From Sphingomonas kaistensis (GTDB lineage: Bacteria; Pseudomonadota; Alphaproteobacteria; Sphingomonadales; Sphingomonadaceae), in NCBI RefSeq assembly GCF_036884275.1, contig NZ_CP145607.1, positions 917,001 through 981,000 on the forward strand: 64,000 nt of DNA, read 5' to 3'. The notes beneath the pieces are model-generated. The model did not search any database, was not told the DNA's origin, and was given only the letters and a program-made list of their open reading frames with translations. The number at the start of each line of letters is the position of its first letter. The first letter of the stretch is position 1. The translations under genes and the position numbers were made by a program. Shown one piece after another: positions 1 to 64,000 of this stretch.

Positions 1-394
1 GCACGGCTTCCAGAATGACGAATGCCTGCGCCCACGGATGGTCGTCGGTCATCGTCAGATGTACCCGCATGGCGTGGCCCGCAGGGGTGAGCGCGTCAAG
101 CCGCTCCGCCGCGCCGCCCGTCAGTTGCAGAGTGGGTGCGCCGCTTGGCAGATTGACGACGCCGATGTCCTTCATGAACACGCCGCGCTTGAAGCCGGTC
201 CCTACGGCTTTGGAGAAGGCTTCCTTGGCGGCGAAGCGCTTGGCCAATGTGCCGGCGGCAGTGAACGGGCGGCGGGCGGCCTTGGCGCGCTCCCGCTCGG
301 TAAAGACGCGGTGGAGGAAGCGGTCGCCGAAGCGGTCGAGCGAATTCTGGATCCGCTCGATGTTGCAGAGGTCGGAGCCGAGGCCGACGATCAC
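1..394 (-). CDS. acpS: Holo-[acyl-carrier-protein] synthase, 3' end cut by window
   Basis: AcpS transfers the 4'-phosphopantetheine arm of CoA to the acyl carrier protein serine, which is needed for all fatty-acid synthesis. Reading leftwards from a GTG at 394, the protein opens with the family motif [14 protein letters not shown], has FTERERAKA and the conserved [13 protein letters not shown] segment, and near the window edge [19 protein letters not shown], the usual C-terminus. About 131 codons are visible, so only the last few residues are missing. It lies 34 bp after pdxJ on the same strand, the common alphaproteobacterial pdxJ-acpS order. Its GGGAGGGAG ribosome site sits in one arm of an inverted repeat. 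No ATG fits; GTG is the only sensible start. Confidence 0.93.
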
Positions 395-401
395 GTTCTC
401 T

Positions 402-425
402 CTCCCTCCCGGGAGCGGGAGGGAG
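402..425. repeat. Inverted repeat covering the acpS ribosome-binding site
   Basis: Arms CTCCCTCCC (402-410) and GGGAGGGAG (417-425) with a 6-nt loop lie in the pdxJ-acpS gap. On the transcribed (minus) strand the 3' arm contains the GGGAGG Shine-Dalgarno sequence of acpS. In the folded RNA the site would be masked, so acpS translation may depend on local unfolding or coupling to pdxJ. The pairing is visible; the regulatory role is inference. Confidence 0.6.
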
Positions 426-428
426 GCG

Positions 429-1157
429 TCATCGGGCACTATCCATCAGGTCGCGCATCCGGCGGATGCTGGCGTCGAGGCCGACGAAGATCGCTTCGCC
501 GACGAGGAAATGGCCGATGTTGAGTTCGGCGAATTGCGGCACGGCGGCGATCGGCACGACGTTGGCGAAGGTGAGGCCGTGGCCGGCGTGGGGCTCGATC
601 CCGTTCTTGGCGGCGAGCGCGGCGGCGTCGGCAAGGCGTTTCAGCTCGGCTTCGCGGCCGTCTTCGGGCAGGTGGGCGTAGCGGCCGGTGTGAAGCTCGA
701 CCACCGGGGCGGCCAAGCGCAGGGCGGCGTCGATCTGGGCGGCGTCGGGCTCGATGAACAGCGACACGCGGATGCCGGCGGCGCCGAGCTCGTCGGCGAA
801 GCGGCGGAGATGCTCGAACTGGCCGGCGGCGTCGAGCCCGCCTTCGGTGGTGCGCTCCTCGCGCTTCTCGGGGACGATGCAGGCGGCATGGGGGCGGGTG
901 GCGAGCGCGATGCGCAGCATCTCTTCGGTCGCGGCCATTTCGAGATTGAGCGGAAGCGCGATTTCGTTCTTCAACCGGACGAGGTCGTCGTCGCGGATGT
1001 GGCGGCGATCTTCGCGCAGGTGCGCGGTGATGCCTTGCGCGCCGGCCGCTTCGGCCATGTGCGCGGCGCGGACGGGATCGGGAAAGTCGCCACCGCGCGC
1101 GTTGCGGATAGTCGCGACGTGATCGATGTTGACGCCGAGGCGCAGCGGAATGCTCAT
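429..1157 (-). CDS. pdxJ: Pyridoxine 5'-phosphate synthase PdxJ
   Basis: PdxJ condenses 1-deoxyxylulose 5-phosphate with 3-amino-2-oxopropyl phosphate to pyridoxine 5'-phosphate, the last ring-forming step of DXP-dependent vitamin B6 synthesis in the cytoplasm. The 242-aa product has the family length. It begins [19 protein letters not shown], carries [13 protein letters not shown] with the phosphate-binding Arg and His, and ends with GLTFANV and [15 protein letters not shown]. The ATG at 1157 has only a weak ribosome site. acpS follows 34 bp downstream. A 19-bp palindrome about 80 bp upstream may be an operator. Confidence 0.97.
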
Positions 1158-1236
1158 GCCGTAAGGGTCACCAAGGTCACCGGTGCGGCCTCATCGGCGC
1201 GGCGTGACTTTTCCCTCCGTAGCGGCGCGTTTCCGA

Positions 1237-1255
1237 AGGTCACACGGTGTGACCT
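1237..1255. promoter_or_regulatory. 19-bp palindrome upstream of pdxJ
   Basis: AGGTCACACGGTGTGACCT has perfect 9-bp arms around one central base. Between it and the pdxJ start there are further GTCAC/GTGAC half-sites (around 1167-1183 and 1204-1208). The gap 1158-1347 has no gene. The arrangement suits a dimeric repressor acting on pdxJ; the regulator is not identifiable here. Confidence 0.45.
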
Positions 1256-1347
1256 ACAGCCAGGCGGCGGGGCGAGGGGAAGGCGCGGCGTCATCGCCGA
1301 GAGATGGCAGCGCCAATCCTATAGTTCAATCAGGCGGTTTTTTCCGA

Positions 1348-2444
1348 TCAGGCGGCCGGGCAGGCGGCGGCGGCGAGGAGATCGTGAGAGAGACCCTTGC
1401 CCTGCCACACCTCGCCGAAATCGAAATCGTCGCTGCCGCGATCGGTGAAGACGGCGACAGCGGTGTCCTGCTCGGGGAGAATGAAGTTGCGAACCTGCAC
1501 GCCGCCGATCTCACCGCGCCGCTCGATGATCCTGACCGGCGCGGCGCAGCCCTTCAGCGGCGCCTTGAAGGACCATTGCCCGAGGGCGATCGATCCCAGT
1601 TGCGGCTGCCCGTCCCACATCTCCGCCAGCTGCTTGGCAGGTAGCAGCTTGCCGGTCATCAGCGCCCGGTCGAAAACGAGAAGATCCGCCGCCGTCCCGA
1701 AGAGCCCGGCCGACGCCCGGTAGACGGTCAGATCGATGGCGGGTTCGGGTTTGTTGCCGACCGTGCCGGAGACGGTTGGCCGAGTGGTCGGGAACGCGCC
1801 AAGCGAGGCTAGCTTGAGCGGTGCGGCGATGCGTTCCCGAACCAGGGTCGTCCACGGCTTGCCGGTAACCCGCTCGAGCAGCGCGCCGGCTACGATATAG
1901 TCGCAATTATTGTAGCTCCAGCGGCCGCCGGGCGCACCGTTGACAGCGCCAGCACAATAGCCGGTGAGGGGATCGCGGCTGCCCGAGAATTGCTTCGTGT
2001 AATAGCCGGGGATGCCCGCAGCATCTTTCGGAGTATCGTCGGGGTTCGGCAGACCAGACTGGTGCCGAAGCAATTGGCGAACGCTGATGAGTGGGGCGTT
2101 CGGACTCTTGAAGCCCGGCAAGTAGCGCGACACGGGCCGATCGAGGTCGATGCGGCCTGCCGCCGCTTCCTGCATCACCATGGTCGCCACGACCTGCTTG
2201 GTTACCGACGCCCAGCGCCAGACGCGGTCGCCGGCTGGACCGGTCAGGCCGCCGCGCGCGAGGTCCTCGCGATTGTCGGACCGTGGGATCGTATCGATGA
2301 CCCACGTGTCGTTTCCGCGGGAGACCGCGATCTCGCCATGCAGGCCATAACGCTGCCCCACCGCGGCGATGGAATCGTTGAAGCGCTTGTGTCCGCCTGC
2401 GACAAAGGCGCAGCGGCGAGAAGCGAAAGGGCGGTGACGATCAT
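1348..2444 (-). pseudogene. Serine hydrolase of the class C beta-lactamase/PBP family, 5' frameshift
   Basis: The long frame (GTG 2361 to 1348, 337 aa) carries the beta-lactamase-family catalytic signature: WASVTKQVV (Ser-x-x-Lys nucleophile), then SYNNCDYIV (Tyr-x-Asn), and a C-terminal RRGEIGGVQ in the KTG position. Family members are usually exported. A clean signal peptide, starting [18 protein letters not shown], begins at ATG 2444, which overlaps the pyrE stop in an ATGA, but it is in another frame and joins the catalytic frame only through a one-base loss (or two-base gain) near 2390-2400. In the catalytic frame, homologous-looking sequence (KRFNDSIAAVGQRYGLHGE) continues upstream of the GTG without any start. 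So either a recent frameshift or a sequencing error removed the leader. Substrate unknown; an esterase or peptidase is as likely as a beta-lactamase. Confidence 0.62.
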
Positions 2445-3022
2445 GCCGCGCGGCTGCCCGGCTTGATCGCGGGAATGGCGGCGAGTTCGGGCGGAAGCGC
2501 GTCGGCTTCGTAGGTCGGGACGTCGAGGCGGATCAGCGGGGTGAAGGGGACGCCGAGATCGGCGGTGCCGTTCGAGCGGTCGATCAGCGCGGCGGCAGCG
2601 ATGACTTCGCCCCCGGCCTCGGCGATGGCGCGGATCGCTTCGCGGCTGGAAAGGCCGGTGGTGACCACGTCCTCGACCATCAGCACGCGGGTGCCGGGAT
2701 CGAGGCGAAAACCGCGGCGAAGCTCGAAGATGCCGGTGGGGCGCTCGACGAACATCGCGGGAAGGCCGAGTGCGCGGCCCATTTCGTGGCCGATGATGAC
2801 CCCGCCCATCGCCGGTGAGACCACGGCCTGCAACTGCGAGCGTAGCGCCGGGTCGATCCGCTCGGCCAGCGCGCGGGCGAGGCGTTCGGCGCGGGCCGGG
2901 TCCATCAGCACGCGGGCGCATTGGAGGTAGCGCGGGCTGCGCAGGCCCGAGGAGAGGATGAAATGGCCTTCGAGCAAGGCTTCGGCGGCGCGAAATTCGG
3001 CCAGTATCTCCTGTTCGGTCAT
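2441..3022 (-). CDS. pyrE: Orotate phosphoribosyltransferase
   Basis: PyrE joins orotate to PRPP to give orotidine 5'-phosphate, step five of pyrimidine synthesis. The 193-aa product from ATG 3022 starts [20 protein letters not shown]. It has the PRPP-binding signature [14 protein letters not shown], the substrate segment [12 protein letters not shown], and [16 protein letters not shown] longer in-frame reading to 3091 would add a basic, non-conserved tail; the GGAAAGGGG before 3022 supports the shorter form. The stop overlaps the signal-peptide start of the next minus gene by 4 bp, suggesting a bicistronic unit. pyrC lies elsewhere in the window (61-62 kb). Confidence 0.95.
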
Positions 3023-3095
3023 GATCCTGGCCCCTTTCCTGCACCGTCTTTGGACGGGCTTTTTCTTGGCCGCTAAGAACGGCAGAGACAAGCGC

Positions 3096-3124
3096 TTGAG
3101 AAGGTGGGAACCCCTGCCTATAAG
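3096..3124 (+). promoter_or_regulatory. Sigma70-type promoter for the cox operon
   Basis: TTGAGA (3096-3101) and TATAAG (3119-3124) are separated by 17 bp, a near-consensus arrangement about 60 bp before coxB. The following leader has a GCCGCC/GGCGGC hairpin (3125-3143). No transcription start has been measured. Confidence 0.55.
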
Positions 3125-3186
3125 GCCGCCACTTTCAGGCGGCCCGGCCGGGCGTTCCTGTGGCTTGAAAACCTGTGACCGGGGTC

Positions 3187-4389
3187 ATGATGACGTTGAA
3201 ATTTGGGCTGATCGCGCTGGCTGCCGTGGGGATGACCCCCTTGGCGGCGCAAGGACAAACCCCGGCGAATCCGGCTCCGCAGGAACAGGCCGCGGCACCT
3301 GCCGCGACCACGGCTGCGCCGGCCGGTCCCAATGCCGCTGCCGCCAATCCCAGCGCGACTCCGGCTGCGGGCACCGATGCGACGGGCGTCAGCGCGGTTG
3401 CTCCGGGCGCTGCGCCGGCCGCCCCGGCGTTCGATCACGCCGCGCCGACCCCCGGCATCGGCATGCCCGATGGCCGCATGGGCCTGCAGGAACAGTTCAC
3501 TCCGGTCGGCCGCGAAGCCTCGGCCTTCCACAACAACTGGCTGCTGGCACTGTGCGCGGCGATGAGCCTGCTGGTGCTGGCGCTGCTGCTGTGGACCATG
3601 ATCAAGTATCGCCGCAGCGCGCATCCGACGCCGTCGCGGACCAGCCACAACACGGTGGTGGAAGTGATCTGGACGCTGGTTCCGGTGCTGGTGCTGGTCG
3701 CCATCGCGGTGCCGTCGATCCGCCTGATCCGCCATCAGTACAGCCCGCCGCCCGCCGACCTGACGGTCAAGGTGATCGGCAACCAATGGTACTGGAGCTA
3801 TCAGTATCCGGATAACGGCGGGTTCGAGATCGTCTCGAACATGCTCAAGGAAAAGGCCGACGCCGCGGCGGGAACCCGGTTCCGCACCGATGCCGATGGT
3901 CCGCGCCTGCTGGCGGTGGACGAGCGGCTGGTGATCCCGGCGGGCGCGGTGGTGAAGTTTATCGTCACTTCGAACGACGTGATCCACAGCTTCGCCATGC
4001 CGGCCTTCTGGACCAAGACCGACGCCAACCCGGGCATCTTGAATGAGACCTGGGTCAAGGTCGACAAGCCGGGCGTTTATTTCGGTCAGTGCTCCGAACT
4101 GTGCGGCGCGCGCCACGCCTTCATGCCGATCGCGATCGAGGTGGTGACGCCCGAGCGGTTCGCGCAATGGGTCGCAACCAAGGGCGGTACGATGCCGGGC
4201 GCTACCCCGGCGGTCGCTCCGGCCGACAGCACCGCGGCGACGCAGGTTAGCCCGGCTGCGGTCAGCGCCCCGGCTCCGGCTGCTGGCGCCGCTCCGGTTG
4301 CGCCGCCGACCGCTGCCACGCCGGCTGCGCCCGGCAACACCACTCCCGGGGTCGCCAACCGCGCGCCCGACAGCCCCACCAAGCTCTAA
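3187..4389 (+). CDS. coxB: Cytochrome c oxidase subunit II
   Basis: Subunit II of the aa3-type oxidase takes electrons from cytochrome c through the dinuclear CuA centre on the periplasmic side of the inner membrane. The 400-aa product has a signal peptide, an Ala/Pro-rich stretch of about 80 residues, two membrane helices (around residues 115-140 and 155-180) and a cupredoxin domain. The CuA ligands are in CSELCGARHAFMP: Cys302, Cys306, His310 and Met313. The aromatic electron-entry patch NQWYWSYQYP is present. A Pro/Ala-rich tail of about 70 residues follows, longer than in most relatives. ATG 3187 or 3190 fits better than the GTG at 3175. coxA follows after 19 bp. Confidence 0.97.
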   Translation: MMTLKFGLIALAAVGMTPLAAQGQTPANPAPQEQAAAPAATTAAPAGPNAAAANPSATPAAGTDATGVSAVAPGAAPAAPAFDHAAPTPGIGMPDGRMGLQEQFTPVGREASAFHNNWLLALCAAMSLLVLALLLWTMIKYRRSAHPTPSRTSHNTVVEVIWTLVPVLVLVAIAVPSIRLIRHQYSPPPADLTVKVIGNQWYWSYQYPDNGGFEIVSNMLKEKADAAAGTRFRTDADGPRLLAVDERLVIPAGAVVKFIVTSNDVIHSFAMPAFWTKTDANPGILNETWVKVDKPGVYFGQCSELCGARHAFMPIAIEVVTPERFAQWVATKGGTMPGATPAVAPADSTAATQVSPAAVSAPAPAAGAAPVAPPTAATPAAPGNTTPGVANRAPDSPTKL

Positions 4390-4396
4390 GTTCTGA

Positions 4397-6091
<1,695 letters not shown>

Positions 6092-6112
6092 TCCTCGGCG
6101 ACAGGTCGCGAG

Positions 6113-6148
6113 AAAAGGCCCGTCCTGCTTCGGCAGGGCGGGCCTTTT
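6113..6148. terminator. Bidirectional intrinsic terminator after coxA
   Basis: Two 16-nt arms (6113-6128 and 6133-6148) pair except for one G/T wobble around a TTCG tetraloop; the stem starts with AAAA and ends with TTTT, so it can work in both directions. It lies between the convergent coxA and DUF4126 genes. Confidence 0.85.
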
Positions 6149-6159
6149 CGCGTTGAGGG

Positions 6160-6624
6160 TTAGGTGCGGGCGGGCTTGGCGACGCTGTGGAGGACGAGCG
6201 CGGTTCCGACGAGCAGCAGCGCGTCTTCGACAAAGCCGGTGCGGGCCTGGCCCCAGCGTTTCATCGCCTTCAGCCGCGCCGCGAGGCCGAGGTGGGCGGT
6301 GGTGACGGCGGTCAGCGCCGCGAGGAGGCCGCCCGCCACCCGGTGCTCGCGCGGGGCGAGCGAAGCACCCGCCGCCGCCGCCGTGAGGAAGCGCGCGGTG
6401 CTGCCTGACAGGACGGTGCGGTTGGGCGCCTTGGGCCATTTGTCGCCGACCATCTCCGCCACCGCCACAGCAAGCAGGCCGCCCGCGACCAATTTGTTGT
6501 CCAGCAGCGGCACCGGTTCACTGCCTTCGGGCAGGCGATCTTGGGCGGCGGTGATCGCTACGGCCGCGATGGGGCTGAGGGCTCGCTGCCCCGAAAGGGC
6601 GCCGATGAGAATGGATGATAGCAC
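6160..6624 (-). CDS. DUF4126-like membrane protein
   Basis: The product is a hydrophobic, Ala/Gly-rich protein of about 154 residues with about four predicted membrane segments and the GALSGQRALSPIAAVA opening typical of DUF4126-type proteins, whose function is unknown. GTG 6624 has a good AGGAG seven bases before it; a TTG at 6657 would add an unlikely tail. It faces coxA across a shared terminator and is transcribed away from the J-domain gene. Nothing connects it with the oxidase except position. Confidence 0.7.
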   Translation of the reverse strand: MLSSILIGALSGQRALSPIAAVAITAAQDRLPEGSEPVPLLDNKLVAGGLLAVAVAEMVGDKWPKAPNRTVLSGSTARFLTAAAAGASLAPREHRVAGGLLAALTAVTTAHLGLAARLKAMKRWGQARTGFVEDALLLVGTALVLHSVAKPART

Positions 6625-6752
6625 AAACCGTCTCCTGATAGAGTTTGCAAGGCTCAACGGTTACCGGGGCGATCGGTCCCACGATCAGGCTCTGACCCCC
6701 GCTCCCAAAGGGTATTGGAGGGCGTCACCGCTGGCGCTATCTGTTTCAAACA

Positions 6753-7226
6753 ATGGCAAGTTGTGCCGATTATTATGCGATCCTGGGGGTCGACAGCAGC
6801 GCCGACGACGCCGCGATCCGGCTTGCCTATCGCAAGCTGATGCGGGTTTATCATCCGGACGTGAACCGCGCCGCCGAAGCGGCCGAGCAGGCGCAGTCGA
6901 TCAACGAGGCTTATGCCTGCCTGAAAGATCCCGAGGAGCGCGCGGCTTATGACCGGCAGCGCGAAGCGCCGCGCACGCGGGCCAAGCCCAATTTCACCGC
7001 CGGGCAATGGTCGCCGCCGCGCGGACCCGGGTGGCAACCGCCGCGGCCCACCGCCACGGTCATCGAGGTCGAGCCCCCGCCGCACAAGATCCGCGCGAGC
7101 ATCCTGCTTCTGGCGCTGATCGTCACCTTCGTCATCTTCGCCGCGACCTCGGCGATCCCGCCTGTCCAGCCGGTCGCACCGCCGGTTGTGACGGTTTCCA
7201 GCGCACCCCCAGAAGCCGCCAACTGA
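6753..7226 (+). CDS. J-domain protein with C-terminal membrane anchor
   Basis: The 157-aa protein starts with a complete J domain (residues 6-70): DYYAILGV, the DnaK-stimulating His-Pro-Asp at 34-36 (VYHPDVNR), and INEAYACLKDPEERAAYDRQ. A Pro/Arg-rich linker follows, then one membrane helix (about residues 113-132, ILLLALIVTFVIFAATSA) and a short Pro/Val tail. There is no G/F or zinc region, so it is a class III J protein that probably recruits DnaK to the membrane. Its client is unknown. It lies in the block separating coxA from ctaB. Confidence 0.85.
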   Translation: MASCADYYAILGVDSSADDAAIRLAYRKLMRVYHPDVNRAAEAAEQAQSINEAYACLKDPEERAAYDRQREAPRTRAKPNFTAGQWSPPRGPGWQPPRPTATVIEVEPPPHKIRASILLLALIVTFVIFAATSAIPPVQPVAPPVVTVSSAPPEAAN

Positions 7227-7257
7227 TCATCCGAAACCTCCTTCCCCACCAAGGTAA

Positions 7258-7274
7258 TTTAAGTTAGACTTAAA
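7258..7274. promoter_or_regulatory. Palindromic operator candidate before DUF2975-XRE
   Basis: TTTAAGTTAGACTTAAA has perfect 7-bp arms (TTTAAGT/ACTTAAA) around TAG. It sits 24 bp upstream of the DUF2975 start and is AT-rich in a GC-rich neighbourhood. The small XRE regulator encoded second in the pair is the obvious candidate ligand (autoregulation), which is inference. Confidence 0.55.
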
Positions 7275-7297
7275 CCGATTCGTGAGGGGGAAGTGAC

Positions 7298-7762
7298 GTG
7301 ACTGAACAGGAAATTCGTCGGAATGCCCGCATCCTGATGTGGCTGGTAACCGTACCACTGTGCCTTCTGCTGCTGCTTACGATCGTATTGGCAGGCAATG
7401 TCGTCAAGCAGGGCGGCGGCCATTGGGTCCCCTTCATGCTGATCTATTACACGCCCATGGCCTTTTATATCGCCGCCATTCTGATGGTCCGCTCCGCCCT
7501 GGCCCGAATTGCGTCGGGCGACCTGTTCGCAGCCGTCCTGCCGTCGCTATTCTCTCGCGCCGGAGGTGCGCTGTTGTTCGGGTCCTTGTTCAAGGAATTC
7601 GGCGTGCCCTTGCTGACGTGGATCGTGTCAGGAGCCCCTTATATCCGGCCCTTTGAGCCGTCGGCCGTCACCTTGGGGATCGTCGGCGCGCTGTTGCTGG
7701 TGGTCGGCCAATTGCTTGGCAAGGCTTCCACTGCGCAGGACGAGCTGGGCCAATTCGTCTGA
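7298..7762 (+). CDS. DUF2975 membrane protein
   Basis: The 154-aa product has four clear membrane segments (roughly residues 13-33, 45-65, 85-107 and 122-141) and no enzymatic motif. The pattern and the partner gene fit DUF2975, commonly encoded with a small Cro/CI-type regulator. The GTG start has a strong GAGGGGG ribosome site. Its stop overlaps the XRE start (TGATG), so the two are translationally coupled. Function is unknown; a small-molecule sensor that controls the regulator is one possibility. Confidence 0.75.
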   Translation: MTEQEIRRNARILMWLVTVPLCLLLLLTIVLAGNVVKQGGGHWVPFMLIYYTPMAFYIAAILMVRSALARIASGDLFAAVLPSLFSRAGGALLFGSLFKEFGVPLLTWIVSGAPYIRPFEPSAVTLGIVGALLLVVGQLLGKASTAQDELGQFV

Positions 7763-8001
7763 TGCCGGTGGTGATCACTCTCGACCGTCAACTCACCGGC
7801 ACCGGTCTCACGGGTAAGGAGCTGGCGGAGCGCATCGGGATCAGCGAAACCCAGCTATCGCTGTTCCGTTCGGGGAAAGTGAAGGGTGTGCGCTTCTCGA
7901 CCCTCGCCGCCATGTGCCATGCGCTCGGTTGCCGGCCGGGGGACCTGCTCGATTATGCGGCGGACGATGACGATGCAGTGCCTGCGGGCGAAGCGCGTTA
8001 G
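7762..8001 (+). CDS. XRE-family (YozG-like) transcriptional regulator
   Basis: This 79-aa protein is little more than a helix-turn-helix: [20 protein letters not shown] is the HTH, followed by [20 protein letters not shown] and the CRPGDLLDY ending typical of small YozG/YobD-type regulators. It overlaps the DUF2975 gene by one base. It probably binds the palindrome at 7258-7274 and regulates its own operon. Its stop overlaps that of the convergent cyclophilin gene (TTAG). Confidence 0.85.
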
Positions 8002-8606
8002 GGCGATACCTCACGCGCGGTGCGGATCAGAATCGTGGGCGAGAGCATCTGCCCCTTCATCGGCCCGGCGCCTTTGTCGGGATCGACCGGAGAGGCGAAG
8101 ATCGCTTTCACAACATCCATCCCCTCGACCACCCGCCCGAACGGCGCGAAATCGTCGCCGAAGGGGATCGGGCCCAGCGTGATGAAGAAGTCGCTGCGCC
8201 CGGTGCCGGGACCGTTGTTGGCGAGAAGGATGGTGCCGGCTTCGTGCTTGATACCCGTCTTGCTTGCCGGTTCATGCGCAATCGGCGGGTAGAGCAGCCG
8301 GGCGTCCTTGGTGATGCCGGCCTGGATGAGGCCATTGCCCTCGCCGTAGGGCATGGCGCGGTAGAAGCCGACGCCGTCGTACCGCTTGGCCGCGACGTAG
8401 CGAAGGAAGTTGGCCACCGTCACCGGCGCGCGGCCGCGATCGAGTTCGAGGACGATCGGCCCCTTTTCGGTCTCAAGCCGGACCTGGACGAGGTCGGCCG
8501 CGGCGGGCGCCGTCGGGGCCGCCGCGACGGGCTGTGCGGCGAGTGCCGGGAGGGGCAGGGCGACCAGGGCCAAGGCGCTGAAAGCAAGGGCGATTCGGTT
8601 CTGCAT
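7998..8606 (-). CDS. Periplasmic cyclophilin-type peptidyl-prolyl isomerase
   Basis: The 202-aa product has a signal peptide ([20 protein letters not shown]) and a cyclophilin domain from about residue 40: [66 protein letters not shown] and [14 protein letters not shown]. Such proteins assist folding of exported proteins. ATG 8606 is chosen because it opens the signal peptide; longer readings upstream run antisense to ctaB. The gene ends in a TTAG overlap with the XRE gene and is transcribed away from ctaB. Confidence 0.9.
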
Positions 8607-8711
8607 GGCGTGAATGTAAGCGCGGCATCGCGTGGGTCCAGTGGCTTGCCGTACGGGACTGCGGTCCGGCTTCCTGTCCCGCCCAATCGCGCCTATAGGG
8701 CCGGCTTGATC

Positions 8712-9611
8712 ATGAGCACCGTTGTCCACACCCATGACCTGCCGGCCGACTGGCGCGACCTGTTCGCGCTCACCAAGCCGCGTGTCATGACCTTGGTGGT
8801 GTTCACCGGCTTGTGCGGCCTGCTTGCAGCGCCCGGGACCATGCACCCGGTGCTGGCCTTCACCGCCGTGCTGTGCATCGCGGTGGGCGCGGGCGGGGCC
8901 GGCGCGCTCAACATGTGGTACGAGGCCGATCTCGACGCCAAGATGAAGCGCACCGCCAAACGGCCGCTTCCGGGCGGACGGCTGAAGCCCGAGACGGCGT
9001 TCCAGTTCGCGGTTGGCCTGTGCCTTGGCAGCGTGGTGCTGATGGACCTGGCGACCAATCACCTGGCGGCCGCGATCCTCGCCTTCAGCATCTTCTTCTA
9101 CGTGGTGATCTATACCGCGTGGCTGAAGCGGCGGACCCCGCAAAACATCGTCATCGGCGGTGCTGCGGGCGCGTTTCCGCCGCTGATCGGCTGGGTCGCG
9201 GTGACGGGCCGGATCGAACTGTTGCCGGTGCTGCTGTTCAGCCTGATCTTTCTGTGGACCCCGCCGCATTTCTGGGCGCTCAGCCTGTTCGTGAAGAGCG
9301 ACTATGCCAATGCCGGGGTGCCGATGCTGCCGGTGACGCACGGGGTGGTGAACACCCGGCGACAGATTGCGCTTTACACCGTGCCGATGGTGGCGGTGGC
9401 GGTGGCGCCGTGGCCGCTCGGGCTGACCGGTGCCATCTACGGCGTGGTGGCAAGCGTGCTGAGCGCGGTTTTCATGGCGCTGAGCCTTCGGGTGCTGGCG
9501 AACAAGGCGACTGATCCGGCGGCGATGGGGCCGGAAAAGGCGCTGTTCAAATTCTCCATCCTATATCTGTTCGCCCTGTTCGGAGCCTTGGTCGTGGATC
9601 GATTCGCATGA
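8712..9611 (+). CDS. ctaB: Protohaem IX farnesyltransferase (haem O synthase)
   Basis: CtaB (CyoE) attaches a farnesyl chain to haem b to make haem O, the precursor of the haem A used by the upstream oxidase. The 299-aa protein has about nine membrane helices of the UbiA prenyltransferase fold. Asp-rich motifs are visible: [15 protein letters not shown] (first prenyl-diphosphate site with the following RPLPGGR) and the [21 protein letters not shown] loop. The ATG at 8712 gives the usual length. The stop overlaps the next small gene (ATGA), starting a run of coupled genes to 14.2 kb. Confidence 0.97.
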
Positions 9612-9739
9612 GCCTGCCCGAGGAAGAAGTGGTGCGCGCGCGGCAGCGCAAGGCGGCGCGAGTGACGGCCATGCTGCTGTTCGCGTTTATCGCGCTGACC
9701 TTTGCGGTGACCATCGCCAAGCTGACGGTGAACCGGTGA
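9608..9739 (+). CDS. CoxF-like single-helix oxidase accessory protein, 43 aa
   Basis: A 43-residue ORF starts [19 protein letters not shown], then one membrane helix ([20 protein letters not shown]). It overlaps ctaB by 4 bp and ctaG by 4 bp, so it is clearly part of the operon. Tiny proteins with a charged N-terminus and one helix are regularly found between ctaB and ctaG in alphaproteobacterial oxidase operons (CoxF). Role in assembly is inferred from position only. Confidence 0.75.
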
Positions 9740-10308
9740 CCGCGACGTCGATCGACCACACCGAGCTTGCCGCCAGGAACCGCAAGGTCGCGGGCCGGGC
9801 GGTGCTGTTCGTGCTGTTCATGATCGGCCTCGCTTACGCCTCGGTGCCGCTTTACCGCATCTTCTGCCAGGTGACGGGCTTTGGCGGGACCCCGATGCGC
9901 GCCGATGCGGCGCCCGGCGCGCAGGCCGCGCTGGCCCCGGTGGGCGTGCGCTTCGATGCCAATGTGAACGCCGCTTTGCCGTGGGAATTCAAACCCGAGA
10001 CCAACAAGACGCGGGTCGCACCGGGCGAGCGGATCGTGACCTATTTCACCGCCAAGAACCTGACCGCGCGATCGACCACCGGCACCGCCAGCTTCAACGT
10101 CACGCCCGCCATTGCCGGGCAATATTTCAGCAAGCTCGAATGCTTCTGCTTCACCGAGCAGACTCTGACCCCCGGCCAGAAGGTCGAGATGCCGGTGGTG
10201 TTTTTCGTCGATCCCAAGATCCGCACCGATCCCGCGACGAGCCACATCGAGGAGATCACGCTCTCCTACACCTTTTACCCAGTGGAAAAGAGCGCCGAGG
10301 CTCGCTAG
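9736..10308 (+). CDS. ctaG: Cytochrome c oxidase assembly protein CtaG/Cox11
   Basis: Cox11-type copper chaperone that delivers Cu to the CuB site of subunit I. The 190-aa product has one N-terminal membrane helix (VLFVLFMIGLAYASVPLY) followed by RIFCQVTGFGGT and an immunoglobulin-like periplasmic domain with the copper-binding ECFCFTEQ and the conserved PVVFFVDP. The GTG start overlaps the preceding stop (GTGA). coxC follows after about 40 bp. Confidence 0.96.
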   Translation: MTATSIDHTELAARNRKVAGRAVLFVLFMIGLAYASVPLYRIFCQVTGFGGTPMRADAAPGAQAALAPVGVRFDANVNAALPWEFKPETNKTRVAPGERIVTYFTAKNLTARSTTGTASFNVTPAIAGQYFSKLECFCFTEQTLTPGQKVEMPVVFFVDPKIRTDPATSHIEEITLSYTFYPVEKSAEAR

Positions 10309-10350
10309 AGCGCGGTTCAGCATCAGTTTAGCTTGAGCTTTCGAGGACCC

Positions 10351-11181
10351 ATGGCCGCCACTCGCAACCATCCGTATCACATCCTTCCGCCGAGCCTGTG
10401 GCCGTTGATCGGAAGCTTTTCCGGCCTCGCGCTGACCGCCGGCGGCGTGCTGTGGATGCACGACAATCCGTACGGCAAGTTCGTCCTTCTGGCGGGCCTG
10501 ATGGGCGTGCTGCTGACGATGTTCAGCTGGTGGCGCGACGTGGTGCATGAAAGCCGCGCCGGCGATCACACGCCGATCGTGCAGCTTCACCTGCGCTACG
10601 GGATGATTCTGTTCATCGCGTCGGAAGTGATGTTCTTCCTCGCCTGGTTCTGGGCGTTCTTCGACAATGCGCTGTTCCCGAGCGCGGTGGAAAGCGTCGG
10701 TGGTGTGTGGCCGCCCAAGGACATGCCGGTCATCAACCCGCTCGGCTTCCCGCTTCTCAACACCCTGATCCTGCTCTGCTCGGGCACCACGGTGACCTGG
10801 GCGCACCACAGCCTGATCAACGGCGACCGCGAGGGGCTGAAGACCGGCCTGCTGGCGACCATCGCGCTCGGCGTGATCTTCAGCGCCATCCAGGCGTATG
10901 AGTATGCCCACGCGCCGTTCGGCTTCGTCAGCGCCAGCGGCGGCAACGTCTATGGCTCGACCTTCATGATGGCGACCGGTTTCCACGGCGCGCACGTGCT
11001 GATCGGGACCATCTTCCTGATCGTCTGCTATTTCCGCGCGGTGAAGGGCGACTTCACACCGCAGAAGCATTTCGGGTTCGAAGCGGCGGCCTGGTACTGG
11101 CACTTCGTCGACGTGGTGTGGCTGTTCCTGTTCGTGTCCATCTATCTGTGGGGCGGCTGGGGCGCCGAGTGGCACGGCTGA
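10351..11181 (+). CDS. coxC: Cytochrome c oxidase subunit III
   Basis: Subunit III stabilises the aa3 oxidase and its proton uptake. The 276-aa protein has seven membrane helices and conserved segments NHPYHILPPSLWPL, WWRDVVHES, RYGMILFIASEVMFFLAWFW, FHGAHVLIGT and AWYWHFVDVVWLFLF. ATG 10351 is preceded by CGAGGA; the in-frame TTG at 10333 is less likely. The stop shares one base with the DUF983 start (TGATG). Confidence 0.97.
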   Translation: MAATRNHPYHILPPSLWPLIGSFSGLALTAGGVLWMHDNPYGKFVLLAGLMGVLLTMFSWWRDVVHESRAGDHTPIVQLHLRYGMILFIASEVMFFLAWFWAFFDNALFPSAVESVGGVWPPKDMPVINPLGFPLLNTLILLCSGTTVTWAHHSLINGDREGLKTGLLATIALGVIFSAIQAYEYAHAPFGFVSASGGNVYGSTFMMATGFHGAHVLIGTIFLIVCYFRAVKGDFTPQKHFGFEAAAWYWHFVDVVWLFLFVSIYLWGGWGAEWHG

Positions 11182-11537
11182 TGAGCCCAAGCGGACCGGC
11201 GGGCCAGTGGCTCGCCGGCCTCTGCCCAAGATGCGAGAAGGGCCGGCTGTTTGCCGGCCCTGTTCGTTTGCGCGACCGTTGCGAAGAATGCGGGCTCGAT
11301 TTCCAGCAGTTCAATGTCGGCGACGGGCCGGCGGCGTTTCTGATCCTGATTGTCGGCGCGATCCTGGTGATCGGCGCGCTGGTGGTGGACGCGGCCTATG
11401 AGCCGGCGTGGTGGGTGCATCTCGTCTGGCTGCCGATCGGGGCGGCGCTGACGCTGGGCGGCCTCAGGCTGGCCAAGGCGTGGCTGCTCGGCGCCGAATA
11501 TCGCAACGCCGCGCACGAAGGGCGGCTGGTCAAGTGA
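11181..11537 (+). CDS. DUF983 protein with zinc-ribbon-like cysteines
   Basis: 118-aa protein with a cysteine motif CPRCEKG then CEECGLDF, and two membrane segments (about 50-75 and 80-105). DUF983 proteins are usually encoded between coxC and SURF1 in alphaproteobacteria and are presumed to aid oxidase assembly or metal handling; no activity is established. It is coupled to both neighbours by overlapping start/stop codons. Confidence 0.88.
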   Translation: MSPSGPAGQWLAGLCPRCEKGRLFAGPVRLRDRCEECGLDFQQFNVGDGPAAFLILIVGAILVIGALVVDAAYEPAWWVHLVWLPIGAALTLGGLRLAKAWLLGAEYRNAAHEGRLVK

Positions 11538-12121
11538 AGCGGGTGCCGATCATCGCGACGATCGTAGTGCTGGCGGCGGTGGCGACGATGGTCGGCCTCG
11601 GCATCTGGCAGATTGGCCGCGCGCGCGAGAAGGAAGTGCTGCTCGCCCGCTATCAGGCGGCAACCGGACTACCGGCGATCGACTTTCCCGTGCGGGCCAT
11701 GGCCCGGGACAACATGCCGCTGTTCCGGCAGAGCCGGGCGACCTGCCTCGAGCCGGTCGACGTGAAAACGGTGGCGGGCCGCAACCGCGAGGGCCGCTCG
11801 GGCTACGTGCATTGGGTCGATTGCCGGACCACCGGCGCCGAGGGGCCGGGGCTCCGGATCGATATCGGCTGGTCCGACCGGCCGCAGCAGATCGACTGGC
11901 GCGGCGGCACGGTGCGCGGGGTTATCGCGCCCGATACCGAGCGGGGCATGCGGCTGATTTCGGCCGAGGGCCTGTCCGGGCTCGAGCCGAGCGCGCCGCC
12001 CAATGTCGCCGACATTCCCAACAATCACCGCAGCTATGCCTTCCAATGGTTCGCCTTCGCGCTGTCGGCGCTGGTGATCTACGCGCTGGCGCTGAAGGGC
12101 CGGGGCAAGGCGCGGCCGTGA
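11534..12121 (+). CDS. SURF1-family oxidase assembly protein
   Basis: SURF1 proteins help insert haem a into subunit I. The 195-aa product has an N-terminal helix (ATIVVLAAVATMVGLGIWQ) with the signature GLGIWQIGRAREKE, a periplasmic domain with NREGRSGYVHWVDC and VDIGWSD-like DIGWSDRP, and a C-terminal helix after NNHRSYAFQWFAFAL. It is shorter than typical SURF1 (about 230-250 aa). GTG start overlaps the DUF983 stop. Confidence 0.9.
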   Translation: MKRVPIIATIVVLAAVATMVGLGIWQIGRAREKEVLLARYQAATGLPAIDFPVRAMARDNMPLFRQSRATCLEPVDVKTVAGRNREGRSGYVHWVDCRTTGAEGPGLRIDIGWSDRPQQIDWRGGTVRGVIAPDTERGMRLISAEGLSGLEPSAPPNVADIPNNHRSYAFQWFAFALSALVIYALALKGRGKARP

Positions 12122-13332
12122 CGAGCATCAGCACGCTTGCCAATGGCCTGACGGTCATCACCCGGCCGATGCCGGGGTTGGAGACCGCCAGCATCGCGCT
12201 GTTCGCCGATGTCGGCTCGCGGCATGAAGAGGAACGGGTCAACGGTCTTGCCCACCTGTTCGAGCATATGGTGTTCAAGGGCGCGGCCGGGCGGTCAGCG
12301 CGTCAGATCAGCGAAGCGATCGAGGATGTCGGCGGCGAACTCAACGCCTGCACCGAACGCGACCAGACCAGCTTCACCGCGGCGGTGTTGAACGATCATG
12401 TCGATCTGGCGGTGGAGCTGCTCGGCGATCTCATTGCGCGGCCCGCCTTCGATCCGGCCGAGCTGGAGCGTGAGGCCGAGGTGGTGCTGCAAGAGCTGGC
12501 CGAGGCGGAGGATACGCCGTCGGACATCATCTTCGATCATCTGTGGAGTCAGGCCTTCGCGGGGCAGGCACTCGGCCGCTCGATCCTGGGCAGCGAGGAA
12601 AGCGTGCGGGGGATCGGCCAGGACGATCTCTTCGCCTGGCGCAATCGCCATTATCGCGGCGGTTCGATGGTGCTGAGCGCGGCGGGCGCGGTGGAGCATG
12701 ACGCGGTGGTAGCGCTGGCCGAGCGGCATTTGGGTGCGCTTGGCGGCGGCAAAGCACCCGAAGCCGCATCGGCGCATTTCACGGCGGAGGCGCGGCACGA
12801 GCGGGCTAAGGCCGATCAAGCGCAGATTACGTTGGCGCATGCGGCGCCGGGACAGAAAGCCGACGATTATCTCGCGGCGCGATTGTTCGCCGATATTGCG
12901 GGGGGCGGGGCATCGTCGCGCTTGTTCCAGGCGGTGCGCGAGGAGCGCGGGCTGGCCTATACGGTGAGCGCCGGACTGCATGGGCATGACGAACTGGGGC
13001 TGCTACACGTTCACGCCGCTACCGCCCGCAAGGAAGGCAAGGCGGCGCAGGCGCTGATCGACGAGGTGCTGCACGATACCGCTGCGGGTCTGGAGCAACG
13101 CGAGCTCGACCGGGCGCGGATCCAGATCCGGGCGGGGCAGGCGATGGCGCTGGAAACGCCGTGGGGGCAGGCCGCGCAAGCGGCGCGGCAATGGCTGGTG
13201 CACGACCGGCTGATCGGGCGCGAAGAGCTTGCCGCCAAGCTTGCCGCGCTCACCGTCGACGACGTGCGCGCGGCGGGTGCGCGGATGCTCAGCGGCGCGC
13301 CGGCGCGGGCGACGTTCGGAGTGGCGGCATGA
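12118..13332 (+). CDS. M16-family zinc peptidase
   Basis: 404-aa insulinase/processing-peptidase-type protein. The inverted zinc motif is HLFEH (His46, Glu49, His50), with the distal Glu expected in EREAEVVLQELAEAED. A second, non-catalytic M16 half starts about residue 215 (QAQITLAHAAPG, SSRLFQAVREERGLAYTVS). No signal peptide is visible, as in the cytosolic mitochondrial-processing-peptidase-like bacterial forms. The GTG start overlaps the SURF1 stop (GTGA). An M16 gene in this position is common in sphingomonads; its substrate is unknown. Confidence 0.92.
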   Translation: MTSISTLANGLTVITRPMPGLETASIALFADVGSRHEEERVNGLAHLFEHMVFKGAAGRSARQISEAIEDVGGELNACTERDQTSFTAAVLNDHVDLAVELLGDLIARPAFDPAELEREAEVVLQELAEAEDTPSDIIFDHLWSQAFAGQALGRSILGSEESVRGIGQDDLFAWRNRHYRGGSMVLSAAGAVEHDAVVALAERHLGALGGGKAPEAASAHFTAEARHERAKADQAQITLAHAAPGQKADDYLAARLFADIAGGGASSRLFQAVREERGLAYTVSAGLHGHDELGLLHVHAATARKEGKAAQALIDEVLHDTAAGLEQRELDRARIQIRAGQAMALETPWGQAAQAARQWLVHDRLIGREELAAKLAALTVDDVRAAGARMLSGAPARATFGVAA

Positions 13333-14192
13333 GCAAGCTTCAGACCATCGTCGCCGAGCCGTGGGCCGATTGGGGCCTGATCGACAGCGGCAGCGGCCTC
13401 AAATATGAGCGCTACGGCCATATCACGGTGGTGCGGCCCGAGCCGCAGGCGATGTGGGCGCCGGTCAGCGACGACTGGGATCCGGACGCGACGTTCATGC
13501 CCGGCAGCGACGAGGAGGGCGGCGGGCGCTGGGTCCAGCACCGCCCCGTGCCGCGCAGCTGGCCGCTCCGCCGCGACGGGGTGCGGTTCGAAGCGGCGCT
13601 GACCCCCTTCCGCCATCTCGCCTTCTTCCCCGACATGGCCCCGCAATGGGATTGGATGCGCGGGCGGGCCGACGGCGCCGAGGTGATGAACCTCTTCGGC
13701 TATACCGGGGTCGGCACGTTGCTGCTGAGCGAAGCGGGCGCGCGGCTGACCCACGTCGACGCGTCCAAGAAGAGCGTCGAGCAGGGCAAGAACAATGCGC
13801 ATCTGTCCGAGCTGGAGGAGCGGCCGATCCGCTGGATGATCGACGACGCCGCCAAGTTCACCGCGCGCGAGGTGCGGCGGGGGCGGCGCTATGACGGGAT
13901 CCTGCTCGATCCGCCCAAGTTCGGGCGCGGGCCGACGGGCGAAGTGTGGCGGCTGGAGGAGCATCTGCCCGGACTGATCGAGGATTGCGGACGGCTGCTC
14001 GATGCAAACAGCCGGTTCCTGGTCCTGACGGTCTATGCGGTGCGGATGAGCGCGATCAGTCTGGGCGTGCTGCTTCGCCAGAAGCTAGAGCATCTCGGTG
14101 GGCGGGTCGAGATCGGCGAAATGGCGGTGCGCGAGGAAGCGCGCGGGCTGCTGCTGCCGACGGCCTTGTTCGCGCGCTGGGTGCGCGACTAG
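13329..14192 (+). CDS. Class I SAM-dependent methyltransferase (RlmI/K-type)
   Basis: 287-aa protein with a Rossmann methyltransferase domain: EVMNLFGYTGVGTLLLSEAG (SAM motif I), THVDASKKSVEQGKNNA (motif II), RWMIDDAAKF and the catalytic-type ILLDPPKFGRGP. This matches the rRNA cytosine methyltransferase-like family (PF10672 type), but lacks the N-terminal PUA domain of RlmI. Target RNA is unknown. It overlaps the M16 gene by 4 bp and ends in a CTAG overlap with convergent ccmB. Confidence 0.85.
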   Translation: MSKLQTIVAEPWADWGLIDSGSGLKYERYGHITVVRPEPQAMWAPVSDDWDPDATFMPGSDEEGGGRWVQHRPVPRSWPLRRDGVRFEAALTPFRHLAFFPDMAPQWDWMRGRADGAEVMNLFGYTGVGTLLLSEAGARLTHVDASKKSVEQGKNNAHLSELEERPIRWMIDDAAKFTAREVRRGRRYDGILLDPPKFGRGPTGEVWRLEEHLPGLIEDCGRLLDANSRFLVLTVYAVRMSAISLGVLLRQKLEHLGGRVEIGEMAVREEARGLLLPTALFARWVRD

Positions 14193-14827
14193 GTCCGCGC
14201 GGCGCGCAAGGCAGCGCCGGCAACGAACGGCGCGCCGGCGACCAGGAACAGGCTCACCGCCGCTTCGAGCTGAAGCGCACCCGCGCGCGGATCGCCCGCG
14301 GCCGAGGCGGCGAAGATCAGCAGGGGAATCGCGAGCGGTAGCAGCAGGAGGGCGCCGAGCGCCGAGGCCTGGCGGAGGCCGGCGGTGAGGCTGGCGGTGG
14401 CAACGGCCAGCGCGGAGAGGCCGGGAGTGCCGATCGCCAGCGTCAGAAGCGTGCGGGCCAACGCTTCGCCTGACATGCCGAGAAGCGCCGAGGCGGGGAC
14501 CGCGGCGATCATCAGCGGCGGGCCGAAGCCGAGCCAGTGGGCCAGCGTGCGTACGGCGGCGACTTCCTCCATCCGAAGTCCCGACAGCGCGAGTTGGTCG
14601 AGGTAACCCGAGGCGCGATCGGGCTCGATCAGCCGCTCGATCGGGAGGAGGGCGGCAGTGAGCGCCGCGACCCACAAGAGGCCGGGACCGACCCGGGCGA
14701 GGAGCTTGCCGTCCGGCCCGACCGCGAAGGGCATCAGCGCTGCGACCAGCAGGAAAAAGATCACCGGCAGCAGCGCATTGCCGGAAAAGGTGCGGCGGAG
14801 GTCGCGGCGGAGGAGGCGGCCGATCAT
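14189..14827 (-). CDS. ccmB: Haem exporter subunit CcmB
   Basis: Membrane subunit of the CcmABCD complex that releases haem-loaded CcmE for cytochrome c maturation. The 212-aa product has six hydrophobic helices and the motifs LRRDLRRTFS, LVAALMPFAVGPD, LLWVAALTAALLPIERL, EDRASGYLDQL-like EPDRASGYLDQLALSG and PLMIAAVPASALLGMS. The ATG overlaps the ccmA stop (ATGA). ccmC/D/E are not in the window. Confidence 0.94.
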   Translation of the reverse strand: MIGRLLRRDLRRTFSGNALLPVIFFLLVAALMPFAVGPDGKLLARVGPGLLWVAALTAALLPIERLIEPDRASGYLDQLALSGLRMEEVAAVRTLAHWLGFGPPLMIAAVPASALLGMSGEALARTLLTLAIGTPGLSALAVATASLTAGLRQASALGALLLLPLAIPLLIFAASAAGDPRAGALQLEAAVSLFLVAGAPFVAGAALRAART

Positions 14828-15384
14828 TGCGCCAGCTCCAGCGTGCGCCACGCGGCGCCGCTCAGCGGCTGGTGCGAGGCGGCCAGCAGCGCGCCGCCGT
14901 TGTCGAGGTGGCGGACGATCAGTTCTGCGAGAAGGTCGAGCGAGCCGGTGTCGAGGCCGTTGGCCGGCTCGTCGAGCAGCCATAGGGGAGCCCCGCTGAG
15001 CGCCACGCGGGCGAGGCTGGCGCGGCGCAGCTGGCCGGTTGAGAACAGGCGGACCGGGACGTCGGCGAGGGCGGCGAGGCCGGTGGCTTCCAGCGCCGCC
15101 GGCACGTCCCCACTGCGCGGTGCCCAGAAGGCGAGCGCCTTGGCGAGGCCAAGCTCGGGGTCCAGCGCCGGGCGTTCGTCGGCGAGCGCGCAGGGCGCCG
15201 CTTCGACCGTTCCGGCGAGCGGGCGGAGCAGCCCCGCCGCAACCCGCAGCAGGCTCGACTTGCCGGTGCCGTTGGGGCCGGTGACCAGCATCGCTTCCCC
15301 GGCGGCGAGCGTGAGATTGAGACTTTCGAACAACAGCCGCCCGCCGCGCCAGCAGGCCACGTCGCGCAGCGCGAGCAGGCTCAA
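14824..15384 (-). CDS. ccmA: Haem exporter ATP-binding subunit CcmA
   Basis: ABC ATPase partner of CcmB. From a TTG at 15384 the product is 186 aa, with Walker A GPNGTGKSSLLR, signature-like FSTGQLRRASLAR, Walker B APLWLLDEPANGLD and the switch His in LLAASHQP. The TTG overlaps the upstream stop in TTGA, matching the coupled starts of neighbouring genes; no ATG or GTG gives a full Walker domain with the upstream LSLLALRDVACWRGGRLLFE strand. Confidence 0.92.
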   Translation of the reverse strand: MSLLALRDVACWRGGRLLFESLNLTLAAGEAMLVTGPNGTGKSSLLRVAAGLLRPLAGTVEAAPCALADERPALDPELGLAKALAFWAPRSGDVPAALEATGLAALADVPVRLFSTGQLRRASLARVALSGAPLWLLDEPANGLDTGSLDLLAELIVRHLDNGGALLAASHQPLSGAAWRTLELAQ

Positions 15385-15779
15385 CCCGCGGCGTCCTCGA
15401 GCGCGTGCATGTCGTCGTCGCTGAGGCCGAAATGGTGGCCGATTTCGTGGATCAGGACGTGCGCGACGAGATGCTCGAGCGTTTCCTCGCTCTCGCTCCA
15501 TTCGAGCAGGATTGGCGCGCGGTAGAGGAACACCTGATCGGGGAAGCGACCGCTTTCGTCGACGCTGCGCTCGGTCAGCGGGCGGCCGACGTAGAGGCCG
15601 GTCAGTTCGTAGGGGTCTTCGATGCCCATGTCGGCGAGCACGTCGTCCCCGGCGAATTCTTCGACCTGCAGCACGACGTCATGCGCGGTGGCGGCGAAGG
15701 GCTCGGGCAGACGATCGAGCGCCGCGCGAGCGAGGGCTTCGATCTCGGCAAGGCTGGGCGGGGGACCGAAGGCGCGCAT
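15381..15779 (-). CDS. Small zincin-like metallopeptidase
   Basis: 132-aa protein with HEIGHHFGLSDDDMHALE, an HExxH zinc motif followed by the third ligand region, near the C-terminus. Other conserved pieces are LPEPFAATAHDVVLQVEEFA, LTGLYVGRPL and FLYRAPILLEW. This matches the PF06262-type minimal zincin family of unknown substrate. ATG 15779 gives the family length. It is coupled by TTGA to ccmA downstream. Confidence 0.88.
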   Translation of the reverse strand: MRAFGPPPSLAEIEALARAALDRLPEPFAATAHDVVLQVEEFAGDDVLADMGIEDPYELTGLYVGRPLTERSVDESGRFPDQVFLYRAPILLEWSESEETLEHLVAHVLIHEIGHHFGLSDDDMHALEDAAG

Positions 15780-15880
15780 GATGCAAGCGGTGTAGCGCGT
15801 GGGGCTCGGCTGCCAAGCGGGTTGTTCCTGCGGCTCCAAACCCCTAAGAGCCCGCGCAGTCCAGGCACAACATGAAGTGC

Positions 15881-15971
15881 GGAGCGGTGGCCGAGTGGTC
15901 GAAGGCGCTCGCCTGGAAAGTGAGTATACGGCAAAACCGTATCGAGGGTTCGAATCCCTCCCGCTCCGCCA
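15881..15971 (+). tRNA. tRNA-Ser (anticodon GGA)
   Basis: Acceptor arms GGAGCGG (15881-15887) and CCGCTCC (15961-15967), discriminator G and an encoded CCA. Anticodon loop CTGGAAA with GGA at 15915-15917, a long serine-type variable arm (TATACGG/CCGTATC region) and a T arm GGGTTCGAATCCC. It reads UCC/UCU serine codons. Confidence 0.96.
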
Positions 15972-16067
15972 CCTCAGCAAATCAGCAACTAATCTTTCCC
16001 TCGCCCCCGCCAGCCATTCGTCGACGGCCACCTTTCGACGAACGGCGGATCACGGCCTTGCACCGTC

Positions 16068-16099
16068 GCTACAAATGTAGCACATGCTACAAATGTAGC
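16068..16099. promoter_or_regulatory. Double BlaI/MecI-type operator
   Basis: Two identical 14-bp palindromes, GCTACAAATGTAGC, at 16068-16081 and 16086-16099, four bases apart and just before the BlaI-type repressor gene. The core TACAnATGTA agrees with the TACA/TGTA dyad bound by BlaI and MecI. A possible -35 TTGCAC lies at 16058-16063, so bound repressor would cover the promoter. Confidence 0.85.
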
Positions 16100-16113
16100 T
16101 TCGGAGTCTCGCT

Positions 16114-16491
16114 GTGCTCAATCGCCTGCCACCCAAGGAACGCCAGATCGTCGACCTGCTCTATCAGCAGGGCGCACTGACCGCGTCGGAAGTGACCGAC
16201 CGCCTGCCCGGAAGCCCGAGCGGCTCGGCGGTGCGGACGATGCTGAAGCGGCTGGAGGACAAGGGGTTCGTCCGCCGCGAGGATCATGAGCGCGGTTATC
16301 TCTACAGTCCGGCAGTGTCGGACCAGACCGCGCGAAAGTCGGCGCTGTCCGACGTGGTCCGGGTCTTCTTCAACGGCTCCGCCACCAGCGCCGCCAGTGC
16401 GCTGCTCGGCATGTCGGACAAGATCGAGACCAGCGAACTCGACGCGCTGGAGAAGATGATCGCCGAGGCGCGCAAGGCCAAGGGGAGCTGA
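16114..16491 (+). CDS. BlaI/MecI/CopY-family transcriptional repressor
   Basis: 125-aa winged-helix protein: LPPKERQIVDLLYQQGALTASEV, SAVRTMLKRLEDKGFVRRE (recognition region) and RGYLYSPAVS, then a dimerisation helix bundle at the C-terminus. In the family, a paired M56 peptidase triggers cleavage within the C-terminal domain and derepression. GTG start with a CGGAG upstream. The M56 gene begins 4 bp after the stop, and the double operator precedes the gene. Confidence 0.93.
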   Translation: MLNRLPPKERQIVDLLYQQGALTASEVTDRLPGSPSGSAVRTMLKRLEDKGFVRREDHERGYLYSPAVSDQTARKSALSDVVRVFFNGSATSAASALLGMSDKIETSELDALEKMIAEARKAKGS

Positions 16492-16495
16492 GACG

Positions 16496-18307
16496 ATGGA
16501 ACTGTTGATCACCTTTGCGTGCAAGTCGGTGCTGATCGCCGGCGTCACTCTTCTCCTGCTGCGGATGCTGCGCGGCCGGTCGGCCGCCGAGCGCGGCATG
16601 GTCGCGCACCTCGGCCTGCTGGCGCTGGTCCTGTTCCCGCTGGGATCGATGTTCCTGCCCCAGCTGGTGGTGACCGCGCCGATCCTCGAGCCGATCCCGA
16701 CCCAGCCGGCGCAGATCGCCGGCGGGCCGATCACCGACACGCCGCCGCTTCCGTCCGCCGAGGCATTCCAGGTCGCGGCAACGCCCGACCCATGGTGGCC
16801 GCTGCTGTACGGCATTCCGGTGGCGCTGCTGTTGGCGGTGACCCTGCTGGCGGTGCTGCGGCTGGTCACGCTGCGGGCCAAGGCGTCGGTGTTGGTCGAG
16901 CCGTCGTGGCTTTCCGCGCTGGCCCATGCCCAGCGGCGGATGGACTTCAAGAACGGCACTGCACTGCTTACCAGCAGCGAGCTCAAGTCGCCGATCAGCT
17001 GGGGTCTGTTCCGTCCGGTCATCCTCCTCAACGAGGAAGCGCTTGAAGCTCGCGCCGAGGCCGAGGCGATCATCGCCCATGAACTGGCCCATGTCCGCGG
17101 GCTCGACTGGGCCAAGCTGCTGCTCGGCCGGATCGCGACCGCATTGTTCTGGTTCAATCCTTTGGTCTGGATCCTGACCCGCGAAGCGCACCAGCTGCGC
17201 GAAGAGACGGCCGACGATGCGGTGCTCGCCGCCAATGTCGAAGGTGTCGATTATGCCCAGCTATTGGTCGGGGTCGCCCGCCACGACTGCAAGGGCCTGC
17301 TGCTCGCCAGCCACGGCGTTGCGCCGGGCAAGGGCAGCCTGACCCGCCGCGTCCAGCGCGTGCTCGACAACACGCTGCCGCGCACTCCGATGGGCAAGGG
17401 CTTTGCCGCCGGGCTGTTCCTGGGCGTGGTCGGAGCCGCGACGCCGCTTGCCGCGATCAGCTTCAGCCCGCGTGCCGCCGACGATTCTGCCGCGTCGGGC
17501 CTGTCGGTAGCCGCTGCCAGCCCCGCCGACTCGCTGCCCTCGCTGGTTGCGCAGTCGATGGCCGAAGCGACGGCCGTGACCACCGAGGCGGTCAGCATTG
17601 CCGTCTCGGGCAAGCAGGTCGCCAGCGCGGCCGCCGCCCGCGACGCCGACGCCGCCCGTGCCGAGGCGCAGGCCGCTGCCGCCGAAGCGCGCGAAGCGAC
17701 TCGCCTGGCAATGGTCCATCCGCATCCCGCACCGCTTCCGCCTGCCGCGCCCGTTCCGCCGGCGCGTGTCCGCAACGTTGACGAGCAGATCGACCGCGCA
17801 ATCGCGACCAAGGCGCTTGGCATCACGCCTGAATGGGCGGCCTCGATCCGCTCGGCGCTGCGCGGCATGCAGCTCGACGAGGGCGACCTCATGGGGCTTC
17901 GCGCGGTCGGGGCGACCCCCGACTGGGTGCGGGCGATGGCCGAGGCCGGCTATCGCACGGGCGACATCGGCGATCTCACCGGCGCCCGCGCCGTCGGCGT
18001 CAGCCCGTCCTATGTCGCCGAGCTGCAAGGGGCGGGCCTGCGCAACATCTCGCTCAGTGACCTGACCGCGGTGCGCGCGCTCGGTATCACCGGCCAGTCG
18101 ATCCGGAAGCTGCGCGAGGCGGGCTATACCGGCCTGACGCCGAGCCGGATCATCGAGCTTCGCGCCGTGCGTATCAAGGAGTTCGCGACCGGTGCCAGCC
18201 TGCCGCCGCACAACTGGCCGCCCAACTTGCCGCGACGGAACCGAAGCGCCGCCTCGCCCGAGCCGCCGCAGACACCCGAGCCGCCCGAGCCCGACGACGG
18301 CGAATAA
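16496..18307 (+). CDS. M56 (BlaR1-type) metallopeptidase with repeat ectodomain
   Basis: 603-aa sensor/antirepressor. N-terminal membrane helices (1-20, 35-60, 100-125) flank an M56 zinc peptidase with HELAHVRGLDW (His195-Glu196, His199) and EETADDAVL. After a fourth helix around 300-320 there is an Ala-rich, coiled-coil-like stretch (about 350-405), a Pro-rich piece, and then four to five 29-residue repeats (about 437-563) with consensus L-R-A-x-G-[VI]-[TS]-P-x-[YW]-[VI]-x(4)-x-x-G-Y/L. There is no penicillin-binding domain as in BlaR1, so the signal is not simply a beta-lactam. The Pro/Glu-rich tail ends EPPEPDDGE. Probably cleaves or inactivates the adjacent BlaI on stimulus. The same repeat occurs in the next gene. 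Confidence 0.88.
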   Translation: MELLITFACKSVLIAGVTLLLLRMLRGRSAAERGMVAHLGLLALVLFPLGSMFLPQLVVTAPILEPIPTQPAQIAGGPITDTPPLPSAEAFQVAATPDPWWPLLYGIPVALLLAVTLLAVLRLVTLRAKASVLVEPSWLSALAHAQRRMDFKNGTALLTSSELKSPISWGLFRPVILLNEEALEARAEAEAIIAHELAHVRGLDWAKLLLGRIATALFWFNPLVWILTREAHQLREETADDAVLAANVEGVDYAQLLVGVARHDCKGLLLASHGVAPGKGSLTRRVQRVLDNTLPRTPMGKGFAAGLFLGVVGAATPLAAISFSPRAADDSAASGLSVAAASPADSLPSLVAQSMAEATAVTTEAVSIAVSGKQVASAAAARDADAARAEAQAAAAEAREATRLAMVHPHPAPLPPAAPVPPARVRNVDEQIDRAIATKALGITPEWAASIRSALRGMQLDEGDLMGLRAVGATPDWVRAMAEAGYRTGDIGDLTGARAVGVSPSYVAELQGAGLRNISLSDLTAVRALGITGQSIRKLREAGYTGLTPSRIIELRAVRIKEFATGASLPPHNWPPNLPRRNRSAASPEPPQTPEPPEPDDGE

Positions 18308-18410
18308 CGCCCTCACCTGATCCGACCGATTGCCGAGACCGAACAAGCGCCCCGCCCGGGGCGAACGGGACCGGCTTGCCACCAGACTTGACGCTGAAAG
18401 GAGCATCCTC

Positions 18411-19268
18411 ATGCACCGCTCGCTCGCCTTCTTCTTCGCGCTGATCCTCGCCACCGTGAGCATCGCCACCACCGGCCTTGCCGCCGATGCCGACATCCTT
18501 CGCTTCGAGGTGTCCAACTCGGGCAAGGACCGTCTCCAGCTCGCGCTGCGCCGTAACCAGGCGCCGGGGCGCACGTCGGGATCCACCTTCGAGGTCCGCG
18601 GACTGGCCGGTTTCGACCGCGCCGCGCTGACGAGGGACGGCGTTCCGGTCCGCTTCGCCCTGGTCCGCGAGCCCGGCCGGCTCGATTGCTCGGGCCGCAG
18701 TGAAGGCCGCCGGGCGCGGGGCAATTGCCGCTTCACCGGCGATCCGGCCTTTGCCTCCTTCCTGGTCGCCGCAGGCATGCGCCGCCCGACCGAGGGCGAG
18801 TGGATCGACCTGACCATGGTCGGCGCCAAGCGTTCGCTGGTCGAAGCGCTGCGTCAAGGCCGCTACGCCATGCCGTCCCCACGCGGACTGGCCGGCCTGA
18901 CCGCGCTCAATGTCACGCCCGACTACATCCGCACCATGGCCGCCTCGGGCTATCGCCCGCGCCGGACTGAAGACTTCATCACGCTGAAGGCGCTCGACGT
19001 CTCGCCCGCCTATATCGCCTCGCTGAAGCGCGTGGGCTACGACCGGGTGCCGGTCGAGGAACTGATTCAGCTGAAGGCGCTGGGCGTCACCGCCGAGTTC
19101 ATCGCCAGCTACCAGCGCCGGGGCTATCGCAACCTGTCGGTGTCGCGGCTGGTGCAGCTGAAGGCGCTTGGCATCCTGCCCGAGGAGATCGGACGCAGCG
19201 GATCGCGCCGACCGGTCGCGATGACCAGCGAAGGCGCGCCGGCGATCATGAGCGCGCTTCTGCCCTGA
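18411..19268 (+). CDS. Secreted protein sharing 29-aa repeats with the M56 sensor
   Basis: 285-aa protein with a signal peptide (SLAFFFALILATVSIATTGLA), a middle domain of no recognised family (about 25-160, containing RFEVSNSGKDRLQLALRR and two Cys at DCSGR and GNCRFTG), then three full repeats of 29 residues (163-191, 192-220, 221-249) and part of a fourth. Example: LKALDVSPAYIASLKRVGY. These match the ectodomain repeats of the upstream M56 protein. ATG 18411 has AAAGGAG at the right distance. It lies about 100 bp after the M56 gene, probably in the same operon. It may be a ligand, co-receptor or decoy for the sensor; this is inference. Confidence 0.75.
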   Translation: MHRSLAFFFALILATVSIATTGLAADADILRFEVSNSGKDRLQLALRRNQAPGRTSGSTFEVRGLAGFDRAALTRDGVPVRFALVREPGRLDCSGRSEGRRARGNCRFTGDPAFASFLVAAGMRRPTEGEWIDLTMVGAKRSLVEALRQGRYAMPSPRGLAGLTALNVTPDYIRTMAASGYRPRRTEDFITLKALDVSPAYIASLKRVGYDRVPVEELIQLKALGVTAEFIASYQRRGYRNLSVSRLVQLKALGILPEEIGRSGSRRPVAMTSEGAPAIMSALLP

Positions 19269-19374
19269 GCGGACCGCCGCTCGTCCACCCATCGAAACAG
19301 CAGTGTCGCTGATGACAACCGCCTTTTGGCGGAGGCCGGACTGCGGCCAACTTAGATCAAACAGGGGAATGATA

Positions 19375-21474
19375 ATGCGTAGCCGAACCAGTCGGACAAG
19401 GTTGCTAGGGTTCGCGTCGATGGTGGCGCTGAGCGCTCCGGCCCTGGCCCAGGACGCCGCGCCCGCCACCGGGGACGCGCCGCCGCCGGTATCGGCACCG
19501 GCCGGGACCAAGCGGGTGTTCACGCCGGCCGACTTCACCCGCTTCGCCCCGCGCACCGCGCTCGACATGCTGAACCAGGTCCCGGGCTTTTCCATCCGCG
19601 GCGAGGACACCAGTTCGCGCGGGCTCGGCCAGGCGTCGGGCAACGTGCTGCTGAACGGCAAGCGTGTCAGCGGCAAGTCGACCGATCCGGTAACGGCGCT
19701 GCAAGCGATTCCTGCAGGCAACGTCACCCGCATCGAGATCGTCGATGCCGCCGAGGTCGACGTGCCGGGCCTGACCGGGCAGGTCGCCAACGTCGTCTAC
19801 GAAGCCAAGAAAAAGATCAGCGGGCAGTTCACCTACCGGCCCGAGTTCCGCGCCCATTATGCCGACCCGCTCTACACCCGCGGCGACGTGTCGGTCAGCG
19901 GTACGACCGGACCGGTAGAATATACCGTCAGCCTCAAGAACGACGCCAGCCGCAGTTCGGCGGGCGGGCCGACGGTCATCACGCGCGGCGACGGCAGCCT
20001 GTTCGAGACCCGCGACGACAGGTGGACCGGCAATTTCGACCAGCCGCAGATCAGCGGCCAGTTCAAGCTCGACGGCCCCGGCTCGTCGCTCGGCAACCTC
20101 AATCTCCTCGCCCGCCGCTTCAACTATCGCTTCGACGAGATCAGCCGCCGCGACCGGGCCAGCGGGCCCGACCTCGAGCGCGAACTGAGCCAGCGCGAGA
20201 AGGGCTATAATTACGAAGCCGGCGCGGATTACGAATTCGCGCTTGGCGGCGGACGGCTGAAATTCATCGGCCTGACCCGTTCGTCCGACGAGCCGTTCTT
20301 CCAGTCCGCGCTGCTGACGTTCAACGACGCCAGCCCGCAGATCGGCAGCCGCTACGTCCAGGACGGCAAGTCGAAAGAGCTGATCGGCCGCAGCGAATTT
20401 CGCTGGAAATGGGGCAAGACCGACGTCCAGCTGTCGGGCGAGGCGGCGTTCAACAGCCTCGACCTCGTCTCGCGCCTTTACTCGCTGAAGGCCGACGGCA
20501 GCTATGCCGAGGAATTCTTCCCGTCGGGCACCGGCAAGGTCAGCGAGGATCGCTACGAAGCGCTGGCGACGATGGGCCGGCCGCTGTCGAGCAAGTTGTC
20601 GGTGCAGCTGGTAGCAGGCGGCGAATGGTCGACCATCGTGCAGGAAGGCCCGGGCGGCAAGGAGCGTAGCTTCTTCCGGCCCAAGGGTTCGCTCAATTTC
20701 GCGGCGCAGGTGACGCCGACCTTCAACGCCAATTTCAAGATCATCCGCCGGGTCGGGCAGCTCGACTTCGGCCAGTTCCTTGCCCGCGTGTTCCTCGACA
20801 ACGACAACCAGAATGCGGGCAATCCCGACCTCGTTCCGACCCAGCAGTGGCGCTACGAGCTTGAACTGGCGAAGGATCTCGGCCGCTACGGCAAGACCCG
20901 GGTCAACCTCGTCGCCGCGCTGTTCGAGGATTTCGTCGACATTATCCCGATCGGCCTGACTGGGGAATCGCCGGGCAACATCGACAAGGCGCGGGCCTAT
21001 GCGATCGACTGGAACAGCACCTTCCAGCTCGATCCGCTGGGGGTGAAGGGCGCGCGGATCAACCTTCGCGCGCTGGCGCAGTTCAGCAGCATCCGCGATC
21101 CGCTGACCGGCGACAAACGCCCGCTGTCGAGCTTTACCGACCGGCTGATCGAGGCCGATTTCCGCCACGACATTCCGGGCAGCGACTGGGCCTATGGCGT
21201 GAACGGCAATTACAGCCATGTCACCCGCGCCTTCCGCCTGAACGAGGTCGGGCGGCAGTGGGAGGGCCCGGTGTGGCTCGGCGCGTTCGTCGAGAACAAG
21301 GACGTGTTCGGACTGACCGTCCGGGCGTCGGCCGGTAATCTCCTCAATGCCCGCAGCCGGTGGGACCGAACGGTCTACGCCGGCCGCCGCAACAGCGCCC
21401 CGATCGATTTCGTCGAAAAGCGCGATCGCCTGATCGGCCCGATCTTCTCGCTCAGCGTGAAGGGGACCTTCTAG
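19375..21474 (+). CDS. TonB-dependent outer-membrane receptor
   Basis: 699-aa protein with signal peptide (LLGFASMVALSAPALA), a plug domain from about 45 to 170 (FTPADFTRFAPRTALDMLNQVPGFSIRGED, VLLNGKRVSGK, IEIVDAAEVDVPGLTGQVANVV) and a beta-barrel ending in aromatic F (LSVKGTF), the usual C-terminal signal. Alternating amphipathic strands run throughout. The start at 19375 is preceded by AGGGG; an ATG at 19369 and a GTG at 19303 are alternatives. Ligand unknown; no siderophore or sugar genes adjoin. It lies downstream of the BlaI-M56 unit and may belong to its regulon. The stop overlaps the convergent M1 gene (CTAG). Confidence 0.9.
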   Translation: MRSRTSRTRLLGFASMVALSAPALAQDAAPATGDAPPPVSAPAGTKRVFTPADFTRFAPRTALDMLNQVPGFSIRGEDTSSRGLGQASGNVLLNGKRVSGKSTDPVTALQAIPAGNVTRIEIVDAAEVDVPGLTGQVANVVYEAKKKISGQFTYRPEFRAHYADPLYTRGDVSVSGTTGPVEYTVSLKNDASRSSAGGPTVITRGDGSLFETRDDRWTGNFDQPQISGQFKLDGPGSSLGNLNLLARRFNYRFDEISRRDRASGPDLERELSQREKGYNYEAGADYEFALGGGRLKFIGLTRSSDEPFFQSALLTFNDASPQIGSRYVQDGKSKELIGRSEFRWKWGKTDVQLSGEAAFNSLDLVSRLYSLKADGSYAEEFFPSGTGKVSEDRYEALATMGRPLSSKLSVQLVAGGEWSTIVQEGPGGKERSFFRPKGSLNFAAQVTPTFNANFKIIRRVGQLDFGQFLARVFLDNDNQNAGNPDLVPTQQWRYELELAKDLGRYGKTRVNLVAALFEDFVDIIPIGLTGESPGNIDKARAYAIDWNSTFQLDPLGVKGARINLRALAQFSSIRDPLTGDKRPLSSFTDRLIEADFRHDIPGSDWAYGVNGNYSHVTRAFRLNEVGRQWEGPVWLGAFVENKDVFGLTVRASAGNLLNARSRWDRTVYAGRRNSAPIDFVEKRDRLIGPIFSLSVKGTF

Positions 21475-23360
21475 CGCGCAAAGACCTTGTCTAGATCGCC
21501 CGTCACCAGCGGATGGTAGATCGGGCGGGCCAGCGGATAGACCCGCCGCGCGATCGGCCGGCCCCAGCTCTGGTCCTTGTCCAGAGCAAGGAACAGCGGG
21601 CGCACGAACTTGCGGCGGCCATTGGCCTGCAGGAACGCCTCGATTGCCGGGACGGCGGGATCGTGGCGGTTGGCGACCGCGAGGCTCGCCCAGGCGAATT
21701 TCAGCTCGTTGTTGCCGATGGCGTTGAGGCCGAACGCGCGCTCCAGCGCGTCGAGGCTGGCGCGGCTCTGCTGGCGCGGCAGGCGATTGAGGAAGCGGAG
21801 GCGCTCGTCTGTGGTCCAGCGCGCCCAGGCGGCGGTGGGCAGGGTGCCGGCGGCGTGGGCGGCAACCGCCGCATCGACCTCGGCAAAGGCCTGGCGGTCG
21901 GCGGGCACGGCGTTGCTCGGCAGGCCCGGCTCATACACCCAGCGGTCAAGCTTCATTCGTTGCTCCAGCGCCGCATCGCCGCGCACCAGGTCGCCGCGGA
22001 CGGCCGCCAGGAATTGCGCGCTGGTGACCGGCTGGAAAGCGTGTTCGTCGAACCATTTGCGCAGGAACGGGTCGAAGCGCGCGCGGCCGACGTTGCTTTC
22101 GATCATGCGCAGGAAAGCGGCGCCTTTCTCATAAGCGATGTCGGTCATGCCGTCGTCGGGACTGCGGCCCCGCAGGTCGATCGCGAGGCGCGTATCGCCG
22201 CTCGGCAAATTCTTGAGCTCGCCGTTAAGGCTGTCGATGCCGAGCGCGATTTGCTGGTCGGCGACGCGCTTGCCGTAGATCGCTTCGACGATGCGGCTGG
22301 TGGCGTAGGTGGTGGTGCCTTCGTTGAGCCAGAAGTCGGCCCAGGTCGCGTTGGTGGCAAGGTTGCCCGACCAGCTGTGCGCCAGTTCGTGGGCGATCAG
22401 GCTGACCAGGCTCTTGTCCCCGGCGATGAAGGTCGGGGTAAGGAAGGTGAGCGTCGGGTTCTCCATCCCGCCGAAGGGGAAGGAGGGCGGCAGCACGATC
22501 ATGTCGTAGCGGCCCCAGCGATAGGGGCCGAACAGGCGCTCCGCGGCTTCGACCATCTTTTCGGTGTCTTCGAGTTCGCGCGTGGCGGCGGGCAGGGTCG
22601 CGGGCTCGGCCCAGACGCCGGTGCGGGCACCGAGCGGCTGGAACTTGAGGTCACCGATCGCGATGGCGATGAGATAGGGCGCGACCGGTTTGTCCATGTG
22701 GAAGCGGAAAGTCTGTGTGCCGCCGGTGCTGGCGATGATCTCGTCCGATTTCAGCCCGCTCATCACCGCGGTGAGGCCCATCGGGACCGTGATCCGCGCC
22801 GCCCAGGTCTGGCGGATGCCGGGGCTGTCCTGGGTCGGGATCCAGGTCCGATTGAGGATGGCCTGGCCTTGGCTGAACAGGAAGGGCTGGCGCTTGCCGG
22901 CGGTCTGCTCGGGGGTGAGCCATTGCAGCGCCGCCGCGTCGCGGGCGGTATAGGCGACGCGGATCTTGCGCGTCGCGTTGCCGAGCTGGACGGTCAGCGG
23001 GCGGCCAAGCGCGGCGTCCTTCGCGCCATAAGCGAACGCTAGCGGCGCACCGGTCGCGGCGTCGATCACCGCGCTCACCTGATAGCCGTCGCTGTCGAGC
23101 ACGATGGCGCGTGCAGTCGGCTGGCGATCGATGTCCAACGTCGCGGTGCCGCTAACCGCCCTGGCGGCGAAGTCGAAGCGCAGATCGAGGTCGACATGGG
23201 TGACCCGCGCTTCGAGCGGCCGCGCATAGCTGTGGGGGTCGGCCGCATCGGCGGTGGCGAGCACCGGCGCGATCGAAGGCGTGGAGGCGGTGCCGGGGAC
23301 CATCGTCTGACAGGCCGAAAGAGCAAGGGCGGAAGCGAGCAGGAGAGCGAGGCGGGTCAT
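21471..23360 (-). CDS. M1-family aminopeptidase, lipoprotein
   Basis: 629-aa protein with a lipoprotein signal ending LALSAC (lipidation Cys at 17). The M1 catalytic set is present: FGGMENPTLTF (exopeptidase GxMEN), IAHELAHSWSGNL (HExxH) and the third zinc ligand in FWLNEGTTTY. The C-terminal HEAT-like domain has leukotriene A4 hydrolase character (FLQANGRRKFVRPLF). It would trim peptides at the membrane in the periplasm. ATG 23360 gives the lipoprotein signal; an in-frame start at 23414 would bury it. Confidence 0.94.
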   Translation of the reverse strand: MTRLALLLASALALSACQTMVPGTASTPSIAPVLATADAADPHSYARPLEARVTHVDLDLRFDFAARAVSGTATLDIDRQPTARAIVLDSDGYQVSAVIDAATGAPLAFAYGAKDAALGRPLTVQLGNATRKIRVAYTARDAAALQWLTPEQTAGKRQPFLFSQGQAILNRTWIPTQDSPGIRQTWAARITVPMGLTAVMSGLKSDEIIASTGGTQTFRFHMDKPVAPYLIAIAIGDLKFQPLGARTGVWAEPATLPAATRELEDTEKMVEAAERLFGPYRWGRYDMIVLPPSFPFGGMENPTLTFLTPTFIAGDKSLVSLIAHELAHSWSGNLATNATWADFWLNEGTTTYATSRIVEAIYGKRVADQQIALGIDSLNGELKNLPSGDTRLAIDLRGRSPDDGMTDIAYEKGAAFLRMIESNVGRARFDPFLRKWFDEHAFQPVTSAQFLAAVRGDLVRGDAALEQRMKLDRWVYEPGLPSNAVPADRQAFAEVDAAVAAHAAGTLPTAAWARWTTDERLRFLNRLPRQQSRASLDALERAFGLNAIGNNELKFAWASLAVANRHDPAVPAIEAFLQANGRRKFVRPLFLALDKDQSWGRPIARRVYPLARPIYHPLVTGDLDKVFAR

Positions 23361-23519
23361 GTTTTCCTTCCGGGAGCCGAACGCTTGAAATGCCAAATTT
23401 GACGAACCGCGCACGCCGTCGACGCGGCCGACCTATGAGTAAATCTGTCGCCTGCGCGTTGGCTTAGCCAGTCTTTCAAGGCAAGTTTTCAGGACAAGGC
23501 GCCGCGCAACGCTTTTGCC

Positions 23520-25157
23520 GTGCCGGCAAGCGCTCCCTGCAATCAAAAATTCAGATATTCGCTCAGCGTCAATGTGAATGGCCTGCTGACCTCGGCCGCG
23601 AGTGGATCGAACATCACGCTGGAAGTCATCGCGAATGACGGCACCCTGGTCGGGCCGGGGGACCCCTGCAATGCGCAGGCGGACAGTTTCATCCTGTCGA
23701 ACCCCAAGGGTGTGTCGATCGGCGGCAACGCCATCACCGGCCTTGGCGCATCGGGGCAGGAAGCGGTGGCCGGCGAGATCAACTCGATCGCCATCGGCAA
23801 TCGCGCCCAGACCGATCCGCTGGCGCTGGGATCGATCGCGATCGGCACCGATGCTACCATCGGCGCGGGCGGAACCGGTTCCGTCGCGCTTGGCGAGGGC
23901 AGCAACGTCACCGTGGCGAACAGCGTCGCGCTGGGCGCCGGATCGGTTGCTTCGCGTGGGCCCCAGCCTGGGTCGGTCGGCGAAGTGTCGGTCGGTGCTC
24001 CGGGGGCGCTTCGCCAGATTACCAATGTCGCCGACGGCACCGCCGTCAGCGATGCCGCAACGGTCGGCCAGCTTCAGTCGGTCGCCACCCAGCTGACCAG
24101 CAATTCGGTCCAGTACAGCAACAGCAGCAGCACCAGTGTCGTGCTTGCGGGGGCGGGCGGGACCGTGGTCAGCAATGTCGCGGCCGGCGCCCTGTCGGCC
24201 TCGTCGAGCGAGGCGGTGAACGGCTCGCAATTGTTCGCCACCAATCAGCAGGTCGCCGCCAACACCAGCACTATCACCACGCTTCAGGGCGATGTGACGC
24301 AGTTGCAGACCGATGTGGCGAACAACACGACGGCGATTGCCAATTTGTCGGCCGGGGTGGCGGGCAATGTGACCAGCATCACCCAGCTCCAGACCGACGT
24401 CGTGGATATCCGCCCCGATCTCGATGCCTTGTCGCAGACGGTCACCAACCTCACCATCGGCAATGCGGGACCCGTTCGCTACAGCAATGCGGCGACCCCG
24501 ACGGTCGAGAATGGCGGCACGGCGACGAATGACGTGACCCTGGTCGGGGCGAGCGCCGGGGCGGTGCGAGTCCATAATGTCGCGGCCGGCGTGGTCGCGG
24601 CAGGCTCGACCGACGCGGTGAACGGCGGCCAGCTGGCGGCGACCAACGCCACGGTGGCGACGGTGCAGGTGACCGCCAACCAGGCGCTGGCGCTGGGCCA
24701 GAATGCGGTCGCTTACGACAGCACGGCGCGGACCAGCGTGACGCTGGGCGGGACCGGAGCCGCGCAGGCGGTGCAGCTGCGCAATGTCGCCGCGGGAACA
24801 CTCGGTACCGACGCGGTCAATCTCAATCAGGTCCGCGACCTTGCCGACAATGCGCTGCGGTCGGCCAATGCCTATACCGACCAGCGCCTGTCCGCCTTGA
24901 ACTTCAATCTCGGCGAAGCGCGCAAGGAAGCCCGGGCGGGGTCGGCGGCGGCGCTGGCCGCGGCGGGCATGCCCCAGGCGATGGACGCCGGCGCCAACAT
25001 GATTGCGGCCGGGGTCGGCACTTATGGCGGGCGGACTGCGATTGCCATCGGTGGATCGCACCGCACCGAAGACGGCAGGGCCGTGTTCCGGATCGGGGTC
25101 ACCTACGACAGCAGCAGCCGGGTCGGCGCCAGCGGCGGCGCGGGTATCCAGTTCTGA
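23520..25157 (+). CDS. YadA-like trimeric autotransporter, 5' end apparently defective
   Basis: 545 aa. After an N-terminal piece there are YadA head repeats (SIAIGN, SIAIGT, SVALGE, SVALGAG; about 87-145), a neck (ITNVADGTAVSDAATVGQLQ), stalk with Asn/Thr-rich heptads, another head/neck set (VHNVAAGVVAAGSTDAVNGG), DAVNLNQVRDLADNALR and a C-terminal anchor (last ~80 residues: AGVGTYGGRTAIAIGGSHR, final F). It should be an outer-membrane adhesin. However, no signal peptide exists in frame: the open frame upstream begins after a TGA at 23436-23438 and has no ATG, and GTG 23520 opens directly at mature-looking sequence. An ATG at 23436 in another frame encodes MSKSVACALA then stops. Either the gene is 5'-damaged or there is a sequence error. 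Confidence 0.8.
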   Translation: MPASAPCNQKFRYSLSVNVNGLLTSAASGSNITLEVIANDGTLVGPGDPCNAQADSFILSNPKGVSIGGNAITGLGASGQEAVAGEINSIAIGNRAQTDPLALGSIAIGTDATIGAGGTGSVALGEGSNVTVANSVALGAGSVASRGPQPGSVGEVSVGAPGALRQITNVADGTAVSDAATVGQLQSVATQLTSNSVQYSNSSSTSVVLAGAGGTVVSNVAAGALSASSSEAVNGSQLFATNQQVAANTSTITTLQGDVTQLQTDVANNTTAIANLSAGVAGNVTSITQLQTDVVDIRPDLDALSQTVTNLTIGNAGPVRYSNAATPTVENGGTATNDVTLVGASAGAVRVHNVAAGVVAAGSTDAVNGGQLAATNATVATVQVTANQALALGQNAVAYDSTARTSVTLGGTGAAQAVQLRNVAAGTLGTDAVNLNQVRDLADNALRSANAYTDQRLSALNFNLGEARKEARAGSAAALAAAGMPQAMDAGANMIAAGVGTYGGRTAIAIGGSHRTEDGRAVFRIGVTYDSSSRVGASGGAGIQF

Positions 25158-25163
25158 CCCTAA

Positions 25164-25205
25164 GCACGGCGGGGAGCGGGGCGATGAGCGCCCTCCCCGC
25201 CGTGC
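25164..25205 (+). terminator. Stem-loop after the autotransporter gene
   Basis: Perfect 13-bp arms GCACGGCGGGGAG (25164-25176) and CTCCCCGCCGTGC (25193-25205). No U-tract follows, so this is a strong hairpin that may end transcription or protect the 3' end rather than a canonical intrinsic terminator. Confidence 0.55.
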
Positions 25206-25246
25206 CCCGCTCGCAATAAACGGGGCGGCCCGCTATATGCGGGCAG

Positions 25247-26410
25247 ATGGCCACCGACAGCGCCCTTCTGTCCGACCAGCCGCCGGCCCGCCGGCGCGCG
25301 CGGGCGCTGGCGCCGCGCAAGGGGCCGATCGCGCGCACCGTCGGGCTCGACGCACCCTTCTTCGCCGACAAGAATCGCGCTTTCTGGGTGCTGCAATCGG
25401 CCGGCTGGATCGGCTATTTCATGCTGCGCACGCTGGGCGGCATCGCCAACGAAGTGCCGGCGATGTTCGTGGTGCACACGCTGCTGCTGACCGCGACCGG
25501 CTATTCGCTGACCCTGCTGCTCGCCAGCCTTTATCGCCGCCTGATCACCATGCGCGCGATCTATACGGTGATCCTGAGCCTCGCCGCCGTTGGCCTTGCC
25601 TCGGGCGCCTTTTCGATCATCGAGACCTGGAGCCACGCGACCTTCGTGCGGCCGGGGGCCAATCCGGTCGGGGTGCAGCTGTTCGGCGCGATCCTGCTTA
25701 ACTTCGCCCTGCTCGCGGCGTGGTCGGCGCTTTACTACGGGATCAACTACTATCTGCTGCTGGAAGAGGAGATCGACCAGCGCACCCGGCTGGAAAGCCA
25801 GGCGTCGAGCGCGCAGCTGGCGATGCTGCGCTATCAGCTCAACCCGCATTTCCTGTTCAATACGCTGAACTCGATCTCGACGCTGGTGCTGCTGAAACAG
25901 ACCGAGCGGGCCAATGCGATGCTGGCGCGATTGTCGAGTTTCCTCCGCTACACGCTGGCCAACGAGCCCACCGCGCAGGTCACGCTGGCGCAGGAAGTGG
26001 AAACGCTGAAGCTGTACCTCGAGATCGAGAAAATGCGCTTCGAGGACCGGCTTCGGCCGCACTTCCGGATCGAGGCGCAGACCATCGGGGTGCGGCTTCC
26101 CAGCCTCCTGCTTCAGCCCTTGGTCGAGAATGCGATCAAATATGCGGTGACGCCGAGCGAAACGGGGGCCGACATTTGGGTCACCGCCATTCCCGAAGGC
26201 GATAACGTGCGGATCGAGGTCGCCGACAACGGGGCGGGCGGGCAGGATGCATTGGTCGCCACGCAGTCGACCGGCGTCGGTCTGGCGAATACCCGCGACC
26301 GTCTGGCGCAAGCCTATGGCGAGCGGCATCGTTTCGCGACACGCAAGAACGAACAAGGGGGCTTTAGCGTTATCGTAGAAATTCCGCTCGACGCGCGGCC
26401 GCTTGGCTGA
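25247..26410 (+). CDS. LytS/YehU-family sensor histidine kinase
   Basis: 387 aa. Four membrane helices (about 45-65, 72-98, 108-130, 145-170) form a small sensor module, followed by a His_kinase domain (PF06580 type): AMLRYQLNPHFLFNTLNSIS with His201 as the probable phosphorylation site, and an ATPase domain with LLLQPLVENAIKYAV, VEVADNGAGG-like IEVADNGAGG and GVGLANTRDRLAQAYG. The LytTR regulator begins 35 bp downstream, forming a standard two-component pair. Stimulus unknown. Confidence 0.94.
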   Translation: MATDSALLSDQPPARRRARALAPRKGPIARTVGLDAPFFADKNRAFWVLQSAGWIGYFMLRTLGGIANEVPAMFVVHTLLLTATGYSLTLLLASLYRRLITMRAIYTVILSLAAVGLASGAFSIIETWSHATFVRPGANPVGVQLFGAILLNFALLAAWSALYYGINYYLLLEEEIDQRTRLESQASSAQLAMLRYQLNPHFLFNTLNSISTLVLLKQTERANAMLARLSSFLRYTLANEPTAQVTLAQEVETLKLYLEIEKMRFEDRLRPHFRIEAQTIGVRLPSLLLQPLVENAIKYAVTPSETGADIWVTAIPEGDNVRIEVADNGAGGQDALVATQSTGVGLANTRDRLAQAYGERHRFATRKNEQGGFSVIVEIPLDARPLG

Positions 26411-26445
26411 CGCGAAGACACGGATCAGAACCAAGAAGGACCTCC

Positions 26446-27252
26446 ATGACCATTCGCACCATCCTCGTCGACGACGAGCCGCTGGCCACCCAGGGGCTGA
26501 TGCTCCGGCTCCAGGCGCATGACGATGTCGAGGTGATCGCCACCGCCAGCAACGGCCGCGAAGCGATCCGGGCGATCAAGACCCACAAGCCCGACCTCGT
26601 TTTCCTCGACATCCAGATGCCGGGGTTCGACGGCTTTTCGGTGATCCAAGGGCTGATGGACGTCGATCCGCCCTTGTTCGTGTTCGTCACGGCTTATTCC
26701 GAGCATGCGCTGCGCGCGTTCGAGGTGCAGGCAGTGGATTATCTCGAAAAGCCGGTGCTTGAGGACCGGTTGGCGACGACCATGGAGCGGGTCCGCCAGC
26801 GCCTTGCCGAAAAGGGCGCGCAGCAGCATGCCGAGCGGTTGGCCGAAGCGCTTGCCGAGCATGCACCGGAAGCCGCCGAGGAGATTGGCGAGAGCGCTCC
26901 TGCCGCGGCGCCCGAATCCGGACGGTTCGAGAAGATGATCAACATCAAGGATCAGGGGCAAATCTTCCGGGTCGACGTCGACACCATCGAGCGGATCGAT
27001 GCGGCGGGCGACTACATGTGCATTCAGACCGGCGACAACACGCTGATCCTGCGCGAAACCATGAAGGACCTCGAGAAGCGCCTCGATCCGCGGCGCTTCC
27101 AGCGGGTGCACCGCTCGACGATCGTCAATCTCGACCTCGTCCGGCAGGTGAAGCCGCACACCAACGGCGAATGCTTCCTAGTGCTCAATTCGGGTGCGCA
27201 GGTGAAGGTCAGCCGGAGCTATCGCGACGTGGTTGCCCGTTTCGTTCATTAA
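26446..27252 (+). CDS. LytTR-family response regulator
   Basis: 268-aa regulator. Receiver domain (1-120): TILVDDEPLATQG, phosphoacceptor Asp55 in VFLDIQMPGFDG, VFVTAYSEHALRAFE and DYLEKPV. An acidic Ala/Glu linker (about 125-160) leads to a LytTR DNA-binding domain (165-268): DTIERIDAAGDYMCI, RRFQRVHRSTIVNLDLV and VKVSRSYRDVV. Paired with the upstream LytS kinase. The target site is not evident in the window. Confidence 0.95.
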   Translation: MTIRTILVDDEPLATQGLMLRLQAHDDVEVIATASNGREAIRAIKTHKPDLVFLDIQMPGFDGFSVIQGLMDVDPPLFVFVTAYSEHALRAFEVQAVDYLEKPVLEDRLATTMERVRQRLAEKGAQQHAERLAEALAEHAPEAAEEIGESAPAAAPESGRFEKMINIKDQGQIFRVDVDTIERIDAAGDYMCIQTGDNTLILRETMKDLEKRLDPRRFQRVHRSTIVNLDLVRQVKPHTNGECFLVLNSGAQVKVSRSYRDVVARFVH

Positions 27253-27302
27253 GGCGACACGAGGGGCGTTGCCGCCGCCCCCCTGTGCGCTAGACTGAGC
27301 CG

Positions 27303-29624
27303 ATGACGGGCAGGGGCGCGGACGCACTCTCCGGGTTCGATTTCAAGCGCATCCTCGGCATCGCCGACGCGCTGCCGATGCCGCTTGCGCTGATCGGCCG
27401 CGACGAGCGCTACCAGTTCTGTAACCAGGCGCTGGCCGAATTCCTCGAACGGCCACGCAGCGCAATCCTTGGTCAGCCGATCGGCGAGGTGATCGGCAAG
27501 GTCGCATATGAGATCCGCAAGCCGCTGATCGCCGCTGCGCTGGCCGGCGAGCGGCAATGGTTCGCCGCCGAATATGCGCATCCGAGCCGCGGCACGGTGG
27601 CGATCCAGACCCAGTATCTGCCGCAGGTCGACCCGGACGGGACCATTTCGGGGATTGTGATCCTCGTTACCGACGTCACCGAACAGCGAGTGGCGGAGCG
27701 CGCGATCCGCGAATCGGAAGCGCGCTTCCGGCGGATCGCCAACAATGCGCCGGTGATCATGTGGGTGACCCGGCTCGACCGGCACCGCGAGTTCGTCAAT
27801 GACGAGTATCTGAGCTTCACCGGCGTGGCTCGCGATCAGGTCAATGCGCACGAATGGCGCGATTTCATCCATCCCGACGATTTCGAACAGGTGGTGGTGG
27901 ACAGCATGGCGGGCGAAGCTTCGCGCCGGCCGTTCACTCTCGAAGCGCGCTACAAGAGGGCGGACGGGATCTATCGCTGGCTGCGTTCGGTCTCGAGCCC
28001 GCGGTTCGGTCCGGACGGCGAACTGATCGGCTTCATCGGGGCGGCGTTCGACATCACGCTCGCCAAGGAAGCCGAGCTGGAACTGCGGCGGCAGGTGGAT
28101 GAGCGCACCGCCGAGGTCCGCGACAGCGAGGCGCGGCTGCGGGCCATTTTCGACAGCGTGCGCGAAGTGGTCGTGCTGCTCGACACCGACGGCACCGTGT
28201 TGCAGCTCAACCGAACGCAGGCGAGCTGGCGGCACAAGCGGGCGGACGATGCGATCGGCAAGAAGCTGTGGGAGGCACCCACGCTCGCGGCCTATCCCGA
28301 ACATACCGAATCGGTGCGCGGCGCTGTCGAGGTCGCGGCGACCGGTGTGCCCGTCACCCGCGAAATCATTCTCGAAAAGGCAGGCGCGCAGACGGCTTAC
28401 CTCGACGTCTCCTTCGGCCCGGTCGCCGGCCGTGACGGGTCGGTCAAGTATATCCTGTTCGAAGCGCGCGACGTCACCGAGCTCAAGGCCGCGCAGGAGC
28501 AGCTTCGCCAGAGCCAGAAGATGGAAGCGCTCGGCCAGCTGACCGGCGGCATCGCGCACGATTTCAATAACCTGCTGACAGTGGTGGTCGGCGGCCTCGA
28601 CCTGATCGTCCGCCGGGCCGAGGATCCGAAGCTGGGGCGCTATGCCCGCAACGCGCTGGAAGCGGCGGAGCGGGGTGCGCGGCTGACCGCGCAACTGCTT
28701 GCATTCAGCCGGGTCCAGCGGCTCGAAGTGCGCCCGACGCTGGTGGAGCCGCTGATTGCGAACATGCGGCCCCTGCTTCGCAACGTGCTGGGACCGGGGA
28801 TCGAAAAACGAATCGAGCTCGACGAGACCGCGATTCCGGTGCTGGCGGACCCGACCCAGCTGGAGCTGGCGGTGCTCAACCTCGCCATCAACGCGCGCGA
28901 TGCCATGCCGGGCGGCGGACTGCTGTCGATCACCACCCGCCCGGTCAGCGTCGGCAACGACGCCGAACTCGACCCGGGCGATTATCTCGAGCTCAGTATC
29001 GGCGACACCGGGACCGGGATGCCGGCGGAGGTGGTCGCGCGAGCGTTCGATCCGTTTTTCACGACCAAGGAGGTGGGCAAGGGCACGGGGCTCGGCCTGT
29101 CGATGGTTTATGGCGTGGCGCGCCAGTCGGGCGGCACGGCGCGGATCGAAAGCCGCCCCGGTGAGGGCACGACCGTTCGCTTGTATTTTCCGCGGGCGCA
29201 GGCCGCCGTCGGGCCGGAGAACGCGGAAAGCGACGCGGCGGACGAGAGCAGCGTTTCGGTCGGACAGGCCGCGACGGTGCTGGTCGTCGATGACGATCCC
29301 GATGTCCGGGGCTTTGTCGTCTCCAGCCTCGAAGAGCATGGCTATCAGGTCGCCGAAGCCGCCGATGGCGAAGCGGCGCTGGCCGAGTTCCGGCGGCAGA
29401 CGCCCGATCTGGTGGTGCTCGATTATCTGATGCCCGGCATGTCGGGCGCACAGGTTGCGCGCGAGATGCGTGGCCTCCGGCCCGAGCAGCCGATTCTGTT
29501 CGTGTCGGGTTACAGCGAGACCGATGCGATCCGCGCCGCGGCGCCGGGGGCGGCGCTGTTGTCGAAGCCGTTCCGCTCCGAAGCCCTCGCCGCCGCCGTC
29601 CGCAAGGTGTTGAGCGGGGCCTGA
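27303..29624 (+). CDS. Hybrid PAS-histidine kinase with receiver domain
   Basis: 773 aa, no membrane segment, so cytoplasmic. Three PAS domains (about 20-130, 140-265 with [12 protein letters not shown], and 275-400), a HisKA domain with phosphorylation site His419 in [19 protein letters not shown], an ATPase domain ([44 protein letters not shown]) and a C-terminal receiver ([13 protein letters not shown], Asp707 in [19 protein letters not shown]). It lies 50 bp after the LytTR gene on the same strand. Output partner unknown. A terminator stem starts within its last codons. Confidence 0.94.
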
Positions 29625-29638
29625 GCCCCGCTCTTTTC
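29613..29638 (+). terminator. Intrinsic terminator overlapping the kinase stop codon
   Basis: AGCGGGGC (29613-29620) and GCCCCGCT (29625-29632) pair around a CTGA loop, followed by CTTTT. The TGA stop of the kinase (29622-29624) sits in the loop, so the last codons form the 5' arm. The convergent receptor gene ends a few bases further on. Confidence 0.75.
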
Positions 29639-29643
29639 CGTCC

Positions 29644-32112
29644 TTACAGCTTCACGCTCAGTTCGAGGCCGTAGGTCCGCGGGGTGCCGAAATTGGCATA
29701 TTCCCCGGTCACGCCGTTGACCGCGCCGGTGGTCGGGTTGGGCAGGCTGGTCGACGGATCGCGGCGGTAGATATATTGTTCGTTGAAGAGGTTGCGCGAC
29801 CAGGCCGCCAGCGTGAACAGGTTGTTGCCGAACGCGATGTCGGCCAGCGCCAGCCGCGCGTTGACGACGAAGCTGCTGTCGTTCTTGGTCGCATATTCGG
29901 CGAAGCTTTGCGTGCCCTGGTTGTAATTGCCGTCCATGTGGAAGCGCAGCTTGGCGTTGTTCCAGGCGAGCGGCAGTTCATAGTCGATCGCGCCGTTGGC
30001 GACGTTGCGCGGGGTGAAGACGATGAACACCGGGACCAGCGGGCTGCCCGGACGCTGTGGGTCGGCGGTGTCGGGAACCTTGGTGTAGGTGTAGGCGTAA
30101 GCGCCCGACAGCTGGAGGTTGTCGGTCACGCGGGCGATGAAGTCGACTTCCAGCCCACGGATCTTGGTCGTGCCGGGGGCATTGATCGTGTCCAGCGTGT
30201 TGCGGGTCGAGGTGCCGCCGGTCGAGACCACGGTGGAGAAGTCGACCTGGCTGCCGGTGCGATCCATGATGTAGGCGGCGGCGTTGACGCGCAGGCGACG
30301 GTCGAACCACTCGGTCTTGGCGCCGATCTCGTAGCTCTTGACGTCTTCGGGGCCGAATTCGCGATATGTCACCGAGCGCGACGACGCGCCGCCCGAGCGA
30401 TAGCCGGTCGCATATTTGGCATAAAGGTTGATCGAGCGGGTCGGCTCATAGGCCACCGTCACCAGTGGATTGAACCGGTTGGTGTCGAGGTCGAGCGTGC
30501 AAAGCGGCGCCGTGGTCAGGGTCGGCGGGCAGCGCGAAGGCTGGTTGTTGAAGAGGTAAAGGACGCCGTCCTTCTTGTCGTTGGTGTAGCGGCCGCCGAC
30601 GGTGAGATGGAGTTTCTCCATTCCCGGCGGGGTCCAGGTCGCCTGGCCGAAAACGGCCCGGCTGCTGGAGGTCACGCGGCTGCCGCGATCGATCGAGCGG
30701 CAGCCCGGAAGCGAGCCGAAGCCGCCCGAGCCGGTGCAGGGGTCGACCACGGTATAGGCGGTGCCATCGGCGTTCCAGCGCAGCGAGCTGGGAGTCGCGG
30801 CTTCTTCGAACGCCTTTTCACGGAACCAGTAGACGCCGAACACATAGTCGAGCTGATCGGCGAGGCGGCCGACGGCCTGGAATTCCTGGCTGTACTGATT
30901 CTGTTCGAGGTAGGAGAGCGAGTAGCGCGAGAACAGGCCATTGGGCGAGAAAACCGGCGGGCGGTGGGCACCGCCGACATTGTCCCACTGATCGACGCTG
31001 ACGTCGCGATAGGCCGAGATCGAGCGCAGTTCGAGCCAGTCGGCGACGTTCCAGCGCAGGTTGGCCGACACGCCGCGGGTCTTGTCGACCGACGGGCGCT
31101 GCGGAACGCCGATGTCGGCGACCTTTTGCACGCGGTCGGGGACGATCTGGACCAGCGGGGGAAGCGGGCGGACCTGGCTCGACGGGAGCGAGCCAGTTAG
31201 GGTGCCGACCGGATAGCCGTTCGGATTGAAGTTGATCAGCTGGCTGTAGAAGGGCGTGTTCTTGTCCTTGCCCGCATCGAAGGCGAAGTCGGCGACGAAG
31301 TCCGCGCTCGGCTTGAAGCGCATCTTCGCTTGGAAGCCCTTGCGATCGTAATAGCCGAAGTCCTTCTGACCCGGCAGCGGGTTTTCGGTGATGCCATCGC
31401 GATAGTCGGCGGCGGCGTCGAGCTTGAACGAGAAGGGGCCGATCGCCGGCAGGTCGAGGTGGATGTTGCCATTGACCGCGCTGTAGTTGCCGGCGCCGAT
31501 GCTGGCGCGCAGGCCGAAGCGGCCGGTCGGGGCCTTGGTGATCATGCTGACCGCGCCGCCCGAGGTGTTGCGGCCGAACAGCGTGCCCTGCGGACCCTTC
31601 AGCACTTCGATCCGCTCGATATCGAGCAAAGCGGCGCCGAGGCCCTGCTGACGGCCGAGGTAGACGCCGTCGAGATAGACGCCGACGCCCTGTTCGCGCG
31701 CGGGCTGGTTGGCGTCGAGCGGCACGATGCCGCGAATGCCGATGGTGACCGCCGACTGCCGCGCTTCGAAGGTCGCGACCCGGAGGCCGGGGATCGAGCC
31801 GTCGCCGAGGTCGAGCAGGCTCTGGACCGAGCGATCTTCCAGCGCCTGCGCGCTGGCGACCGAAATGGCGATCGGCGTGCGCTGAAGGTTGGTGACCTGC
31901 TTGGTCGCGGTGACGACGATTTCCTCGAGGCCGTCGGCATTGGTGCGCGGCGCCTGGTCGCTGGCGATTTCCTCGTCAGCAGCGGGGGTGCCGGCGGTGG
32001 TGGCTTCCTGCGGCGGCTGAGCCGGGCCGGCCTGGGCGAGCGCCGGCAGCGACGCGCCGGTCATGAGCAGAAAGGCAGCGGCCCGAAGGCCGGTCGAATG
32101 CGTGTTGGTCAT
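29644..32112 (-). CDS. TonB-dependent outer-membrane receptor
   Basis: 822 aa with a signal peptide (AAAFLLMTGASLPALAQA), an acidic spacer, a TonB-box-like EEIVVTATKQ, a plug (RTPIAISVASAQALEDR, GIRGIVPLD, GVYLDGVYLGRQQG, RIEVLKGPQGTLFGRNTSGGAV) and a large barrel ending GLELSVKL. GRNTSGGAV and the long loops place it in the broad, sphingomonad-expanded receptor family, with substrates from siderophores to plant aromatics. No transport genes adjoin to suggest the ligand. Confidence 0.95.
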   Translation of the reverse strand: MTNTHSTGLRAAAFLLMTGASLPALAQAGPAQPPQEATTAGTPAADEEIASDQAPRTNADGLEEIVVTATKQVTNLQRTPIAISVASAQALEDRSVQSLLDLGDGSIPGLRVATFEARQSAVTIGIRGIVPLDANQPAREQGVGVYLDGVYLGRQQGLGAALLDIERIEVLKGPQGTLFGRNTSGGAVSMITKAPTGRFGLRASIGAGNYSAVNGNIHLDLPAIGPFSFKLDAAADYRDGITENPLPGQKDFGYYDRKGFQAKMRFKPSADFVADFAFDAGKDKNTPFYSQLINFNPNGYPVGTLTGSLPSSQVRPLPPLVQIVPDRVQKVADIGVPQRPSVDKTRGVSANLRWNVADWLELRSISAYRDVSVDQWDNVGGAHRPPVFSPNGLFSRYSLSYLEQNQYSQEFQAVGRLADQLDYVFGVYWFREKAFEEAATPSSLRWNADGTAYTVVDPCTGSGGFGSLPGCRSIDRGSRVTSSSRAVFGQATWTPPGMEKLHLTVGGRYTNDKKDGVLYLFNNQPSRCPPTLTTAPLCTLDLDTNRFNPLVTVAYEPTRSINLYAKYATGYRSGGASSRSVTYREFGPEDVKSYEIGAKTEWFDRRLRVNAAAYIMDRTGSQVDFSTVVSTGGTSTRNTLDTINAPGTTKIRGLEVDFIARVTDNLQLSGAYAYTYTKVPDTADPQRPGSPLVPVFIVFTPRNVANGAIDYELPLAWNNAKLRFHMDGNYNQGTQSFAEYATKNDSSFVVNARLALADIAFGNNLFTLAAWSRNLFNEQYIYRRDPSTSLPNPTTGAVNGVTGEYANFGTPRTYGLELSVKL

Positions 32113-32240
32113 GGTTATCCCTGTTCCCCCGGCGGGCCGCGCCGGCTCTGAGCGGGGCCCTAGGGGTCAAGGGAGACAGGATGATTTCGGCTCGTGAACG
32201 GTTCGGTGTCGGAGCCGTGACGGGTGTGTGACTCTGGCCG

Positions 32241-34574
32241 TCAGCTCGCGAGCTTGCGGGCGTCGAGGCCGAGGACGAGCTGGTTGGCGCGTTCGTAGGA
32301 CAAGGGCTTGCCGAATAGATAACCCTGGATGGTATCGCAGCCGAGCTGGCGCATCCGTTCGAAATCTTCGGCGGTTTCGACGCCTTCGGCGGTGACAGAC
32401 ATACGGAAATCCTTGGCGAGCTGGACGATCGACTTGATGATCGCGACGTTGCCCGGGCGGGTGCCGGCATCGCGCACGAAGCTGCCGTCGATCTTGAGCT
32501 TGTGGAAAACGGCTTTGTTCAGATAGCCAATCGACGAATAGCCGGTGCCGAAGTCGTCGAGCGCGATGCCTACGCCGAGCGAACGCAGGCGGCCGAGGAT
32601 GTCGAGGCTGCGGCTCGAGCTGTCGAGGAACACGCCTTCGGTGACTTCGAGCTCGATCCGGTTGCCCGGCAACTTGTGGCGAGCGAGCGCCTGGCTGACG
32701 ACGTTGGGCAGGTTGGGCAGGATGATCTGCTTGGGGCTGACGTTCAAGGCGACGGTGATCGGCTCTGGCCAGCTGGCGGCGGCGCGGCAGGCTTCCTCGA
32801 TGATCAGTTCGCCCAAGGGGCCCATCAGGCCGCATTCCTCGGCCACCGGGATGAAGACGTTGGGGGGCACGAAGCCGCGGCGCGGGTGGTTCCAGCGGAC
32901 CAGGGCCTCGAACCCGACCAGCTTCTGGTTCTTGGCGCTGACCAGGGGCTGGAAGTTCAAGTAGAATTGGCGGCTTTCGAGCGCCGCGCGCATGTCGGCT
33001 TCGAGGCGGACGCGGTCTTCCTGCTCGCTTTGCAGTTCGGAGCTGAAATAGCGCACCACCCCGCGGCCGGCGTCCTTGGCTTGGTAGAGCGCGAGGTCGG
33101 CCTTGAGGATGAGGTCGTCCACCGTGGCGCCGTCGATCGGGCCGAAGGCGCAGCCGACCGAGACGCCGATGCGGATTTCGGTGCCGTCGATCGAATAAGG
33201 CTCGGCGATCGCCATGATGATCCGGTCGGCGAGTTGCTCGACCTTGCGGCGGCTTTGCGCGTCGGGGACGACGATGGCGAATTCATCGCCGCCGAGGCGC
33301 CCGACATGGCCGTCGCTGGAGACTTCGTCGCACAGACGCTTGGCGACCGCCTGGAGGACGGCGTCGCCCTTGGGGTGGCCGAAGGTGTCGTTGACCGGCT
33401 TGAACCCGTCGAGATCGAGAAACATGATCGCGCAGGGGACATTGCCGGCGGTCGCGCCGCGCAGGGCTTCGCCCAAGAGCTGACGGACCCGGCCGCGATT
33501 GGGCAGACCCGACAGCACGTCGACGTTGGCGAGGTGGGTCAGCCGCTCCTGCGTGTGGCGGACGTCGGTGATGTCGAGGCCGACGCCGCGAAACCCTTCG
33601 AATCGGCCGGCGGTATCGATGATCGGATCGCCCGACAGCGAGATCCAGCGATTGCCGCGCGCGGTGCGCAGTTCCATTTCGAGGTTGGTGAAGGGCTGTT
33701 TGTCGAGCAGCACGCGGCCAAGATCGGTGTGGGCGCCGAGCAGGCTGGGCAGCGAATGGCCGAGGATCTGTGTCGAGGGCTTGCCGATGAGGGCGCCCAT
33801 ACGGCTGGAGATGTAGCCGACGCGGTTTTCCGAATCGACCTGCCACAGCCAGCCCACGCCGCGCTGTTCATATTCCTGAAGCAGCAGCGAAGCGCTTTCG
33901 GATTGCGAGCCCATGTCGGCATTGGTCTTGAGCTGGCCCGCGGCCCAGCGCGCGACGATTAGGATGCCGGTGATCGACACCCCCATCACGAACAGCATGG
34001 CGAGCAGCTGCTGGAACCCGACGGTGGATTTCATGAAGAGCAGCGGCACGCCCATGCCGAGGGTGAAGGCGCTCATCCAGGCGACCGCGCAGGCGAACAC
34101 CACGACGAGGCCGAGGCCGGCGATGCCGACGCCGGCGATCAGGGTGCCGGCGATCACCTGGCCGGCAGTCGACAGGGTCGGGAACAGATAGATCGGCAGG
34201 CTGAGCCAGATGAGCGCGCGGGCGACGACGTCGCCGATCATCATCCACAAGGGTACCGACTGACCGGCGCGACCGACGCAGGTCACCGCCTGGCTCTGGC
34301 TCCAGCGCATGGCGAAGAAGTTCACCAGGCCGACGATTCCCGTCCAGCCGAGCAGCAGGCTGGCCCCGACCGATCCCCACAGGGCGGCGGTGAACAGCAC
34401 GGCGGCGGCGATGTTGGTCAGCGCGAAAAAGGGTGCCAGCTCGCCGCGGGCGATCAATTGGACATCCTTGAGCGGCGAAGCGGCGGAACCGCTGTCACGC
34501 GAAATTCCGGCTGACTCACCGTCGGGCAGCCGCGCAGCAATCATGCGCTTGTAGCGGTCTGGGGCTTCGTACAT
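32241..34574 (-). CDS. Membrane GGDEF-EAL cyclic-di-GMP enzyme with PAS domain
   Basis: 777 aa. About six membrane helices (50-225), a PAS domain (about 240-345), a diguanylate cyclase domain (350-510) with intact GRLGGDEFAIVV, and an EAL phosphodiesterase domain (525-775) with FEALVRWNHP, ALNVSPKQI, ALDDFGTGYSSIGYLN, KIDGSFVRD and TAEGVET. Both active sites look complete, so net activity cannot be predicted; such hybrids often act mainly as phosphodiesterases with GTP-regulated GGDEF. It would link an unknown membrane signal to motility or biofilm choices. Single gene, separated from both neighbours. Confidence 0.95.
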   Translation of the reverse strand: MYEAPDRYKRMIAARLPDGESAGISRDSGSAASPLKDVQLIARGELAPFFALTNIAAAVLFTAALWGSVGASLLLGWTGIVGLVNFFAMRWSQSQAVTCVGRAGQSVPLWMMIGDVVARALIWLSLPIYLFPTLSTAGQVIAGTLIAGVGIAGLGLVVVFACAVAWMSAFTLGMGVPLLFMKSTVGFQQLLAMLFVMGVSITGILIVARWAAGQLKTNADMGSQSESASLLLQEYEQRGVGWLWQVDSENRVGYISSRMGALIGKPSTQILGHSLPSLLGAHTDLGRVLLDKQPFTNLEMELRTARGNRWISLSGDPIIDTAGRFEGFRGVGLDITDVRHTQERLTHLANVDVLSGLPNRGRVRQLLGEALRGATAGNVPCAIMFLDLDGFKPVNDTFGHPKGDAVLQAVAKRLCDEVSSDGHVGRLGGDEFAIVVPDAQSRRKVEQLADRIIMAIAEPYSIDGTEIRIGVSVGCAFGPIDGATVDDLILKADLALYQAKDAGRGVVRYFSSELQSEQEDRVRLEADMRAALESRQFYLNFQPLVSAKNQKLVGFEALVRWNHPRRGFVPPNVFIPVAEECGLMGPLGELIIEEACRAAASWPEPITVALNVSPKQIILPNLPNVVSQALARHKLPGNRIELEVTEGVFLDSSSRSLDILGRLRSLGVGIALDDFGTGYSSIGYLNKAVFHKLKIDGSFVRDAGTRPGNVAIIKSIVQLAKDFRMSVTAEGVETAEDFERMRQLGCDTIQGYLFGKPLSYERANQLVLGLDARKLAS

Positions 34575-34629
34575 CGCTCAATCACACTCCTGAACAAACC
34601 GGAGGTAGAGCGACTGGGTTGAGACGGAG

Positions 34630-35625
34630 TTAAGAACGCGGGCGTCGAAGCGCGTCGGGATCGAGCCGCGGGCTGCCGGCGGCGGCGGCTTCGGCGGCGC
34701 GGATGGCGTCGGCAATCCGGCGGTTTACGGGGGCCGGCAGGCCGAGCGCGGCGGCCCTGGCGATCACCGCGCCCTGCAGCTCATCGATCTCGGTCGGGCG
34801 GCGGCGTTCGAGGTCTTCCCACATCGACGAACGCGCCGAGGCATCGATTCGCACCCCGCGGCGGCTGAGGAGCCGGAACAGGAAATTTGGCAGGCGAAGG
34901 ATTCGTGGGAAGCGGGTGACGGGCACCTTGCCGAGGCTCCACGGCTGGATGCCTTCGGCGCGCAGCACCGCCAGCGCTTCGTCCTGCGCGGCGGCGAGGA
35001 GCAGGCGCCAGCGGCGGTCGGCAAGCTGCTGGCGCAGGGTCAGGCCGGACAAAGCGTTCAGGCCGTTGTTGAGATTATAGACGAGCTTGCCCGCCAGCAC
35101 CGCCGCCATGTCGGGATGGGCGAGGATGTCGAGGTGCGGGGCGACCAGCGGCGGGGCGCCGGCTTCGATCACCAAGGGTCCCGAGGTGCCGCGGTGAAAG
35201 CGGCCCTGGCCCTCATGCAGCACGTTGAAGCTGACCATGCCGGCGAACACCGGGCGGCCGGGCAGGGCGGTGCGGAGAAGGGCGGCATTGTTGAGGCCGT
35301 TCTGGAGGCTGATCACCGCCGCGCCCGCGGGGGCATGCGCGGCGATCAGGGCCGCCATCTCCTCCGTCGCGCCGCTTTTCACCGTGACGAGGACGAGGGC
35401 GGCATGGGCAAGCGCGGCGGCTGGGTCGGTCTCGACGTGCAGCCGGCTGGCCCCGAGCGTTTCGCTCCACCCTTCGAAGCTGGTGAGGGTGAGGCCGTGC
35501 GCCGCGATTTCCCCGGCCATCCGGGGTCGGGCGAGCAGCACCACCTCTTCCCCGCCGAGCGCGAGCAGCCCCCCGACGAAGCAGCCGATGCTTCCCGCGC
35601 CCGCAATGACGATCCTGCCGCTCAC
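34630..35625 (-). CDS. panE: 2-dehydropantoate 2-reductase family protein
   Basis: PanE/ApbA-type enzyme reducing ketopantoate to pantoate with NADPH, for coenzyme A synthesis. 331 aa from GTG 35625. It has an N-terminal Rossmann fold IVIAGAGSIGCFVGGLLA, then VTVKSGATEE, SLQNGLNN, FNVLHEGQGRFHRG, and the catalytic Lys region AGKLVYNLNNGLNALSG. A TTG at 35661 is an alternative start. The symbol is tentative because many ApbA paralogues act on other ketoacids. The probable trp promoter (TTGACA at 35655) overlaps its 5' end on the other strand. Confidence 0.82.
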   Translation of the reverse strand: MSGRIVIAGAGSIGCFVGGLLALGGEEVVLLARPRMAGEIAAHGLTLTSFEGWSETLGASRLHVETDPAAALAHAALVLVTVKSGATEEMAALIAAHAPAGAAVISLQNGLNNAALLRTALPGRPVFAGMVSFNVLHEGQGRFHRGTSGPLVIEAGAPPLVAPHLDILAHPDMAAVLAGKLVYNLNNGLNALSGLTLRQQLADRRWRLLLAAAQDEALAVLRAEGIQPWSLGKVPVTRFPRILRLPNFLFRLLSRRGVRIDASARSSMWEDLERRRPTEIDELQGAVIARAAALGLPAPVNRRIADAIRAAEAAAAGSPRLDPDALRRPRS

Positions 35626-35690
35626 GTCCTTTGTGGTGCGCCAGGTCCGGGCGGTTGACAAGGCGGGCGCTTGGCCGGAAAGACGGCCGC

Positions 35691-35753
35691 ATGATCCGGA
35701 ACTGGCATCACTGGCGGAACATTGAGACGGCGGCGCGATGGCGCTGGCGGTAG
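35691..35753 (+). CDS. trpL: Tryptophan leader peptide TrpL
   Basis: A 20-residue ORF, MIRNWHHWRNIETAARWRWR, has four Trp codons (positions 5, 8, 17, 19) and ends 42 bp before a terminator hairpin that precedes trpD. This is the classical attenuator design: scarce charged tRNA-Trp stalls ribosomes on the leader and prevents termination. The last Trp codon and the stop lie in a segment (35743-35754) that can pair with 35764-35775. TTGACA at 35655-35660 may be the -35; then the message would start very close to the ATG. Confidence 0.85.
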   Translation: MIRNWHHWRNIETAARWRWR

Positions 35754-35794
35754 GTCCCCTGCACCTTCCACCAGCATAAACCCAACCAGATGCG

Positions 35795-35820
35795 ACCCGC
35801 CTTTACCGGCGGGTTTTTTG
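35795..35820 (+). terminator. trp attenuator terminator
   Basis: ACCCGCC (35795-35801) and GGCGGGT (35808-35814) form a 7-bp stem with loop TTTACC, followed by a run of six T (35814-35819). It lies between trpL and the trpD start (35843). The 5' arm can alternatively pair with GGCGG at 35746-35750 inside the leader, giving a possible switch. Confidence 0.85.
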
Positions 35821-35842
35821 TTGTTCCGATGAGGCCGCTTTC

Positions 35843-36913
35843 ATGACTGCTACCGCCCATTACACCGCCGTCATCCCCTCGACCCCGCCGGTCGATGCGG
35901 GTCCGGTGCCCAATCCGCTGCCGCGCCTGCTGGCGGGCGAGGATCTGAGCGCCGACGACAGCCAGCATCTGTTCGAGCGGCTGGTGCTGGGGAGGCTCGA
36001 GCCGGGCGAAATCGGCGGCATGCTGATCGCGCTGCGGATGAAGGGCGAAACGCCCGAAGAGATGATCGGCGCGGCGCAGGCCCTGCTGGCAGCCGCAACG
36101 CCGTTCGAGCGGCCGGACGGGTTGTTCGCCGATTGCTGCGGGACGGGGGGCGACGGGGCCGGGACGATCAACGTCTCGACCGCCGCCGGCTTCGTCGCGG
36201 CGGCCGCGGGACTCAAGGTCGCCAAGCACGGTAACCGCTCGGTATCGAGCAAATGCGGGTCGGCCGATGTGCTGGAAGCGCTGGGTGCCAGGATCGAACT
36301 CGACCCGGCACGGGCGCGGCAAGTACTGGACGAGACCGGCTTCACCTTTCTGTTCGCTCCCGCTTACCATTCGGGAATGAAGCATGCCGCGGTGGTCCGC
36401 CGGCAACTGAGCGTACGCACGGTGATGAACCTGCTCGGCCCCTGCGTGAACCCGGCGCGGCCGCCGGTGCAGCTGTTGGGCGTGGCGGATGCGAAGATGC
36501 TGCGCCGGATCGCGCAGGTGTTGCAGGCGCTGGGCGTAGAGAAAGCTTTGGTAGTGCATGGCGCGGGGCTGGACGAAGTCGCCTTGCACGCGGAGACGCG
36601 GGCGATCCGGCTGGCCGGGGGCGAGCTCGACGAAATCGTGCTGACCCCGGAGGAGGCGGGTTTCGAGCGGATGCCGCTCAACGCGCTGGAGGGCGGCGAT
36701 CCCGGCGACAATGCCGAGCGGCTGCGGGCGCTGCTGGATGGGCGCGGCGCGCAGGCGGAGAATCAGGCTGTCGCGCTGAACGCGGGCGCACTGCTGTGGA
36801 CTGCGGGACTGGCGCCAGGCTTTGCCGAGGGCGTGGGCCAGGCGATGGATCTGCTGCGCTCGGGCGCGGCGGGGCGGACGCTCGATGCGTTCGTGGAGGC
36901 GACCAATGACTGA
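35843..36913 (+). CDS. trpD: Anthranilate phosphoribosyltransferase
   Basis: TrpD joins anthranilate to PRPP, step two of tryptophan synthesis. 356 aa. The PRPP signature CCGTGGDGAGTINVSTAAG and KHGNRSVSSKCGSADVLEALG are intact, followed by FLFAPAYHSGMKHAAVVR and RTVMNLLGPCVNPA. There is an N-terminal extension of about 20 residues compared with many TrpD. It is the first structural gene after the Trp attenuator; trpE and trpG are not in the window. Its end overlaps trpCF by 8 bp. Confidence 0.97.
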   Translation: MTATAHYTAVIPSTPPVDAGPVPNPLPRLLAGEDLSADDSQHLFERLVLGRLEPGEIGGMLIALRMKGETPEEMIGAAQALLAAATPFERPDGLFADCCGTGGDGAGTINVSTAAGFVAAAAGLKVAKHGNRSVSSKCGSADVLEALGARIELDPARARQVLDETGFTFLFAPAYHSGMKHAAVVRRQLSVRTVMNLLGPCVNPARPPVQLLGVADAKMLRRIAQVLQALGVEKALVVHGAGLDEVALHAETRAIRLAGGELDEIVLTPEEAGFERMPLNALEGGDPGDNAERLRALLDGRGAQAENQAVALNAGALLWTAGLAPGFAEGVGQAMDLLRSGAAGRTLDAFVEATND

Positions 36914-38252
36914 TGTGCTGGGCGAGATCGTCGCGCACAAGCGGCAGGAAGTGGCCGAGCGATTGCGCGGATTCGACGCCAGTGGGATCGCGCCGACGAC
37001 GCGCAGCTTGCGTGCGGCGCTGAGCCGGCCGGGGGCGCGGTTCCTGATGGAGGTCAAGCGCGCGTCGCCGTCGGGCCACCGCTCGCCGCATTCGGTCGAG
37101 ACCGCGATCGGCGCTTATGCCGGGGTCGCGGACGGGGTCAGCTGCCTCACCGACGAGCGCTTTTTCGGCGGTTCGTTCGCCGCGCTGGAGACGGTGCGCG
37201 CTCGGTTCGACGGGCCGGTGCTGGCCAAGGATTTCGTGGTCGATCCGCGCCAAGTCGCCGAAGCGCGGCGGCATGGGGCGGACGCGGTGCTGTGCATGCT
37301 GTCGGTGCTGGGCGACGACGAGGCGCGCGGCGTGATGGCCGAGGCCGAGCGGCTCGGCATGGACGTGCTGGTCGAAGTGCATGACGAGGCAGAACTGGTC
37401 CGCGCACTGGCGCTGGGCGCGACGCTGGTCGGCATCAATAATCGCGATCTGAAGACGCTGACGACCGATCTGGCGGTGACCGAGCGGCTGGCTGCCCGGG
37501 TGCCCGATCATGTGACATTGGTCAGCGAATCGGGGTTGGCGACGCGGGCCGATGTCGAGCGGCTGGGGCGGCATGCCGATGCGTTCCTAGTCGGCTCATC
37601 ATTGATGGCGGCGGACGATGTCGGCGAGGCAGCGCGGGCGCTGGTGTTCGGGCGGGTCAAGGTGTGCGGCCTGACGCGCGAGGAGGATGTGGGGGCGGTG
37701 GCTGCCGCGGGCGCGACCCATGCCGGGATCATTCTGGTGCCGGGCACCCCCCGCGCGGTCTCTGCCGAACAGGCACGGGTGCTGGCCGAGGCAACGCGTG
37801 ACGCGGGCCTCAAACCGGTCGGCGTGTTTCGTGACCAAGAGACTGACGAGGTGATTCGCGTCGCCGACGCCGCGAGCCTCGATGCGGTACAATTGCATGG
37901 CAAAGAAAGCCGCGTGGTCATTGACGCGATCCGCGCAGGTTTCGGCGGTGAGATCTGGACTGCGGGCTTCGAGGAGCGGGGAGGCGACCGGCTAATCTTC
38001 GATTCGCCGGGCGGCGGGACGGGCACGACCTGCGACTGGGTCGCGGTCGCAGCGCATCCGGCCAAGGCCAGCGCTTTCCTTGCCGGAGGGATCGGTCCCG
38101 ACAATGCCCGCGCCGCGCAGGCGACCGGGGTGTACGGGCTCGATGCCAGCTCGCGGCTGGAGAGCGCCCCGGGCATCAAGGATCACGCAACACTTCAGGC
38201 GCTGTTCGACGCGCTGCGACTTCCCGACCGGAGAATTTCTGATGAAGCATGA
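36906..38252 (+). CDS. trpCF: Bifunctional TrpC-TrpF fusion
   Basis: 448-aa fusion. Residues 1-255 are indole-3-glycerol phosphate synthase ([78 protein letters not shown]). Residues 257-448 are phosphoribosylanthranilate isomerase ([13 protein letters not shown] with the catalytic Cys, [38 protein letters not shown]). It performs isomerisation then ring closure, steps three and four. Such fusions are standard in enterobacteria; most alphaproteobacteria I know have separate genes. ATG 36906 overlaps the trpD end. Confidence 0.95.
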
Positions 38253-39426
38253 CGGACGTTTCGGCCGGTTCGGGGGCTGCTTCGTGCCCGAAATCCTGGT
38301 CCCTGCGCTGGAGCAGCTGGAAGCGGCGTTTCTCGAAGCGGAAGAAGATGCAGGCTTCAAGGCCGAGCTCGAGGAACTGCTGACCACTTACGCCGGGCGG
38401 CCAACCCCGCTGACCCGCTGCCGTAACCTTGGCGCGGGAACCAGCGCGCGCATCTATCTGAAGCGCGAGGATCTGCTGCACGGCGGGGCGCACAAGACCA
38501 ATCAGGTGCTGGGTCAGGCGCTCCTCGCCAAGCGCATGGGCAAGACCCGTTTGATCGCCGAAACGGGCGCCGGCCAGCATGGCGTCGCGACCGCACTCGC
38601 CGGTGCCCTCTTCGGGCTCGAAACCGAAATCTACATGGGCGCCGACGATGTCGCCCGGCAGCAATTGAACGTGTTCCGGATGGAGCTGATGGGGGCCAAG
38701 GTGGTGCCGGTCACCGGCGGGGGCAGGACGCTCAAGGATGCGGTCAACGAAGCGCTGCGCGACTGGACCGCGAGCTTTGCCAACACCCATTACCTCCTCG
38801 GTACCGCCGCCGGGCCGCACCCATTCCCAACCATGGTGCGCCAGTTCCAGCGGGTGATCGGCAAGGAGGCCCGCGCTCAGGTGCTGGAGATCGAAGGCCG
38901 CCTGCCCGACATCGTTACCGCCTGTGTCGGTGGCGGGTCCAACGCCATCGGCATGTTCGCGGACTTCGTCGGCGATGAGGACGTGCGGCTGGTCGGTTGC
39001 GAGGCGGCGGGTAAAGGCCTGTCGGGCCACGAGCATGGCGCGACCATCCTCAAGGGCACGCCGGGCATCCTTCACGGGACCGAGACTCTGCTGCTGCAGG
39101 ATCGCGACGGGCAGGTGGCGGATACCTGGTCGGTGTCGGCGGGGCTCGACTATCCCGGCGTCGGGCCGGAACATGCGTTTCTCAAGGAAAGCGAACGGGC
39201 CGAATATGTCGGCGTGACCGACGCCGAAGCGCTGGCCGCGTTCCAGGCGCTGGCCAAGTCGGAGGGGATCATCCCCGCGTTCGAAAGCGCCCATGCGATC
39301 GCTTTCGCGATGGCGGAGGCCGAGCGGGCGACGAAGGACACGGTTATCGTGGTCAATCTGTCGGGGCGCGGGGACAAGGATATGGCGAGCGCGGTCAAGC
39401 TGCTGAAGCCGGAGGCGATGCTGTGA
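38242..39426 (+). CDS. trpB: Tryptophan synthase beta chain
   Basis: 394-aa PLP enzyme that condenses indole with serine. [41 protein letters not shown] (PLP Lys in HKTN), [24 protein letters not shown] (phosphate loop), [14 protein letters not shown] and [11 protein letters not shown] are all present. The start overlaps the trpCF end by 11 bp; the trpA GTG overlaps its stop (GTGA), the usual coupling for the alpha2-beta2 complex. Confidence 0.98.
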
Positions 39427-40214
39427 GCCGCTACGCCCAGATGTTCGAGCGGCTGAAGCAGCGGAACGAGGGCGCGTTCGGCGCCTTCCTGATGCTCGGC
39501 GATCCCGACAAGGCGACCAGCGCCGCGCTGCTCGACGCGGTGGTCGAGGCGGGCGCCGACATGGTCGAGGTCGGGATTCCGTTCAGCGATCCGGTTGCCG
39601 ACGGTCCGGTGATCCAGGCCGCCGCCGAGCGGGCGCTGGCGTCGGGAGCCCGGGTCGACGACAGCTTCGACCTGATCCGCGGCCTTCGCGACAAGCATCC
39701 CGCGGTGCCGATCGGTATCCTCACTTACGCCAACATTCTCCACGCTCGAGGCCGGGAGCAATTCATGGCCGACGCGGCGGCGGCCGGCGCGGATTCGGTG
39801 TTGGTCGCCGATGTGCCGAGCCTCGAAGCCGTGCCGTACAGCGAAGCCGCCAAGGCGGCGGGGCTCGAACTGGTGATGATCGCCGCGCCCAATACGCCGC
39901 CACCCGTGCTGGAGCGGATCGCCGCGCTGTCGGGCGGCTACACCTATTGCGTGGCGCGGGCCGGGGTGACCGGGACCAGTACCACCCTTGCGCTCGATCA
40001 CGACGCGCTGTTCGTGGGTCTTGCCGACGCTGGCGCACCGCCGCCGGTGCTCGGCTTCGGCATCTCCACCCCCGATCAGGTCCGCGATGCGCTGGCGAGC
40101 GGGGCGGCCGGGGTGATCGCCGGGTCGGCGCTGGTGAAATGCGGTGCGGATGTGGCGGCGCTCGGCGAACTTGTCAGCGCCCTTAAGCGCGCTACTGCCC
40201 TCCCCAACATTTAA
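39423..40214 (+). CDS. trpA: Tryptophan synthase alpha chain
   Basis: 263-aa TIM-barrel subunit that cleaves indole-3-glycerol phosphate. [36 protein letters not shown] (catalytic Glu and Asp), [33 protein letters not shown] and [14 protein letters not shown] are visible. GTG start overlaps trpB. Alphaproteobacterial trpA is often followed by accD; here an SDR gene begins 12 bp later. Confidence 0.98.
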
Positions 40215-40226
40215 GAGGGATCGCTC

Positions 40227-41102
40227 ATGGCCATTTCGCTTGCAGGTCGCACCGCCATCGTCACCGGGGCCGGGGGAGGGCTCGGCCGGACCCACGCCCT
40301 GCTGCTGGCGCGGGCCGGGGCGACGGTCGTGGTCAACGACATTCCGCAGAATATCGCCAATGCGCAAAGCGTGATGGAGGAGATCAAGGCCGCCGGCGGG
40401 CAGGCCACGGCGTTCGGCGCCAGCGTGACCGACGAGGAAGCCGTCGCCGACATGGTCGCGGAGGCGGGCGCGGTCGACATCCTCGTCAACAACGCCGGCA
40501 TCCTGCGTGACAAGAGCTTCGCCAAGATGAGCCTGGATGAGTTCCGGCTGGTGATGGACGTCCATCTGATGGGCAGCGTCATCTGCACCAAGGCGGTGTG
40601 GGACGGGATGCGCGAGCGCAATTACGGGCGGATCGTCATGACCACGTCGAGCTCGGGCCTGTACGGGAATTTCGGGCAGTCGAACTATGGCGCGGCGAAG
40701 ATGGCGCTGGTTGGTTTCATGCAGACGCTCAGCATCGAGGGCGCGAAGAACAATATCCGGGTGAATTGCCTCGCCCCGACTGCGCGCACGGCGATGACCG
40801 AGAATTTGCTTCCGCCTCAGGCGCTCGAACTGCTCGGCCCCGAATATGTCAGCCCGGCGCTGCTCGCGTTGGTCGCCGAAGATGCGCCGAACCGCACCAT
40901 CCTCGCCGCCGGCGCGCAGGGGGTCGAGGCGGCGCAGGTCACGCTGACCCGCGGCATTTCGATCAAGGGCCTCGACGATCTCGAGGCCGGATCGGTGATC
41001 CTCGAGAAACTGGGCGAGATCGGCGATCTCAAGACCGCGACAGTTCCGGCAAGCGGACTGGAGCAGGGACAGGTCGAACTCGGCAAGGCGCTCGGCGGCT
41101 GA
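40227..41102 (+). CDS. Short-chain dehydrogenase/reductase
   Basis: 291-aa SDR with TAIVTGAGGGLGRTHAL (cofactor loop), VNDIPQN after the second strand (Asp, suggesting NAD+), ILVNNAGILRDKSFAKM, the catalytic Ser in TSSSGLYGNFGQ and YGAAK (Tyr/Lys). This GGGLGRTHA/ILRDKSF pattern resembles the 3-hydroxyacyl-CoA dehydrogenase unit of peroxisomal multifunctional enzyme 2 and its stand-alone bacterial relatives. A role in the trp/aro operon is not obvious; a 3-hydroxyacyl-CoA or steroid substrate is likelier. It has AGAGGGA just before the ATG. Confidence 0.85.
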   Translation: MAISLAGRTAIVTGAGGGLGRTHALLLARAGATVVVNDIPQNIANAQSVMEEIKAAGGQATAFGASVTDEEAVADMVAEAGAVDILVNNAGILRDKSFAKMSLDEFRLVMDVHLMGSVICTKAVWDGMRERNYGRIVMTTSSSGLYGNFGQSNYGAAKMALVGFMQTLSIEGAKNNIRVNCLAPTARTAMTENLLPPQALELLGPEYVSPALLALVAEDAPNRTILAAGAQGVEAAQVTLTRGISIKGLDDLEAGSVILEKLGEIGDLKTATVPASGLEQGQVELGKALGG

Positions 41103-41103
41103 G

Positions 41104-42195
41104 ATGAGCGGCGGCGGCTGGCATCCGGCGCTCTGGCGTGAGCGGCCTGCGGCGCAGCAGCCGGTCTATGCCGATGTCAAGGCGCTGGCCGCGGTCGAGC
41201 AGAACCTGGCGGTTTCGCCGCCGCTGGTGACGCTCGAAGCGGTAGACGCCCTGCGTGCGCGATTGGCCGAGGCGGCGGCGGGACGCGCTTTGCTGCTGCA
41301 GGGCGGCGATTGCGCGGAGACCTTTGCCGACGCCGATGTGGCGGGGCTGGTGGCCTTGTTCGACGGTCTGGCCGCCACGCTTCCGTTGCCGGCGGTGCAG
41401 GTCGCCCGGATCGCCGGCCAATATGCCAAGCCGCGAACGGTCGAGGGCCGGGTCTGGCGCGGCGAGAGCGTCAACGGCCGCGACGCGTTGGAGCCCGATC
41501 CGGCGCGGATGGGGCGGGCGTTCGATCATGCGGCAGCGACGGCGCGGCGGTTGCCGGCCGGGCTCTTCGCCAGCCACGAAGCGCTGCTTCTCCCGTACGA
41601 GCAGGCGCTGGTCCGCCGCGCCGACGATAGCCGCTGGTGGAGCGGGTCGGGGCATATGCTGTGGCTCGGTGAACGGACGCGGCAACTGGACGGAGCGCAT
41701 GTCGCGTTCGCCGCTGGCATCGTCAATCCGCTGGGCGTGAAACTGGGCGAGATCAATGCCGACGAGTTGCGGCGGCTGGTCGATCGCCTCGACCCGGCGC
41801 GAGAGCCCGGGCGGCTGACGTTGATCGTCCGCATGGGTGCCGCCATCGACGCCGCGCTTCCGTCGCTGATGCGGGCGCTTCGGCAGGAGGGGCGCCAGCC
41901 CCTGTGGGTCAGCGATCCGCTGCACGGCAACACTGGCCGGGGCGGGCCGCACAAGGTGCGCTTGCTGGGCGAGGCCGTGCGTGAGGTCGAGGCGTTCACC
42001 CCGATCGCGCGGAGCGAAGGCGTGCATCCCGGTGGGCTTCACCTCGAAATGACCCCCGAAGACGTGGCCGAAGTGACCGGCGGCCTGGAAGGCGAAGGCT
42101 GGACCAGCGCCTGCGATCCCCGGCTCAATCCGCGCCAGGCGCAGGCGGTGGTGGCCGCCTTTGTCGCCGCGCTCGGCCGGCGCCACGCGGCATGA
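41104..42195 (+). CDS. Class II DAHP synthase, unusually short
   Basis: Condenses PEP and erythrose 4-phosphate, the committed step of the shikimate pathway. 363 aa, against about 450-470 for plant or mycobacterial class II enzymes. The core is there: [13 protein letters not shown] (metal Cys), [70 protein letters not shown] and [10 protein letters not shown]. Missing is a helical insert of about 60 residues between [11 protein letters not shown] and FASHEALLL, a region that carries effector-binding elements in the M. tuberculosis enzyme. So feedback control may be reduced; this is inference. It starts 1 bp after the SDR stop and overlaps aroA. Confidence 0.9.
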
Positions 42196-43478
42196 AGCTG
42201 CGCGCCACCGCGACCGGGCCGCTTATCGGGACCTTCGGGGTACCGGGCGACAAGTCGCTGTCGCACCGGGCGCTGATCTTCGGCGCGCTGGCGGCGGGCG
42301 AGACGGTGATCGCCGGGCTGCTGGAGAGCGAGGATGTGCTGGCGACGGCCACGGCGCTTCGGGCGTTCGGGGTGCGGGTCGAGCAGTTCGGACCGGGGCG
42401 CTGGCGGGTGATCGGGGGCGCGTGGCGCTCGCCCGATGCCCCGATCGATTGCGGCAACAGCGGCACGGCGGTGCGGCTGCTGATGGGCGCGGCGGCGGGG
42501 CAGGGCGTGCGCGCGACCTTCACCGGCGATGCGAGCCTGTCGAAGCGGCCGATGCGGCGGGTGACCGGGCCATTGGAGGCCATGGGTGTGCGGGTCGAAG
42601 GCGGAGAGCGATTGCCACTGACGGTCGAGGGACCGGTGACGCGGGGCATTGCGCATCTGAATGTGCCGGCCAGCGCGCAGGTCAAATCGGCGGTGCTGCT
42701 GGCGGGGCTGGGCACCCACCTGGCCGTCGAGGTCGCCGAACCGGTGCCGAGCCGCGATCATACAGAGACCATGCTGGCCGAATTCGGGGTCGACGTGGAG
42801 CGCGAGGGGCATATCTGCCGGCTGGGCGCGAAGCGGACGCTCGACGCGCGGCTGGTCGAGGTCAGCGGCGATCCTTCGTCGGCAGCCTTTGCGCTCGGCG
42901 CGGCGGCGATCGTGCCGGGGTCGGAGGTGACGGTGAAGAACGTGCTGCTCAATCCGCATCGTTCGGGCTTCGTCATGGCGCTGCAGCGGATGGGCGCGGA
43001 TTTGGCGATGGACAATATCCGCGGGCGCGGCGGGGAGACGATCGGCGACGTGCGGGTGCGATTCGGGCCGCTGTTCGGGGCCGAGTTCACGGCCGAGGAA
43101 ATTCCTTCGATGGTGGACGAGATTCCCATTCTCGCCGTGGTCGCCGCCGGCGCGCGGGGGGAAACCCGGATAGAGGGGCTGGACGAGCTTCGCCACAAGG
43201 AGAGCGACCGGCTGGCGCTGATGGCCGAGGGACTGACCGCTTGCGGGATCGAGGCGCGGGCGGACGGCGATGCGCTGGTGGTGCGGGGCGGGCCGATCCG
43301 CGGCGGCGGTCAGGTGCGGACCGAGGGCGATCACCGGATCGCGATGAGCCATCTGGTGCTGGGCCTTGCCGCCGAGCAGCCGGTGGTAATCGACGAGGCA
43401 GAGATGATCGCCACCAGCTTTCCCACCTTCCGCGAGGCGATGCGGGGGATCGGCGCGAAAATCGAGGAAGTGGCATGA
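42192..43478 (+). CDS. aroA: 3-phosphoshikimate 1-carboxyvinyltransferase (EPSP synthase)
   Basis: Makes EPSP from shikimate 3-phosphate and PEP. 428 aa, normal length. [19 protein letters not shown] (PEP-binding Lys), [62 protein letters not shown] and [15 protein letters not shown], ending with DHRIAMS. The [12 protein letters not shown] loop resembles the alphaproteobacterial class II (glyphosate-tolerant type) group more than E. coli; this is from motif memory. ATGA overlaps at both ends couple it to DAHP synthase and aroC. It is not next to cmk/rpsA as in many relatives. Confidence 0.96.
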
Positions 43479-44398
43479 GCTGGAACAGCTTCGGGCGCCT
43501 GTTCCGCTTCACCACCTGGGGCGAGAGTCACGGGCCGGCGATCGGGGTGGTCGTGGACGGCTGCCCGCCGGGCCTCGCGCTCGACGAGGCGCATGTCCAG
43601 CGCTTTCTCGACCAGCGGCGGCCGGGGACGGGCAAGAACGTCTCGCCGCGGCAGGAGCCGGACCGGGTGCGGATCCTGTCGGGGCTGTACGAGGGGCGGA
43701 CGACGGGCACGCCGATCGCGATGATGATCGAGAATGTCGATCAGCGATCCAAGGATTATGCCGGCCTGCCGCCGCGTCCCGGTCACGCCGACGCGGCCTA
43801 TGATGCCAAATACGGCTTCCGCGATCCGCGCGGCGGCGGCCGGGCGAGCGCGCGGGAGACCGCGATGCGGGTCGCGGCGGGCGCGGTGGCGCGACTGGTG
43901 ATCCCCGAGGTGACGGTGACCGCCCGCGTGGCCGAGATCGGCGGCGAGGCGGATCCGGAGCGGTGGGAGAGCTTACTCGACGAAGCGCGAGGCCATCAGG
44001 ACAGCCTGGGCGCGATCATCGAATGCGTCGCCGAGGGCGCGGCGGCGGGGTGGGGCGCGCCGGTCTATGCCAAGCTCGACGCCGATCTCGCCGCGGCGGT
44101 GATGGGCATCAATGCGGTCAAGGGCGTCGAGATCGGCGAAGGCTTTGCGGCGGGCCGGGCGAGCGGGCGGGCGAGCCTGCCGCTGATGCAGGCGAGCGGC
44201 ATCGACGGGGGCATCGCGACCGGCCATCCGATCCGCTTGCGCGCCGCCTTCAAGCCGACCAGCAGCATCGGCATCGGCGGGCGGCACGATCCCTGCGTCG
44301 GCATCCGCGGCGCGCCGGTGGTGGAAGCCATGGTGGCACTGGTGCTGGCCGACCATAAGCTGCTGCACCGGGGGCAAACTGGAGGCGAGTCGCGATGA
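43475..44398 (+). CDS. aroC: Chorismate synthase, compact form
   Basis: Makes chorismate from EPSP using reduced FMN. 307 aa, about 45-55 shorter than usual. N-terminal half is standard: [56 protein letters not shown] and [21 protein letters not shown]. In the C-terminal half two stretches are shortened: around [16 protein letters not shown], and between FKPTSSI and GRHDPCVG, where only two residues remain of a loop of about a dozen. [13 protein letters not shown] and [18 protein letters not shown] remain, so activity is plausible. It overlaps aroA and the DUF2059 gene by 4 bp each. Confidence 0.92.
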
Positions 44399-44838
44399 TC
44401 CTGCTGGCACTGACGATGATGGCGGCGGAGCCGAGCGCGGAGGCACTGAAGCTCGGGCGCGAGATTGCGGAAAGCGGAACGCTGGCGACCTTGCTGCCGA
44501 TGATGCGCGACGATGAGATCGGCAAGATGGTGAAGGACAATCCGAGCCTTCGCGCCTCCGAGCAGGCCGCCTTGCGCCGGACGGCCGACCGGGTTTTCGC
44601 GGCGGGTGCCGACAAATTGTTTGCGGCGACCGCGCGGGCTTATGCCGAGAAGCTCAGTCTCGACGACCTCAAGGCCGCGGCGGCCTATGCGCGCTCACCG
44701 GCGGCCAAGCGGGTGCAGGCCGCGCTGCGCGCGGTGATCGGCGCGTCGATGGGCGTCATGCAGGGGATGGATTTCAAGAAGGACGTGGCTGCGGCCTATT
44801 GCAAGGAAAGCGGCAAGCTCTGCGCCGCCGCTCAATGA
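44395..44838 (+). CDS. DUF2059-family secreted protein
   Basis: 147 aa. A short hydrophobic leader ([16 protein letters not shown]) precedes a helical domain with [20 protein letters not shown], the DUF2059 pattern (degradation-prone, helical, usually periplasmic). Two Cys near the end (YCKESGKLC) may form a disulphide. It is coupled to aroC by ATGA, probably as a passenger at the operon end. Function unknown. It converges on paaD with a 7-bp overlap. Confidence 0.72.
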
Positions 44839-45272
44839 CATTTGAAGCGGTCGAACGGCTCCAGGCAGTCTCGGCAGCGCCACTGGCTTTTGCACGGGGT
44901 CGAGCCGAAGCGGCTGACTTCTTCGACCTCTGACGAGCCGCATTGCGGGCAATGGACTTCGCCTGAGGGCAAGGGCGGGGCAATGCCGTAGCGGCGGAGC
45001 TTTTCACCGCCTTCAGGGGTGATCCAGTCGGTGGTCCAGGGCGGGCTGATGACGGTCTCGATAGCGGTGCCGCGATAGCCGGCGGCGTCGAGGGCGGCGC
45101 GGATCGATTGTTCGATGAAAAGGGTCGCGGGGCAGCCGGAGTAGGTCGGGGTGATCACGACGCGCTCGACCGAGACGTCGCGGACGATGCCGAGCTCGAC
45201 CACCGAGACGGCCGGAATTTCGGGATCGGGGACTTCCGCAAGGACGTCCCAGAGGGCCTGCGTTTCGGTCAT
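44832..45272 (-). CDS. paaD: PaaD-like phenylacetyl-CoA epoxidase maturation subunit
   Basis: 146 aa. N-terminal MIP18/SufT-like domain (LAEVPDPEIPAVSVVELGIV, TPTYSGCPATLFIEQSI, TDWITPEGGEKLRRYGIAPP), then a zinc-ribbon-like end CPQCG, PCKSQWRCRDC, FKCH. PaaD is needed for the Paa ring-epoxidase, probably in Fe-S assembly. Here paaABCE are absent; the gene follows pcaF, so it may be a detached copy serving genes elsewhere, or another Fe-S protein. ATG 45272 gives the usual N-terminus. Confidence 0.87.
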   Translation of the reverse strand: MTETQALWDVLAEVPDPEIPAVSVVELGIVRDVSVERVVITPTYSGCPATLFIEQSIRAALDAAGYRGTAIETVISPPWTTDWITPEGGEKLRRYGIAPPLPSGEVHCPQCGSSEVEEVSRFGSTPCKSQWRCRDCLEPFDRFKCH

Positions 45273-45285
45273 TGCGATCCGATAT

Positions 45286-45313
45286 GGATTGCTTCGCCCC
45301 GCTCGCAATGACG
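45286..45313. repeat. Short dispersed palindrome
   Basis: ATTGCTTCGCCCCGCTCGCAAT has ATTGC/GCAAT ends and flanks ATGACG. The form agrees with the GATTGCTTCG...CGCAATGACG intergenic palindrome I recall from sphingomonad genomes. It lies between pcaF and paaD. Confidence 0.5.
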
Positions 45314-45321
45314 CGGGGGCA

Positions 45322-46524
45322 TCAGACCCGCTCAATCACCATGGCGATGCCTTGGCCGACGCCGATGCACATGGTGGCGAGGGCGTAGCGGCCGCCGGTC
45401 TGGGCGAGCTGCACGGCGGCGGTGCCGGCGAGGCGGGCGCCGCTCATGCCCAGCGGGTGGCCGAGCGCGATCGCGCCGCCGTTGGGATTAACGCGGGGGT
45501 CGTCGTCGGGAAGGCCGAGCTGGCGGAGAACGGCGAGGCCTTGCGCGGCAAAAGCTTCGTTGAGTTCGATGACGTCGATCTGGTCGAGGGTGAGGCCGAG
45601 GCGCTTGAGCAGCTTGGTCGTCGCCGGGGCGGGGCCGATGCCCATGATGCGGGGCGGCACGCCAGCCACCGCGCAGCCGAGGATGCGGGCCTTGGGGGTC
45701 AGGCCGAAGCGCTTGGCGGTATCTCCGGACGCGATCAGCAGCGCAGCGGCACCGTCGTTGACGCCCGAGGCATTGCCCGCCGTCACGGTGCCGTCTCGGC
45801 GGACGATGGGCTTCAGCGCAGCAAGCTTGTCGAGCGGGCTGAGGCGGGGGTGCTCGTCCCTGTCGACGGTGGTCACTTCGCCCTTGCGGCCGGGGATGTC
45901 GACGCCGACGATCTCGGCGGCGAGGCGGCCATTGGCCTGCGCGGCGGCGGCCTTTTCCTGGCTGCGCAGCGCGAACAGGTCCTGGTCTTCTCTGGCGACG
46001 TTGAACTCGTCCGCGACGTTTTCGGCGGTCGAGGGCATGGTGTCGTCGCCATAGGCGTCACGCAGCTTGGGATTGACGAAGCGCCAGCCGATGGTGGTGT
46101 CGTAGATTTCGGCGTTGCGATCGAACGCGCTGGTCGCCTTGGCCATGACGAAGGGCGCGCGGCTCATGCTTTCGCTGCCACCCGCGATGAGCAGATCGCC
46201 TTCGCCCGAGCGAATGGTGCGGGCGGCCATGGCCACCGCGTCGAGGCCCGAGCCGCACAGGCGGTTGAGGGTCACCCCGCCGCTGTCCTGAGGCAGGCCG
46301 GCGAGCAAACCCGCCATCCGCGCGAGGTTGCGATTGTCCTCGCCCGCCTGGTTGGCGCAGCCGAGAATGATGTCGTCGAGCGCGGTCCAGTCGACGTCCG
46401 GGTTGCGATCCTTGAGCGCGCGGACAGGGATGGCGGCTAGATCGTCGGCGCGGACCGAGGACAGCGCACCGCCGTAGCGGCCGATCGGGGTGCGGACGTA
46501 ATCGCAGATGAACGCGTCGGTCAT
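45322..46524 (-). CDS. pcaF: 3-oxoadipyl-CoA/acetyl-CoA thiolase
   Basis: 400-aa thiolase that cleaves 3-oxoadipyl-CoA to succinyl-CoA and acetyl-CoA in the beta-ketoadipate (or phenylacetate) route. RTPIGRYGGALSSVRADDL at the N-terminus and CANQAGEDNRNLARMA are typical of PcaF/PaaJ. Active-site residues: Cys in LNRLCGSGLDAV, His in GGAIALGHPLGMSGAR, and Cys in ATMCIGVGQG; also NEAFAAQGLAVLRQLGL. It lies between hpd and paaD on one strand, 87 bp after hpd with a repeat element in the gap. Confidence 0.93.
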   Translation of the reverse strand: MTDAFICDYVRTPIGRYGGALSSVRADDLAAIPVRALKDRNPDVDWTALDDIILGCANQAGEDNRNLARMAGLLAGLPQDSGGVTLNRLCGSGLDAVAMAARTIRSGEGDLLIAGGSESMSRAPFVMAKATSAFDRNAEIYDTTIGWRFVNPKLRDAYGDDTMPSTAENVADEFNVAREDQDLFALRSQEKAAAAQANGRLAAEIVGVDIPGRKGEVTTVDRDEHPRLSPLDKLAALKPIVRRDGTVTAGNASGVNDGAAALLIASGDTAKRFGLTPKARILGCAVAGVPPRIMGIGPAPATTKLLKRLGLTLDQIDVIELNEAFAAQGLAVLRQLGLPDDDPRVNPNGGAIALGHPLGMSGARLAGTAAVQLAQTGGRYALATMCIGVGQGIAMVIERV

Positions 46525-46537
46525 ATTCTCAAATTCT

Positions 46538-46602
46538 CGTTCGTGCTGAGCGAAGTCGAAGCACGCTTCGCATCCGTCCTTCGACTTCGCTCAGGACTAA
46601 CG
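46538..46602. repeat. REP-like inverted repeat between hpd and pcaF
   Basis: GTGCTGAGCGAAGTCGAAGC (46543-46562) and CCTTCGACTTCGCTCAGGAC (46578-46597) are near-perfect inverted copies of the widespread TCCTGAGCGAAGTCGAAGGA element. It separates two genes read leftwards and could terminate or stabilise the hpd transcript. Confidence 0.7.
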
Positions 46603-46610
46603 ATGGGTTT

Positions 46611-47696
46611 TTAGTCGGCCGAGATCACCCCGCGGCGGATCTGGTCGAGCTCGATGCTCTCGAACAGCGCCTTGAAATTGCCTTCGCCGAAGCCCTCATT
46701 CCCCTTACGCTGGATGAGCTCGTAGAAGATCGGGCCGATCACGTTCTGGGTGAAGATCTGAAGCAGCAGGCCCTGACCTTCGGTCGGGGCGCCGTCGACC
46801 AGAATCTTGCGCTTCTTCAACTCGTCCAGCGGCTCGCCGTGACCCTTCACCCGCTCGTCGAGCAGGTCGTAATAGGTGTCGATGGTGTCCTGGAAGGGGA
46901 TGCCGCGCGCCGACAGGATATCGACGCTCTTGTAGATGTCGGTGGTGCCGAGCGCGATGTGCTGGATGCCTTCGCCTTTGTATTCGCGGAGGAATTCCTC
47001 GATCTGACTCTTGTCGTCCTGGCTTTCGTTGAGCGGAATGCGGATCTTGCCGCAGGGGCTGGTCATCGCCTTGGAGAACAGGCCGGTGACCTTGCCCTCG
47101 ATGTCGAAGTAACGGATTTCGCGGAAGTTGAAGAGCTTCTCGTAGAAGTCGGCCCACACCACCATCCGCCCGCGCCGGACGTTGTGGGTGAGGTGGTCGA
47201 GATAGGTGAGGCAGCTGGCCGAGGCCTGCATCGCTTCTTCGTAGCCCGGCAGATAGTCGAAGCTGTCGGCATAGGCGTCGCCGTGATCGCCATATTGGTC
47301 GACGAGATACAGCAACGAGCCGCCGATGCCTTCGATGGCGGGCCAGCCGAGGCCTTTGGCGGTGACGTCGGTGGCGCCGAGGTCGAGCGCGCGGGCGTGG
47401 GCGGCGGCGGCGTCCTTGACCCGGAAGGCCATGGCGACCGCGCTCGGCCCATGTTCCTTGGAGAAGTCGGCCGCATGACTTTCGTCATGGGCGTTGATCA
47501 GGAAGTTGATGTCGCCCTGGCGGTGGAGGGTGATATCCTGGGTGCGATGCTTCGCCACTGCCGGAAAACCGAGCTTCGCGAACAGGTCGCGCAGAAGCTG
47601 GGGTTCGGGGGCGGCATATTCGACGAACTCGAAGCCGTCGGTACCCATCGGGTTCTCAAGGCCGAGCGGGCCTTTCTCGAGCGTGGCGGTGGCCAT
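46611..47696 (-). CDS. hpd: 4-hydroxyphenylpyruvate dioxygenase
   Basis: Fe(II) enzyme converting 4-hydroxyphenylpyruvate to homogentisate in tyrosine breakdown. 361 aa, normal for bacteria. Vicinal-oxygen-chelate fold with iron ligands expected in LDHLTHNVRRG (His), EGIQHIALGTTDI (His) and GLLLQIFTQNVIGPIF (Glu nearby in PTEGQGLLLQ), and the C-terminal GNFKALFESIELDQIRRG lid. ATG 47696 has an AAGGAGA. phhA and phhB are next door, but hmgA and the rest of the homogentisate route are outside the window. Confidence 0.97.
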   Translation of the reverse strand: MATATLEKGPLGLENPMGTDGFEFVEYAAPEPQLLRDLFAKLGFPAVAKHRTQDITLHRQGDINFLINAHDESHAADFSKEHGPSAVAMAFRVKDAAAAHARALDLGATDVTAKGLGWPAIEGIGGSLLYLVDQYGDHGDAYADSFDYLPGYEEAMQASASCLTYLDHLTHNVRRGRMVVWADFYEKLFNFREIRYFDIEGKVTGLFSKAMTSPCGKIRIPLNESQDDKSQIEEFLREYKGEGIQHIALGTTDIYKSVDILSARGIPFQDTIDTYYDLLDERVKGHGEPLDELKKRKILVDGAPTEGQGLLLQIFTQNVIGPIFYELIQRKGNEGFGEGNFKALFESIELDQIRRGVISAD

Positions 47697-47762
47697 GGGA
47701 AAGTCTCCTTGTCAGCGGTCCCTTGCGCCGGGCATGGTCGCTTTTCAAGCAGGAGGCCGGGC

Positions 47763-47999
47763 ATGGCGTGGGAAGAACGGGATGGTGCGCTGTGGCGAAG
47801 CTTCGTCTTCAAGGATTTCAGCGAAGCGTGGGGCTTCCTGACGCGCGTGGCGCTGCACGCCGAGACGGTGGATCACCATCCCGAATTCACCAGCGTCTGG
47901 AACCGGGTCGATTTTCGCCTGACCAGCCATGACGCGGGCGGGGTGACCGATCGCGACCGCGCGCTGGCGGACGTGATCGATCGCCTAGCCGGTCAGTAG
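47763..47999 (+). CDS. phhB: Pterin-4a-carbinolamine dehydratase
   Basis: Regenerates the pterin cofactor after each turnover of phenylalanine hydroxylase. 78 aa, shorter than the usual 95-115 because the N-terminal helix is reduced. The catalytic core is intact: FKDFSEAWGFLTRVALHAE and DHHPEFTSVWNRVDFRLTSHD, followed by GGVTDRDRALADVID. It is divergent from hpd and close to phhA (49 kb), so it belongs to the same pathway. Its last codons overlap a tiny convergent gene. Confidence 0.92.
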   Translation: MAWEERDGALWRSFVFKDFSEAWGFLTRVALHAETVDHHPEFTSVWNRVDFRLTSHDAGGVTDRDRALADVIDRLAGQ

Positions 48000-48145
48000 C
48001 TGCGGCCGGTCAGCCGCTGGTTCTTGCGATGCGCGAGAAAGGCGCCGATCGCGCCGCCGATGATCGGGCCGATGATCGGCGCGGGAATTCCGACCACTGC
48101 GCCTACCGCGGCATATTTGGCCATGCGCTTGCCTTCGTCGGTCAT
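47993..48145 (-). CDS. Small glycine-zipper-like membrane protein, 50 aa
   Basis: 50-residue ORF with an excellent ribosome site (AAAGGAG, 7 bases before ATG 48145). The product has a charged start (TDEGKRMAKY) and a Gly/Ala/Pro-rich hydrophobic stretch (AVGAVVGIPAPIIGPIIGGAI) ending HRKNQRL. It follows the DOPA dioxygenase gene by 11 bp and overlaps phhB convergently by 7 bp. No family is recognised beyond Gly-zipper-like small membrane proteins. Confidence 0.65.
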   Translation of the reverse strand: MTDEGKRMAKYAAVGAVVGIPAPIIGPIIGGAIGAFLAHRKNQRLTGRSY

Positions 48146-48156
48146 TCGTTTCTCCT

Positions 48157-48486
48157 TTAGTCGAACATGGCGGTGGCGAGCGGCTCGCTGGCCCCGAACC
48201 AGATCACATGATCGGTATGGTCCGAACGATCGTCCCCAGTCGATGGATGCGCGAAGACGGTGAGCCCCCGGCGATGCAGCGGAAGCCAGCAGGCGACTTC
48301 GCCGAAGCGGTCGGGGGCAACCGTCAGCTGGACCGAGCCGCGCGGATGCGGGCCGACCGGGCGGGTGTGGAAATGGCCCACCGCCGCGCCGAATCGCTCG
48401 GCCACTTCGGCCGCCACGGTGCGGGCGAGGTCGATCTCCGCAGCGTCGAAATAAAGATGCACGTGAAAGTCGCTCGGCCCGCTCAT
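48157..48486 (-). CDS. DOPA 4,5-dioxygenase family protein
   Basis: 109 aa matching the small DOPA-4,5-dioxygenase-type family (PF08883): FHVHLYFDAAEIDLA, VGHFHTRPVGPHPRGSVQL, LPLHRRGLTVFAHPSTGDD and SDHTDHVIWFG. Multiple conserved His (HVH, HFH, GPH, HP) would bind the metal. Members cleave catechol rings of DOPA-like compounds in plants and fungi; the bacterial role is largely unproven. The setting beside phhA, hpd and phhB supports a tyrosine-derived substrate. Confidence 0.88.
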   Translation of the reverse strand: MSGPSDFHVHLYFDAAEIDLARTVAAEVAERFGAAVGHFHTRPVGPHPRGSVQLTVAPDRFGEVACWLPLHRRGLTVFAHPSTGDDRSDHTDHVIWFGASEPLATAMFD

Positions 48487-48564
48487 GGGGCGAAGATGGG
48501 TAGGCTGGTGCCCGAGCGGAAGAGCCAGCTTTCATTCAGGTGGGATTGCGGATAGGCAGGCTTC

Positions 48565-48624
48565 ATGACCGCGCACGTCGCTATCGCCAGCTACTATTAT
48601 CGCCACGAGGTGGGGATCGGCTAA
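48565..48624 (+). CDS. Tyrosine-codon leader peptide before phhA
   Basis: A 19-residue ORF, MTAHVAIASYYYRHEVGIG, has three consecutive Tyr codons (TAC TAT TAT, 48592-48600), a ribosome site AGGCAGG four bases before the ATG, and a terminator 33 bp after its stop, all ahead of phhA. The layout copies that of trpL-trpD at 35.7 kb in this same window. Stalling at the Tyr codons when charged tRNA-Tyr is scarce would let transcription reach phhA, whose product is tyrosine. This mechanism is inferred; I know of no described tyrosine-leader attenuator for phhA. Confidence 0.75.
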   Translation: MTAHVAIASYYYRHEVGIG

Positions 48625-48657
48625 CGCGCGTCTATTGAAGACCCAAGTTTCCGCCAC

Positions 48658-48688
48658 CCCGCCAGGCCACCGCCCGGCGGGTTTTTTT
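48658..48688 (+). terminator. Attenuator terminator upstream of phhA
   Basis: CCCGCC (48658-48663) pairs with GGCGGG (48676-48681) followed by seven T (48682-48688). It sits between the Tyr leader peptide and phhA (ATG 48729). A competing helix, GGTGG (48609-48613, inside the leader) with CCACC (48654-48658), overlaps the 5' base of the stem. The stem sequence is nearly that of the trp attenuator. Confidence 0.82.
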
Positions 48689-48728
48689 GTGTTCGTTTCA
48701 CGCCTCCGTTTTTCAAGGGACCGTACCG

Positions 48729-49487
48729 ATGCTGAAGACTCTTCACCGTGCCGAAGCCGACCCGCAGCTGCCGGGCTGGCAGGCCTATGTGGTGGACCAG
48801 GGCTGGGACCGTTTCAGCGCCGAGGAGCACGAGACGTGGGATATTCTTTACGCCCGGCAGGCGGCGTTGTTGAAGGGGCGGATCGTGCGCCGGTTCATGG
48901 ACGGGCTGGGCAAGGTCGGGCTGGATGTCGGCGGTATCCCGGAGCTCGGGCGGCTGAACGCGCGGCTAGCGCCCCTGACCGGCTGGCGCTGCGTCGCGGT
49001 GGCGGGACTGGTCCCCGACGAGGCGTTCTTCGCGATGCTGGCGGCGCGGGTGTTTCCGATCGGCAATTTCATCCGCACGCGCGCCGAGCTCGATTATCTG
49101 GAGGAGCCGGACTGTTTTCACGATCTGTTCGGGCATGTGCCGATGCTGGCCGACCGCGCGGTGGCCGACGCGATGCAGCGGTTCGGCGAGACGGGTGTCG
49201 AAGCGATCGCGGCGGGCCATGGCGACAAGGTGGCACGGCTTTACTGGCACACGATCGAATTCGGACTGGTGCGCGAGGAGGGCGAAGTCTGCATCCTCGG
49301 CGCAGGGCTGGCGTCGAGCTTTGGCGAAGCGCTGAAAAGTCTCGACGACCCGGCGATCGAGCGGCGGCGGTTCACCCCGGAAGGGGCGGTGGCGACGCCG
49401 TATCGCCACGATGCGATGCAGCCGCTGTATCTCGTCGCCGACGGGATGGACGCGGTGGTGGCGGCGCTGGCCGGGCCGCTGCCGTGA
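48729..49487 (+). CDS. phhA: Phenylalanine 4-hydroxylase
   Basis: Non-haem iron, pterin-dependent enzyme turning phenylalanine into tyrosine. 252 aa, catalytic domain only as in other bacteria. Iron ligands are His131 and His136 in CFHDLFGHVPML and Glu177 in YWHTIEFGLV. Also EEHETWDILYARQ, GWRCVAVAGLVPDEAFFAMLA, FPIGNFIRTRAELDYLEEPD and GAGLASSFGEAL. ATG 48729 is used; an upstream GTG/ATG reading would run into the attenuator. With phhB and hpd it forms a Phe to Tyr to homogentisate path. Confidence 0.97.
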   Translation: MLKTLHRAEADPQLPGWQAYVVDQGWDRFSAEEHETWDILYARQAALLKGRIVRRFMDGLGKVGLDVGGIPELGRLNARLAPLTGWRCVAVAGLVPDEAFFAMLAARVFPIGNFIRTRAELDYLEEPDCFHDLFGHVPMLADRAVADAMQRFGETGVEAIAAGHGDKVARLYWHTIEFGLVREEGEVCILGAGLASSFGEALKSLDDPAIERRRFTPEGAVATPYRHDAMQPLYLVADGMDAVVAALAGPLP

Positions 49488-49527
49488 GGCTGGCGCGGGG
49501 GCGGCGGTTCTGCTTATCGTCGCTCCC

Positions 49528-49962
49528 ATGAGCATCTGGCATGTCCCGACCTTCGACCCGCAAGCCGCGACCGATATCGGCGACGCCTGCATGATCGGCC
49601 ATCTCGGGATCGAATTTCTCGAGCGCGGGGAGGGTTGGCTGAAGGCGCGAATGCCGGTCGATCGCCGCACGACCCAGCCGTACGGACGGCTGCACGGCGG
49701 TGCGTCGGTCGCGCTGGCCGAGACGGTCGCCTCCTATGCGGGCATGATGACCGTCGATCCCACGCAGAAGGGCGTGGTCGGGCTGGAGATCAACGCCAAT
49801 CACATTCGCGCCGCGCGCGAGGGCTGGGTGGTCGCCACCGCCAAGGCCGAGGCGCTTGGGCGGACGACGCAGGTGTGGACGATCCGGGTCGAGGAAGAAG
49901 GCGGCAAACTGGTCTGCCTGTCGCGGATCACGCTGGCGGTGATCGCGGTGCAGCAGGCCTAG
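49528..49962 (+). CDS. PaaI/MenI-type hotdog thioesterase
   Basis: 144-aa hotdog-fold acyl-CoA thioesterase. GWLKARMPVDRRTTQPYGRLHGGASVALAETVAS contains the HGGASVALAE helix with the catalytic Glu/Asp position, and GLEINANHIRAAREG follows. This motif set fits aryl-CoA thioesterases such as EntH/YbgC-like PaaI or the DHNA-CoA hydrolase. In this place it may hydrolyse aromatic acyl-CoAs. It lies 40 bp after phhA. Its stop overlaps the convergent hydrolase (CTAG). Confidence 0.87.
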   Translation: MSIWHVPTFDPQAATDIGDACMIGHLGIEFLERGEGWLKARMPVDRRTTQPYGRLHGGASVALAETVASYAGMMTVDPTQKGVVGLEINANHIRAAREGWVVATAKAEALGRTTQVWTIRVEEEGGKLVCLSRITLAVIAVQQA

Positions 49963-50675
49963 GGCGTCGGCAGCCCGCGCGTTTCGAGGAAGCCGAGTGT
50001 TCGCCGGGTCACGTCGCGCGTGACCGGGCGGGAGACGCCGAAAGCCATGTGATTGCAGATCAGTTCGACGCGCTCGTCGCTTTCGTGCGGTTCGCCGCGG
50101 GCGCAGGCGGGGGCGACGATGCCGTCGCGGCGCGACCAGAAGGCGAGGGTCGGCACCGGCGGCTTGTCGCAAATGCGCGGGATCGGCGGATTGTCGACGG
50201 GGTGGCCCGCGACCATCTCGTAGAAGCGCCAGACATTGTTGCCGCGCACGTCGCCAGAAAAGGGCGAGCCGAGGGTGACCACAGCGGAGACGAGGTCGGG
50301 GCGGTGGCGGGCAAGCTCGCGCGCGAACAGGCCGCCGAGGCTCCAGCCGATCACCAGCACCGGCTCGCCGTCACCGATCTCGCGCAGCCGCCGTTCGAGC
50401 CGGTCGAGCGTGTCCGCCCGCGCCCCGCGATTGAGGCCGAGCGACCACGGATGCGTGCGCCAGCCCGCGGCGGCGAAGGCGCGGCGAAGCTCCATGGTGG
50501 TGCGGTCGGTGGCGACGAAACCGGGAATGACCAGCGCGGGCGGGCCGTCGACCGGTCCGCGGGGGCCGAGATGACCGAAGCTGTTGAGGATGCGCGGCGC
50601 GAGGCTCAGCGCTTCGGTCAGGCGGCGATAGCCCGGCGGAGCTCTTCCATCGTCATGCCGGACCTGATCCGGCAT
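49959..50675 (-). CDS. Alpha/beta-hydrolase, start within a REP element
   Basis: About 238 aa. Nucleophile elbow GWSLGGLFAREL (Ser), PALVIPGFVATDRTT (oxyanion region), AFWSRRDGIVAP (Asp) and LICNHMAFGVS (His). It resembles triacylglycerol-lipase-like hydrolases. The start is uncertain: both in-frame ATGs (50675, 50693) lie in a REP palindrome, so the first residues (MPDQVRHDDG) are repeat-encoded; real translation may begin at a near-cognate codon around LTEALSLAP. Substrate unknown. Confidence 0.8.
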   Translation of the reverse strand: MPDQVRHDDGRAPPGYRRLTEALSLAPRILNSFGHLGPRGPVDGPPALVIPGFVATDRTTMELRRAFAAAGWRTHPWSLGLNRGARADTLDRLERRLREIGDGEPVLVIGWSLGGLFARELARHRPDLVSAVVTLGSPFSGDVRGNNVWRFYEMVAGHPVDNPPIPRICDKPPVPTLAFWSRRDGIVAPACARGEPHESDERVELICNHMAFGVSRPVTRDVTRRTLGFLETRGLPTP

Positions 50676-50741
50676 CCCGCTTCTGTGTTTCATTCCGCGT
50701 AGAAGAAAGAAGCGGGACCCCGGGTCAAGCCCGGGGTGACG
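50651..50741. repeat. Paired REP-like palindromes (BIME-type)
   Basis: CGTCATGCCGGACCTGATCC (from 50651) and, in opposite orientation, a copy of the CGTCACCCCGGGCTTGACCC type (50709-50741 complement) both end in the sequence TCCCGCTTCT, facing each other across a 24-nt spacer. Each half is itself palindromic (CCGG/CCGG). It lies between serS and the hydrolase gene and supplies the hydrolase 5' end. Confidence 0.75.
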
Positions 50742-50744
50742 GAG

Positions 50745-52004
50745 TTAGAGATATTCGCCGCCCATCAGCCCTTGCAGCGCCTTGGGCAGGCGCACGCGGC
50801 CGTCTTCGGTCTGGTGATTTTCCAGCAGGGGCACGAGGATGCGGGGGCTGGCCAGCGCGGTGTTGTTGAGGGTGTGGGCGTAGCGCACCTTGCCGTCCGC
50901 ATCGCGGTAGCGAAGGTTGGCGCGGCGGGCCTGCCAGTCGTGCAGGGTCGAGCAGCTGTGGGTCTCGCGATATTTGCCGAGCGAAGGCACCCAGCTCTCG
51001 ATATCGTTCATGCGAAATTTGCCCAGGCCCATGTCGCCGGTCGAGGTTTCGATCACCTGATAGGGGATTTCAAGGTCGGTCAGCAGTTCTTCGGCGAGGC
51101 CGAGTAGCTTGGCGTGCCACTCGGCGGAGGTCGCCTCGTCGGCTTCGCAGATGACGAACTGTTCGACCTTGGCGAACTGGTGGACGCGCAAGAGGCCGCG
51201 CACGTCGCGGCCCGCGCTGCCGGCTTCGCGGCGGAAGCAGGGCGAGTAGCCGGCGTAGAGCACGGGGCCCTTGGACAGGTCGAGGATCTCGCCCGAATGA
51301 AGCGAGGTCAGCGCGACTTCGGCGGTGCCGGCGAGCCACAAATCGTCGTTGGGGAGCTGGTAGGTTTCTTCCTTGTGGCCGGGGAATTGGCCTTGGCGCA
51401 CAAACGCTTCCTCGCGGACCAGCGCGGGCACGGTGATCGGGGTGAAGCCCGCGCCCGCGATCTTGGTCAGCGCCCAGCTCATCAGCACGGTCTCGAGCAG
51501 GGCGAGGCGGCCCTTGAGGCAATATTGGCGGCTGCCCGACACCTGGACGATACGGCCGAGATCGGCCCAGTCGTTCCGTTCGCACAGTTCGACATGGTCG
51601 CGCGGGGTGAAGCCGAACTCGGGCAGCGTGCCTTCGATGCGGATGACGACGTTGCTGTTTTCGTCCGGACCGATCGGCGCGCCGTCCCACGGGATGTTGG
51701 GGAGGCGGAGGAGCGCGTCCTTGAGCGCGGTCTCCTTGTCGGCGATTCCGGCTTCGAATTCGGAGGCCTTGGCGCCGGCTTCCTTGGCGCGGCGGCCGAG
51801 TTCGGCCTTTTCTTCCGGCGCGGCGGTCTTGAAGCCGGCCGAGATGGCGTTGCGCTCGGCCCGCAGGCGGTCGACCTCGGTCTTGTTGGCGCGCACCTCG
51901 GTTTCGAGCGCAAGGATCGCGTCGAGGTCGATCGCGACATTCTTCTGCTCCGCCGCGCGGGCGACGAGGTCACGGTTCTGGCGGAGAAAGGCGAGGTCCA
52001 GCAT
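50745..52004 (-). CDS. serS: Seryl-tRNA synthetase
   Basis: 419 aa class II synthetase. N-terminal coiled-coil arm (RANKTEVDRLRAERNAISAG, residues 25-100) binds the long variable arm of tRNA-Ser; the catalytic core has TAEVALTSLHSGEIL (serine/ATP pocket), PCFRREAGSAGRDVRGLLRVHQF (motif 2), and NNTALASPRILVPLLEN (motif 3). ATG 52004 begins MLDLAFLRQN, the conserved start. The only two tRNAs in the window are both serine tRNAs, probably by chance. Confidence 0.98.
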   Translation of the reverse strand: MLDLAFLRQNRDLVARAAEQKNVAIDLDAILALETEVRANKTEVDRLRAERNAISAGFKTAAPEEKAELGRRAKEAGAKASEFEAGIADKETALKDALLRLPNIPWDGAPIGPDENSNVVIRIEGTLPEFGFTPRDHVELCERNDWADLGRIVQVSGSRQYCLKGRLALLETVLMSWALTKIAGAGFTPITVPALVREEAFVRQGQFPGHKEETYQLPNDDLWLAGTAEVALTSLHSGEILDLSKGPVLYAGYSPCFRREAGSAGRDVRGLLRVHQFAKVEQFVICEADEATSAEWHAKLLGLAEELLTDLEIPYQVIETSTGDMGLGKFRMNDIESWVPSLGKYRETHSCSTLHDWQARRANLRYRDADGKVRYAHTLNNTALASPRILVPLLENHQTEDGRVRLPKALQGLMGGEYL

Positions 52005-52114
52005 GGGGCGGCGGGATGCGCGATTGCGCCTTCGGACGCAACCTTTCGCACGGCCCGGCACTTGACCCCGCCGCGACCTTCTTCTTTTCAGGCGGGAGGA
52101 CAACAGGGGGAACC

Positions 52115-53077
52115 ATGCCTTCAGGACTTGCCGCGCTGCTCGACGATGTGGCGACCATTGCCAAGCTCGCCGCGGCCAGCGTCGACGACGTGGGTGCCGC
52201 CGCCGGGCGTGCGGGGATGAAAGCCGCGGGCGTGGTGATCGACGATACCGCCGTCACTCCACGCTATGTCACCGGGCTCAGCCCCGCGCGCGAACTGCCG
52301 ATCATCTTCAAGATCGCGCGCGGCTCCCTGTTCAACAAATTGGTGATCCTGCTTCCCGCCGCGCTGCTGCTGGCGGCGTTCGCGCCGTGGGCGATCACGC
52401 CCCTGCTGATGATCGGCGGCGCATTCCTGGCCTACGAGGCGACCCACAAGATCTGGGAAAAGGTGAGCGGCCACAGCCATACGGCCGAGGAACTGGTCGA
52501 GGTTGCCGATCCGGGCGAGCTCGAAGATCGGCAGGTCAAGGGCGCGGTCAGGACCGATTTCATCCTGTCGGCCGAGATCATGGCGATCGCACTGGCGGAA
52601 GTGGAAGCGAACAGCCTGGCGACGCAGGCCGGCATTCTCGCGGTGGTGGCGATCGCCATCACCATCGGCGTGTACGGCGTGGTCGGATTGATCGTGAAGC
52701 TGGACGATATCGGGCTTCATCTCGCCGAACGCGGCCCGAGTTTCGCGCAGAGCTTTGGCCGCGCGCTGGTTACGTTCGTGCCCAAACTCTTGGCGGCGTT
52801 GGCAGTGATCGGCACCGCGGCGATGCTGTGGGTCGGCGGGCAGATCCTGCTTCACGGCATGGAAGAATTGAACCTCGCCGCGGCGATTCCCCATTTCGTT
52901 CACGACACCTCGCATCACCTGGCCGAGCAGATCGGAGTTTGGGTGCCTGTCTGGGAGTGGCTCCTGAACGCCCTTGGCGGCGCGGTGGCGGGAATCGTGG
53001 TCGGCGGAATCATCGTCGCGCTGCTTGGCCTGTTGCCGAGCCGCAAGGCGGCAGACGCCGAGGCCGCGGCGCACTGA
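52115..53077 (+). CDS. DUF808 (YedI-like) membrane protein
   Basis: 320 aa with about six membrane helices. PSGLAALLDDVATIAKLAAASVDDVG at the start and DDTAVTPRYVTGLSPARELPII, LMIGGAFLAYEATHKIWEKV and VRTDFILSAEIMAIALAEV are the DUF808 pattern. Function unknown in the family. ATG 52115 is preceded by AGGGGGA; the gene is divergent from serS. crcB follows with almost no gap. Confidence 0.93.
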   Translation: MPSGLAALLDDVATIAKLAAASVDDVGAAAGRAGMKAAGVVIDDTAVTPRYVTGLSPARELPIIFKIARGSLFNKLVILLPAALLLAAFAPWAITPLLMIGGAFLAYEATHKIWEKVSGHSHTAEELVEVADPGELEDRQVKGAVRTDFILSAEIMAIALAEVEANSLATQAGILAVVAIAITIGVYGVVGLIVKLDDIGLHLAERGPSFAQSFGRALVTFVPKLLAALAVIGTAAMLWVGGQILLHGMEELNLAAAIPHFVHDTSHHLAEQIGVWVPVWEWLLNALGGAVAGIVVGGIIVALLGLLPSRKAADAEAAAH

Positions 53078-53082
53078 GCGGA

Positions 53083-53415
53083 TTGCTGGTCTTCGTCGGG
53101 GGCGGCAGCGGGGCGCTGCTGCGCTGGCTCTTGGGCGGGCTGGTACCGACCCCGTGGGGCATCCTGGCGGTCAACATCCTCGGCTGCCTCGGCATGGGGC
53201 TGCTCGCGGGCTGGCTCGGCCGCAGCGGCGGGCCTGAGCAGGCGCGCCTGCTGCTCGGTGTCGGGCTGCTGGGCGGCTTCACCACCATGAGCGCGTTCGC
53301 GCTGGACACGGTGACCCTGTGGTCGCGCGCGCCGCTGACGGCGCTGGCCTATGCCGGGCTGACCATCGCCGGCTCGCTCGCCGGGCTGGCGATCGGCCTG
53401 ACGCTGGCGCGTTAA
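53083..53415 (+). CDS. crcB: Fluoride exporter CrcB/Fluc
   Basis: Dual-topology F- channel. 110 aa from TTG 53083; four membrane helices. LLVFVGGGSGALLRWLL, TPWGILAVNILGCLGMGLLAG (conserved Asn) and LGGFTTMSAFALDTVTL (Na+/F- site region) are present. The start is uncertain because no ATG exists: CTG 53074 would overlap the DUF808 stop by 4 bp, TTG 53083 has GAGCGGA just before. No fluoride riboswitch motif is seen upstream. Confidence 0.92.
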   Translation: MLVFVGGGSGALLRWLLGGLVPTPWGILAVNILGCLGMGLLAGWLGRSGGPEQARLLLGVGLLGGFTTMSAFALDTVTLWSRAPLTALAYAGLTIAGSLAGLAIGLTLAR

Positions 53416-53918
53416 AGCCGGACGTTCAGCCGCACGCCGACATTGTCGATGCCGGGATTCTGCCTGCCCGCCAGCTGCGCGTGGCTGAAGTGGACCCAGC
53501 TTGCTTCGACTCCGATCCGCTCGGTCACCTGCGCGCCGACCGCGATTTCGGGCGCGAACAGGATGCGGCTGCCGAGCGCGAGGCGATCGGGCAGGTCGAC
53601 CTTGGAGGCCGAGCCGTCGTGAATGGCAAGGCCGACGCCCGGGCGGACGTAGAGCCTCTCGCCGAAGCGCGCCGACACGCCGGCGGCAAGGAAATTGGTG
53701 CCGCCATCGGTGTTGAGCTGGCCAAAGGCATAAGGCTGGAGCTTCCAGAAAACCGGGTTGCCGCGGATGCCGACGCTCACGTCCGCGCCGCCTTCGCGGT
53801 CGGAATTGAGGCTGAGCGGCGTCTTGACGCCATGCGCGTGGAGGCCGGCGAAGACTTCAGTCGCGTTGGCCGCGGTGGGCAGGGCGAGCAAGGCGGCAAG
53901 CAGAACACAGTTTCTCAT
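53412..53918 (-). CDS. PagL-like lipid A 3-O-deacylase / acyloxyacyl hydrolase family
   Basis: 168 aa with a signal peptide (CVLLAALLALPTAANA) and an eight-strand-barrel-like body. The C-terminal VEASWVHFSHAQLAGRQNPGIDNVGVRL has the His-x-Ser arrangement and NPGID of PagL-type lipid A deacylases, so it may trim lipid A (or a glycosphingolipid, since sphingomonads largely replace LPS with these). ATG 53918. TTAA stop overlap with crcB. Confidence 0.75.
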   Translation of the reverse strand: MRNCVLLAALLALPTAANATEVFAGLHAHGVKTPLSLNSDREGGADVSVGIRGNPVFWKLQPYAFGQLNTDGGTNFLAAGVSARFGERLYVRPGVGLAIHDGSASKVDLPDRLALGSRILFAPEIAVGAQVTERIGVEASWVHFSHAQLAGRQNPGIDNVGVRLNVRL

Positions 53919-54044
53919 CGTGGCTCCAGCATAGATGGGAAAGCCGATTGTCGCCAAGCGCTTGAGCGGGCGATGAACGGAACCCCCGTGCCGGTCGCGG
54001 CTTTGGGTAAGCAGGTCCAAAACAGCCCGTCATGGAGTGCTTCG

Positions 54045-54545
54045 ATGCGTCGCCTTGTTCCCCTTGCGATGGTGATGGCCTTGGGCGGCGTCAGCCTTGC
54101 CGGCTGCGCCACCACGCCCGGCACGGCCATGGCATCGAGCGCCGCCTCGGCGTTCGTCGCGACCGCGGCGTCGAGCGATCTGTTCGAGATCGAGAGCAGC
54201 CGGCTGGCGCTGCAGCGCAGCCAGTCGCCGATGCTGCGGATGCATGCCGAGATGATGATCCGCGATCACACAAATCTCGGCGCGCAGCTAAGTGCGGCGG
54301 CGGCCGGCGTGGGGATTGGGGTGCCGACGCAGATGCTGCCGATGCATGCGGCGATGCTGGACGAGCTGGCGAGATCGCCGAACTTCGATGCCACGTATCG
54401 CAGCCAGCAGGTCACCAGCCACCGCCAGGCGCTGACGCTGATGGATCGCTATGCGCGGCGCGGTGACGTGCCGCAGTTGCGCGGGGTGGCGGCTGCCGCG
54501 GTGCCGGTGATCCGCGGGCACCTCGATCACAGCCTGCGGATCTGA
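54045..54545 (+). CDS. DUF4142 lipoprotein
   Basis: 166 aa. The lipoprotein signal LAMVMALGGVSLAGC places the lipid on Cys at about residue 21. The body is a helical bundle with SDLFEIESSRLALQRSQSPMLRMHAEMMIRDHTNLGAQL, typical of DUF4142 (ferritin-like fold, periplasmic, function unknown). GGAG lies upstream of ATG 54045. A longer in-frame ATG exists at 53973 but would hide the signal. Confidence 0.85.
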   Translation: MRRLVPLAMVMALGGVSLAGCATTPGTAMASSAASAFVATAASSDLFEIESSRLALQRSQSPMLRMHAEMMIRDHTNLGAQLSAAAAGVGIGVPTQMLPMHAAMLDELARSPNFDATYRSQQVTSHRQALTLMDRYARRGDVPQLRGVAAAAVPVIRGHLDHSLRI

Positions 54546-54549
54546 AGGG

Positions 54550-55104
54550 TCAGGCGCCCGCTTGCCAGGCGCGGATCGACGGATCGGGGCTGAGCAGCAT
54601 CCAAACGTTCAGCGTCAGATTGTCGCGGATGATGGCGAGCGGGATCAGCTCCAGCACCAGCACGATCATCACGCTGGCCCATACCGGGAGCCGGCCGGCG
54701 AGGAAGAAGCCGACGATCATCATCGCGATGTCGCTGACCGAATTCAGCACGCTGTCGCCGCGATAGCCGAGCGCGATGGTCGCCTCGCGGTAGCGGTTGA
54801 TGATGACGGGCGAGTTTTCGACGATTTCCCACGCGGCTTCGACCAGGGTCGCGGCGAGCAGCCTGTCTCCCGGTTTGCGGCGTTTCGCGACGAGATGCAG
54901 CAGGCCGTAGAACAGGAAGCCGTGGACGACGTGGCTGGCGCTGTACCAGTCGAGCAGCATCTGGCTCTGCTTGGCGCCGACAGGGCCCCACAGTTCGATA
55001 AGGCCACCCTTGTAGGTGAGCGGACGGCCCATCAGCCACAGGATCGCCGCGGCGGCGAGGACGACGAGGAGGGTGGCGACCCACGGCCGGGCGGTTTTGC
55101 TCAT
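54550..55104 (-). CDS. DUF2585 (UPF0314) membrane protein
   Basis: 184 aa, four to five membrane segments. LWLMGRPLTYKGGLIELWGP, SQMLLDWYSASHVVHGFLFYGLLHLV, EAAWEIVENSPVIINRYREATIALGYRGDSVLNSVSD and FFLAGRLPVW are the family pattern. Conserved charged residues in the membrane (WEIVEN, NRYR) hint at an enzyme or transporter, but none is established. ATG 55104 overlaps the exporter stop (ATGA). Confidence 0.9.
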   Translation of the reverse strand: MSKTARPWVATLLVVLAAAAILWLMGRPLTYKGGLIELWGPVGAKQSQMLLDWYSASHVVHGFLFYGLLHLVAKRRKPGDRLLAATLVEAAWEIVENSPVIINRYREATIALGYRGDSVLNSVSDIAMMIVGFFLAGRLPVWASVMIVLVLELIPLAIIRDNLTLNVWMLLSPDPSIRAWQAGA

Positions 55105-56000
55105 GCGCATTCCACCGTGAGGTGCGCGATACGCTTGTCGTCGCCGAGGCGGCGGCGGATTTCGCTGGCGGGCGCGCCGGTCGCCGAGACGATGGCGGCA
55201 TAGCGGCCGGGCCCGACCGCCCACAGGTGCCAGTCGTGGACGGTGACGTCGCCGCTGCCTTCGATCCGGGCTTTGAGTTCGTCGCACAAGCGGCGGTCGG
55301 GCACCTGGTCGGTGAGGATGCGCGACGACTGGCCGAGCAGCTGCACGCTCCACCGCATGATCAGCGCCGCGCCGAGGATACCGACTGCGGCATCGAGCCA
55401 GGACAGGCCGAATTGCCAGGCCAGCGCCAGCGCGACGATGGCAGTGAGGCTGGTCACCGCATCGGCAAGGACGTGGAGGTAGGCCGAGCGCAGGTTGAGA
55501 TCGACGCCGTGGTCATGATCGCTCTCATGGTCATGTTCGCCATGGGAATGTCCGTGCCCGGCATGGCCGTGTCCGAGGATGACCGCGCAGATGAGATTGA
55601 TGACGAGCCCGATGCAGGCGACCAGCAGCGCCTCGCGATATTCGACGGTGACGGGGTCCAGCAGCCGGGCGACACTTTCGTAGAGAATGCCCGCGGCGAC
55701 TGCGAACAGGATCAGGGCCGAGGCGAAGGCGGCCAGAGTCCCGACCTTGCCGGTACCCCAGCTGAAGCGCGGATCGGTCGAGCGTTTGCGCGCATAGGAA
55801 TAAGCGAACAGCGAGAGGATCAGCGACAGGCTGTCGGTGGCCATGTGCCAGCCGTCGGCGACCAGCGCCATCGATCCGGTGATCGTGCCGAAGCTGATTT
55901 CCGCGACCGTGGTGATCGCGGTAAGCACCACTACCCAGCGGGTACGCCGGGCGTTGGAATCGTGGGCGTCGCCGAGGAAATCGTGGGCGTGGGTAGCCAT
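55101..56000 (-). CDS. Cation diffusion facilitator (DmeF-like)
   Basis: 299-aa CDF exporter with six membrane helices. Metal sites: ALVADGWHMATDSLSL (helix 2 His/Asp) and LHVLADAVTSLTA (helix 5), with a His-rich loop GHGHAGHGHSHGEHDHESDHDH between helices 4 and 5 and a C-terminal cytosolic domain (VTVHDWHLWAVGPGRYAAIV). HDFLG near the start and the loop are like DmeF, which exports Co2+/Ni2+; zinc is an alternative. Coupled to DUF2585 by ATGA. Confidence 0.9.
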   Translation of the reverse strand: MATHAHDFLGDAHDSNARRTRWVVVLTAITTVAEISFGTITGSMALVADGWHMATDSLSLILSLFAYSYARKRSTDPRFSWGTGKVGTLAAFASALILFAVAAGILYESVARLLDPVTVEYREALLVACIGLVINLICAVILGHGHAGHGHSHGEHDHESDHDHGVDLNLRSAYLHVLADAVTSLTAIVALALAWQFGLSWLDAAVGILGAALIMRWSVQLLGQSSRILTDQVPDRRLCDELKARIEGSGDVTVHDWHLWAVGPGRYAAIVSATGAPASEIRRRLGDDKRIAHLTVECA

Positions 56001-56066
56001 CGCCTTTCTGGCTAGGGCAGCGCCCGACTCTTGCCAAGGAGGAGATGTCGGTCCCAAGAAGCATCC

Positions 56067-57038
56067 ATGCTGCGCGCTTATGGTCCCGATTGCGACGGTT
56101 CGGTCATTGCGGCCGAGGGCAGCATTCCTGCCTCCGCGACCTGGATCGACCTCGAAGAACCGACCCGCGCCGAGGAGCAGCAGGTCGAGCGCTCGCTGGG
56201 CTTCGCCGTTCCGACCCGCGACGACATGGTCGAGATCGAGCCGTCCAGCCGCCTGTACGAGCGCGACGGGGCACTGGTGATGACGGTGAGCGTGCTGTTC
56301 GGGGTGCAGGAAGGAAATCCGCAAAGCGAACCGATCAGTTTCCTGTTGAAGCAGGGCAAGCTGGTGACCGTGCGCTACGTGACGCCCAAGCCCTGGCTGG
56401 CCTTCAGCCGCGAGGCGCGGAGCGAAATCGCGCTGGTGAAGGACGCGACCACCGCGATGACCCGGTTGCTCGATGCGATCGTCGACCGGCTTGCCGACGA
56501 GCTCGAAGCCGCGGCCACCGAGATCGAGAATCTTTCCTCCGACACCTTTCGGGGCAACGATTACGAGCGGATCTCGACCAAGCAGCTCGAAGCTGTGCTG
56601 CGGCGGATCGGTTATGTGCAGACACTGATCGCCAAGATCCGCATCACCGCGGTCAGCACCGCGCGGGCGCTGAGTTTCCTCGCGGCGTCCGACCGGCTTC
56701 ATGCCGAAGGCTGCGAGCGGACTCGTGATCTCATTTCCAGCCTCAGCACCGATGTGGCGGCGCTGATCGATCATAGTGCGTTTCTGTCGGGCCAGCTGAC
56801 CTTTCTGCTCGACGCCAGCCTCGGGCTCATCAGCATCGAGCAGAATGCGGCGATGAAATTGTTCAGCTGGATGGCGGTGGTGTTCCTGCCGCCGACCCTG
56901 ATCGCGGGCATTTTTGGAATGAATTTCAAATATATGCCCGAACTCGAGCAGCCCTGGGGTTATCCGGCGAGCCTGGCGCTGATGCTGGTCAGCGCGGTCG
57001 TGCCGCTGTGGATCCTGAAGCGGAAGGGCTGGATCTAG
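56067..57038 (+). CDS. corA: CorA-family magnesium/cobalt channel
   Basis: 323 aa. A long cytosolic funnel domain (1-260, ATWIDLEEPTRAEEQQVE, LDAIVDRLADELEAAATEIENLS) is followed by two membrane helices with the ion-selectivity GIFGMNFKYMPELEQPWGY (GMN). Ends LKRKGWI, the basic sphincter tail. ATG 56067 starts a CorA-like MLRAYGPD. Divergent from the CDF exporter with about 65 bp between, so a shared metal-controlled promoter region is possible. Confidence 0.95.
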   Translation: MLRAYGPDCDGSVIAAEGSIPASATWIDLEEPTRAEEQQVERSLGFAVPTRDDMVEIEPSSRLYERDGALVMTVSVLFGVQEGNPQSEPISFLLKQGKLVTVRYVTPKPWLAFSREARSEIALVKDATTAMTRLLDAIVDRLADELEAAATEIENLSSDTFRGNDYERISTKQLEAVLRRIGYVQTLIAKIRITAVSTARALSFLAASDRLHAEGCERTRDLISSLSTDVAALIDHSAFLSGQLTFLLDASLGLISIEQNAAMKLFSWMAVVFLPPTLIAGIFGMNFKYMPELEQPWGYPASLALMLVSAVVPLWILKRKGWI

Positions 57039-57232
57039 GCCTGGAGCAGAAAGGTCGAGCCGGCCGACATCGCGGCGGGCTCTGCACTGGCCGGCTTGCC
57101 GGCCGTAGCGAGGCGGCGGGCGAGGGCGACACGGGCAAGGCTGAGATCGCCAAGCGGGCGGCCCGAGCGACCGGCTTCGGCCCGCTCGAAAGCGGCGAGA
57201 CGGCGGTCGAAATCCGGGCTGGTAAAGGGCAT
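57035..57232 (-). CDS. Hypothetical small protein, 65 aa
   Basis: 65-residue ORF from ATG 57232 with GGGGA six bases upstream. Product: [20 protein letters not shown] then a basic amphipathic middle ([15 protein letters not shown]) and STFLLQA end. No known family. It overlaps the corA stop by CTAG, the arrangement seen at other real convergent pairs here, which supports it; codon bias alone does not prove it. Confidence 0.45.
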
Positions 57233-57446
57233 GGCTTTTCCCCGCGAGGCGCGCGGCAAAAACCACCGGCGACCGCGCATCAACCGCCGGCGGAGCCCGT
57301 GGTTCCCGTCCAAGATGATTCTTTTTGGGCGATTTGAAGCGTGGTGCAGCAGGCGCAGCGGTGAGCGCGGCCAGCCCCTTTGCCGGTGCGGGCAAGGCTT
57401 GCTAAGGGCCACGGCAATCCTTTTTTCCGCTACAGAAGAGAACGCC

Positions 57447-60124
<2,678 letters not shown>

Positions 60125-60125
<1 letters not shown>

Positions 60126-60385
60126 TGGAGCGCCTGTTCGTGGATATCGCAGGGTGGGCCGCCGCCCTGCTGATCCTTGGCGCCTATGCGCTGCTGACGG
60201 CGGACAAGGTCGATGCGAAATCGCCGCTGTATCAGGCGATGAACGTGCTGGGCGCGATCGGCTTTATCATCAACTCGGGCTACTTTAAGGCGTGGCCGTC
60301 GGCGGTGCTGAACGTGATCTGGGCCGGGATCGGGATCGTCGCGCTGATCCGCATCGCGACGAACCGGAAGAAGGCGGAAGCCTAG
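60125..60385 (+). CDS. CBU_0592-like small membrane protein
   Basis: 86 aa with three hydrophobic helices: ALLILGAYALLTADKV, YQAMNVLGAIGFIINSGYF and WPSAVLNVIWAGIGIVALI. The spacing of ILGAY, N-x-x-GA and LN-x-IW-x-x-I matches the CBU_0592 family of small membrane proteins, function unknown. Coupled to acnA by a 1-bp overlap; converges with ygfZ through CTAG. Confidence 0.8.
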
Positions 60386-61086
60386 GCCTCGGCCGTCGCG
60401 GCGCTGAGCCACGACGGGAGTGTCACGCCCGCCAGATCGTCGACCCGGCGATGTTCGACTGCGAGGCCGAGGTCGGGATAGTAGGCCTTAGTCCGCGGGC
60501 CGGGCTCGGTCGCGGGGACGACCACCAGCCGCCGATTGACCTTTTGCCGCCAATTCATCCGCGCGGTATTTTCCTGGCCGACGTAACAGCCCTTGGTGAA
60601 GCTGACGCCGTTGAGCTCGGCCGCATTGCATTCGAGCCAGAGCAGATCGCCTAGTTCGGCGCGGTCTTCGCACACGCCGAGGCTGAGGCGGTGACGAAGC
60701 CAGCCGGTCGCCGGTGCGTCGGCAGGCGCGATCCAGCGGCGGCCGAGATCGGGGAGGCGCGGATCGGCTACGCCGTCGTCACCCTCCGCCGACCAGTGAA
60801 CGGCGAGGGCATGCTCGAGCGCGATCTCGATCGGGCGGCGCAGGCGATACATGCGCAGCCGCTTGGCAAGCTCCTCCGCCGCGTCCGCCTCGCAGTCGAT
60901 CAGCAGGTCGTCCCCCTCAGCCCAGACCAGGAAATCGAACAGGCATTTGCCCTGCGCGGAGAGGAGGCCGGTCCAAACCGGCAACGCGCCGGTGACGTCG
61001 TTGGTGACGAGCCCCTGGAGGAAGCCGCGGACATCCTCTCCGGACAGGCGGATCACGGCGCGGTCGGCGAGGGTGGTGGCGGGCAT
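60382..61086 (-). CDS. ygfZ: Folate-binding protein YgfZ/GcvT-like
   Basis: 234 aa. RAVIRLSGEDVRGFLQGLVTNDV start and the signature LNGVSFTKGCYVGQENTARM, with the redox Cys of KGCYVGQE. YgfZ (IBA57 type) uses tetrahydrofolate in Fe-S repair/assembly of selected enzymes, aconitase among the mitochondrial clients. acnA next door is suggestive. ATG 61086. Confidence 0.93.
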   Translation of the reverse strand: MPATTLADRAVIRLSGEDVRGFLQGLVTNDVTGALPVWTGLLSAQGKCLFDFLVWAEGDDLLIDCEADAAEELAKRLRMYRLRRPIEIALEHALAVHWSAEGDDGVADPRLPDLGRRWIAPADAPATGWLRHRLSLGVCEDRAELGDLLWLECNAAELNGVSFTKGCYVGQENTARMNWRQKVNRRLVVVPATEPGPRTKAYYPDLGLAVEHRRVDDLAGVTLPSWLSAATAEA

Positions 61087-61109
61087 GGCCTTTAGCTAGG
61101 AAGCCGACC

Positions 61110-62144
61110 GTGCAAACGCAAAGCCTGACCATCCGCCGCCCCGACGACTGGCACCTCCACCTGCGCGACGGCGCGATGCTGAAGGCGGTCGCGCCCTACA
61201 GCGCGCGGCAGTTCGCGCGGGCGATCATCATGCCCAATCTCGTGCCGCCGGTGACCACGGTCGAGGCGGCGAGCGCTTACCGGAATCGCATTCGCGCTGC
61301 CGCCGGTCCCGGTTTCGAGCCGCTGATGACCTGCTATCTGACCGACAGCACCGATCCCGACGAATTGGAGCGCGGTCACCGCGACGGGGTGTGGGCCGCC
61401 GCCAAGATGTATCCCGCGGGCGCCACCACCAACAGCCACAGCGGCGTGACCGACGTTCGCCATATTCACGCCGCGCTGGAGCGGATGGAAAAGATCGGCA
61501 TGGTGCTGTGCGTCCACGGCGAGGTGACCGACCCGGCGATCGACATCTTCGACCGCGAGGCGGTGTTCCTCGAGCGCGTACTGACCCCGGTGCTGCGCGA
61601 CTTTCCGGGCCTCAAGGTGGTGCTCGAGCATATCACCACCGCCGACAGCGCCGACTTCGTCCGCGAAGCGGGGCCGAACGTTGCCGCGACGATCACGCCG
61701 CAGCACCTTCATCTCAACCGCAATGCGCTGTTCGAGGGCGGGCTGCGGCCGCATGCGTATTGCCTGCCGGTGGTGAAGCGCGAGAAGCACCGGCTCGCGG
61801 TCCGCGCGGCGGCGGTGTCGGGCAGCGCCCAATTCTTCCTCGGCACCGACAGCGCCCCGCATCTCAAGGAAGCCAAGGAATCGGGCTGCGGCTGTGCCGG
61901 CATCTGGAACGCGCCCCATGCGCTGGAAAGCTATGCCACGGTGTTCGACGAGGAAGGGGCGCTCGACCGATTCGAGGGCTTCGCGTCGGAGCATGGCCCG
62001 CGCTTCTACGGGCTGCCACTCAACGAGGGCACGGTGACTCTGGAAAGGACTGAAACGGTCGTGCCGGAGCGGATGGAAGCTGCGGGATCGTCGCTGGTGC
62101 CGTTCCACGCCGGGCAGACGCTCGGCTGGACCTTGCGGACTTAG
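61110..62144 (+). CDS. pyrC: Dihydroorotase, class II
   Basis: Zinc enzyme closing carbamoyl-aspartate to dihydroorotate, step three of pyrimidine synthesis. 344 aa. RPDDWHLHLRDGAMLKAV (His-x-His), IMPNLVPPVTTV, AAKMYPAGATTNSHSGV (carboxylated Lys), VHGEVTD, LEHITTADS, TPQHLHLNRNALF and FLGTDSAPH (Asp), all family hallmarks. GTG 61110 is the likely start. It ends in a TTAG overlap with the Crp/Fnr gene. Confidence 0.97.
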   Translation: MQTQSLTIRRPDDWHLHLRDGAMLKAVAPYSARQFARAIIMPNLVPPVTTVEAASAYRNRIRAAAGPGFEPLMTCYLTDSTDPDELERGHRDGVWAAAKMYPAGATTNSHSGVTDVRHIHAALERMEKIGMVLCVHGEVTDPAIDIFDREAVFLERVLTPVLRDFPGLKVVLEHITTADSADFVREAGPNVAATITPQHLHLNRNALFEGGLRPHAYCLPVVKREKHRLAVRAAAVSGSAQFFLGTDSAPHLKEAKESGCGCAGIWNAPHALESYATVFDEEGALDRFEGFASEHGPRFYGLPLNEGTVTLERTETVVPERMEAAGSSLVPFHAGQTLGWTLRT

Positions 62145-62914
62145 TAGCCCTCGGAAACCTTGGTCCCGCGGCCGGTCGATCCCAGCACCAGTTGGAAATG
62201 CTTTTCAACCGCCGTGTAGCAGTCGCAGCTGACCTTCTGCAGCCCGCGCCGGTCGATCACCTGGATCGCGCCGCGGCGGTAGGAGATCAGCCCCTGTTCC
62301 TGAAGCACGCGGGCGACTGCATTGACCGTGGTGCGCTGCACGCCGAGCAATCCCGCCAGGCTTTCCTGCGTCAGTTCGAGCCGGTCGCTGCCGGCTCGGT
62401 CCTGCGCGTGTAGAAGCCAGCGCGCGGCGCGGGCTTCGATCGGGTGAAAGGCGTTGCAGGCCACCGACTGCATGACCTGCGCCAGAAGGGCATCGGCGTA
62501 GCGGCAGAACAGATTGCGCAGGTGCGCACTGGTTTCCTTGGCTTTTTCCAGCACGTCCATCGGGACCAAGGCGGCCGAGCCGGGCAACTGGACGACCGCC
62601 TGGGTAAAGGCCGGCGCCTCGCCGCAACTGATGATCCCGCCCACCGCGCCTTCGCGGCCGATCGAGGCGACCTCAACCGAGCGTCCGCCGGTCAGCTCAC
62701 GCCGCATCGAGACCATCAGGCCGTCGAACGGAAACAGGCAGTGCTTGGTGACTTCGCCTTCGGCCAGAACGATCTCACCGCCGCCGAACGTCGCGATCTC
62801 CATTTCTTCGGCAAACAGGGCGCGCTCGATGGGCGAGAGGGTGGCAAGCAAGCGATTGCCGGCGAACGCGGCATCGAGGCTCGACTCTGCGAGCAGATCG
62901 CGAAGTTGATCCAT
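62141..62914 (-). CDS. Crp/Fnr-family transcriptional regulator
   Basis: 257 aa. An N-terminal cyclic-nucleotide-type beta-roll (about 30-150: FGGGEIVLAEGEVTKHCLFPFDGLMVS, VEVASIGREGAVGG) and a C-terminal winged helix (LTQESLAGLLGVQRTTVNAVARVLQEQGLI). There is no Fnr-style N-terminal four-Cys cluster and the cAMP-contact residues of Crp are not evident, so the signal is unknown. C-terminal CDCY and a charged tail are unusual. Two palindromes upstream may be autoregulatory. Confidence 0.92.
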   Translation of the reverse strand: MDQLRDLLAESSLDAAFAGNRLLATLSPIERALFAEEMEIATFGGGEIVLAEGEVTKHCLFPFDGLMVSMRRELTGGRSVEVASIGREGAVGGIISCGEAPAFTQAVVQLPGSAALVPMDVLEKAKETSAHLRNLFCRYADALLAQVMQSVACNAFHPIEARAARWLLHAQDRAGSDRLELTQESLAGLLGVQRTTVNAVARVLQEQGLISYRRGAIQVIDRRGLQKVSCDCYTAVEKHFQLVLGSTGRGTKVSEGY

Positions 62915-62995
62915 AAGCCCCGGTAACTCCCCACTCAGACCGCGGACGACCTGTCGAGGGAAAGCATTACGCTAGTGTTCCGATGGGAAGCAATA

Positions 62996-63042
62996 CCTTA
63001 AAATATAAGGACTTAGGGCTACTTTTGTGTCGGCTAACCGAC
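62996..63042. promoter_or_regulatory. Two palindromes upstream of the Crp/Fnr gene
   Basis: CCTTAAAATATAAGG (62996-63010, arms CCTTA/TAAGG) and GTCGGCTAACCGAC (63029-63042, arms GTCGG/CCGAC). Both lie in the AT-richer gap between the regulator and tRNA-Ser. They could be operators or, for the first, part of a promoter. Neither matches a Crp or Fnr consensus closely. Confidence 0.4.
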
Positions 63043-63152
63043 AGTCGGCAAGCACTTCGTTTTCCGTGGGTTAACGGCGAGATCGCGGTTTGTGCGGTGA
63101 GCGGTTGAACAGCGCACCACTGTCCGCTAAGCGCACCGCAGCCGAGGCATCC

Positions 63153-63245
63153 GGAGACGTGGGTGAGTGGCTGAAACCAGCGGTTTGCTAAACCGCCGTA
63201 GGGGGAATTCCCTTACCGAGGGTTCGAATCCCTCCGTCTCCGCCA
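63153..63245 (+). tRNA. tRNA-Ser (anticodon GCT)
   Basis: Acceptor arms GGAGACG (63153-63159) and CGTCTCC (63235-63241), discriminator G, encoded CCA to 63245. Anticodon loop TTGCTAA with GCT at 63187-63189, long variable arm and T arm GGGTTCGAATCCC. Reads AGC/AGU serine codons. Confidence 0.96.
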
Positions 63246-63291
63246 TTCCTTTGAGATTGCGAACCAGCCGCTGCGGCGGCCCGCCGGACCC

Positions 63292-64000
63292 TCAGCCCGC
63301 TGCGCGCGAGCCGATCAGGGCGCCGATGCTGGCCGCCAGTTTTTCCAGCGTGAAGGGCTTGGTGATGAGCGCCATGCCGGGATCGAGAAAGTCAGTCAGC
63401 GCGGTGGCGTGCTCGGCATAGCCGGTGATGAACAGGATCGGCAGTCCGGGGCGCAGGCGGCGGGCCTGGTCGGCGAGTTCGCGCCCGTTGATGCCGGGCA
63501 TGCCGATGTCCGAGATCATGAGATCGATCGTCTCGTCCGACTGGAGGCAGGGAAGCGCGTCGGCCGGGTCGGCGATCTCGATCGGCGTGTAGTGAAGCTC
63601 CTCCAAGGCCTCGCGGATCAGCATGCGCACGGCATCTTCGTCCTCGACCACCAGCACCCGCTCGCCCGCGCCGCGCGCGGTCTGGACGGCCGTGTCGACT
63701 TTGGCGTCGACCGCGGTGGGACTGGTCGGAAGGTACAGGCAGATGCTGGTGCCGGCGCCCGGCGCGCTGTGGATGCGGACGCTGCCGCCGCTCTGCTCGG
63801 CGAAGCCATAGACCATCGACAGGCCAAGGCCGGTCCCCTGCCCGAGCGGTTTGGTGGTGAAAAAGGGCTCGAACACCTTGTCGAGCATGTCGGGCGGCAT
63901 GCCTTCGCCGGTGTCGGCGACCTTGATCAGGACGAAGTCGCCGTGGGCCGCGCCCGCGGGAATGTCGCCGCCTTGCGCGGTCATCGCGGAGATCACCAGG
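63292..64000 (-). CDS. Hybrid histidine kinase, C-terminal part (5' end beyond window)
   Basis: The visible 236 residues hold the end of an ATPase domain ([43 protein letters not shown]) and a receiver domain (RVLVVEDEDAVRMLI, Asp in LMISDIGMPGINGREL, FITGYAEHA, TKPF). No DNA-binding output. It closely resembles the ATPase/receiver layout of the hybrid kinase at 27.3-29.6 kb. Its sensory part lies outside. Confidence 0.92.
   Translation of the reverse strand, partial: LVISAMTAQGGDIPAGAAHGDFVLIKVADTGEGMPPDMLDKVFEPFFTTKPLGQGTGLGLSMVYGFAEQSGGSVRIHSAPGAGTSICLYLPTSPTAVDAKVDTAVQTARGAGERVLVVEDEDAVRMLIREALEELHYTPIEIADPADALPCLQSDETIDLMISDIGMPGINGRELADQARRLRPGLPILFITGYAEHATALTDFLDPGMALITKPFTLEKLAASIGALIGSRAAG

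Follow-up and report, generated by a model that had tools for sequence, protein, structure and literature searches.

E. coli trpL and pheL, whose architecture is used here for comparison, and alphaproteobacterial trpL place a short ORF with tandem codons for the sensed amino acid upstream of a biosynthetic gene, and attenuators of the trp, his and phe type alternate among a 1:2 protector, a 2:3 antiterminator and a 3:4 terminator with a U run. Analysis of a 64,000-nucleotide stretch of the Sphingomonas kaistensis genome (the window, whose coordinates are used throughout) revealed a leader of similar layout in front of phhA, encoding phenylalanine 4-hydroxylase, with a tandem-codon ORF, a terminator, a predicted protector and a candidate 2:3 antiterminator. 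In contrast to the trp, his and phe type, however, this leader would sense tyrosine and control a hydroxylase better known from catabolism; it was found in one sphingomonad PhhA clade only and matched no Rfam family, since a search with Rfam, including its leader families and the T-box, gave no match at the gathering score and none up to E = 1 in 48450-48760.

In the available sections of PMC7298713, the Sinorhizobium meliloti trpL attenuator RNA (rnTrpL) begins at the leader ATG, as is proposed here for the phhA leader, but the S. meliloti leader pairs tryptophan with trpE(G), whereas the phhA leader pairs tyrosine with phhA and has no known trans role. In Pseudomonas, the same gene is controlled by PhhR, a protein activator that acts with a sigma-54 promoter in catabolism (PMC1173090, in the sections available), in contrast to the RNA switch with biosynthetic logic proposed here. 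Those sections also report predicted attenuators (Merino database) upstream of tyrA operons such as hisHb-tyrA, which likewise concern a tyrosine biosynthesis gene but lie before tyrA rather than phhA, and the tyrA-attenuator section of that source describes no Tyr-codon leader. The accessible text of an actinobacterial survey (PMC1262725) places histidine, threonine and phenylalanine under attenuators elsewhere and tyrosine under T-boxes, and that of PMC8632094 proposes a phenylalanine-sensing uORF before aroF. The literature searched, outside of which lay the Merino database and Vitreschak et al. 2004, held neither a Tyr attenuator nor an attenuator before phhA. The kind of system is known, and the amino acid, the gene and the pathway context appear to be new within that literature; so far as it shows, tyrosine would with this leader join the amino acids that are sensed by ribosome-mediated attenuators.

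Anatomy of the phhA leader

An earlier note on this DNA had described, in order, a 19-codon ORF with three consecutive Tyr codons, a GC hairpin followed by seven T, and phhA, and inspection of the sequence bore out each element and its position. The features of the locus are as follows.

48529..48534, + strand: -35-like hexamer CTTTCA, weak, 16 nt upstream of the -10 (promoter-like score)
48551..48556, + strand: -10-like hexamer GATAGG, 8 nt upstream of the leader ATG (promoter-like score, relatives)
48565..48624, + strand: leader ORF, MTAHVAIASYYYRHEVGIG and stop (sequence; a Tyr-run leader ORF is also present at 24 other phhA loci, one a duplicate)
48592..48600, + strand: putative regulatory codons TAC TAT TAT, Tyr-Tyr-Tyr (sequence)
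48599..48617, + strand: predicted protector (1:2) hairpin ATC-CCAC-GAG-GTGG-GAT (minimum-energy fold)
48609..48615, + strand: region 2, candidate antiterminator 5' arm GGTGGGG, within the last leader codons (best fold with the terminator forbidden; complementarity test)
48657..48663, + strand: region 3, CCCCGCC, candidate 3' arm of the antiterminator, which overlaps the 5' arm of the terminator (best fold with the terminator forbidden)
48658..48688, + strand: intrinsic terminator, CCCGCC.GGC-CACC-GCC.GGCGGG and seven T (sequence, fold, covariation over 24 loci)
48715..48720, + strand: Shine-Dalgarno-like AAGGGA of phhA (sequence)
48729..49487, + strand: phhA, phenylalanine 4-hydroxylase, the putatively regulated gene (Biopterin_H PF00351, E 3.4e-41, 141.8 bits)

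The leader ORF runs from the ATG at 48565 through 19 codons to a TAA stop at 48622-48624. Of the 757 short-ORF ends (6-45 codons) on the two strands of the 64-kb window, it alone has three Tyr codons in a row; in six ORFs of the window, Tyr accounts for 39 of 1,968 codons. The terminator hairpin (CCCGCC-A-GGC-CACC-GCC-C-GGCGGG, 48658-48681, followed by T at 48682-48688) has a predicted energy of -18.0 kcal/mol; a simple promoter and terminator scan of 48400-48760 reported neither, the terminator having been overlooked likely because of its stem mismatch. The downstream gene is the single PF00351 match in the 2.79-Mb genome.

Alignment of the loci on the leader ATG revealed promoter-like hexamer pairs that end 6-10 nt upstream of it, for example TTGACA-17-GATCAT-7-ATG (L013), TTGAGC-17-TACAAT-6-ATG (L037) and CTGGCA-16-GATAAG-8-ATG (L032); L038 has TATAGT-6-ATG, and TTGACA with a 17-nt spacer occurs in L007, L010, L011, L013 and L029. 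The promoter-like score averaged 7.6 of 12 over 22 loci (5-10 nt range) compared to 5.0 for shuffled sequences and 4.7 for displaced anchors, a result favored by the choice of ATG, which at loci with several in-frame starts was made partly by promoter distance. At most 5% of shuffles reached the observed score in 15 of the 22 loci and 85% did so in L004; the window's own CTTTCA-16-GATAGG-8-ATG scores 6, and 27% of its shuffles do as well. Given the -10-like site 8 nt upstream, transcription may begin at the ATG or close to it, and judging from these motifs the leader mRNA is probably leaderless or nearly so. Shine-Dalgarno complementarity averaged -2.9 at the leader compared to -5.2 at phhA, taken as the first ATG after the T run. 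The window reverses this order (-6.4 at the leader, -4.3 at phhA), which speaks against a leaderless mRNA. The good ribosome site recorded in the earlier note is doubtful, given the promoter-like -10 just upstream of the ATG; if transcription starts at or near the ATG, the site would be promoter DNA outside the RNA. As a separate observation, TTCA directly follows the -35 region (window 48535-48539) in 16 of 16 g1-type rows, as TTCAG in 11 and TTCAT or TTCAC in five, and could belong to the promoter or to an operator.

We consider it highly probable that this leader is a ribosome-mediated transcription attenuator of the classical trp type, one that responds to charged tRNA-Tyr and exerts end-product control over a PhhA-based route to tyrosine. 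Transcription would probably start at or near the leader AUG, with a translating ribosome trailing the polymerase. When Tyr-tRNA is plentiful, the ribosome would reach the stop codon and cover region 2, the terminator would form and phhA would be left untranscribed. When Tyr-tRNA is scarce, the ribosome would stall at the three Tyr codons and block the 1:2 hairpin, so that region 2 could pair with region 3, prevent the terminator and allow phhA to be made. With prephenate dehydratase present in the window's genome and TyrA (prephenate dehydrogenase) absent, hydroxylation of phenylalanine is probably how tyrosine is made there, and the switch would be the end-product control of this route.

Conservation and distribution of the leader

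We searched 298 genomes of the same family, 254 of which contain phhA, and examined the 30 best-scoring loci, a selection biased to near relatives, together with 80 further phhA loci from named genomes; as much as 600 nt of sequence ahead of each match was read. A Tyr-codon short ORF followed by a GC hairpin with five or more T and then by phhA was present at 25 loci, the window included. These comprise 11 of the 30 best family loci (the window itself, as L001, and L002-L007, L010, L011, L013 and L029), 13 of the 80 named loci (L031-L043, including Sphingomonas alba, S. arenae and a Sphingomicrobium MAG) and L119, found when 700 nt upstream of the phhA match were read in genomes lacking TyrA. 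L039 duplicates L002, leaving 24 distinct natural variants. The Tyr-codon ORF and the terminator described in the earlier note thus recur together upstream of phhA, and this hairpin kept after loss of the Tyr ORF was seen at none of the loci read. A chance ORF before a terminator was rejected because the arrangement is kept in 25 loci with covariation.

The leader-terminator pair was missing from 86 of the 110 phhA loci, a few of which contain a loose ORF with Tyr codons or a T-run hairpin farther away. Its absence from 67 of the 80 named loci, and likewise from 19 of the 30 best family loci, led us to reject a general trait of sphingomonad or Burkholderia phhA, and loose Tyr-containing ORFs at L009, L021, L023, L044 and L081 were set aside since no terminator precedes phhA there. 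Sphingomonas sp. BN140010 carries two near-identical leader-phhA copies (L032 and L033) on one contig, about 450 kb apart.

At least three consecutive Tyr codons occur in 16 of the 24 aligned leaders, two occur in six, and the run is interrupted in two (YAYAY and YAYRSTY; L006 and L007). Counted over the final 16 codons in 23 rows, TAT occurs 56 times and TAC 13 times. Leader length ranges from 18 to 40 codons, depending on the start codon picked per locus. The tails of the peptides vary by subclade (EVGIG, AVETG, RRRAVFD, RTARAGPI) and the Tyr codons are retained, a combination that points to codon reading rather than a fixed peptide and to the Tyr codons as the element kept. A TnaC-like nascent-chain sensor, in which free tyrosine or phenylalanine would stall the ribosome and the Tyr codons would lie within an arrest peptide, would also present itself as a short peptide ahead of a terminator. 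Arrest peptides conserve specific residues, however, whereas the residues flanking the Tyr run vary between subclades of the 24 leaders, and a run of two to five consecutive Tyr, interrupted in two loci and variable in position, fits codon reading; such a sensor is in our judgment extremely improbable.

In the PhhA tree, all 25 leader rows fall on one side of a branch with 99/99 support and 53 other rows fall on the opposite side, which allows a single origin of the attenuator leader; in the genomes sampled, it is limited to this one PhhA clade and is not general among sphingomonads. A separate observation concerns SerRS (window 50745-52004), of which two divergent types occur among 30 genomes: those of g1, g11, g54 and three named relatives, for one of which the match is partial, are 68-82% identical to that of the window, and those of the other 14, g45 included, are 35-41% identical. 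The sequence divergence suggests gene replacement, and the two types made SerRS unusable as a species tree.

A covariance model of the leader (R1), built from rows that include 12 family sequences, matched 159 of the 298 family genomes at E <=0.01. Twelve matches were strong (E <=1.7e-8), all before phhA, and the best match after these had E 4e-6 and 36 bits; by genus, the strong matches include 6 of 6 in g1, 2 of 2 in g45 and 4 of 6 in g54 (the four with phhA). No new leader was found by R1 among the 298 genomes, a limited test of absence elsewhere since the 12 strong matches are the model's own rows, and the 18 weaker matches read had no Tyr run. Among 385 class-level genomes, only the window was a real match, and that of G330 resembles a plain terminator. 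Strict filters limited R1 to no more than 9-12 scored candidates in each genome, so that it may have passed over weak relatives. No Tyr leader was found before tyrA at the five TyrA loci read with short flanks (L111-L114 and L178). Three weak R1 matches (L162, L165 and L176) lie beside short leucine-run ORFs (MIKITNIVALLLLAALAAG-like), which may belong to a leucine attenuator or may be no more than small ORFs of a lipoprotein-like kind.

Competing pairings in the leader RNA

Over the 24 loci, 97.1% of 239 terminator cells are paired, and the covariation score, for a structure derived from the same alignment, is 0.310 compared to 0.188 in shuffles (0 of 500 as high) and at most 0.107 when slid. 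For the 2:3 pairing, region 2 was taken as the last eight codons with the stop and region 3 as a segment ahead of the terminator and within its 5' arm. The energy of cognate pairs averaged -20.7 kcal/mol compared to -18.3 (sd 0.48) for permuted pairs, with 0 of 20,000 permutations as good, and to -16.2 with shuffled region 2. The cognate pairing was no better than the non-cognate mean in nine of the 24 rows (L010, L011, L013, L029, L032-L035 and L119); the fixed region-3 window may clip part of the arm at short-loop terminators. The Tyr-codon attenuator of phhA put forward in the earlier note thus gains comparative support from the co-occurrence of ORF and terminator and from covariation of a leader arm with the segment before the terminator.

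In the window, GGTGGGG (48609-48615) and CCCCGCC (48657-48663) can form 7 bp with one G-U. The competing pairing previously suggested, GGTGG at 48609 with CCACC at 48654, involves segments that are present, but the 7-bp helix is the better competitor. Folding of the window also predicts the 1:2 hairpin, which would sequester the 5' arm of the antiterminator; it is stronger in L031-L033 and is absent from some relatives.

Folding with the terminator forbidden (23 rows, L119 left out) placed the 2:3 helix over the terminator arm in the window, L006, L007, L010, L011, L013, L029, L031 and L034-L036, and partly so in L040. In nine loci (L002-L005, L037, L038 and L041-L043), a flush helix lies beside the terminator, not over it, so that exclusion of the terminator is not obvious there, and L032 and L033 have no 2:3 helix in this fold. 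A short outer helix enclosing the terminator arm is possible by folding in L037, L038 and L043. The flush helix shows double changes at positions 1 (C-G/G-C), 3 (A-U/C-G), 6 (U-A/C-G) and 7 (U-A/G-C), and its pairing averaged 8.0 of 9 compared to 6.8 in shuffles (shuffle maximum 7.4) over 11 hand-picked loci, namely the nine flush-type loci, L006 and L032, the last aligned in another register.

Equilibrium folding showed no switch. The terminator formed at 85-100% in all 23 rows whether region 2 was free or not, with an assumed ribosome footprint that cut into region 2 in several rows, and as a proof of switching the approach failed, the terminator being favored throughout; with the terminator dominant at equilibrium, any switching would need to be under kinetic control. 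For the 126-nt leader of the window, the fold has no exceptional stability (z -0.24), which alone says little on alternating structures. Thermodynamic dominance of the terminator in the 23 folded rows would also suit a constitutive leader, in which the Tyr codons are unresponsive and the terminator either fixes a low phhA level or marks the end of a separate small RNA, and termination would release a short RNA, comparable to S. meliloti trpL (PMC7298713, in the text available). We consider a constitutive leader very improbable, however, as it offers no evident reason for Tyr codons and a covarying leader-arm pairing across 24 divergent leaders. For the tyrosine attenuator that we favor, these 24 variants, with their differing 2:3 geometry, form a set for studying attenuator evolution.

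TyrA loss and the supply of tyrosine

Enzymes of the PhhA family convert phenylalanine to tyrosine. The C domain of TyrA (PF20463), detected in 12 of 14 control genomes, was present in 263 of the 298 family genomes and absent from the window's genome and 34 others, as taken from result tables and, for 15 genomes, by set difference; the five other sampled members of the window's genus are among those lacking it. The N domain (PF02153) was above cut-off in 0 of these 35 genomes and in 14 of 14 control genomes, with weak sub-threshold PF02153 (PDH_N) matches in G077, G145 and G152, the first two of them leader-bearing. PhhA is present in 32 of the 35.

All 12 strong leader matches fall in TyrA-less genomes and none in the 263 TyrA-positive genomes (Fisher ~1e-12, not corrected for relatedness and thus overstating independence, as the genomes are related). 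Among the named leader-bearing genomes, both isolates and MAGs of unstated completeness, 11 of 12 are without the TyrA domain, S. alba being probably G197 again. The exception is a Sphingomicrobium MAG (L041, G307) with a TyrA domain on a contig of at least 147 kb, either a true exception or contamination. With 700 nt read upstream of each match, 20 TyrA-less genomes have phhA without the leader, some with a T-run hairpin or a Tyr-containing ORF and never both. A leader in every TyrA-less genome was accordingly rejected, as these 20 of the 32 with phhA have no ORF-terminator pair. A separate PhhA clade holds 16 TyrA-less genomes whose phhA has no leader (L123, L124, L126-L135, L137, L140, L141 and L143; genera g7, g19, g20, g55, g60, g65 and g80).

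The absence of TyrA from the window's genome and from 12 of 12 leader-bearing genomes of the 298 argues that PhhA is probably the tyrosine biosynthesis enzyme here and the route to tyrosine in the window's genome. The proposal that phhA serves tyrosine supply is therefore supported comparatively. Precedent for the enzyme (PAH) as a tyrosine biosynthesis route exists in Dyella japonica, Legionella and Echinicola in the available sections of PMC7311316, which do not describe control of that route.

The window's genome has a prephenate dehydratase, as do G186, G229, G297, G010, G051 and G128; the domain of this enzyme was not found in G077, G145, G197, G238 and G274, all of the window's genus, or in G044, G124, G266, G053 and G129. 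Some leader-bearing species may therefore import phenylalanine and make only tyrosine from it. In G077, G145, G197, G238, G274, G044 and G124, phenylalanine would have to be external or to come from an unrelated enzyme, for example a periplasmic cyclohexadienyl dehydratase. G053 and G129 (g54) have no TyrA, PhhA or prephenate dehydratase match, while sister species retain leader and phhA; with all three domains missing, these two are predicted tyrosine and phenylalanine auxotrophs.

Two nearby genes bear on the role of phhA.

46611-47696: hppD-type gene, near phhA
47718-47999: pterin dehydratase gene, near phhA

These neighbors would suit a reading in which the Tyr attenuator is real and phhA is mainly catabolic (phenylalanine to homogentisate), the switch only silencing phhA when tyrosine is plentiful. 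However, TyrA is absent from the genome and phhA is the only tyrosine route recognized, and one would expect the amino acids of its pathway to turn a purely catabolic gene on, not off; we find a mainly catabolic role improbable. End-product control of a PhhA tyrosine route, the reading that we prefer, would link a regulatory RNA to a rewired pathway that can be read from genomes, with TyrA gone and a "catabolic" enzyme regulated as a biosynthetic one, and predicts PhhA-based tyrosine synthesis in sphingomonads that a TyrA-only search would call auxotrophs. We regard as unlikely the fuller scenario in which loss of TyrA made a catabolic phenylalanine hydroxylase the sole tyrosine synthase, the gene acquired in that lineage its own product-sensing, leaderless Tyr attenuator, the first ribosome-mediated one for tyrosine, and the flush-type loci drifted to antitermination without the classical overlap.

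A Dopa 4,5-dioxygenase-family gene (PF08883; 48157-48486, minus strand) lies divergent from the phhA leader and is also near the pterin dehydratase and hppD-type genes.
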